This document shows, piece after piece, positions 1-35,391 of a DNA stretch of 35,391 bases. Source of the stretch: a virus; the IMG/VR virus record IMGVR_UViG_3300044729_003416, positions 1 through 35,391 of that record, one strand, 5' to 3'. The position numbers were made by a program, and so were the translations under genes. The notes under the pieces were generated by a model. The model saw nothing but the letters and a program-made list of their open reading frames with translations, did no database searches and had not been told where the DNA came from. The stretch's first letter is position 1, and every line of letters begins with the position of its first letter.

Positions 1-6
1 GCTCCC

Positions 7-714
7 TCAGGAATCGGGCGCCTGTTTCGATCGCTTCCCAGACGATCGTTTCGGGGCAGTAGGCGAATCGCTCACAGGAGAAGAATTGATGGTTGGGCCA
101 GAGGTCGTTGACTCGCCAGAAGATTGCACCCCAGTCGGTTGGGGCAGGTCGGGCTTTCCCAGGTTTTCGGCCATCGCCTTCAGCATCTCGGCTGGATCAA
201 CCGGCGCGGCGCCTCCCCGCTGCTCACGCAACATGAAGGCGTAGACAGCGTCACGCAACCCCTCGGTAAGGCCATCGGTGTCATCATCGGTCCACTTGGC
301 GCAGTCAGGATCCACCTTGCCCAGGCGGTAAACGATCCCAGCGGTGACCAATCGGGTTACCTGAGCTTGATTCTGAGCGGACAAGAGGTTATCGATGTCC
401 CTGATCAAACGGTGCTCCCGCAGACGGATAACGTCTTCCAGGGGCTCCAGTACCACGGGAATGCCGATATGACGCGCCATCAAGCGTGCGGCCACTAGGT
501 TGGCGGTTGCCTCTGGTAGGTCGTCGATCTCGCGGATAACCTGGGCCAGTCGGTGGGTCTGTTCTGTGACCGTGGACTGATAGCCGATCTGATCGAGCAT
601 GATCCGCTCTCCAGTCAGCAGGGCATTGAAAACGGGGAACTGCAGGATGCCGGTGCTTGCATCTCCCACGTACTCGACCTTGACTTCTGGGGCGGTGACA
701 AAGGGTAGGGGCAC
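7..714 (-). CDS. Probable tail-module protein (hypothetical)
   Basis: 235 aa protein that I do not recognise. The N-terminal two thirds look globular, with a stretch reading FNALLTGERIMLDQIGYQ. The last ~60 residues are rich in Ser, Pro, Thr and Lys, ending in a basic tail. It follows three connector-type genes on the same strand, so a tail assembly or tail-tube-associated role is inferred from position only. The open frame extends upstream to 843, but the GTG at 714 is preferred: the upstream part overlaps the repeated divergent promoter region at 727-787. The next leftward gene lies outside the window. Confidence 0.65.
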   Translation of the reverse strand: MPLPFVTAPEVKVEYVGDASTGILQFPVFNALLTGERIMLDQIGYQSTVTEQTHRLAQVIREIDDLPEATANLVAARLMARHIGIPVVLEPLEDVIRLREHRLIRDIDNLLSAQNQAQVTRLVTAGIVYRLGKVDPDCAKWTDDDTDGLTEGLRDAVYAFMLREQRGGAAPVDPAEMLKAMAENLGKPDLPQPTGVQSSGESTTSGPTINSSPVSDSPTAPKRSSGKRSKQAPDS

Positions 715-726
715 GGTGCTGTTGTG

Positions 727-787
727 TTTTCTCAGCTTGCCGTAGTGGCTTAGGGAAGCGCAATGGCTTATGATGGGGGAGCTGGGG
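727..787 (+). promoter_or_regulatory. Duplicated divergent promoter region, copy 1
   Basis: About 60 bp nearly identical to 4165-4225. It holds two GGCTTA direct repeats, the second in the string AATGGCTTATGATGGGG, where TATGAT at ~769-774 is a good -10 element pointing rightward. No TTGACA-like -35 is visible. The first repeat forms a small dyad, GCTTAGGGAAGC. The region separates the leftward gene starting at 714 from the rightward gene starting at 899. Confidence 0.55.
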
Positions 788-898
788 CTTTGCGCTGGCG
801 TGGGCGAGCGTCTGACGCTACGACCGCTGCCCTTCCCCAGCACCCATTCATCACCATCACCATCACCACCACCACCGCTGACACCGAGGACTTATTTG

Positions 899-1171
899 AT
901 GATTTTGTCTGATTTTGTTCCCACAGGCTTTAGCTATAAAGGATTGAACAATTCTTTCTTTTTCGCTGAGGTAACTGTCACTATCACAACGGGTGCGCTG
1001 TGGTGGAAGAAAACTGAAGCGTCAAGACGTAAAATCGCCCGTGATCGCTTTGGGGTGTTTTGGTTTTTTGTCGATGACGGCGAACTGACCCCCGGATTCC
1101 AGGCCGAAGAGCTAGAGCGCTCTTTCAACGCCACTAATCATTACCCCTCTTCCCACCACCACCGACCATGA
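899..1171 (+). CDS. Hypothetical protein, first gene of rightward cluster 1
   Basis: 90 aa, not recognised. It is rich in Phe and Trp with a Lys/Arg patch in the middle and no clear membrane segment. The ATG at 899 is chosen because translating further upstream yields low-complexity Ser/Pro/His encoded by the CAC/CAT-rich leader typical of rightward genes here. Its stop overlaps the next start (ATGA at 1168-1171), implying translational coupling. It is driven by the promoter region at 727-787. Confidence 0.6.
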   Translation: MILSDFVPTGFSYKGLNNSFFFAEVTVTITTGALWWKKTEASRRKIARDRFGVFWFFVDDGELTPGFQAEELERSFNATNHYPSSHHHRP

Positions 1172-1773
1172 CCGACTTTCGTGCCTTGTGTGCTGAGCTT
1201 GTTAATGAGCTAGCGGCCTGGCAACAGGCTGACGATCTTTACAGTGATGGCGGAACTATCCGTGGCGACGCTGACTACGATCTAGTGACTCGCGCCAGCG
1301 CCGCTCTGGACGAGCCGGAGGAGGGGCCGAGCGATCAAGAGCTATACGACCTTTGGGACAAAGAAGCGGAATACTTTGCTTTGTATGGCGAAGCATGGCG
1401 GTTTGCCCACGCCGTTCTCGCTCGCTGGGGCCGGCTTGCAGTGCCACGGGCAAGCGATGGGCCGACAGACGATGATTTAAGGGCGCAAATAATGCTATGG
1501 CTGGGTTGCACGGATCTCCCTTCCGATGATCAGGAATTGCCAGACCCCCTGTACGTCCCTGAGTTACTGGACTTACTCAGCGCCACCCTCGCCCGCTGGG
1601 GCCGCCCCGCCCCCGCGCCAAAGCCCATCCCGGTGAGCGATCGGCTGCCGGAGGACGGGGATTGCCTGGTCACCAGCCTTGAACTGCGCTACTGCTGGTG
1701 GGCAAACGAGGTCTACCACGGTGTTTCGTGTACTGGCTGCCGGCGTCAACATAGCTCCTGCCGACGACGGTAG
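1168..1773 (+). CDS. Hypothetical protein with degenerate DUF551-like C-terminus
   Basis: 201 aa. The N-terminus (MTDFRALCAELVNELAAW) is an acidic helical segment shared in style with other rightward genes here (5112, 5518). A proline linker is followed by PIPVSDRLPEDGDC, the opening of a DUF551-like domain, then paired Trp. Such domains usually end with a W-L-P-A motif. Here that motif (VYWLPAST, about 1728-1751) is in another frame, and the protein ends in unrelated Cys/Arg residues. A frameshift has probably altered the last ~15 residues. The 3' end carries a direct repeat shared with the next gene. Confidence 0.7.
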   Translation: MTDFRALCAELVNELAAWQQADDLYSDGGTIRGDADYDLVTRASAALDEPEEGPSDQELYDLWDKEAEYFALYGEAWRFAHAVLARWGRLAVPRASDGPTDDDLRAQIMLWLGCTDLPSDDQELPDPLYVPELLDLLSATLARWGRPAPAPKPIPVSDRLPEDGDCLVTSLELRYCWWANEVYHGVSCTGCRRQHSSCRRR

Positions 1774-2028
1774 ACAGCGACGCTGACGTAGACAACACCA
1801 TGGAGAAATGCTGATGCACGCGATCCTGTTGATCACGCCGTATGCAGTTGCAGGGCTGTTTGCTTGGCTTGTGATCGGCTGCGTAGTCTGGGCCGCACTT
1901 GATCACAAAGATCAGAGGCTGCTTCGCTGGGCAAGCTCCTGCCCGGTACCACTCGGGTACGAATTGACATTAATGTTGTGGCCGCTGTTGATCGCGTATG
2001 CAATTTGCCGACGACGCTAGACAGCGAC
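1759..2028. repeat. 23-bp direct repeats bracketing the small membrane gene
   Basis: TGCCGACGACGGTAGACAGC at 1759, continuing GAC to 1781, recurs at 2006-2028 with one mismatch. Both copies contain the TAG stop of a gene, so both proteins end Cys-Arg-Arg-Arg. The unit between the copies is about 247 bp and holds one whole gene, which looks like a cassette bounded by short homology. Confidence 0.7.
1814..2020 (+). CDS. Small membrane protein
   Basis: 68 aa with two hydrophobic segments, roughly residues 2-24 and 42-60. They are separated by a short charged loop (DHKDQRLLR), which suggests a two-pass membrane hairpin. The ATG at 1814 is preferred over 1808 because GGAGA at 1802-1806 is then 7 nt upstream. 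Function unknown. A holin-like role would fit the size and topology, but it lies far from the lysozyme gene, so this is only a possibility. It is the last gene of rightward cluster 1 and converges on the leftward gene ending at 2037. Confidence 0.6.
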   Translation: MHAILLITPYAVAGLFAWLVIGCVVWAALDHKDQRLLRWASSCPVPLGYELTLMLWPLLIAYAICRRR

Positions 2029-2036
2029 CAGCCCAC

Positions 2037-2477
2037 CTAGCCCCGCGCTACCGCCACCTGGATGCGTTGCTGCAGCTTCTGCCCCAGTGGATACACGGGG
2101 ATCCCTGGGGCCTGCACCGCGCCACTCACCGCATCTGTCCAGGGCCTAGCCGGCAGAATGGTGCCGTTGCGCAGGCGGGCGCCTGCATGCACGGCAGTGG
2201 CATAGCCGGCGCTCCAGCGAGCTTCCAGCGTGTAGGGACCAATGAAGCTGTAGGTGCCGCTTTGTCGCAGAGAGCCGGTGTCCACGATGTTGCGCGGGCT
2301 GCCGACCACTCCGACCCGACGCCGTGTTTCCCGTGGCCAGTTCCATGCCGCAGGGTTGAAGCTGGCCTGATACCGGCCGAATAGCTCTATCAGGGTCTTG
2401 CGGGCGATCTCCTGCAGCATCCGGTCCGTTGCCCCAGAGCTGGATGCTGTGACCGTGGTTTCAACGCGGATGGACAT
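2037..2477 (-). CDS. Probable tail-completion / HK97 gp10-like neck protein
   Basis: 146 aa. The central pattern NIVDTGSLRQSGTY, followed by an aromatic strand and AGYATAVHAG, then ARPWTDAV near the C-terminus, is typical of HK97 gp10-like or Mu gpG-like tail-completion proteins. In these the D-T-G-x-L segment precedes a Y-A-x-x-V-H-x-G loop. Such proteins link the head connector to the tail. It lies directly downstream of two other connector candidates, with a 3-nt gap to the neighbour ending at 2481. Family assignment is by motif and position only. Confidence 0.65.
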   Translation of the reverse strand: MSIRVETTVTASSSGATDRMLQEIARKTLIELFGRYQASFNPAAWNWPRETRRRVGVVGSPRNIVDTGSLRQSGTYSFIGPYTLEARWSAGYATAVHAGARLRNGTILPARPWTDAVSGAVQAPGIPVYPLGQKLQQRIQVAVARG

Positions 2478-2480
2478 AGC

Positions 2481-2954
2481 TCACACTGCAGTAGAAAGTG
2501 CCGCCCTGAACTTGTCCCCCAGGGCTTCCCGTAGTTCAATCCCGATCCCGCCGACGCCAAAGGGCTGGCTCAGCTCCAGCATCCTCAACTGCCCCTGCTC
2601 GGTACCATCGGCCAGGGTGGGCAGTGTTGACAGGTTGGTTAGCACCGCCTTACCTTCGGCGCCTGGCAGCATCCCAGCCGGCCGGTGGCCCGTCTCATTC
2701 CAGCTCAGCGACGACCCGGCAACCAGCCAGCTGGCGGAGCCCAGCAGCGCCCAACGGGTGAGGTAGCCCTCCAATATCAACGCTCCTGCCATCACCCCCG
2801 GCAGATCCTGCTCACCGCGGCCTTGGCTCTTGGCAAAGGCCTCGACCACCACCGCAGGGCCAGCAGCAGGCACCCCAGCGCGGAAGTTGGTGATCGCGCC
2901 AGGTGGCGTCCAGACCATCCTCAGGTTGGCGTATTCAGCGAAGTCAGTGGCCAT
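2481..2954 (-). CDS. Putative head-closure / connector protein
   Basis: 157 aa. There is a hydrophobic, Gly/Ala-rich central region with ALILEGYLTRWALL, then a loop containing GHRPAGMLPGAEGKAV. No catalytic motif is seen. Its place between a candidate adaptor and the gp10-like gene suggests a head-closure (stopper) protein. The ATG at 2954 shares one base with the TGA of the preceding gene, a strong coupling signal that fixes the start. Confidence 0.5.
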   Translation of the reverse strand: MATDFAEYANLRMVWTPPGAITNFRAGVPAAGPAVVVEAFAKSQGRGEQDLPGVMAGALILEGYLTRWALLGSASWLVAGSSLSWNETGHRPAGMLPGAEGKAVLTNLSTLPTLADGTEQGQLRMLELSQPFGVGGIGIELREALGDKFRAALSTAV

Positions 2955-3442
2955 CAGCTACGCACCAGTTGCGCCATTCCGCCGCCGACTACCGGTTTGA
3001 TCCCCAGGGACTGGACGATCCGGCCTTTTAAGTCGGCCAAACGAGCGGCGAGCACGGCGCCTGCCGTCCCACCAGAACCGCCGCTTTCGTACTTCACGCG
3101 CAACAGGCTGGTATCCCACTCCAGTACGTCGGCCTTGCTCTTCAGGTCCTCGCGGGTCAGGGTGGTGCCGGGGACCGGGCCTTCGTAGCTCCCCGCATTG
3201 CCCAGATGCGCCGTGTTGCCCTCCACCCGTTCGGCGTAATCCGCCTCCAGGTTCTCGATTTCGTCGATCCATCGTTGCACCTGGGTGACGGCGGCAGCGG
3301 AAGTGATCGCCACCCGGTTGAGGATTGACGTCAGCTCGGTCAGGTTGGTCGTCGACAGTGGCCAGCCGGCATACCCTCGAATCAGCTCACGGTCATCCCG
3401 TGGCGTCACCCGCCAAAGGGCGTTCAGGGTTGGGATGGTCAT
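2954..3442 (-). CDS. Putative head-tail adaptor protein
   Basis: 162 aa, mostly helical. A segment near residues 45-75 (VQRWIDEIENLEADYAERV) is a likely helix or coiled coil, followed by a Gly/Ser-rich loop and a C-terminal helix. The open frame extends to 3670, but residues before the ATG at 3442 are low-complexity and antisense to the K-rich gene at 3502-3651. I infer a connector/adaptor role from gene order only. Confidence 0.5.
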   Translation of the reverse strand: MTIPTLNALWRVTPRDDRELIRGYAGWPLSTTNLTELTSILNRVAITSAAAVTQVQRWIDEIENLEADYAERVEGNTAHLGNAGSYEGPVPGTTLTREDLKSKADVLEWDTSLLRVKYESGGSGGTAGAVLAARLADLKGRIVQSLGIKPVVGGGMAQLVRS

Positions 3443-3471
3443 GGTGCGGTGCGATCTGCTGCAGGTTTCCG

Positions 3472-3493
3472 GGAAAGCTGCGGTAGTAATCGG
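3472..3493 (+). promoter_or_regulatory. GGAAAGCT...GTAGTAATCGG motif (rightward copy)
   Basis: GGAAAGCT at 3472-3479 is followed after 3 nt by GTAGTAATCGG. The same pairing occurs on the minus strand before the first basic-protein gene (9580-9600), and in weaker form before the second one (10355-10362) and the portal (16065-16081). Here it points rightward, 9 nt ahead of the GTG of the Lys-rich ORF, supporting that ORF as a gene. Whether it is a promoter is untested. Confidence 0.4.
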
Positions 3494-3501
3494 AGATTCC
3501 C

Positions 3502-3651
3502 GTGTACGGCAAATCGGCAAGCAAGGGCGCAGGCAAAGGCGCAATGGCGATGGGCAAGGGCAAGAAGGGTGGCAGCTCAATGTCCATGGCGATGCCGAAG
3601 AAAGCCAAGCCCGCCAAGTCTGCCAAGTCTGCCCGTCCAAGGGCCAAGTAA
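3502..3651 (+). CDS. Small Lys/Gly/Ala-rich basic protein
   Basis: 49 aa, with about a quarter of residues Lys and the rest mostly Gly, Ala, Ser and Met. The opening is VYGKSASKGAGKGA and the end carries a K-P-A-K-S-A-K-S-A-R repeat. It resembles the small Lys-rich proteins often found in phage structural blocks (nucleic-acid binding or virion filler; function unproven). The GTG start has GGAG 6 nt upstream, and an in-frame stop lies just before it. It runs against its neighbours: its stop (3649-3651) abuts the stop of the leftward HNH gene. The opposite strand also has an open frame here, rich in Leu/Pro. Confidence 0.5.
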   Translation: MYGKSASKGAGKGAMAMGKGKKGGSSMSMAMPKKAKPAKSAKSARPRAK

Positions 3652-3936
3652 TCAGCCTGGGGCGTGCCACTGCCTGATTCTTGCCGCCCTGTCAGCACAG
3701 AAGAACGGCTGATCGTGGTACCAGGCCCAGACATCGCAATGGTTCTTGGCCACGTTGCAGCCGGCACAGGCCGGGACTAGGTTGGCGCGGTGGGTGGTCC
3801 CCCCCTTGGCCTTGGGGATCACATGATCGAGCGTGACCTTCTCGGGCTGACAGCCGCAGTAGGCGCAGGCTCCATTCCAGGCATCAATGATCTCGCGACG
3901 GAAGGTGCTCTTTGTGAGCCGCTTGGTCACCAGCAC
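3652..3936 (-). CDS. HNH endonuclease
   Basis: 94 aa. It has the compact HNH core: a CAYCG knuckle (residues ~24-28), then LDHVIPKAKGG with the catalytic D-H, then NLVPACAGCN with the second zinc pair, and an Asn/His-containing end. Phage HNH proteins next to terminase and head genes often help genome packaging, and others are free-standing homing nucleases. This one sits between a 63-aa gene and connector genes, away from the terminase. The start is GTG at 3936 with GAGGGA just upstream. Confidence 0.85.
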   Translation of the reverse strand: MLVTKRLTKSTFRREIIDAWNGACAYCGCQPEKVTLDHVIPKAKGGTTHRANLVPACAGCNVAKNHCDVWAWYHDQPFFCADRAARIRQWHAPG

Positions 3937-3960
3937 CGTTCCCTCAATGTGGGACGCCGC

Positions 3961-4152
3961 CTAGGCGAGCTTCTGCAGCCAGACGCGGGCGCCGACGCTG
4001 ATGGATCGCTGCAACATGGTGACGACCTTGTGGCCGCTGCGTGGCGACATAGCCACGGCAACTTCACGCAGCACCTGCCGCGTAGCCTCTTCATCCCTGG
4101 CCCCTACGGTGGCATGAAGGGTCAAGAAGGCCCGCAGTTCGGGGGGCATCAT
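3961..4152 (-). CDS. Hypothetical protein, 63 aa
   Basis: Short helical protein, rich in Arg, Val and Ala, with no recognised motif. The start is at the ATG of 4152 or at the adjacent ATG at 4149, both just left of the duplicated divergent promoter region. The frame continues to 4257, but that extension would read through the promoter. It ends 24 nt before the HNH gene, so the two are probably cotranscribed. It lies where a scaffold or capsid gene might be expected but is far too small. Confidence 0.55.
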   Translation of the reverse strand: MMPPELRAFLTLHATVGARDEEATRQVLREVAVAMSPRSGHKVVTMLQRSISVGARVWLQKLA

Positions 4153-4164
4153 CGGTGCGTGGCG

Positions 4165-4225
4165 TTTCCTCAGCTTGCCAGGGTGGCTTAGGGAATGACA
4201 ATGGCTTAGGATGGGGGAGCTGGGG
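4165..4225 (+). promoter_or_regulatory. Duplicated divergent promoter region, copy 2
   Basis: Near copy of 727-787: the CTCAGCTTGCC string, GGCTTAGGGAA and AATGGCTTAGGATGGGG recur in the same order and spacing. The -10 candidate here is TAGGAT. It separates a leftward gene (start 4152) from rightward cluster 2 (start 4285). Downstream, GGGGCTGACGCCCC at ~4239-4252 can form a leader hairpin. Confidence 0.55.
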
Positions 4226-4284
4226 GCCTCATGGGAGTGGGGCTGACGCCCCGGCACCCATTCACCACTACCGAGGATTTGGCC

Positions 4285-4524
4285 ATGGCCAACACCGAAT
4301 TCTTAAGCCTTACCGACTCGGAGACAGGAACGCCAATCTACCTGGATCCTTTGAAAATTGCATCTATACAGCAGATAGCTGCGTGTGATCAATTCGCAAG
4401 ACGTACGCGGATTGGTTTAATTGAAACATCGCAGACGTATCTAGTTTCGGAAGACGCTACCCAGGTAGCACTCGCCACTGGGCGCGGCTTTTTTGGTCCT
4501 AAAGACACACAAAAGACGGATTAA
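4285..4524 (+). CDS. Hypothetical protein, 79 aa
   Basis: Not recognised. An N-terminal beta-like segment (ANTEFLSLTDSETGTPIYLD) is followed by mixed residues. The sequence has the look of a small phage protein in which a residue pair around 'KIASI' sets a strand. The ATG at 4285 has GAGGA 7 nt upstream, which decides the start over the in-frame ATG at 4231. It is followed 3 nt later by the next gene, so the two form a rightward operon. Confidence 0.6.
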   Translation: MANTEFLSLTDSETGTPIYLDPLKIASIQQIAACDQFARRTRIGLIETSQTYLVSEDATQVALATGRGFFGPKDTQKTD

Positions 4525-4527
4525 ACC

Positions 4528-4749
4528 ATGCAACCACGAGCACAGCACCTTGAATGGTGCAAGAAACGAGCACTGTTCTGCGTGGATCGGGGCTATCTGC
4601 AGCAGGCACTGAGTTTGATGATCAGTGACCTTAGGAAGCACCCTCAGACCGCAGACCATCCAGGTATTGCGCTTGCCGTGGGCAGGATGGCTTTTGGCGA
4701 CCTGACGACAAAAGAACAGGTGCGCGAGTTCATCGAAGGCTTCAACTAA
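4528..4749 (+). CDS. Conserved small phage protein (R-x-x-H-L-x-W-C-K type)
   Basis: 73 aa with the pattern QPRAQHLEWCKKRAL near the N-terminus, a central ISDLRKHPQTADHP and a terminal REFIEGFN. From memory, this layout is shared by a small protein of unknown function seen in many unrelated phages and prophages. It is all-helical in appearance with no catalytic motif. It begins 3 nt after the preceding stop in the second rightward cluster. Confidence 0.75.
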   Translation: MQPRAQHLEWCKKRALFCVDRGYLQQALSLMISDLRKHPQTADHPGIALAVGRMAFGDLTTKEQVREFIEGFN

Positions 4750-4788
4750 TCACCACGCGACCACCCCACCCATTCGCCATTACCACCG

Positions 4789-5073
4789 ATGGAAACCCGT
4801 GCTCAAAAGCTTTTTCGAGAAATCAAAGAAGAACGCGCAAGGTTTGAAGCAATGATGAATACTAGACGGTCGTCACATCTCTTTGAAGTGTGCGCTTGGC
4901 CGTCTTACCAGGGAACCCCCTGGAAAACAAACTCTTATTTACTTGCAATAATTTACAAGATTATACGGGTTATTCGATGCGATGGTTTAGTTGAGATATT
5001 TTACTTTGATAGCATTGGGGGAGTATATAATACAAGCCGAGAGCGTAACTGGCGACAGCGTGCTCACGATTGA
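4789..5073 (+). CDS. Hypothetical AT-richer protein, 94 aa
   Basis: Not recognised. It starts with a charged helix (RAQKLFREIKEERARFEAMM) followed by hydrophobic, Ile/Tyr-rich strands. The DNA from about 4790 to 5040 is visibly more AT-rich than its neighbours, which suggests separate acquisition. It has the CACC-rich leader (cccattcgccattaccaccg) used by other genes of this cluster just before the ATG. Confidence 0.55.
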   Translation: METRAQKLFREIKEERARFEAMMNTRRSSHLFEVCAWPSYQGTPWKTNSYLLAIIYKIIRVIRCDGLVEIFYFDSIGGVYNTSRERNWRQRAHD

Positions 5074-5111
5074 CACCATTCCCGCCATCCACCTATTCGC
5101 CATCACCACCA

Positions 5112-5489
5112 ATGACCGACTCAGACTTTAGATCCGCACTGAAGCAGCTTGCTGATGCTGTTGACGGGTGGGAGATGGAACTAGCCGCTGATGATCCGCT
5201 GGCCATTGCCATGGATCACGCTCGCAAGCTGTTGCAGACAGCCGAGAGGGGCGAGCGGCTTTCATCCGGGAAGCTGGTCAGCGAACGGCTTGACGAGCTT
5301 TTTGCCGAGGTTCAGCAAAGGGATCTTGAGCCTGCTGAAGTCATCCTAGGCAGCCGTGCCTTTCAGTTTTATTGCAAAGAGATGCACGTATACGCCCGAG
5401 GCGGAAGATTGCACAGTGGCTACAATGGCCTCCCGGTAACCAAAAGCGACTCAGAAGCCGCAGAATTTGTTGCTATTGAATGCCAATAG
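5112..5489 (+). CDS. Hypothetical acidic protein, 125 aa
   Basis: N-terminus MTDSDFRSALKQLADAVDGW, a helical opening resembling those of 1168 and 5518. This suggests a family of related accessory proteins sharing the N-terminal module. The rest is mixed alpha/beta without known motif. The ATG at 5112 is preceded by the repeated leader type (attcgccatcaccacca). A TTG at 5070 would extend the frame but adds only Pro/Ser residues from the leader. Confidence 0.6.
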   Translation: MTDSDFRSALKQLADAVDGWEMELAADDPLAIAMDHARKLLQTAERGERLSSGKLVSERLDELFAEVQQRDLEPAEVILGSRAFQFYCKEMHVYARGGRLHSGYNGLPVTKSDSEAAEFVAIECQ

Positions 5490-5517
5490 TGACGCCACGC
5501 TCCTAATCCCCTTACCG

Positions 5518-6276
5518 ATGACCGACCCCCGCATCATTGCCCAAAGGCACCTGGCTCAGGCCATGGCCCGTTATGAAGCTCGCGCTCAAGCCCAACTGGA
5601 AGGACCAAGCCTCGCCGATGTTGCTGAGTTGTGCGCTGAGTTTGAGTACCACATTGACAGCGACGACGACTACAGCCTTGGTATCCTACGCGACGTGATC
5701 ACCGCCGCCATCACCCGCTGGCGTGCTCCGGTTGCCCAGACTCCAGCCCAGCCGGTGAATCTAGCCGAGCTGCATGACCCCGGCTTCTCTGGCGGCCTGA
5801 CGCCAAGCCAGCACCTTGACGTGGTACATGGTGGGGCGGATCCTCGGGCTGCGGCATCGACTGAGCTTCCTCCCCGCGCAGGCCACATCCTGCGGTTGGC
5901 CGAGATCATCAGGGAAGTGGACAGCCAAAGCCACTCCGACACCTTTGTGCTAGGTGCTGCAGCCCTTGCTGAGGCGATCCTGGCGCATCCTGGGTTCAGC
6001 GGCTGCCACGATGGCCCCGTAGCCGCGCCAGCGCAGGCGCAAGGAGTGTCGGAGGACCGCTATGAATTTTTCCTCGTCGGAGTGTCGGAGGACCGCTATG
6101 AATTTTCAGTCGTCGATAGCGACGGTTGCGAGATGGCTGGTGGCAGTGCGCCAACGCTGGATGATGCAATCCGAGAGGGTCGTAACTACCTTCGCCAATA
6201 CAACCAAGACGGCCCGCATAAGCTGGAATTGCGCCGCGTCCTAGTGTTGGATCATTCGGAGGTTATCCATGACTGA
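5518..6276 (+). CDS. Hypothetical protein with internal duplication, 252 aa
   Basis: Begins MTDPRIIAQRHLAQAMARYE. It has two helical blocks (residues ~1-75 and ~110-165), Pro/Ala linkers, and a C-terminal alpha/beta domain. Two tandem copies of V-S-E-D-R-Y-E-F lie around residues 177-196, encoded by a 36-bp tandem duplication. Its stop overlaps the next gene by 8 bp. It appears to be the longest member of the MTD...-type accessory family in this cluster; the function is not recognised. Confidence 0.6.
   Translation: MTDPRIIAQRHLAQAMARYEARAQAQLEGPSLADVAELCAEFEYHIDSDDDYSLGILRDVITAAITRWRAPVAQTPAQPVNLAELHDPGFSGGLTPSQHLDVVHGGADPRAAASTELPPRAGHILRLAEIIREVDSQSHSDTFVLGAAALAEAILAHPGFSGCHDGPVAAPAQAQGVSEDRYEFFLVGVSEDRYEFSVVDSDGCEMAGGSAPTLDDAIREGRNYLRQYNQDGPHKLELRRVLVLDHSEVIHD
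6043..6114. repeat. 36-bp tandem duplication
   Basis: GGAGTGTCGGAGGACCGCTA followed by TGAATTTT occurs at 6043-6070 and again at 6079-6106, a 36-bp period that keeps the reading frame. Identity of the 28-bp cores suggests a recent event. Confidence 0.8.
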
Positions 6277-6649
6277 CGCCACCCCCAACCTCCTGCCCTG
6301 CCCGTTCTGCGGGGGCACTGAACTAAGCATTCGCACAGACCTTCAAAGCAGCATTGCCTATGTCGTTTGCAGCAACTGTGACGCACAGGGGCCGCCTGCC
6401 AGCTTCGCAGAGATGTTGTGGGAGAAAGAAGAAGCCGCCGCCGGCTGGAACCAGCGCAGCCCCTGGTATCCGATTGAAACGGCGCCAGTGGATGGGACTT
6501 TGGTTTTAACTATTTCCGAGTCCCGTTACCTAGAAGAAGTGATTAGCGATAATTACAGGCTATGTAATTTTAGCTTTTTGCAGTATAACAGAACAATGGA
6601 TACGTGGGTAGATCGGCTTGGTTCGTCTGGCTATTTTCCCACCCACTAG
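6269..6649 (+). CDS. Lar-like zinc protein fused to a DUF551-like segment
   Basis: 126 aa. Residues ~9-60 carry LLPCPFCGG, then VVCSNCDAQGP, then an acidic/aromatic stretch ending in AAAGWNQR. This is the zinc-binding pattern of the Lar restriction-alleviation family (PF14354). Residues ~66-80 read YPIETAPVDGTLVL, the start of a DUF551-like domain. Lar of the Rac prophage eases type I restriction of incoming DNA; that activity is inferred here from the family only. It overlaps the upstream gene by 8 bp. Confidence 0.75.
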   Translation: MTDATPNLLPCPFCGGTELSIRTDLQSSIAYVVCSNCDAQGPPASFAEMLWEKEEAAAGWNQRSPWYPIETAPVDGTLVLTISESRYLEEVISDNYRLCNFSFLQYNRTMDTWVDRLGSSGYFPTH

Positions 6650-6686
6650 CTACCCCTCCCCATCCCGCCCAACACCCCTAACCCCC

Positions 6687-6962
6687 ATGCTTGACGCCAA
6701 CACCCCAGCCTTCTGGCAGCAGTACTCCAACGGCGCCACCGTCTACGACCGCACAGGGCGCCAGTTGCGTGGCGTGGTGGGCTGCGACCCGGAGACGGGG
6801 GAGGTGATCAGCGTAGTAGGCATGGACGACTACCCCGATTCAGACGATGAGGGGGTGCTTCCGGTCGTGGTGGGGGAGGTACGGAAACGTCGGCGGTTTC
6901 ATCCTGCCCCGCTGACGATTGAGCCTTGCCAGTGGCTCCATATCGGGATTGACAAGCCCTAA
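6687..6962 (+). CDS. Hypothetical protein, last gene of rightward cluster 2
   Basis: 91 aa, not recognised. It is acidic in the middle (YPDSDDEG), followed by a basic string VRKRRRFHPAPL that may bind nucleic acid or close a beta strand. The ATG at 6687 follows a CCCC/ACCC-rich leader. It ends 3 nt before the stop of the leftward MuF gene, so the two converge tail to tail with no clear terminator between them. Confidence 0.6.
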   Translation: MLDANTPAFWQQYSNGATVYDRTGRQLRGVVGCDPETGEVISVVGMDDYPDSDDEGVLPVVVGEVRKRRRFHPAPLTIEPCQWLHIGIDKP

Positions 6963-6965
6963 CAC

Positions 6966-8090
6966 CTAGCCACTCCTTCTAGCCGCCAATTCCCCCACCG
7001 CCTCGCTGAACGTCCGACCACCTACCGGAGCATCCAACGGCGCCGATGGCTGCAGGCTGCGCGTGCGATCGGGGAACAGGTAGCGCTCGCTGGCGGTTGG
7101 TGCGGTCAGGGCACGCTGCAGCAGCCCCCTGGCCCGTTCCTCGCTGATCCCCTCCGCCTTGGCCAGGGCCCTGACCCCTGCCGCCTGCTCCTCCCGCCAG
7201 AAGTCGTTGTCGAGCAGGGTGTCACGAATCGCCGGGTCCGCCTCCAGCACCTCATCAGCCGGCAGCGGGACCGGCATGCAGCGGCATTGCGGGTGGGCGG
7301 GGATGACCACCTGATCAGCCGGGTAGATTCGCCCATGGCGACTGAGGCACCACCTGCAGGTGCGTTCGTCAGTGGCGGCCACCCAGCGGATGAAGCTGAA
7401 GCCCTCGGCCAGGTTGTGATCGATGGCCCCCTTGACATAGGCATTGGCCAGCTCTGACCGGGCGATCACTTCGGCGCGCTGCCGTAGCCCCGTCCGTGAG
7501 GCCTTGCCCGAGGGGTCGGTTGTGCCCTCTAGCGCCCCAATGATCTGCCGTTCAAGCCGGCGAGGCCCCCAGCCACGGGCGACCCCTTCGCTGACGATCT
7601 GGGCGATTTGATCACGGAACCGTGCGGATTCACCCGACATGAAGGCGGTAGCGGTCTGTGCAGCGGCGCGGATCGCCAGCGGATTGGCCCCGGCGAAGGT
7701 GGCGCTGGCGCTGGTGACGATCGACTGCAGCGCGGCCGCAGCTTCACCGCCAACGGCTAGGGCCTCGACCAGATCGGTGGTGAACTGGCGCTGCCAGGCG
7801 GCGATCTCTTCTGGCGGCAGGAACTGCTGAGCGTCCTTGAGAATGGCCCGGTACTTGGTGGCTGCTTCGGCGGAGCTGTAGGCACCAGGGGCCCTGATGG
7901 GGTTGCCTTCGGGGTCAAGATCGGAGGGGCCTACGGCATTGAGGTAGGCGGCATAGTGCCGCTTCAGGTCACCCAGGACGCGATCCAGTGCGGTGCGCAG
8001 CATGGCGGTGGTGTTGGCCAGTGTGCGGGCTTCTAACTGGTCAAGGATGGCGGCGTAGTCGTCAACGACTCCGACGATGCGGGTGGTCAT
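6966..8090 (-). CDS. MuF-type minor head protein
   Basis: 374 aa. The C-terminal half carries the phage Mu gpF-like (PF04233) signature: RSELANAYVKGAIDHN, then WVAATDERTCRWCLSRHGRIY, then IPAHPQCRCMPVPL, with two CxxC-type pairs and a His. The N-terminal 200 residues are helical. In the family this is a minor head or head-morphogenesis protein acting near the portal during procapsid assembly. It lies downstream of the portal on the same strand, separated by the small-gene and basic-protein region, which is an unusual distance. The start is ATG at 8090. Confidence 0.9.
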   Translation of the reverse strand: MTTRIVGVVDDYAAILDQLEARTLANTTAMLRTALDRVLGDLKRHYAAYLNAVGPSDLDPEGNPIRAPGAYSSAEAATKYRAILKDAQQFLPPEEIAAWQRQFTTDLVEALAVGGEAAAALQSIVTSASATFAGANPLAIRAAAQTATAFMSGESARFRDQIAQIVSEGVARGWGPRRLERQIIGALEGTTDPSGKASRTGLRQRAEVIARSELANAYVKGAIDHNLAEGFSFIRWVAATDERTCRWCLSRHGRIYPADQVVIPAHPQCRCMPVPLPADEVLEADPAIRDTLLDNDFWREEQAAGVRALAKAEGISEERARGLLQRALTAPTASERYLFPDRTRSLQPSAPLDAPVGGRTFSEAVGELAARRSG

Positions 8091-8157
8091 GTATTGGCCA
8101 AAGGGATCTCCTTGTTACAAAGGTTTCCCGCTTTGACTGGATCAACATGCAAACATT

Positions 8158-8179
8158 AAAAAGCCCCTTAGAAAGGGGC
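8158..8179 (-). terminator. Rho-independent terminator
   Basis: On the minus strand, GCCCCTT-TCT-AAGGGGC forms a perfect 7-bp stem with a 3-nt loop, followed by five T. It lies 26 nt beyond the stop of the leftward gene ending at 8206 and separates it from the MuF gene. Confidence 0.9.
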
Positions 8180-8205
8180 GCCCTGAGCCTGTAGGGGAAT
8201 AGGTG

Positions 8206-8475
8206 CTAGCAAGGCTCCATATACACTCGAACCAGTCCGGTTGCCGCTGCGTAGTCGCAACCTGATGATGCTGCCGCCCGCTCATATCCATAACCAGCCT
8301 GGCCGGAAGGCTCTTGCCCAGGCAGGGCGTTGTATGGCTGAAACATGCAGACACGGCGGTTTTTGCTCCAGTGGCGGAGCGCTTTAATGCGGGCTTCGAA
8401 TTCATCTGCTGCGGTCACAACGGCTTCAACTGACTCGGCAAGCGTGCGGCCAGTGATCGTGGTTTTGAATTTCAT
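8206..8475 (-). CDS. Hypothetical protein, 89 aa
   Basis: Begins MKFKTTITGRTLAESVEAVV with an amphipathic helix, then a Trp/Arg-rich segment and a Gly/Tyr-rich end. No known motif. The open frame continues to 8529, but the ATG at 8475 sits behind a leader (CACCACCGCCAGCC) like those of the promoter-module genes at 12-14 kb. It has its own promoter candidate at 8520 and its own terminator, making it a self-contained transcription unit. Confidence 0.6.
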   Translation of the reverse strand: MKFKTTITGRTLAESVEAVVTAADEFEARIKALRHWSKNRRVCMFQPYNALPGQEPSGQAGYGYERAAASSGCDYAAATGLVRVYMEPC

Positions 8476-8519
8476 GGCTGACTGGCGGTGGTGTGGCGGG
8501 GGTGTCTCCCGCTCTCCAA

Positions 8520-8582
8520 ATAGTACCACCTAGCGACGCGCCCAGCGAGGCCTGCTGTTTACAGTCTGTAGCATTGTTGATG
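8520..8582 (-). promoter_or_regulatory. Divergent copy of the leftward promoter module
   Basis: TACTAT (minus strand, 8525-8520) followed by TTGG is a -10 candidate. A box ATCAACAATGCTACAGACTG lies 57 nt upstream and matches the box of the 13.9-kb copy in AACAAT...GA.CTG. The dyad seen in the other copies is not clear. A leader hairpin GCGGG-agaca-CCCCGC follows the -10. Confidence 0.4.
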
Positions 8583-8640
8583 GCGGTGCCCATGCGTTGT
8601 CTTGCCACCCAAGCGGATCTTGCTGGCTAGCCGCAGTAAT

Positions 8641-9570
8641 TTACTTGGGTCTGCCTGTCCAGTCAGATACCTTGTAGTTAAAATTTGGCTTTATTTTCTG
8701 TCTTGTACTATATCTTGGACGACCCTTGAAGGCTTTCACTAAGTCTTGAGACGTTTCATATCTGGCTTTTTTTGAAATGTAATCAGCAAAGGATTGCCTA
8801 CGCCTTGTCGTCTCCATAAAATTGCTTTGTTTTTTTGCTGACTCTATTTTTATGCCTTTGCTGTAATTTTTTTGATTTGTCGATCTCCTTGTGACACGAT
8901 TTTGTACGCTTTCCTTCGTGAGTGTCATTCCTGGTTTTTTAACCGCCCTCGCCCCCACCCTTGCCGTCACCGCCCCCTGCTTCAACCCCTTGGGCTTGGC
9001 CACGGTGCCCCTCGATGCCGCACCTTTCACCGCCGCGCGATTCCGCTCCTTGCTGGCCTTCAGGTAAGTACCAGCCCGCTTGACCGCCCCACGCTGGGCT
9101 GGTGATGCCCCAGGGCCCGCCTTCGCCCTGGCACGCCTGAGGCTGGCCCGTGCCGCCAGCGTCCCCCCAGTGCTAAGCGGTTCCGCGCTCTTACCAGGCT
9201 TGATGCGGCCAAGCATCTGCCGTTGGATTGCCATCGTTTGCCGCCGTTGCTGCCGCGCTACACCACGCTTGCCGGCGCCTTCGTTCATCTTCTGGCCCGA
9301 TAGCCGAGCACGGGAAACACCGCCTACCTTGGGCGCCTTGATTCTGGAGCCTGGGGCCTGAGTCGGCTTGACGGTAGCGGCAGGTTTGACCGATCCCCTC
9401 GCCTTACCACCCTTGCCCACGGTGCCAGCCCTAGGCGCTGCTGCCATCTGGCTAGTCTGCGTGGCCCGCTTGTTCCCGGTTGCGGTACGCAACCTGCCGC
9501 CCCGTGCAGTTGCCCCGGTGCCACTGCTAGCAAACCGGCCACGGTTATCCCTGGTGTATTTGCGTGCCAT
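8641..9570 (-). CDS. Basic protein, paralogue 1 (MARKY-RDN family)
   Basis: 309 aa, extremely rich in Arg, Lys, Ala, Gly and Thr. The N-terminal ~40 residues (MARKYTRDNRGRFASSGTGA...) are almost the same as in the neighbouring gene at 9603-10325, as is a TVGKGGKAR block near residue 50. The C-terminal ~80 residues are different, and their DNA (8641-8900) is clearly more AT-rich. Likely disordered and nucleic-acid binding. An internal head or packaging role is inferred from charge and location. Function unknown. Confidence 0.75.
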   Translation of the reverse strand: MARKYTRDNRGRFASSGTGATARGGRLRTATGNKRATQTSQMAAAPRAGTVGKGGKARGSVKPAATVKPTQAPGSRIKAPKVGGVSRARLSGQKMNEGAGKRGVARQQRRQTMAIQRQMLGRIKPGKSAEPLSTGGTLAARASLRRARAKAGPGASPAQRGAVKRAGTYLKASKERNRAAVKGAASRGTVAKPKGLKQGAVTARVGARAVKKPGMTLTKESVQNRVTRRSTNQKNYSKGIKIESAKKQSNFMETTRRRQSFADYISKKARYETSQDLVKAFKGRPRYSTRQKIKPNFNYKVSDWTGRPK

Positions 9571-9579
9571 GCCGATCAG

Positions 9580-9600
9580 CCAATACTACTTAAGCTTTCC
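9580..9600 (-). promoter_or_regulatory. GGAAAGCT...GTAGTATTGG motif (leftward)
   Basis: On the minus strand GGAAAGCT is followed by TAAGTAGTATTGG, ending 9 nt before the ATG at 9570. TAGTAT could act as a -10. The copy at 3472-3493 has the same two blocks with one-base spacing difference. Confidence 0.4.
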
Positions 9601-9602
9601 TG

Positions 9603-10325
9603 TCAACCTTTCTTGCTGCGACGCCTTTTCTTTGGTGCCCCAACAGTGTTTCGTGGCCCTGGGCGCAGATTGTTCTTCCCTCTTGACGGTTTACCAGGCC
9701 CCGTAAATGCCAGCTGGTTGCCATAGGTCACACGGGCTCTGGCCGCAGGTTTGCTACCCTTTTCTGCTGCCGCTGTAGCTCGCTCCATGCGACGCCGAAT
9801 CGCCTTGGCGCCATACCTGGTGCCGATTGTTCCCATTTCAGCTTGAGACATTAGGCGATCGGCTGGGTTTTTGGAGAATCTATTGATAATTGATTTTGCA
9901 TTGCTGCGCTCAAAGTTTCGACGCGCTTTATCAAGCTTAGGTTGTACCTTTTTTATTCTATCATTAAAGCTGCTAATAGAATTTGTGACATCTTTAAGCG
10001 AAGTATCTATTCTTCTGTCAATCTGCTTAAATTTTGCCTTTGTGGTAGCTGCATTATATGGCTTGATATTGTTTGAGGGTGACTTTTTCGCTCTGTCTAA
10101 AGGTCGGACATTATTCTTTGCGTTGATCGGTTTTGGGGATGCAACGACCTGGCGAGCCTTACCACCCTTTCCCACGGTGCCAGTCCTAGGCGTCCGCGCT
10201 ATTTTCTTGACCTGCGTGGCCCGCTTGCCGCCGCTGGCGGTCCGCAGTCGCCCCCCGCGTGCCGTCGCTCCAGTGCCGGCGCTGGCAAACCGTCCGGCAT
10301 TATCTCGGGAGTATTTCCGTGCCAC
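9603..10325 (-). CDS. Basic protein, paralogue 2 (MARKY-RDN family)
   Basis: 240 aa, Lys/Arg-rich. The N-terminus MARKYSRDNAGRFASAGTGA aligns with paralogue 1. The middle (residues ~95-150) is a likely coiled coil with Lys/Asp/Asn, encoded by AT-richer DNA, and the C-terminus ends KKRRRSKKG. Its start codon is GTG at 10325, immediately after the T-run of a strong terminator hairpin. The alignment to paralogue 1 nevertheless fixes this as the start. It probably shares the role of paralogue 1, with a swapped C-terminal part. Confidence 0.75.
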   Translation of the reverse strand: MARKYSRDNAGRFASAGTGATARGGRLRTASGGKRATQVKKIARTPRTGTVGKGGKARQVVASPKPINAKNNVRPLDRAKKSPSNNIKPYNAATTKAKFKQIDRRIDTSLKDVTNSISSFNDRIKKVQPKLDKARRNFERSNAKSIINRFSKNPADRLMSQAEMGTIGTRYGAKAIRRRMERATAAAEKGSKPAARARVTYGNQLAFTGPGKPSRGKNNLRPGPRNTVGAPKKRRRSKKG

Positions 10326-10360
10326 AAAAAAGCCCAGCCAGAGGGTACTGACTGAGCTTT
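10326..10360 (-). terminator. Strong terminator abutting a start codon
   Basis: On the minus strand, AAAGCTCAGTCAG pairs with CTGGCTGGGCTTT (13 bp with two G-U pairs) around a 6-nt loop and runs into TTTTTT. The T-run touches the GTG start of the gene at 10325. The upstream arm also contains the GGAAAGCT motif (10355-10362). It ends the transcript of the small genes at 10377-10672. Confidence 0.85.
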
Positions 10361-10376
10361 CCGCTGTATTGCGCCG

Positions 10377-10481
10377 CTACGGCTTTTTGATCGTGCCGGC
10401 CAACTTGGGGCCGTTGATCACCTTGCGGACGCCGTCAGGCCGAATCCGGCGACCGATGGCGGTAACGACCGGAGCGGTCAT
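10377..10481 (-). CDS. Very small basic protein, 34 aa
   Basis: Encodes MTAPVVTAIGRRIRPDGVRK plus 14 further residues ending IKKP. It is basic with a central Gly/Arg turn. The ATG overlaps the stop of the upstream 64-aa gene in an ATGA, a coupling signal that supports it as real despite its size. The terminator at 10326-10360 follows 16 nt later. Function unknown. Confidence 0.55.
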   Translation of the reverse strand: MTAPVVTAIGRRIRPDGVRKVINGPKLAGTIKKP

Positions 10482-10672
10482 TCACTCACCACGCCGTCGG
10501 ACTCAAACTCGCCTTCAGCTTCATCCTCATCGGCGGCCAGGAATGCCAACTTCAGTTCGGTCTTGACTAAGTCCAATACGCCAATGACCTCAAACAGGCT
10601 GCATTCGGTTTCTTCGATCAATTCGGTGATGCTTTCGTGCAAGGCTTCGGCAGGGGTGATTTCAGCAGACAT
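10478..10672 (-). CDS. Small acidic protein, unit A copy 2
   Basis: 64 aa: MSAEITPAEALHESITELIE, then a helical core (VIGVLDLVKTEL) and a Glu/Asp-rich tail. Its first ~40 codons are a diverged duplicate of the N-terminal part of the gene at 10699-11076. Probably all-helical; function not recognised. It is coupled to the 34-aa gene downstream. Confidence 0.6.
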   Translation of the reverse strand: MSAEITPAEALHESITELIEETECSLFEVIGVLDLVKTELKLAFLAADEDEAEGEFESDGVVSE

Positions 10673-10698
10673 GGGGCAGGTTTTCGGGTGGTCACGGC

Positions 10699-11076
10699 TT
10701 AGCTTACCTGCTCCTGCTCCCGGAGTCTACGCTTCCTGGATCGAGCAACCCGGTCCGCCCGATCAGCACGCCCCGCGTCGGTGTGCAGTCGCCAGCACTC
10801 CCAGCAGTGATCACCGTGGGTGCCAGTGTGCTGGCGGGGGCAGCAGGCGCAGGGCCGTAGCTCTGCCGGTGGCAGCAGGCCGGCTTGGCGGTCGCGGTAG
10901 CGGCGCTGGCGTTCGGCGCCGGTGTGGTCAGGCATTGGAGCGCTTGAGCTGGGATGCCATTCGGTCTTGACTAAGTCCAATACGCCAATGGCCTCAAACA
11001 GGCCACACTCGGAGCTTTCGACCAGGTCGGTGATGCCTTCGTGCAAGGCTTCGGCGGGGGTGATTTCAGCAGACAT
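10699..11076 (-). CDS. Fusion of unit A and unit B (acidic head plus zinc-ribbon tail)
   Basis: 125 aa. Residues 1-47 match the acidic 64-aa protein (MSAEITPAEALHEGITDLVE), and residues 48-125 match the zinc-ribbon protein at 11101-11337 (from MPDHTGAERQRRYRDRQAGL). The junction lies at the duplication boundary, so the fusion is a by-product of the tandem duplication. An internal start at the ATG about 10935 would restore the separate 78-aa zinc protein, and both products are possible. Confidence 0.6.
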   Translation of the reverse strand: MSAEITPAEALHEGITDLVESSECGLFEAIGVLDLVKTEWHPSSSAPMPDHTGAERQRRYRDRQAGLLPPAELRPCACCPRQHTGTHGDHCWECWRLHTDAGRADRADRVARSRKRRLREQEQVS

Positions 11077-11100
11077 GGGGCAGGTTTTCGGTGGTCGGGT

Positions 11101-11337
11101 TTAGCTTACCTGCTCCTGCTCCCGGCGTCTACGCATCCTGGATCGAGCAACCCGGTCCGCCCGATCAGCACGCCCCGCGTCGGTGTGCAGTCGCCAGCAC
11201 TCCCAGCAGTGATCACCGTGGGTGCCGGTGTGCTGGCGGGGGCAGCAGGCGCAGGGCCGTAGCTCGACCGGTGGCAGCAGGCCGGCCTGGCGTGCGCGGA
11301 AGCGGCGCTGGCGGTCGGCTCCGGTGGGGTCAGGCAT
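11101..11337 (-). CDS. Small zinc-ribbon protein, unit B copy 1
   Basis: 78 aa. After a basic helix (TGADRQRRFRARQAGLLP), the pattern C-A-C-C-P-R-Q-H-x5-GDHCWECW supplies Cys/His ligands for one zinc. The end is a very basic helix. I associate this layout with small proteins in cyanobacterial phages and prophages. The basic flanks suggest nucleic-acid binding. It overlaps the upstream 73-aa gene by 8 bp (ATGCCTGA). Duplicated in the next gene. Confidence 0.7.
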   Translation of the reverse strand: MPDPTGADRQRRFRARQAGLLPPVELRPCACCPRQHTGTHGDHCWECWRLHTDAGRADRADRVARSRMRRRREQEQVS

Positions 11338-11551
11338 TGGAGCACTTGGACGCCACCAGTCGCGCCATCAGGCAGGTTTCAAGTTCTCGCACAGCACGGT
11401 CATGTAATGGTCCCCAGGTGATGAAAGTGCGGTGAAAATAAAACGTCTTCTCCCCAGTCTCCATTGCTTCGTGGTAGAGAGCTTCGTGGCGGGCCTCGGC
11501 GCAGCGTGCGATGTTTTCCCAGTCGGATGCTTGCATGGTGGGGTCAGGCAT
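11330..11551 (-). CDS. Hypothetical protein, 73 aa
   Basis: Starts MPDPTMQASDWENIARCAEA; helical, with a Tyr/Phe-rich centre (KTFYFHRTFITWGP). No known motif. The ATG at 11551 overlaps the stop of the gene upstream by 8 bp, the same overlap it makes downstream. A truncated copy of its first codons survives at 11813-11845. Confidence 0.6.
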   Translation of the reverse strand: MPDPTMQASDWENIARCAEARHEALYHEAMETGEKTFYFHRTFITWGPLHDRAVRELETCLMARLVASKCSNA

Positions 11552-11729
11552 CAATCTCCACCATGGCAGTCCAGTTGGGCATGGTCGGGTCGTAGGCGGC
11601 TTCCAGGGCTGGGCGCAGCACATCGGCTGCCACGTCAATCGAGCCGCCCTCGGTGGGCCAGCGGTGGACGCGGTGGCTGATCCTGGTGGCATCAAGCATG
11701 AATTCGACGGTGGGGATGGGCTGGGTCAT
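11544..11729 (-). CDS. Hypothetical protein, 61 aa
   Basis: MTQPIPTVEFMLDATRISHR...: a short beta strand, then a segment with GGSIDVAADVLRPALEAAYD that reads as strand-helix. Not recognised. It ends I-D-A-stop with the next ATG inside, the same junction found between 11838 and the remnant at 11845. Preceded by a hairpin spacer repeat. Confidence 0.55.
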   Translation of the reverse strand: MTQPIPTVEFMLDATRISHRVHRWPTEGGSIDVAADVLRPALEAAYDPTMPNWTAMVEIDA

Positions 11730-11742
11730 GGTTGTTGATGCG

Positions 11743-11792
11743 ACGGGATTGGATTGTCGACGGGAAGCCCCGGCGGGCTGGGGGGATAGTCA
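11743..11792 (-). repeat. Hairpin spacer repeat, copy 1
   Basis: Diverged copy of a ~45-bp spacer: minus strand CAGCCCGCCGGGGCTTCCCG then ATCCAATCCCG. The stem is CCGG/CCCG only, weaker than in copies 2-4. It forms the leader of the gene at 11729. Confidence 0.6.
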
Positions 11793-11812
11793 AAAGCATC
11801 CAGGCAAATAAT

Positions 11813-11845
11813 TTACTCCATTGCTTGCATGGTGGGGTCAGGCAT
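11813..11845 (-). pseudogene. Remnant of the 73-aa gene start
   Basis: ATGCCTGACCCCACCATGCA at 11845 repeats the first codons of the gene at 11551 exactly, then hits TAA after ten codons. The junction with the upstream stop is also the same, so this is a truncated duplicate rather than chance. Confidence 0.6.
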
Positions 11846-12062
11846 TGATGCGCCAAGCGTGTGGACAATCGCCAGGCTTCAGATCGTGCTGGCTGCCAGT
11901 CGGGCCGCTGGTCAAACAGCTTGGATGCTCATCGCTCCACTGGATTGGGCTTGGCGGATTGGCCGATCTGCGTGCTGTCATTTCTGCGTGTGCTCCCAGG
12001 ACAACCGCAAAACGTTCATGCCAGTAGATGGTCCGGCTTTGCTTGAAAAATGGGTAGCTCAT
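11838..12062 (-). CDS. Hypothetical protein, 74 aa
   Basis: MSYPFFKQSRTIYWHERFAV...; mixed composition, Pro/Ser-rich in its second half, with two Cys and several His near the end. Not recognised. It is supported by position: a hairpin spacer lies just upstream, and its end has the same N-A-stop/ATG overlap as the gene at 11544. Coding character is weak, and other frames are also open here. Confidence 0.4.
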   Translation of the reverse strand: MSYPFFKQSRTIYWHERFAVVLGAHAEMTARRSANPPSPIQWSDEHPSCLTSGPTGSQHDLKPGDCPHAWRINA

Positions 12063-12070
12063 AGCAAGGG

Positions 12071-12115
12071 CGCAATGGGATGGGTTGCCGGGAAGCCCCG
12101 GCGGGCTGGGGGTCA
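12071..12115 (-). repeat. Hairpin spacer repeat, copy 2
   Basis: Stem GCCGGG/CCCGGC at 12087-12102 with a 4-nt loop, followed on the minus strand by AACCCATCCCATT. The unit begins at the TGA of the gene ending at 12113. Confidence 0.75.
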
Positions 12116-12319
12116 GACAAAAGCAGGAATGCGATCCTGGCTAAAGCTGTAGAACCGCTGAGATCCAAACCTGCCCACAAGATGCAGGCATGAAACCTCC
12201 CCGGGCTGGACGTTTCTTGCCCAAACCCGAATACCCCCGTATTTCCAGCCTGTTGGATGCCAAAGGGCACGGGGATGCGTTGCATTTACCTGAGGAGGGG
12301 CCCAAATCAGTCTGTTCAT
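12113..12319 (-). CDS. Hypothetical protein, 68 aa
   Basis: MNRLIWAPPQVNATHPRALW...; aromatic- and Arg-rich, not recognised. Three frames are open in this stretch. This one is preferred because its stop falls exactly where the hairpin spacer repeat begins, as for the genes ending at 12380 and 12967, and because a spacer copy also lies upstream. Low certainty that it is expressed. Confidence 0.4.
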   Translation of the reverse strand: MNRLIWAPPQVNATHPRALWHPTGWKYGGIRVWARNVQPGEVSCLHLVGRFGSQRFYSFSQDRIPAFV

Positions 12320-12334
12320 TTTGTTGTTTCAGTG

Positions 12335-12382
12335 GGATTGGATTGGTTGCCGGGATAAGCTCCCGGCGGGCTGGAGGGATCA
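12335..12382 (-). repeat. Hairpin spacer repeat, copy 3
   Basis: Stem GCCGGGA/TCCCGGC at 12349-12367 with loop of 5 nt. The extra A-T pair relative to copy 2 is a compensatory extension. It starts at the TGA of the gene ending at 12380 and continues into the leader of the next gene. Confidence 0.75.
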
Positions 12383-12598
12383 CGCAACGGAGCTGTATTT
12401 GCCAGATTCGTAGCGAACAGCGTTATAGAACCGCTTGCCGCGAGGACGCTTCAAGGTGAGCCATTGCCGAGTTGTAGGCGTTTCGCACCAGCCCACCATT
12501 TCGGGAGTAACGGTGAAATCTTTTTCTTTGATGATCTGGTAGATGATGCCTTCAATCGTGACGGTGGGAAGTTCGGCGGTCAGGGTGGCGGCGGTCAT
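12380..12598 (-). CDS. Hypothetical protein, 72 aa
   Basis: MTAATLTAELPTVTIEGIIY..., then a basic stretch (LKRPRGKRFYNAVRYESGKY). Strand-rich; possibly a small nucleic-acid-binding or phage host-interaction protein, but no motif is recognised. The ATG at 12598 is chosen because it lies behind the promoter module at 12620-12715. The frame upstream of it translates the promoter itself. Confidence 0.65.
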   Translation of the reverse strand: MTAATLTAELPTVTIEGIIYQIIKEKDFTVTPEMVGWCETPTTRQWLTLKRPRGKRFYNAVRYESGKYSSVA

Positions 12599-12619
12599 GG
12601 CTGGCGGTGCAAGGTGGTG

Positions 12620-12715
12620 GCGGCTCGGGTTTCCCTTTGCCTGTTCCCATACAGTAGCCGGTCCGTTACGGCATGGCGGGAAGGTGGTGGGCCGCTTCGC
12701 AAATTGTCGCAATCG
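12620..12715 (-). promoter_or_regulatory. Leftward promoter module, copy 1
   Basis: On the minus strand: box TTGCGACAAT (12712-12703), dyad CCGTAACGG (12671-12663), then ACCGGC and TACTGT (12656-12651) with ATGGG after it. From box start to TACTGT is 56 nt. The leader contains GGGAAACCC. Drives the gene at 12598. Confidence 0.7.
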
Positions 12716-12716
12716 G

Positions 12717-12896
12717 TCAGGTGCGGAACCCGACCCGCGCTTCGGCCTCCTGCTGCCAGCGCCCCAGATCGTGGCTGCGTCGCCTTGCAGCATCCCTCTC
12801 CCAATCGTCATGCGACGCCTCCATGTCGTCGTCGGTGGTGACGCCGTGAGCAAGGCTGGTTACCTCGTGGGCGGGAATGGTGATTAGGTGATTCAT
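12717..12896 (-). CDS. Hypothetical acidic protein, 59 aa
   Basis: MNHLITIPAHEVTSLAHGVT, then an Asp/Glu/His-rich middle and a helical, Arg-rich C-terminus. Not recognised. The stop lies just before the TTGCGACAAT box of promoter module copy 1, matching the arrangement of its neighbours. A hairpin spacer lies upstream (12924-12969), consistent with the small-gene cassette pattern. Confidence 0.6.
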   Translation of the reverse strand: MNHLITIPAHEVTSLAHGVTTDDDMEASHDDWERDAARRRSHDLGRWQQEAEARVGFRT

Positions 12897-12923
12897 TGCC
12901 AGGCTGGCGGGTAGTGGTGGGAA

Positions 12924-12969
12924 GGTGATGGGTTGCCGGGTTATGGCGCCCGGCGCGCCTCAGGGATCA
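12924..12969 (-). repeat. Hairpin spacer repeat, copy 4
   Basis: Stem GCCGGG/CCCGGC at 12935-12954 with a longer 8-nt loop, followed on the minus strand by AACCCATCACC. It starts right after the TGA of the gene ending at 12967. Confidence 0.75.
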
Positions 12970-20997: not shown

Positions 20998-21500
20998 CCC
21001 TCCCCCTCGCCCTCAGGCGTCTCCAGTCCACGGGCATTGATCTGCAGCATCACCCGGCGCTCATCCTCCGACGTCAGGCCAGCGGCGGCAATGGCATCAA
21101 CCACGGCGGCGACGGTCTTGCGTTCGGTGCGACGTTCGGCGGCGGCATCGCTGAAGTCATCACGGAAGAATGGATGATGGGTCAAAAACCAGGTGGCAGC
21201 CGTGGTGCTGCCGTTGGAGGATTGTTCCTTGAGATTGGTAAGGTAGTTTTTGCCCGTATTTATCCATCCTTCATGGATGGTGTTACGAAACTGTGCTCGC
21301 AAATCATCGTCCGGAAGGTCTTTCCCTTCTTTGATCCAGCAGTGGGCAGTCTTCCTGCTGATTCCAAGGCTTGCCGCGATCATCGTCACGGTCGCTCCTG
21401 TTTCCGCCATGGTTCCAGCCCCCTTGACCATGGCGGCTGTCAGCAAGGATGGGCGGCCACCGGCTGACACAGGCGATAACGCGGCGTTACGGTCATGCAT
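20994..21500 (-). CDS. terS: Terminase small subunit (putative)
   Basis: 168 aa. An N-terminal GGRPSLLTAAMVKGAGTMAE followed by TVTMIAASLGISRKTAHCWI is a clear helix-turn-helix as in phage small terminases. It is followed by a helical oligomerisation region and an acidic tail (TPEGEGEG). The position just upstream of tmk/lysozyme/TerL supports the call. It would recognise the packaging site. The ATG at 21500 lies only a few nt from the promoter candidate at 21505, so the transcript may be nearly leaderless. Confidence 0.75.
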   Translation of the reverse strand: MHDRNAALSPVSAGGRPSLLTAAMVKGAGTMAETGATVTMIAASLGISRKTAHCWIKEGKDLPDDDLRAQFRNTIHEGWINTGKNYLTNLKEQSSNGSTTAATWFLTHHPFFRDDFSDAAAERRTERKTVAAVVDAIAAAGLTSEDERRVMLQINARGLETPEGEGEG

Positions 21501-21504
21501 AGTC

Positions 21505-21535
21505 TAAGCCATTCCTGCAGTTTACGAAAGGCAGC
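21505..21535 (-). promoter_or_regulatory. Promoter candidate before terS
   Basis: Minus strand: TTTCGTAAA (dyad) then CTGCAGGAATGGCTTAGACTA, then TG and the ATG region. The AATGGCTTA string equals that in the divergent promoters at 727 and 4165, and the TTTCGTAAA core matches the dyad of the module at 28779-28791. Confidence 0.4.
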
Positions 21536-21541
21536 AAACCG

Positions 21542-22225
21542 TCAAACTTTCGCCAATGTCACGCCAGCCGCCTGCTTTTGGTACTTGCCCTCGCCGTACG
21601 CGTTGTCACATGGCAGGCCCTCAAAGAACAGCGCCTGGCAGATGCCCTCGTTGGCATAAATGCGGCAGTCAGCCCCGGATGAGTTGCTGATTTCTAGGGT
21701 CAGGTAACCTTCCCAGCCAGCTTCACCTGGGGTGAGGTTGACGATGATTCCACAGCGGGCGTAGGTGCTCTTGCCGATGAACTGGGCGGTGACATTGGGC
21801 GGGAGCTTCAGTCGCTCGATCACCACCCCAAGGCCGTAGGTGTGCCCAGGGAGGATGAAGTAGTCGCCATCCCGCTCATCGTGGTACAGGTCTGCGTGAG
21901 CCAGGCAGCGGTCATTAAAGTTCTTGGGGTCAACGATCAAGCCAGGGATATGCCGGAAGATGCGGAAATCCTTAGGCGAGAGCGTGAGATCGTAGCCGTA
22001 GGAGCTGGTGCCGTAGCTGATGACCGGGCGCTTGCAGATGTCCCACGGGGCGCCGGGAAAATGCGCCTCCACATGCCGGATCTTCCCCGGCTCAAACGGG
22101 CTGATCATGCCCTGCTCCGCAAGCTGGCGGATGCGCCAATCAGGGATCGGGCCGGCTGGGCTGGGAATGTGGATCGGGCCGTGGTTTGGCAGGATGGTTT
22201 CTTGTTGCTCGGTCGTGGTGGTCAT
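21542..22225 (-). CDS. dcd: dCTP deaminase
   Basis: 227 aa. It carries the family signatures YGTSSYGYDLTL, IGKSTYARCGIIVNLTP and GWEGYLTLEISNSS (with the catalytic Glu), then an aromatic binding loop near residue 205 and GKYQKQ at the C-terminus. It deaminates dCTP to dUTP, feeding thymidylate synthesis together with the tmk product. The ATG at 22225 overlaps the upstream stop (ATGA). The open frame extends to 22426, but that part shadows the upstream gene. Confidence 0.92.
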   Translation of the reverse strand: MTTTTEQQETILPNHGPIHIPSPAGPIPDWRIRQLAEQGMISPFEPGKIRHVEAHFPGAPWDICKRPVISYGTSSYGYDLTLSPKDFRIFRHIPGLIVDPKNFNDRCLAHADLYHDERDGDYFILPGHTYGLGVVIERLKLPPNVTAQFIGKSTYARCGIIVNLTPGEAGWEGYLTLEISNSSGADCRIYANEGICQALFFEGLPCDNAYGEGKYQKQAAGVTLAKV

Positions 22226-22404
22226 TTGGTGCTGGGGGTGATGGGTTCGTAGATAGCGCGGGCCTTGTGCCGGGCGATCTGGCGGAGGTCCGCCCAGTAG
22301 GGCGCTTCGTGATCGGGGGGCAGGATCAACGCCTCTGGGGTACCGGCGGTGTTGCGCACCTCCAGGATGCGCAGGCCCCAGCCGGGCTGCTTGGGGGTGG
22401 TCAT
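22222..22404 (-). CDS. Hypothetical protein, 60 aa
   Basis: MTTPKQPGWGLRILEVRNTA..., a beta-hairpin-like opening, then a helix (YWADLRQIARHKARAIYEPI). Not recognised. The ATG at 22404 overlaps the upstream stop as ATGA, which decides it over the in-frame ATG at 22470. It is coupled in the same way to the dCTP deaminase gene. Confidence 0.6.
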   Translation of the reverse strand: MTTPKQPGWGLRILEVRNTAGTPEALILPPDHEAPYWADLRQIARHKARAIYEPITPSTK

Positions 22405-22640
22405 GGCCGGAAGCCCCTGAGTGCACTTATCACCTTCATGCAACCCAGGTAGCAACTGGTCAATCGCCACGCCCTGCGAGTAATGCGCAGGTTAATTTGG
22501 CGCTTGTAGCGAGCCATGGCGAGCCGTTGCCGAGGCGTGGTGCCATCACGGATCTGAGATGGCTGCTGAACGGGCTGCGACCCCCCGTGCGGGTGACACT
22601 CAACCCCTGTGGGGTTCATTAGCCAGTCAGGGGTCAGCAT
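22401..22640 (-). CDS. Hypothetical basic protein, 79 aa
   Basis: MLTPDWLMNPTGVECHPHGG...: Pro/Gln-rich start, then a highly basic stretch RQRLAMARYKRQINLRITRR. The C-terminal third is hydrophobic with two Cys. Possibly nucleic-acid binding; no family recognised. The start is 3 nt after the previous stop, with GGATT upstream. Confidence 0.55.
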   Translation of the reverse strand: MLTPDWLMNPTGVECHPHGGSQPVQQPSQIRDGTTPRQRLAMARYKRQINLRITRRAWRLTSCYLGCMKVISALRGFRP

Positions 22641-22643
22641 GGC

Positions 22644-22931
22644 TCAATCCTCAAGGGAAAAGTCAGTCCACAAGGCAACCGGGTCAATGTCGCTGCCATC
22701 TGGCACGTCCTGCGGGCACCATAAGGCGGCGCCTACCGGCAGCCGTCCGTCTAGCTGCTGCCAGCGGCGAACTGACCATTGCGTAAAATCTTCGGCCAGG
22801 TAAGGCGGTGAGTTACCGGGATCGGATTGCATGGCCAACGCCCTGGCCTTGCCCCTGGTTTCCGTAAACACATAGCCGACGTACTCATCCCCAACGGGGC
22901 GAGCCTGGAAGCAAAGCGCGGGGGTGGTCAT
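22644..22931 (-). CDS. Hypothetical protein, 95 aa
   Basis: MTTPALCFQARPVGDEYVGY, then a helix with basic residues, then Trp-rich segment (FTQWSVRRWQQLDG) and an acidic end. Not recognised. It overlaps the previous gene as ATGA at 22931-22928. The protein reads as a compact alpha/beta fold. Confidence 0.6.
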   Translation of the reverse strand: MTTPALCFQARPVGDEYVGYVFTETRGKARALAMQSDPGNSPPYLAEDFTQWSVRRWQQLDGRLPVGAALWCPQDVPDGSDIDPVALWTDFSLED

Positions 22932-23323
22932 GGTTCAATCCTGAGTTCACATTCAAAGACAACAATCGGCGGCGGCTCGATCACCCCATCAGCGGGGTCT
23001 GGCCTAACGCGGCGCTGGCAATCGGCGCAGCCATAGGCCCAGTCAAATTGCCCGTTCTCCTGGATGCCGGCACCGGGGCAGCCGAGCACTTCCCAGCCGT
23101 GGGCGCGGACGTGGGCGGGTCTTTGGGGGCTATGGCGATGAAACCGGATGCGACCGTCATGACGCATAGCCTGGAGTCTGCAGTCAATTCGAGCCGCCTT
23201 TGATCCGCCCCAATCCCCGCCAGGAGGCGTCAAATTGGGGTCAGAAAACGGATGCACGTCCCGATCGCGCAAAGCGCGCCAGATCAGCCAGTCCAGCTCA
23301 TCGTTGCTGACGGGGTCAGACAT
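22928..23323 (-). CDS. Hypothetical protein with C-terminal cysteine pair
   Basis: 131 aa. N-terminal half: SNDELDWLIWRALRDRDVHP, then basic RIDCRLQAMRHDGRIRFHRH. C-terminal half: VLGCPGAG, then GQFDWAYGCADCQRRV, with Cys residues suited to bind one zinc. The ATG at 23323 overlaps what was probably the original stop of the upstream gene (ATGTCTGA). The reading frame is also open upstream to 23587 because of the disturbed upstream gene. Confidence 0.6.
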   Translation of the reverse strand: MSDPVSNDELDWLIWRALRDRDVHPFSDPNLTPPGGDWGGSKAARIDCRLQAMRHDGRIRFHRHSPQRPAHVRAHGWEVLGCPGAGIQENGQFDWAYGCADCQRRVRPDPADGVIEPPPIVVFECELRIEP

Positions 23324-23503
23324 TGGCTCCTTCCAGTTCGGTGGCGATGGTGTGCAGCCCCCTGAAGGTGTTGCCCACGGCGCTGCGGCCTGAGGGGCAA
23401 GCATTGGGCGCCATGCGTGCGGGCCGACTTGATACGACCACGACCCGTCCGCGTTTTGGCGGATCGTCGAACCGTAGGGGACTGGGGGCAGGGTGTCGCT
23501 CAT
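23316..23503 (-). pseudogene. Small gene with a probable frameshift
   Basis: Starts MSDTLPPVPYGSTIRQNADG at 23503, coupled by ATGA to the upstream gene. After about residue 42 the reading frame runs into Pro-rich sequence and on into the next gene. In a neighbouring frame the DNA encodes ...GNTFRGLHTIATELEGANV-stop (ending 23316), which parallels the end of the upstream 73-aa protein (...LAIASELEQQP). A one-base indel near 23375 would join the two halves. Alternatively the 191-aa read-through product is real. Confidence 0.45.
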
Positions 23504-23721
23504 GGCTGTTGCTCCAGTTCGGAGGCGATTGCAAGAAAGCCATCTAATACAGCCGAACGCCCTTCTGCGTCTTGCGGGGAACCACAACGCTCAATCAGGT
23601 AGTCAAAATTATCCACAGCAGCGCGAAACGCAGCGGCCAAGGCTGAGCGGTCGCCAGGGTGCTTCCAAAAAGCAACTAGAACCGCCTGCGCAGCGAGTCT
23701 GCGGGGGTTGGGGGTGGTCAT
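23500..23721 (-). CDS. Hypothetical protein, 73 aa
   Basis: MTTPNPRRLAAQAVLVAFWK..., all-helical, with ALAAAFRAAVDNFDYLIERC and ending LAIASELEQQP. Its tail resembles the frame-disturbed end of the next gene, hinting at a common fold or local duplication. ATGA overlaps at both ends. No known function. Confidence 0.65.
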   Translation of the reverse strand: MTTPNPRRLAAQAVLVAFWKHPGDRSALAAAFRAAVDNFDYLIERCGSPQDAEGRSAVLDGFLAIASELEQQP

Positions 23722-24059
23722 GGGACCTCGTTGGGTGATTGGGTCGGCGCCACCGGGGCGGGCGGCGGTGGGGTGAAGTGGGTGTGGTAACCGGGCCAGT
23801 CGCTGTCATTGGGCGTACCAACCCATGGTTGCTCTCCGTCCATGGCCGGGAGTTGCCACCAGAGGACAGGGCCGTCATCATCGTGGTACTCCTCGCCGGG
23901 GGTGGCAACCTCTGGGGCCAGCGCCTGGCGAGCATGGTGCATAGCCTGATCCCAGTCGCTGGTCCACTGCGGATCGGTCCCAATCTCAAACCCTGTAGGC
24001 GCCCGTTTGTCCAGCTCAACCAACCGGGCCAGGGCTTCGCGGGCGGAGGGGGTGCTCAT
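23718..24059 (-). CDS. Hypothetical protein, 113 aa
   Basis: MSTPSAREALARLVELDKRA..., helical N-terminus then a Trp/Pro/Asp-rich second half (DDDGPVLWWQLPAMDGEQPW). The extended Pro-rich tail suggests disorder. Not recognised. It overlaps both neighbours by ATGA, in the run of coupled genes that ends at dcd. Confidence 0.6.
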   Translation of the reverse strand: MSTPSAREALARLVELDKRAPTGFEIGTDPQWTSDWDQAMHHARQALAPEVATPGEEYHDDDGPVLWWQLPAMDGEQPWVGTPNDSDWPGYHTHFTPPPPAPVAPTQSPNEVP

Positions 24060-24580
24060 GGCCCAACCTCCCGGTCCACCGGTTCAACCCACTTGAGCCC
24101 AATCACGTCGAACAACTCCCGTTCGGTGCGGCAGGGAATCACTGATCCATCTTCGCGGCGCAGCAGCCCTTTGTCTGAATGGAAGCCGGCTCGCTTCCAT
24201 CCGGTGGCCAAAACCTTGTGCGCCCAGTCAGACGACCCGGTTCGAATGGCCAGAATCAGGCCGTAACCATCGGGATGCGGCATGAACAAATCCAACTTCA
24301 GCCCGCAAGGGAGCATTCGTTTGGTGTAGCGGCCGTCGGGACCGCCAATAATCTGGGGCCACTGCTCCACAGCCGCAGCAAAGCCACCGGCAAACAGCGG
24401 CGTGGATTCAATGGGGCTTCGGTCGGGCAGGCAGACGATTTCCAGGTCGCCGATCGTTGGGCTCTGCCGGCGGACGCTGCCGGCGATGTCGGCCTTGTGG
24501 CAGCGGGGGAGCAGGATGGCCAGCGTGTTGGCTGCAATATCCAGCGCCTCGGCCAGGGGTATGCGGGGGCCGGTGCTCAT
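24056..24580 (-). CDS. PolX-like nucleotidyltransferase
   Basis: 174 aa. GSVRRQSPTIGDLEIVCLPD (residues ~34-53) is the family X palm motif: G-S-x-R-R, then the two metal-binding acids in D-L-E. LKLDLFMPHPDGYG (~95-108) supplies the third acid, followed by SDWAH. The second helix-hairpin-helix and full thumb are missing, so it is far smaller than bacterial PolX. It could fill gaps, add nucleotides or modify DNA ends. The neighbouring methyltransferase and helicase support a DNA-metabolism role. Coupled by ATGA to both neighbours. Confidence 0.75.
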   Translation of the reverse strand: MSTGPRIPLAEALDIAANTLAILLPRCHKADIAGSVRRQSPTIGDLEIVCLPDRSPIESTPLFAGGFAAAVEQWPQIIGGPDGRYTKRMLPCGLKLDLFMPHPDGYGLILAIRTGSSDWAHKVLATGWKRAGFHSDKGLLRREDGSVIPCRTERELFDVIGLKWVEPVDREVGP

Positions 24581-24846
24581 GGCTTACCTCCCGCAACACC
24601 AGGCGCCGGCACGGGATTGGCCTTCAGCCAGGCCACCGCAATGGCGTGGGTCTGGCTATCGGGCAGTGGGCGCCACAGCCCCTCGACCCATCCATGGCCA
24701 TCCCATGCGGCGTGTCGTTCCTTGGTTCGACCACTAAGGGCCGTGATTACAAACTTCAGGGCCCATCGACCCAATGAGGGTCTGGCGGTGAGGATTAGGT
24801 GCCAGTCGTCGTCGGTGAGGCCGTCGTATGCGGTTTGGGTGGTCAT
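24577..24846 (-). CDS. Hypothetical protein, 89 aa
   Basis: MTTQTAYDGLTDDDWHLILT, with helix-loop-strand pattern and Trp at several positions (HGWVEGLWRPLP). Not recognised. It sits between the methyltransferase and the PolX-like gene, with ATGA overlaps at both junctions, so it may be an accessory to one of them. Confidence 0.6.
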   Translation of the reverse strand: MTTQTAYDGLTDDDWHLILTARPSLGRWALKFVITALSGRTKERHAAWDGHGWVEGLWRPLPDSQTHAIAVAWLKANPVPAPGVAGGKP

Positions 24847-25868
24847 GGCTTTTCTCCTTGAGTCATGGCATCATCCGCTGCAAAGGCGACGCTATCTTCA
24901 ATGCTTTCCAGGTCGATATCATCGAGTAAATCGCCTTGATCGGGCTTTCTGGTATCTTCTACCGCTATTTCCATATTTTTAATAGCTTGATTAAAATAAG
25001 GTTTCTTTAGCTCAATACCAATACCACGACGACCTAGCGACACAGCCCCATACACTTCGCTGCCAACTCCCATAAATGGAGTAAGCACTGTCTCTCCAAT
25101 GTTCGACCTTAAGCAAATAGCGCGGTCAATTACATCTAGCTGCAGCGGGTGAACGTGTTTTTCGTCATCGGGGTCCTTGGCGTCACGAAAGGGCAGCACT
25201 CGTCCCATATTGATATCATCCCAAATAGAAGACGCATAGCGCCGCCAAATCCAGTGACTAAAGCGGTTTTCGGTCTGCTTCCCTTTCCACCCTTTGTAGC
25301 GGTGCAGATCTTGCGGGATCGGACACTCCCCGGCGTAGTGGTCCAGTCCCGTGGGGTTTGCTATCGGTATCTGATTCTCGCCACTGCGGCGGAAAATTAG
25401 CAAGTAGTCAGCAGATGCCACGCCTGCAAAAGCGGCGTCGTCAACAATCGTTTTGTGGGCAAGGTTCTTTACCATGGTGCGATTTCGCACCCATAGTGGC
25501 TCCTTCCATATGGTGTGGCGAGCGACATAGTGCCATCCTTCCTTTTCATGCAACGCGATGATTTTTCCAGGCAGATCCATCAAGGCATCCTGGCCACTGT
25601 TGCCGGTCGGGATGTCGGTGCAATGAACAGCGGTCAACCGACCCGGCAGGGTTAGCCGGTGTAGCTCGGAAACCACAAAGCCATAATGCACAAAGAACTG
25701 ATCGTAGTCAGTGCAGTTACTTATGTCTCGCTCGTTGGAGCTGTAGACGTAGAGGCCGGCAAACGGTGGCGAGTAGATCGAGAAATGGACGGATTCGCTA
25801 GGGAGTCCGCGCATGACTTCGACGCAGTCTCCATTGTAGATAGCGTAACGATCGGTGATGACATCCAT
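24843..25868 (-). CDS. DNA methyltransferase (N6/N4 type)
   Basis: 341 aa. Near the N-terminus, NGDCVEVMRGLPSESVHFSI precedes SPPF, the catalytic tetrapeptide (motif IV). Near residue 265, TVLTPFMGVGSEVYGAVSLG then GIGIELKKPY form the SAM-binding motif I and the following acid. This order is typical of beta-class enzymes. It would add a methyl group to adenine or cytosine amino groups, protecting phage DNA. No cognate restriction gene is visible. The acidic C-terminus is not part of the fold. Confidence 0.88.
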   Translation of the reverse strand: MDVITDRYAIYNGDCVEVMRGLPSESVHFSIYSPPFAGLYVYSSNERDISNCTDYDQFFVHYGFVVSELHRLTLPGRLTAVHCTDIPTGNSGQDALMDLPGKIIALHEKEGWHYVARHTIWKEPLWVRNRTMVKNLAHKTIVDDAAFAGVASADYLLIFRRSGENQIPIANPTGLDHYAGECPIPQDLHRYKGWKGKQTENRFSHWIWRRYASSIWDDINMGRVLPFRDAKDPDDEKHVHPLQLDVIDRAICLRSNIGETVLTPFMGVGSEVYGAVSLGRRGIGIELKKPYFNQAIKNMEIAVEDTRKPDQGDLLDDIDLESIEDSVAFAADDAMTQGEKP

Positions 25869-27253
25869 GATGGAATGGTGATGGGTTGAGTTCGATAGGC
25901 GGCCTTTTCAATGGCCAGTGAATTGTTCATCTCGGAAACCAGGCTGGCAAACATTTTTTCAGCTTGGCCGCGCTTTCGTTGCAGGTTTTCCATGATTCGA
26001 CGTTCGCCCTCGGCAAGGATGATGTCAACGGTCACGGGATTCTTCTGTCCAAACCGCCAGCAGCGCCGGACGGCTTGGTAATACTGCTCAAAGCTGTGAG
26101 ACGGGAAGTAGGTGATGTGGCTGCACTGCTGGAAGTTCAGGCCCCATGCACCGATTTTCGGTTTTGTGATCAGCACTCTGGATCGGCCCTCGGCGAAGTC
26201 GATCAACCGGGCTTCTTTCACGTCGTCACGGTCGGAGCCTGATACCTGAACAGCATCGGGAATCAACTGCTGCAGCAGGTTACCCTCTTCGTTGAGGTGG
26301 CACCACACCAGCGCCGGCTGACCGGTATTGCTAACCATGGCAGCCACTTGCTCGCATCGTTCCCGAACAGTGCGCTTTTTTTCGGCCCGCTGCTCCCGAA
26401 GATCGGTGGCAGGCATGGCGAACAACATCCCTTCAGGTACGGTGTTGGTCTCGATCAGATGGTCAATCTCGTTCAGCGGCGGCAAGATGAACCGACCATC
26501 ATCAAAACCAAGGTCTGAAGGTTGACGGCAGGCCCTTGCCCAACTGGTGACCCACCGCCAAAACGGCTGCTCGGCATGGCCCTTAAATCGCCATTTCGGA
26601 GCCTCTCCGTACAGACGCCGGCTAGTGCAGTTGTTCTGGTCGTTCTTGAAGAACCTGGCAAGCATGTCCATGTAGCCCATGTAGCCAAGGGCTTCACTGC
26701 TGGTACCCAGCTCGATAAAGTCATTTGGCGCGGCAGTGGCGGTGGCCAACAGCCGATAAGGAACCTTGCGCATGAACTCGGTAATCTGCCCACGGCGAGC
26801 ACCATCAAAACTCTTGAGTATGCTGGACTCATCGCAAACCACTCCGGCAAAGTCGGCAGGGTTAAAGTGTTCTAGCCGTTCGTAGTTGGTGATAACAATC
26901 CGGCTGTTGATTGCGTCATCAGAAAACCGGGCGCATTCGATGCCGAACTTTTCACCCTCGCGGATGGTCTGAGCTGCTACGGCCAGAGGGGTCAGGATTA
27001 GCACCGGCAGTTCGGTGTAACGGACCACATTTTCAGCCCAGGTAAGTTGCATGGCAGTTTTTCCCAGCCCGCAGTCAGCAAAGATAGCCGCTCTGCCCTT
27101 AAGGATTGCCCAAGTTACGAGACTTTGCTGAAAATCAAAAAGCTCAGAAGGAATCCACAATGGTTCGAAACCATGACTAGCACCACTGTGAGTTTTTTTG
27201 TCCAAGAAACTCACATAATCATCAACTGGATCAATATTCAAAGAATGTTTCAT
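25721..27253 (-). CDS. SNF2/DEAD-type helicase
   Basis: 510 aa. Motif I DCGLGKTAM (residues ~60-68), motif II CDESS in VVCDESSILKSFDG, ATATAAPND (motif III), and the C-terminal domain with GLNFQQCSHITYFPSHSFEQ and QAVRRCWRFGQ (motif VI) mark an SF2 SNF2-like ATPase. It probably remodels or unwinds DNA in replication. The last ~49 residues are read out of frame through the start of the methyltransferase gene, so the native end was probably near 25868. The start codon at 27253 overlaps the upstream stop. Confidence 0.88.
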   Translation of the reverse strand: MKHSLNIDPVDDYVSFLDKKTHSGASHGFEPLWIPSELFDFQQSLVTWAILKGRAAIFADCGLGKTAMQLTWAENVVRYTELPVLILTPLAVAAQTIREGEKFGIECARFSDDAINSRIVITNYERLEHFNPADFAGVVCDESSILKSFDGARRGQITEFMRKVPYRLLATATAAPNDFIELGTSSEALGYMGYMDMLARFFKNDQNNCTSRRLYGEAPKWRFKGHAEQPFWRWVTSWARACRQPSDLGFDDGRFILPPLNEIDHLIETNTVPEGMLFAMPATDLREQRAEKKRTVRERCEQVAAMVSNTGQPALVWCHLNEEGNLLQQLIPDAVQVSGSDRDDVKEARLIDFAEGRSRVLITKPKIGAWGLNFQQCSHITYFPSHSFEQYYQAVRRCWRFGQKNPVTVDIILAEGERRIMENLQRKRGQAEKMFASLVSEMNNSLAIEKAAYRTQPITIPSWMSSPIVTLSTMETASKSCADSLANPSISRSTRHRLPASTSTAPTSET

Positions 27254-27432
27254 ATCTTCCCCCGAACCGGCAGGATCCGCACCTCGAACCCCTCGTCTAA
27301 CAGGGTCTCGCCCTTCGCAAAGGCATCGGTGATACTTTCAAACACTTCGGAGCCAACGAGAGCGCGGCGGCCAGGGCCTGGCGTGCGCTTGAGATACCAG
27401 CCGAGCTGGTAGGCGGTAGAACTGTCGGTCAT
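27250..27432 (-). CDS. Hypothetical protein, 60 aa
   Basis: MTDSSTAYQLGWYLKRTPGP then EVFESITDAFAKGETLLDEG; ends basic. A short alpha/beta protein without known motif. ATGA overlaps with the helicase start at 27253 and with the gene upstream. Could be a helicase accessory by position only. Confidence 0.6.
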   Translation of the reverse strand: MTDSSTAYQLGWYLKRTPGPGRRALVGSEVFESITDAFAKGETLLDEGFEVRILPVRGKI

Positions 27433-27755
27433 GCAAGGATGTCCTCGAATTGGTCGTAGGTGGTCGGAGCTTCCTGCTGGTCGCTGGCGGGAAGCGGCGG
27501 GGTATCGCCGTGGGGCAGGGGGGGATTTTGGGCCAGGTAGTGGGCCATGTCTTGCAGATCTTGCAGGGTTGGCGGCGCCCCATCAAATGGCAAGGGGGGA
27601 ACAGAATCAACCTCTATGACTGGTAAAGGCATCACCTCTTCCCAAGCCGCAGAATCAGCTCTTTTATGCCAGGCGCGGCCTTCCTCGCAGATAGCAGCGA
27701 AATAACCGGGCCCAGCAACAAGAGTGTGAAAACGGCGCGATCGTAGCTCAGTCAT
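27429..27755 (-). CDS. Hypothetical Pro-rich protein, 108 aa
   Basis: MTELRSRRFHTLVAGPGYFA..., a compact N-terminal domain with one Cys, followed by a long Pro/Asp-rich tail (VPPLPFDGAPPTLQDLQDMA, then further PP motifs). Not recognised. The ATG at 27755 overlaps the upstream stop by 8 bp, which decides it over 27806. Confidence 0.6.
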   Translation of the reverse strand: MTELRSRRFHTLVAGPGYFAAICEEGRAWHKRADSAAWEEVMPLPVIEVDSVPPLPFDGAPPTLQDLQDMAHYLAQNPPLPHGDTPPLPASDQQEAPTTYDQFEDILA

Positions 27756-28092
27756 TGCGGAGCACCGGGGCGACTGAGCGTTGGTACTGCAGGATTTGCA
27801 CGGCATCGCGCATCATCATTGCTTGCGAGAACAGCAACGCTCCCCCCAACAGGATGATCCACGGCAGCAGGTGGTTGCCCAGTAGCAGGAGGACAGCAAC
27901 CACGGCAGAGTCAATCCTGTTGTTGTCAAGCTGCCGGCAGGGCATTGGTGTCCTACGGGATCGGGTCGCACCGAAGGACGGCAACTCCAGGGTGCCGCAA
28001 CTCGAAACTGGTTTTTGCTTGTTCGGCTGACCACCCTTTTGGGGTGATCCATTCTGTTTGGATGGGCGGTTGATTAGTGGTGAGAGGGTCAT
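27748..28092 (-). CDS. Membrane-segment protein, 114 aa
   Basis: An N-terminal Gln/Lys/Ser-rich part is followed by a ~30-residue hydrophobic run (residues ~65-95, AVVAVLLLLGNHLLPWIILL then GGALLF), enough for one long or two short membrane spans. The tail is a short soluble helix. Holin is conceivable but the lysozyme is 8 kb away. An internal ATG at 27945 would remove the odd N-terminal part and is an alternative start. Confidence 0.5.
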   Translation of the reverse strand: MTLSPLINRPSKQNGSPQKGGQPNKQKPVSSCGTLELPSFGATRSRRTPMPCRQLDNNRIDSAVVAVLLLLGNHLLPWIILLGGALLFSQAMMMRDAVQILQYQRSVAPVLRND

Positions 28093-28130
28093 GGGGTGCT
28101 GGATGGTAAATGATGAGGTAGGCCATTGGA

Positions 28131-28391
28131 CTATTGCAGCTCTTTGCCGGTAAACGACGGGAAAGCTGGCAAGTAAGAGGGCTGGCGCCGCTGCGTTTTG
28201 GAGGCGCGGGTCAGCACGCCAGCAATCATGTCCAGACGGTTGATCCAGTCGCGGGCTACTGCGTCATCTAGTGGCGCTCCGTCTTCGCAGGCGTTGTTTT
28301 CAATGGCGCGGGCTGTCACTTCCGCCTGGTCCAGCAGATGGGCCATAACGGCGGCTACCGGGGCCTGGCGTGGGGTGTGGGTGGCTTGCAT
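28131..28391 (-). CDS. Hypothetical helical protein, 86 aa
   Basis: MQATHTPRQAPVAAVMAHLL..., a single long helical region (LDDAVARDWINRLDMIAGVL), then a basic tail ending in FTGKELQ. Not recognised. Overall charge is balanced. It sits between the promoter-module gene at 28425 and the membrane protein, 38 nt from the latter's start. Confidence 0.6.
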   Translation of the reverse strand: MQATHTPRQAPVAAVMAHLLDQAEVTARAIENNACEDGAPLDDAVARDWINRLDMIAGVLTRASKTQRRQPSYLPAFPSFTGKELQ

Positions 28392-28424
28392 TGGGGGTGT
28401 GTGGTGGCTCGGGAAACGCAGCGA

Positions 28425-28712
28425 TCAGACGCGGGCCAACATACTGGGGTTGCGCTCGGCAGCAGTGGGGCCCCGATCGTCGGGCTCAATGCAATCCTGA
28501 TCCTGAGGCAGGATGATCGTGATTCTGTAAGGGCCGGCCTGGTCGTAGCTGGCCAGGTCGGCTTCTAGGTCGGCGGGCCACGAAGGATCACCTGTCTCAT
28601 CGTTTTGGATAAAAAAGGCAAGGTCCTTGGTGTCACCCTGCTCAGTTTTCGTTTCAATGCAGAGCGGGTGTTTGCCGATGGTGGTCAGGGCGTCGGCTAA
28701 GGAGTTGGTCAC
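28425..28712 (-). CDS. Hypothetical acidic protein, 95 aa
   Basis: Starts VTNSLADALTTIGKHPLCIE at GTG 28712 with AAGGA 6 nt upstream. Alpha/beta, with DQAGPYRITIILPQDQDCIE in the second half, and acidic overall. Upstream frame (to 28757) reads through the leader hairpin. Transcribed from the promoter module variant at 28737-28824. Function unknown. Confidence 0.6.
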   Translation of the reverse strand: MTNSLADALTTIGKHPLCIETKTEQGDTKDLAFFIQNDETGDPSWPADLEADLASYDQAGPYRITIILPQDQDCIEPDDRGPTAAERNPSMLARV

Positions 28713-28736
28713 GGTCGATCCTTGGCGGTGGTGGCT

Positions 28737-28824
28737 ACCGGGTTCGCCCCGGTCCACAAATCATAAGCCGCATCCCCCGCTTTCGTAAAGCCAAAAAGGC
28801 AAAGCACTTAGCGAACCGTCACAA
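28737..28824 (-). promoter_or_regulatory. Leftward promoter module, variant copy
   Basis: Box TTGTGACGGT (28824-28815) with CTAAGTG after it as in copy 4, dyad GCTTTACGAAAGC (28791-28779), then GGCT and TATGAT (28765-28760), 59 nt from box start. Leader hairpin ACCGGG/CCCGGT (28753-28737) is a perfect 6-bp stem. Confidence 0.6.
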
Positions 28825-28848
28825 TCGGGGCTCAGTGGCTTGGGGCGG

Positions 28849-29298
28849 TCATGGCGTGGCTTCCGGCGCCGACTCCACAACCTGACGGAGCAGCTCGACT
28901 TGTTCCGCTGTGAAGGGCTCAGAGTGAATGCTGACTGCGTCCAGTAGAGCCCGCGCCTTCTGCTTTCGCGTGGGCTCGGGCCTTGGGCGCCAGTTGGGGA
29001 TGTGGAGCCACCCCCTCTTTGTCCGGCGAGCATCATGCCAGTGCGTAACTTGCCATGCACTGGTACCCAGGCATTGCACGAATCCATTTTCATCCGCATC
29101 CGCCTCGGTCGGAGGCCTATCCGTAATCGGCTCAGGCCACTGATGCCGCAGCGCCTTGACGGCCTGGGCGGCGCCCCAGCGGGCGGCAATGATGTAGTCC
29201 TTGTAGAATCTGTCGTGATGAATGGAAAAGTCAGGACGGGAACAGTACCAGTCCTCCAGCAACTCTTCCGATGGCGTGATGCTGTTTAAATCAAACAT
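28849..29298 (-). CDS. Hypothetical protein with P-x-x-D-x-P-P-T-E-A-D-A pattern
   Basis: 149 aa. The segment PITDRPPTEADADENGFVQC followed by Trp/His repeats (WQVTHWHDARR, then WLHIPNWRPRP) is a small module I associate with cyanobacterial phage proteins and DUF551-like repeats. The C-terminal part is helical and acidic. No activity can be assigned. The ATG at 29298 opens at the left of a 66-nt gap before the zinc protein. Confidence 0.65.
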   Translation of the reverse strand: MFDLNSITPSEELLEDWYCSRPDFSIHHDRFYKDYIIAARWGAAQAVKALRHQWPEPITDRPPTEADADENGFVQCLGTSAWQVTHWHDARRTKRGWLHIPNWRPRPEPTRKQKARALLDAVSIHSEPFTAEQVELLRQVVESAPEATP

Positions 29299-29364
29299 GG
29301 ATAATGGTGAAAGGGTGGTAGCTGCAGGGCAGCAGAGGGCTGTAAGCCCCGTGATGCCGTGGGG

Positions 29365-29604
29365 TTATTCGTCGTTGACAGCAGCTGCTTGGTGATGCAC
29401 GCAACCAAAGTCGGGGCCGGTCCAGAACCCGCCGCCTTCCCCGAATTCATAGATCAACATATCAGCGCCGTAGCTTTGCCCCCAATCTTCGTTCAGCTTC
29501 TCGCTTTGACATAGGCCGCCAGCTTTTTTGGCCTCGCTTGCGCGGCGTTTGGGGTATTTGTCGGAATACGGCATCCAATGTTTGCAGGTTTTGCAAGTTT
29601 CCAT
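29365..29604 (-). CDS. Small zinc-binding protein (METCKTCKHW type)
   Basis: 79 aa. C-K-T-C-K-H-W at the start, then a Gly-Gly-Leu-Cys knuckle, and GFWTGPDFGCVHH at the end supply four Cys and two His, enough for one or two zinc ions. The layout is shared by small proteins in many phages, with unknown function. The ATG at 29604 has AAAGGAATT upstream. Confidence 0.75.
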   Translation of the reverse strand: METCKTCKHWMPYSDKYPKRRASEAKKAGGLCQSEKLNEDWGQSYGADMLIYEFGEGGGFWTGPDFGCVHHQAAAVNDE

Positions 29605-29615
29605 TGTTAATTCCT

Positions 29616-30011
29616 TTAGGGTGTGTGAGTTGAGCCGCGACCCCGCCTAGTCCGTGGCAACAATTGCTCCTTTCGCAGCGCCAGCCCTCGCAAATGCAAG
29701 GCCAGCTGCACTTCGCCTAGTGAACCGGTGCCGAAGTTGCGAATGTCCAGCAGATCGAAGCTGCTGTAAGTGAGCAGCGTGGCCAGGGTGTGAACTCCAA
29801 CGCGCTTCAGCGCGTTGTTAGCCCGCGTCGATAGCTTCAGATCCTCGATTGGCACCGGGGCAGGCTGCGGCTGTATCGCAGCCTTCACCCGCGCCAGTTC
29901 GGCCTCAATGCGCTGCAACTGGCGGGCGGATTCGCTGTCCAGTGGCTGGTCGTCGGGGCTGGTGGGCGGTTGATCGCGGATTGCGATGCCGCAGTGAGGG
30001 CAGGTGAGCAT
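29616..30011 (-). CDS. Zinc ribbon fused to an RNA polymerase alpha-CTD-like domain
   Basis: 131 aa. Residues 1-10 begin a CPHC knuckle, residues ~25-50 are a helical linker, and residues ~54-111 match the RpoA C-terminal domain: PIEDLKLSTRANNALKRVGV, then LLTYSSFDLLDIRNFGTGSL, then GEVQLALHLRGLAL. Compared with E. coli alpha, R63 and N66 correspond to DNA-binding R265 and N268, and S97 and E100 to S299 and E302. C269 is Ala, and K298 is Gly. It may bind upstream promoter DNA or contact regulators without being part of a full alpha subunit. Tail basic. Confidence 0.8.
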   Translation of the reverse strand: MLTCPHCGIAIRDQPPTSPDDQPLDSESARQLQRIEAELARVKAAIQPQPAPVPIEDLKLSTRANNALKRVGVHTLATLLTYSSFDLLDIRNFGTGSLGEVQLALHLRGLALRKEQLLPRTRRGRGSTHTP

Positions 30012-30039
30012 GACGGGCGGTGGTGGTGTTGCAGCAATC

Positions 30040-30630
30040 TCAACCTAGGCGCCAGGATCGGTATTCCAGCAGGCTTGCCCCCTTCACCACGGTTCCGGCC
30101 TTAAGAGCCGTCTTCAGTGCTGTTTTGTCCACTGAAATGGTGGTCTTGCTGTTCTGGTACTCCACGGGCATGTCCTCGGGCTCCATGTCGTCGTCAATTT
30201 CAACCTTTGTGACCTTGGTGCTCTTGAGTTGGTGCGTGGGCAGATCAAACTTGGTTGCAGCAGGCTCCAAAAACAGCAGCCGATCAACCAGCTTCTCGGT
30301 CATGGCGTCAGCCTTGCGGTCGTCAGCCTTGGCAAGCTCCGTCAGTCGAGCAGCATGGGCGCGGCGGGTGGCAGCCTGATCGGCTAGGCGGTTAATCACC
30401 CAGCACCATGAATCAGCCTTGGCCAGCAGAGCATCCTTGGCGCCTTCGCCAGCGGCTATCAGCGCCTCCAACTCGGCTTCAGCAGCGGCAACCACCTCGG
30501 GGTCATCGCTGACCAGCCCTTCGGCGGCTTCAGTGATGGCGACTTCCAGGTGGTAAGCGTCGCAGGTCAGTGCGTACAGGTTGCTGGGCTTGTCGGTGGC
30601 GGTAGCAGGCTTGGCCTTGGCGGTGGTCAT
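30040..30630 (-). CDS. Gp157-like phage protein
   Basis: 196 aa. NLYALTCDAYHLEVAITEAA opening, a long coiled-coil-like middle (residues ~60-125), T-K-F-D-L-P, then VEIDDDMEPEDMPVEYQ and DKTALKTALKAGTVVKGASL. This is the layout of the siphovirus Gp157 family (PF05565). Family members are linked to phage resistance when plasmid-borne in Streptococcus; the molecular role is unknown. It lies near the recombination genes, as in other phages. Confidence 0.75.
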   Translation of the reverse strand: MTTAKAKPATATDKPSNLYALTCDAYHLEVAITEAAEGLVSDDPEVVAAAEAELEALIAAGEGAKDALLAKADSWCWVINRLADQAATRRAHAARLTELAKADDRKADAMTEKLVDRLLFLEPAATKFDLPTHQLKSTKVTKVEIDDDMEPEDMPVEYQNSKTTISVDKTALKTALKAGTVVKGASLLEYRSWRLG

Positions 30631-30725
30631 CGGTGGTGATTTTTGGTTTCCCCCGGTACTATACCCTTTAGAAACCGCAACGGCTTACAACACGTTGCGA
30701 TTACCACGAACCGACACCACCAACC
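30631..30725. promoter_or_regulatory. Divergent control region between Gp157 gene and rightward DNA-binding gene
   Basis: Leftward -10 candidate TATAGT (30663-30658) followed by ACCGGGGGAAACC; upstream CCGTTGCGG is a near-dyad similar to the CCGTAACGG element. On the plus strand the same DNA leads into the ATG at 30726 with a CACCACCAACC leader. A repressor-operator switch is possible. Confidence 0.4.
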
Positions 30726-31358
30726 ATGAGCCGCCTGTGGACACCAGAGGATATTGAAGCGCTGTGCAGCCTGGCGGGGGACCTCCCCTGGCCAATGGTG
30801 CCGCCAGCGTTCAACTGCACTAGACCCGCCAGGACCGCAACGGCAATACGCATTAAAGCCGAAGGGCTGGGAATATCGCGGCGATCAGTAGGGCAGTTCA
30901 TTACTACTGGCGCCATAAAAGACTTAACTGGCTACAGCTACGAAAGAATACGCCGATGGATAAACTCAGGAGATCTTCCAACAAAGCGATACGCTGGATG
31001 CGGTAGTCCAAATTTTATAGCACGAAAGGATTTACGGGATTTTGCAAGAAAACATCCTGAGCAGTTTGGCGGGCTGAGTGAGTCCACTCTTGTTCAACTA
31101 TTAGACTCAGAAAAGCTGGCTGCAAGTCTTTCTGCTAAAGAGTTGCCAAAATGGAAAAAATGCGTAGAAGTTGAATGCGTAGAAACGGGTCAGCGTTTTA
31201 ATTCAATCAAAGCTGCGGCTAAGTCTGCTTATGTCAATAAAGAACGGATGCGGGTGGTGTTGATTACTGGCGGCACTGCCAATGGTCGTCGCTATCGACG
31301 AGTGGAGCCAGTAGGCGCCACCAGAAACAACCATCAGGTATTCCGCACCAAGGAATAA
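30726..31358 (+). CDS. DNA-binding protein with helix-turn-helix and NUMOD1-like segments
   Basis: 210 aa. Residues ~5-50 (SRLWTPEDIEALCSLAGDLP...ATAIRIKAEGLGI) resemble a Myb/SANT-like helix set. Residues ~65-110 (LTGYSYERIRRWINSGDLPT, then RKDLRDFARKHP) resemble a MerR/excisionase-type helix-turn-helix. Residues ~143-192 (CVEVECVETGQRFNSIKAAA then VNKERMRVVL) resemble NUMOD1, a DNA-binding add-on of homing nucleases. No nuclease motif is seen. It is the only rightward gene in the leftward replication block and is AT-richer toward its 3' half. A transcription regulator is a reasonable guess. Confidence 0.55.
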   Translation: MSRLWTPEDIEALCSLAGDLPWPMVPPAFNCTRPARTATAIRIKAEGLGISRRSVGQFITTGAIKDLTGYSYERIRRWINSGDLPTKRYAGCGSPNFIARKDLRDFARKHPEQFGGLSESTLVQLLDSEKLAASLSAKELPKWKKCVEVECVETGQRFNSIKAAAKSAYVNKERMRVVLITGGTANGRRYRRVEPVGATRNNHQVFRTKE

Positions 31359-31371
31359 AACCGGGCAAAGC

Positions 31372-31425
31372 TGGGTAAAAATACCCAAGAGGACGAGGGG
31401 ACCGGGATGGGCCCCCCTTTTTTTT
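31372..31425 (+). terminator. Two hairpins ending in a T-run
   Basis: TGGGTA-AAAA-TACCCA (31372-31387) comes first. Then GGGG...GGGCCCC (31397-31415) leads into a run of eight T. They lie just after the stop of the rightward gene and face the leftward gene ending at 31430. Confidence 0.7.
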
Positions 31426-31429
31426 GGCT

Positions 31430-31882
31430 TTACGCCACCTTCGGCTGCCGAGTGGCGCGACGGCCGCGCTTGCGGGGTGCTGGGGCTGGAGCGATCGGAT
31501 CCAATGCGGCGGGCAGCAGAAGTGGCTCCGGCGTAGCGGGGAGCATTGCCAGCTTGCCCATCGCGTTCTGCATCGCGGCTTCAGATTGGCGCCGCAACAG
31601 CCAATCCACAACTTCAGAACTGTTCCCGCCAAATGCCAACGCATAGCGCTCAGTAGCTGCTATAGCAGCGTCCAAATTCGGGGAGCTAACCGCCAAATTC
31701 GGGGAGCTGGCGGCGCCGGGAAACTCAAGCGCTCGCAACCCTGCCCACGGGTGCTGCCAGGTGAAGCGCAGCCAGTCGGCGGCAACGATCACGCAGGCGA
31801 TCGCAACGCCAATGGCGCGAGCAGTGGACTCAATCGCGGGGGCCCAGTCAGCCCGAAGTGCCGCCTTGATGGTGGTGTTCAT
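31430..31882 (-). CDS. Single-span protein with basic AT-hook-like tail
   Basis: 150 aa. Residues ~20-42 (ARAIGVAIACVIVAADWL) are hydrophobic enough for a membrane span. The C-terminus ends in APRKRGRRATRQPK, a G-R-R hook-like basic stretch. In between, S-S-P-N-L is repeated, encoded by the tandem repeat at 31672-31708. Not recognised. The ATG at 31882 is used; the frame is open to 31906. Confidence 0.5.
   Translation of the reverse strand: MNTTIKAALRADWAPAIESTARAIGVAIACVIVAADWLRFTWQHPWAGLRALEFPGAASSPNLAVSSPNLDAAIAATERYALAFGGNSSEVVDWLLRRQSEAAMQNAMGKLAMLPATPEPLLLPAALDPIAPAPAPRKRGRRATRQPKVA
31672..31708. repeat. 16-bp repeat, spaced 21 bp
   Basis: CCAAATTCGGGGAGCT at 31672-31687 and again at 31693-31708. 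The period is 21 bp, so the reading frame is kept (S-S-P-N-L twice). Confidence 0.8.
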
Positions 31883-32117
31883 TGTTTTTGGGGTGTGGAT
31901 CACCAACCGGGGCCGCTCAGGGTCCTCGCCGGGTGGTTGGAAATGGTGCGTCGAATCGCTTCGACTTCCAAACCATACCCCATCGGTTGCGCGACTGCGA
32001 GTGCGGCCGTAACAATCCGTAGTCCTTGCTGCTGCTACAATGGCGGAGCAGCGGGGTGGTTCCTGTTGCGCACCGAGGCAGCTCGGTGGTGGTAGGCGGG
32101 GCCCCTGGCGTTGATCG
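31883..32117. promoter_or_regulatory. Leader and intergenic region with a nested hairpin
   Basis: No gene is seen on either strand. On the minus strand TTGGAA/TTCCAA (31971-31937) encloses GTCGAA-GCGA-TTCGAC, a 6-bp stem closed by a GNRA-type tetraloop, with a one-sided 7-nt bulge. A TATGGT (31977-31972) lies right beside it. GCCGTAAC next to TCCG near 32010 recalls half of the promoter-module dyad. Confidence 0.4.
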
Positions 32118-32591
32118 TTAGGGGCTTCGCTGTTGGCGGCTAAGGGGGATCAGGGTGATCAGTGCCCCTGGCCGTTCGTCGCCAACGCACCAACGCTTTT
32201 TGATCACCATGTCGCAAATCCTGGCGTCATCCTCATAGGCCAGGTTCGACAACGCATCTTCGGTTGATCGCTGAAGCTTGCTGGCATCGGGCTTGACGCA
32301 GTGATGCAGCGGCGCTTCCTTGCTGGTTGCGCTGCTCAGGGCTGCATTGAGCGGCTTGAGTGTGCCATCACGGCGGCAGTGATTGGCAGGTCGCTGGAAC
32401 AAGAACACCGCCGACATACAAATCGGGCCCCGCATCAATGGCACCTTGGCAGCGATGGCGGCGTGGGCCACCATTGCTCGCCATGGCTTGACGTTCTTGC
32501 AAGATTCAATCATCACCCCTTTACCAACATGGACTTTGCTTCCCTGGGGTGCGGGCGCCATGTCTTCAACCAGGAAGGTGATGGGCTCCAT
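32118..32591 (-). CDS. RusA-like Holliday junction resolvase
   Basis: 157 aa. PAPQGSKVHVGKG near the start, a strand with F-L-F-Q-R-P, then KPDASKLQRSTEDALSNLAY and EDDARICDMVIKKRW fit the RusA family. RusA relies on three Asp. The P-D of the first is present and the D-D of the last is present, but the middle position (expected D in P-D-x-D) is Ser here, so activity is uncertain. The ATG at 32591 shares a base with the upstream TGA. It would resolve recombination intermediates before packaging. Confidence 0.75.
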   Translation of the reverse strand: MEPITFLVEDMAPAPQGSKVHVGKGVMIESCKNVKPWRAMVAHAAIAAKVPLMRGPICMSAVFLFQRPANHCRRDGTLKPLNAALSSATSKEAPLHHCVKPDASKLQRSTEDALSNLAYEDDARICDMVIKKRWCVGDERPGALITLIPLSRQQRSP

Positions 32592-33034
32592 CAGAATGGT
32601 AGGCTGAGGCTGACTTTTCGATGATGCTTGCAATGGCATGAACGACAAAGCCAGCGTACATTTAATGGTTCTGAGTAATCATCGTGATGCGCGTCAGGTT
32701 TGCAAGATTTTTTACAAGCAGAGCAACTGTCGGGCCTAATAAGTTTTCCGTCGCGGATTGCGTTACTTGTTGCTCTAGTCGCTTTAGCCCTCACGGGATC
32801 AGCAAGGTGTCTTTCAGTCAAGGCCCTAAGCTGGGCTTTGCGATCGGGATTATTGCTTCGCTTGCGATCGTATTCGTTAATTCTTTCAATGTTTTGCGTT
32901 CTGTGATGCTGAACTTTTGCCTTTACACACTCTCGGCAAAAATTAAGGTGTCCGTCGCTCATTCGAGAATGCGCGTAAAACGCCTCAAGCGATAAGGTTT
33001 TCGCGCAACCTTTGCACTGCTTTAATGTTTTCAT
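32591..33034 (-). CDS. HNH-type zinc protein
   Basis: 147 aa. N-terminal zinc knuckles KQCKGCAKTLSLEAFYAHSR and NFCRECV; C-terminal SCSACKKSCKPDAHHDDYSE, then VRWLCRSCHCKHH, an HNH-like arrangement with paired Cys and a central His-His-Asp. It resembles HNH or endonuclease VII-type phage proteins. The DNA is visibly AT-richer than the neighbours, a sign of separate acquisition. It starts 3 nt before the end of SSB and shares a base with the RusA start. Confidence 0.7.
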   Translation of the reverse strand: MKTLKQCKGCAKTLSLEAFYAHSRMSDGHLNFCRECVKAKVQHHRTQNIERINEYDRKRSNNPDRKAQLRALTERHLADPVRAKATRATSNAIRDGKLIRPDSCSACKKSCKPDAHHDDYSEPLNVRWLCRSCHCKHHRKVSLSLPF

Positions 33035-33036
33035 AA

Positions 33037-33420
33037 CTAGAAAGGTATATCTTCTTCTGATGGCTCACCTGCGACCCAATCTGAATTGTCATTACTGGAG
33101 TCCCGCTTGCTATCCAGCAAGGTGAGATCCTTAACGTTAAGCACAATCTTACTTCTTTCCTCTCCCGATCCTTTATCGGTCCAAGTTTCGTTTTCAAGCT
33201 GGCCAGAGACGGCAATCATGCTGCCCTTGCGCACGTAGTTGGCTGCCACATCGGCGGTTTTGCCCCAAATTTTGAGTTTGAGCCAGAGGGGTTTTTCGTC
33301 GCGCTTCCATCCGTCAACTGCGATGTTGAATTCAGTAACCATTTTACCGGACTCGAAGTAACGGACTTCAGGATCTTTACCAGCGCGACCGGTAAAAGTG
33401 CAGACGTTGAGAGATGCCAT
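33037..33420 (-). CDS. ssb: Single-stranded DNA-binding protein
   Basis: 127 aa. OB-fold with FTGRAGKDPEVRYFESGKMV, KLKIWGKTADVAANYVRKGS and SGQLENETWTDKGSGEERSK. The acidic C-terminus ends EEDIPF, the tail that docks replication and repair partners. It coats single-stranded DNA in replication and recombination and should work with the annealing protein just upstream. Compact, at the short end for bacterial SSB. The ATG at 33420 is the first start. Confidence 0.92.
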   Translation of the reverse strand: MASLNVCTFTGRAGKDPEVRYFESGKMVTEFNIAVDGWKRDEKPLWLKLKIWGKTADVAANYVRKGSMIAVSGQLENETWTDKGSGEERSKIVLNVKDLTLLDSKRDSSNDNSDWVAGEPSEEDIPF

Positions 33421-33465
33421 GATTAGGGTTGATGAAGGTTACCGGGTTGGCCCCGTCGGGCGGGG

Positions 33466-34407
33466 TTAGGCGGGTTCAGCGCCGGCATCTGCAGCCTTCG
33501 CCCCGGCGTCGTTCCACCTGGCAACAAATTCAGCCGGTACGCCATCGGTGATGAACTTCTCCTGTGACCGAACAGAAAGACCAGCAATGTTCTCGCATTT
33601 GCCTTTGCTGATTTCAAGCGCCATGGCAGCAATGCCGGCCTCGGTAAGCCCCGACTCCTGGCACGCCTTAATGGCCGCCGCCGTGGTGGCCGCAAGTCCG
33701 CTAAGGGGTTGGGTGGTGTCGCTGGGTGGCGCGGCGCTGCCGGGTGCTTGGGCGGCGGGGGCTGGTTGGCCAGCAGGGTCCCCCCGTCGAACAACGGCTG
33801 CCGCTGACTGGCGCGGAGCAGAAGAGCCCGCTTGTTGGGTTCGCTGCGAAGACGATCGCTGGGAACCTGACGCAGGCGGGGCATCACCCTCTACCTCCCG
33901 CTGCAGCTTGTCGTAAAGAGCCAGGCCAAACGGGTTGCCGAAAGTCATCAGGGCCCGCTTCATCGCGTCGGTCTCTGCCTCCTTGAGCGCGGATTCATGG
34001 GCCTGTCCTAGGTCCACGTCGATACCGTGACCAGCGCCGCTGCCTTCGCGGATGATTGGCTGCAGCCCGCCAGCGGTGACGGTGATGCGCACGCGGGCGC
34101 TGTAGGTGACACCCCATCCGGGTCTTTGTTGTTTGCCGACTGGTCGCTCTAGCTGAGAGACACACTTAAGCGTGACAGTTTCACGCTGCCAGCCATCAAA
34201 GCCAAAGATGCGGTTGGCTTCTGCAATTACAACCCAGCCTTCAATGTAGCTGAGTTTCTGGCCAGACTGCTCGCGCTGCTTGACGTTGGCGCGATCAAGC
34301 GGTGCCGCCAGGGCTGCAATCTGCTCAGCCGAAAAACCGGCACGGTTTCCAGATTGCAAGACTTCTGTCCCTACCCGTGTCAGCGGCGGAAATTCATCGT
34401 GTGCCAT
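33466..34407 (-). CDS. Rad52-family ssDNA annealing protein
   Basis: 313 aa. LSYIEGWVVIAEANRIFGFD, GWQRETVTLKC, YSARVRITV, then HESALKEAETDAMKRALMTF and NPFGLALYD match the Rad52/22 fold. A Ser/Gln/Pro-rich linker follows, with a C-terminal helical tail (SGLTEAGIAAMALEISKGKC). It would anneal single strands for phage recombination, working with SSB and RusA. The ATG at 34407 is used, and the frame continues upstream through the promoter. It opens the leftward recombination operon. Confidence 0.88.
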   Translation of the reverse strand: MAHDEFPPLTRVGTEVLQSGNRAGFSAEQIAALAAPLDRANVKQREQSGQKLSYIEGWVVIAEANRIFGFDGWQRETVTLKCVSQLERPVGKQQRPGWGVTYSARVRITVTAGGLQPIIREGSGAGHGIDVDLGQAHESALKEAETDAMKRALMTFGNPFGLALYDKLQREVEGDAPPASGSQRSSSQRTQQAGSSAPRQSAAAVVRRGDPAGQPAPAAQAPGSAAPPSDTTQPLSGLAATTAAAIKACQESGLTEAGIAAMALEISKGKCENIAGLSVRSQEKFITDGVPAEFVARWNDAGAKAADAGAEPA

Positions 34408-34535
34408 AGGGCTTTGGTGGTGGTGATGCCAGGGCTGGCTGTGGGGGGCTGTCCCCTGGCTTTGCAATTCTACCATCCCTCTAAGCCGTCTGTCGAGCGT
34501 AGCGCCTACGGTGCCTCACAAACCAAAACACCCCC
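34408..34535. promoter_or_regulatory. Divergent promoter region before the recombination operon
   Basis: Leftward -10 candidate TAGAAT (34472-34467), then leader hairpin GGGG-acag-CCCC (34456-34445), the same as in promoter module copy 3. GTAGGCGCTAC (34508-34498) is a small dyad. The box at the 56-nt distance is missing, so it may belong to a related but separate class. The rightward gene starts at 34536. Confidence 0.45.
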
Positions 34536-34775
34536 ATGCCGACCACACCCACACCTACGCCTATCCGCATTTTCGTCACCAGCCAGGAGGAGGTACGTCA
34601 GGTCTGGCTGATGTTCTGCCAGCAAACCGCCATTGACGCGGCCGAGGTCTGGCAGGGCGGGAGCTTTTTGTTTTTGATGATCCGGCACGACAAAGGACTG
34701 CCATCGCGGACGAGGGTGCCGCGTGGGTGTTTCCAGGGTGACGCCGCCTCTGAACCAGGCCCCGCAGCACTCTAA
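34536..34775 (+). CDS. Hypothetical protein, 79 aa
   Basis: MPTTPTPTPIRIFVTSQEEV..., Thr/Pro-rich start, then a beta/alpha core (VRQVWLMFCQQTAIDAAEVW, FLFLMIRHDKG). Not recognised. The start at 34536 follows a CAAAACACCCCC leader. It is the first gene of the rightward side and is followed by a terminator hairpin. It could be a small regulator by position, but there is no motif for it. Confidence 0.55.
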   Translation: MPTTPTPTPIRIFVTSQEEVRQVWLMFCQQTAIDAAEVWQGGSFLFLMIRHDKGLPSRTRVPRGCFQGDAASEPGPAAL

Positions 34776-34863
34776 CCGCCTAGTCCCGCAGGGTAGCGGA
34801 TCGCTGCGGCTGACCTATGGTGGGACCGTGCTGGCCAGGGCTTGACCCGGCGCCAGGCATAAA

Positions 34864-34898
34864 AAAGCCTCACGGCCTGCCAGGGCGCATGAGGCTTT
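34864..34898. terminator. Bidirectional terminator-like hairpin
   Basis: AAAGCCTCA (34864-34872) pairs with TGAGGCTTT (34890-34898) in a perfect 9-bp stem. It has an A-run before it (six A in total, giving a T-run on the minus strand) and TTT after it on the plus strand. The best T-run faces leftward, blocking antisense transcription, and it also ends the 34536 transcript. Confidence 0.7.
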
Positions 34899-34925
34899 GA
34901 TCAAACCACTTCGGCAAAATTCTAC

Positions 34926-35391
34926 ATGACACAAGCCTCAGGCGCTGTTGAGCCGGCAGCACGTATCACGCGGCCGCGCTTTGCCCAGGTGCCGATCGCA
35001 TTGCTCGAAACCTGCGCAGATCGCAAGGGGACCCTCTTTGTTTACTCTTGGCTGTGGCACTACGCCGGCCAGAACGACCAGGCGTTCCCATCAATCGCTC
35101 GGCTGGCTATGGAGTGCCGCATGAAGGAAGACCACGTTCGAGCGGCCCTGCGGTGGCTTGTGGAAAACGGATGGATCAGTCGTGTTGACCGAGTGGGGCA
35201 GACGGCGCTTTTTCATGTGAGATATGAGCAGACCCCTCCCCCAAAAGGGGGACCCCTCCCCCAAAAAGGGGACCCCCCAAAAAGGGGACCCCACCCCTCC
35301 CCCAAAAGGGGGACCCCCCCCCTCCCCCAAAAGGGGGACCCTAACAAGAGGGATTTAACAAGAGGAACTGAACAAGAGTCTTTAGAACCCC
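34926..35391 (+). CDS. Replication initiator-like protein (partial)
   Basis: 155 codons, open at the window edge. Residues ~15-100 contain RFAQVPIALLETCADRKGTL, FPSIARLAMECRMKEDHVRA and ALRWLVENGWISRVDRVGQT, a winged helix-turn-helix of the HTH_36 type found at the N-terminus of phage replication initiators. From residue ~103 the sequence is Pro/Lys/Gly-rich, encoded by palindromic repeats at 35231-35345. In phages of the lambda O type the origin lies inside the initiator gene in this place. It would bind the origin and recruit helicase. The remaining C-terminus is not visible. Confidence 0.75.
   Translation, partial: MTQASGAVEPAARITRPRFAQVPIALLETCADRKGTLFVYSWLWHYAGQNDQAFPSIARLAMECRMKEDHVRAALRWLVENGWISRVDRVGQTALFHVRYEQTPPPKGGPLPQKGDPPKRGPHPSPKRGTPPLPQKGDPNKRDLTRGTEQESLEP
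35231..35378. repeat. Predicted replication origin: inverted-repeat iterons and a 14-bp repeat
   Basis: Five copies of an inverted repeat close to CCCCCAAAAGGGGG are centred near 35244, 35265, 35280, 35305 and 35330. Three copies of AACAAGAG follow at 35343, 35357 and 35371, exactly 14 bp apart. The copies fall in different reading frames, so the pattern is kept at the DNA level. A run of nine C (35314-35322) is prone to slippage. Confidence 0.6.

Follow-up and report, generated by a model that had tools for sequence, protein, structure and literature searches.

The window, by which we mean the whole stretch of DNA analyzed here, is the IMG/VR virus record IMGVR_UViG_3300044729_003416, comprising 35,391 bases with a GC content of 59%. 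Its genes include those of a terminase, a portal, a minor head protein, an endolysin, a thymidylate kinase, and a dCTP deaminase, as well as those of Rad52, SSB, RusA, a helicase, and a methyltransferase. The nature of the record, together with the terminase, portal, and minor head protein, identifies the window as phage DNA. The terminase has its nearest counterparts in phages of Synechococcus and Prochlorococcus (56% for KBS-S-2A), and the sigma factor matches, among phage records, only cyanophages (nine of nine records), both of which point to a picocyanobacterium as the most likely host. A tRNA-Pyl (CTA) reported by ARAGORN at 7498–7570 on the plus strand, antisense within the minor head protein gene (6966–8090, minus strand), is probably a false positive.

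The features of interest, centered on an open reading frame for a protein of 131 residues, are collected in Table 1. This protein and its eight close relatives are referred to below as form 1, and the product of a second gene present next to it in most of these relatives as form 2; positions in the C-terminal domain of the α subunit of RNA polymerase (α-CTD) follow the numbering of Escherichia coli α.

Table 1. Positions of the features discussed in the text, in the coordinates of the window.
Feature	Position	Strand	Basis or status
ORF of 131 residues, form 1: half zinc knuckle, coiled-coil helix, linker, α-CTD	29616..30011	-	profile search, alignment, model, dN/dS
α-CTD, residues 53–106, with R63, N66, S97, E100	29694..29855	-	profile, fold, alignment
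CPHC, residues 4–7, sole CxxC knuckle, invariant in 9 form 1 proteins	29991..30002	-	
Helix with heptad residues, residues 26–46, probable dimerizing coiled coil	29874..29936	-	alignment, model
Site of the second gene of 7/8 close relatives, absent in the window	29605..29654	-	
Gp157/Mu Gam-like gene, directly upstream of the α-CTD gene	30040..30630	-	
Conserved element before the operon, GTAAGCCGTTGCGG-N8-GGGTAT	30661..30688	-	candidate promoter or operator
Group 3 (SigF-like) sigma factor of the phage, candidate partner	16089..17180	-	PHROG, NCBIfam

Structure of the C-Terminal Domain

The C-terminal part of the protein, residues 53–106, scores 56.5 bits (E = 2.3e-15) with the Pfam profile PF03118 (RNA_pol_A_CTD), whose cut-off is 23.8, and a PDB listing at E ≤ 1 contains 55 sequences, 54 of them RNA polymerase α chains. 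Over the 54 positions of the core, its identity to the CTDs of three cyanobacterial RpoA proteins is 56%, 56%, and 48%, and that to the CTD of M. tuberculosis RpoA is 54%. In the AlphaFold model, the block-mean pLDDT is 90–95 across residues 51–110; Foldseek assigns the model to the α-CTD fold at E 1.7e-6, and in a fold comparison RpoA CTDs come first, with a Z score of 13.4 and 1.2 Å over 64 residues. The ORF thus holds a genuine RpoA C-terminal domain, and the unrelated helix-hairpin-helix that the preliminary description had allowed for is not borne out. Since PF01000 (RNA_pol_A_bac), which is positive in 13 of 14 control genomes, has no match in the window, the α N-terminal domain is missing, and the protein is, as had been proposed from the sequence, a stand-alone α-CTD carried by a phage and unable to assemble as an α subunit.

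The phmmer alignment of residues 53–113 with residues 255–315 of E. coli α places R63, N66, S97, and E100 at the positions of R265, N268, S299, and E302, respectively, with A67 replacing C269 and G96 replacing K298, and so confirms all residue assignments made earlier. The surfaces that might face protein partners are different. Position 261 is Lys in form 1 and Asn in two cyanobacterial RpoA CTDs, and positions 285–288, an activator-contact face of E. coli α, read S-S/N-F-D in form 1 versus S-Y/Q-E-D/E in two cyanobacterial RpoA CTDs, with Phe at position 287 of form 1 in place of the Glu of cyanobacterial α.

A free α-CTD might act simply as a decoy, occupying UP-type sites or host activators and shutting off host transcription while aiding no phage promoter. 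In favor of this, the protein has no α N-terminal domain, so that it cannot deliver polymerase on its own, and it keeps the DNA-contacting R265; in addition, other phages target α, an example being Rac, tied to α cleavage in Pseudomonas (PMC7552054). Nevertheless, we regard this explanation as unlikely, since a 285–288 surface unlike that of host α would be odd in a decoy of host activators, and the zinc ribbon of the relatives described below, with a DNA address of its own, fits a regulator better.

The N-Terminal Region

A zinc ribbon requires two Cys knuckles, and C4 and C7 are the only Cys residues of the protein, which by itself is therefore not a zinc ribbon. No Pfam match to a zinc ribbon is present in it, nor does PF22811 match anywhere across the whole window, and a complete ribbon is ruled out. 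The fusion to a zinc ribbon claimed in the preliminary description consequently fails for this protein and stands for its relatives, in which PF22811 is matched.

Residues 26–45 are predicted by AlphaFold, with moderate confidence in this region, to form a helix, in which L32, I35, L39, V42, and, at its end, I46 follow an a/d spacing. The first four of these residues are invariant, and I46 is nearly so, in 12 aligned proteins that represent two families about 47–50% alike. By likeness to known coiled coils, residues 26–46 are a probable dimer carrier. A Pro-rich linker connects this helix with the α-CTD.

Close Relatives and the Tandem Second Gene

A protein scan of viral contigs yielded the eight close relatives, which are 86–90% identical to the protein of the window. 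In seven of them (L001–L004 and L006–L008, the last three with identical proteins at this locus), the form 1 gene is directly followed by that of form 2, which comprises a zinc ribbon of the NrdR type, the coiled coil also present in form 1, a linker, and an α-CTD. The three form 2 proteins scanned reach 27.5 (L004), 27.2 (L002), and 26.6 bits (L001) with PF22811, for which the cut-off is 27.2, and E values of 1e-15 to 2e-14 with PF03118; the form 2 model consists of three strands, a helix, and the α-CTD. Only form 1 is found in L005 and in the window, where both flanks of the missing gene are kept and the C terminus of form 1 differs. The α-CTD gene of the window is followed by an ORF of 79 residues (29365–29604, minus strand) that starts with METCKTCKHW, has a CxxC of its own, is 100% identical in L002 and L003, and matches no family over its cut-off.

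The two forms show complementary losses, with R265 kept and the ribbon absent in all nine form 1 proteins, and the ribbon kept and Tyr found at position 265 in all seven form 2 proteins. Position 268 is Asn in five form 1 proteins, including that of the window, and Gly in the other four, and K298 is lost from all of them. The two proteins might be a ribbon-plus-α-CTD protein split into two tandem genes and paired by the shared coiled coil, with the ribbon reading a phage operator, the α-CTD reading the adjoining minor groove, and the pair recruiting the host polymerase with the phage SigF-like sigma. We give this arrangement little weight; if true, it would amount to reprogramming of promoters by add-on α-CTDs, with the core enzyme unchanged.

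The ORF is under purifying selection, with dN/dS of 0.16–0.30 between the window and its eight close relatives, 0.16–0.39 among form 1 pairs, and 0.16–0.30 in the three form 2 pairs whose members match in length; pairs without any difference and those with dS = 0 are excluded. These values, and a CxxC and an α-CTD core that are invariant in nine of nine form 1 proteins, make it very improbable that the gene is a decaying remnant without function, even though one half of the ribbon is absent and the second gene beside it is missing from the window.

Trees built from 62 and 85 columns have too little power for dating a capture of rpoA. In them, form 2 clusters with L211, one of the ribbon-bearing proteins described in the next section (96/95.9), a single clade of forms 1 and 2 is not rejected (p-AU 0.088), and the same applies to all phage rows of one tree (0.192). 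The trees are compatible with a single capture for both forms or otherwise, and forms 1 and 2 may have arisen by duplication in place.

Complete Ribbon Fusions in Related Phages

The search for the same fusion in related phages, which had been suggested at the outset, was successful. Two proteins, L211 and L209, carry a complete NrdR-type ribbon, matching PF22811 with 43.4 (E 3.2e-11) and 38.4 bits (E 1.2e-9), respectively, against the cut-off of 27.2, and both R265 and N268 are present in their α-CTDs. A further scan added L220 and L222, which have the full ribbon, and L223; R265 is kept in L209, L211, L220, and L222, as well as in L223. No ATP-cone is found among the Pfam matches of L209, L211, and the three form 2 proteins, in which the α-CTD follows the ribbon instead. 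The Ogr/Delta profile PF04606 gives 14.0 bits for L209, against a cut-off of 26.3, and is not listed for L211 or the three form 2 proteins. The phages with ribbon fusions in the same gene slot probably have picocyanobacterial hosts as well.

The α-CTD of L223 (2983–3342) is nearly identical to that of L222, but its ribbon has been cut to the first half, with the CxxC located there and the coiled coil retained; the record contains no second copy. L223 has thus reached the layout of the window protein by a separate loss of the same part of the ribbon. This repeated deletion would also suit an Id-like inhibitor, in which the ribbon-less form pairs through the coiled coil with the ribbon-bearing one and strips it of operator binding, as would the heptad residues common to both forms and the adjoining position of the two genes in seven of eight close relatives. 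The chance of this is slim, since the window, L005, and the 63.8 kb record of L223, in which no ribbon-bearing partner was found, all have the short form without such a partner. In an unrelated phage, L134 consists of a coiled coil and an α-CTD, with no Cys.

At E ≤ 1e-21, a limit chosen to keep plain RpoA from matching, ribbon plus α-CTD is found in none of 388 cyanobacterial genomes, a weak negative obtained without a positive control; none of 229 pattern matches in bacterial genomes encodes a close relative; and in 50,697 phage records no place covers 80% of the window protein, form 2, or L211. In the proteins of many viral contigs (L224–L248), an NrdR-like ribbon is combined with another type of C-terminal part, and an α-CTD is lacking. 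In Synechococcus phage S-CRES2, a short unannotated ORF between gp43 and gp44 (OQ587940.1, 24613–24735; L249, about 2501–2623) encodes an NrdR-like zinc ribbon, also with no α-CTD. Two or three α-CTD matches are present in 15 of 194 cyanobacterial genomes (G016, G017, G035, G044, G050, G056, G058, G064, G105, G125, G155, G182, G192, G195, and G201), and cyanobacteria may thus have extra α-CTD proteins.

Gene Neighborhood and the Phage Sigma Factor

In a search based on Gp157, in which the α-CTD was not used, all seven viral loci found (five records already in the set and two new ones, L209 and L211) have an α-CTD gene of the family described here after that of Gp157, and a neighbor search with a 149-residue gene gave 12 loci, of which five have an α-CTD gene within the fetched stretch and seven do not. 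The association with Gp157, and with Rad52, SSB, RusA, the helicase, and the methyltransferase, might mean that the protein is a general (HhH)2 DNA-binding accessory of phage recombination or replication that has lost its role in transcription. This is quite unlikely, as both the sequence and the fold are specifically those of the RpoA CTD, with HHH_5 weak or absent, and L001, L002, and L005 keep the gene with no Gp157 within the fetched stretch.

The element that precedes the operon reads GTAAGCCGTTGCGG-N8-GGTAT, or nearly so, in the window, L001, L002, L004, L005, L007, and L211, and it is kept in L005 although the first gene of the operon has been swapped there. Its −10-like part is similar to GGGTAT, the consensus of group 3 sigma factors, and it contains a near-palindrome of the AAGCCGTTGCGGCTT type. 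The dyad is perfect in L211, L006, and L008, has one mismatch in the window, and is broken in L007; it cannot be described as a perfect dyad throughout and is considered here as a lead only.

The sigma factor of the window is matched by PHROG (4e-18) and by the NCBIfam SigF model (2e-15), values that lie under the curated cut-off or for which none exists, with no Pfam match over cut-off; the match to region 2 is clear. This divergent SigF-like protein is 74–100% identical in other viral records. It is encoded in eight of the 14 records that carry an α-CTD gene of this group (the window, G001–G008, and G415–G419), namely in the window, in four of the eight close relatives, and in three of the five further records; there is no match in G220, the record of the unrelated phage L134. 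The six records without it are fragments of 5.6–25.9 kb. In other records, sigma and α-CTD lie about 9 to 14 kb apart, and at least five of these six fragments stop short of that distance, with G417 (12.7 kb) as the possible exception. In the reverse search, which covered 20 records with the sigma factor and that of L134, five of the 21 have the α-CTD gene, four of them together with the sigma factor. The 16 sigma records with no α-CTD match are fragments, too, and the largest, G208 (47,974 bases), is no counter-example, as it ends before the α-CTD region. In records that are largely fragments, the pattern is consistent with the two genes being carried together.

Proposed Function

The protein is most likely a transcription factor that is based on an α-CTD and binds DNA as a dimer. 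In the reading that we prefer, with a probability of roughly 40%, a dimer carrier, a DNA-bound pair of α-CTDs, and a new partner together would steer the host polymerase. The short coiled coil and the N-terminal CxxC would dimerize the protein and display two α-CTDs on flexible Pro-rich linkers, like the α dimer, and the pair would use the conserved surface around R265 to grip the minor groove of DNA ahead of promoters. The surfaces at 261 and 287, which are altered, would touch a partner other than those of host α, the simplest being region 4 of the SigF-like sigma that the phage itself encodes, or else a phage activator, with the host polymerase steered toward phage promoters or off host ones. 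In sister phages, the fused NrdR-type ribbon would supply the module with an operator address of its own.

According to PMC11434276, DNA binding depends critically on R265, which together with N268 binds the backbone and the minor groove, and binding of UP elements by the α-CTD is described in PMC4390567. Contact of form 1 with DNA is plausible because R265 is kept and N268 mostly so, and it may be weakened by the loss of K298 and by Gly at position 268 in four of nine proteins, as it may be in form 2 by Tyr at position 265. A partner face that is changed next to a DNA face that is kept would imply that the protein meets a new partner at DNA sites of the customary type. The phage sigma would be the obvious choice, with a contact surface that is putative, since profile searches did not identify region 4 of this protein. 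As for the ribbon, PMC12051234 assigns one ribbon to each half of the NrdR palindrome and describes the smallest NrdR unit as a dimer formed through the ribbons.

Other observations also speak against this reading. The gene sits in a recombination cluster (Rad52, SSB, RusA, and Gp157) and not beside the sigma factor, which is about 12 kb away, and no target site was found, the NrdR-like box pattern having no match in the window versus 1.23 expected.

In bacteria, the α-CTD is the main point of contact among activators, upstream DNA, and polymerase. Its joining to a zinc-binding module in the relatives suggests a route to redirecting the host transcription machinery. A phage α-CTD would show directly what this domain does apart from the enzyme, and these proteins would offer small soluble tools for testing how cyanobacterial viruses seize transcription.

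Comparison with Known Systems

A stand-alone α-CTD is not new among phages. Domains of this kind, with no α N-terminal domain, are found in Bacillus phage vB_BmeM-Goe8 gp005, Mycobacterium phage Zenteno07 gp68, and Microbacterium phage Atraxi gp24 (PF03118 at E 4e-22, 1e-10, and 5e-11, respectively), as well as, by tblastn and inspection by eye only, in Ruegeria phage vB_RpoS-V16_23. They differ from the proteins described here in their partner regions, and the first three have no zinc ribbon match; product names are the only functional annotation in the four records. Zenteno07 gp68 (L121, 2162–2662), a "hypothetical protein", has a C-terminal α-CTD and possibly a winged-helix N-terminal part, and the V16_23 protein (L250, 1926–2792), annotated as an HTH-domain protein and in the RefSeq copy as a pyrophosphatase, has an α-CTD-like domain at its N terminus. 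Several look-alikes were set aside: MT835508 looks like a complete bacterial RpoA, and matches in Enterococcus, Listeria, Staphylococcus, and other fecal "phages" may likewise be so; the one Streptomyces plasmid match examined lies within a gene for 337 residues annotated as the α subunit; and those to phage N4 RNAP1 (E 0.6–0.9) were taken as noise. In the open-licence PMC literature, we found no NrdR-ribbon/α-CTD fusion, no tandem complementary losses, and no repeated loss of half a ribbon.

The protein of the window shares with the RpoA CTD the profile, the fold, and most of the DNA-contacting residues of the 265 determinant, and differs from it in the missing α N-terminal domain, the replacement of K298 and C269, and the 261 and 287 surfaces, which are unlike those of cyanobacterial α. 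The ribbons of L209, L211, and the form 2 proteins are those of NrdR, but in the phage proteins a coiled coil and/or a linker and the α-CTD follow in the absence of an ATP-cone match, and the protein of the window has kept only the first knuckle. Ogr/Delta proteins of P2/P4 phages are small zinc-binding activators that work through α and are not known to have an α-CTD of their own. The TFIIE-like ribbon of jumbo phages mentioned in PMC7824862 is distinct from the ribbon/α-CTD protein. The cyanophage transcription factor pMarR, which contacts host RpoA in Prochlorococcus MED4 (PMC9692554), is a MarR-type binder of α and not itself an α domain. A movable α-CTD, joined to a ribbon in relatives and accompanied in the phage by a sigma factor, would be nature's counterpart of the fusions to polymerase domains that have been engineered experimentally.
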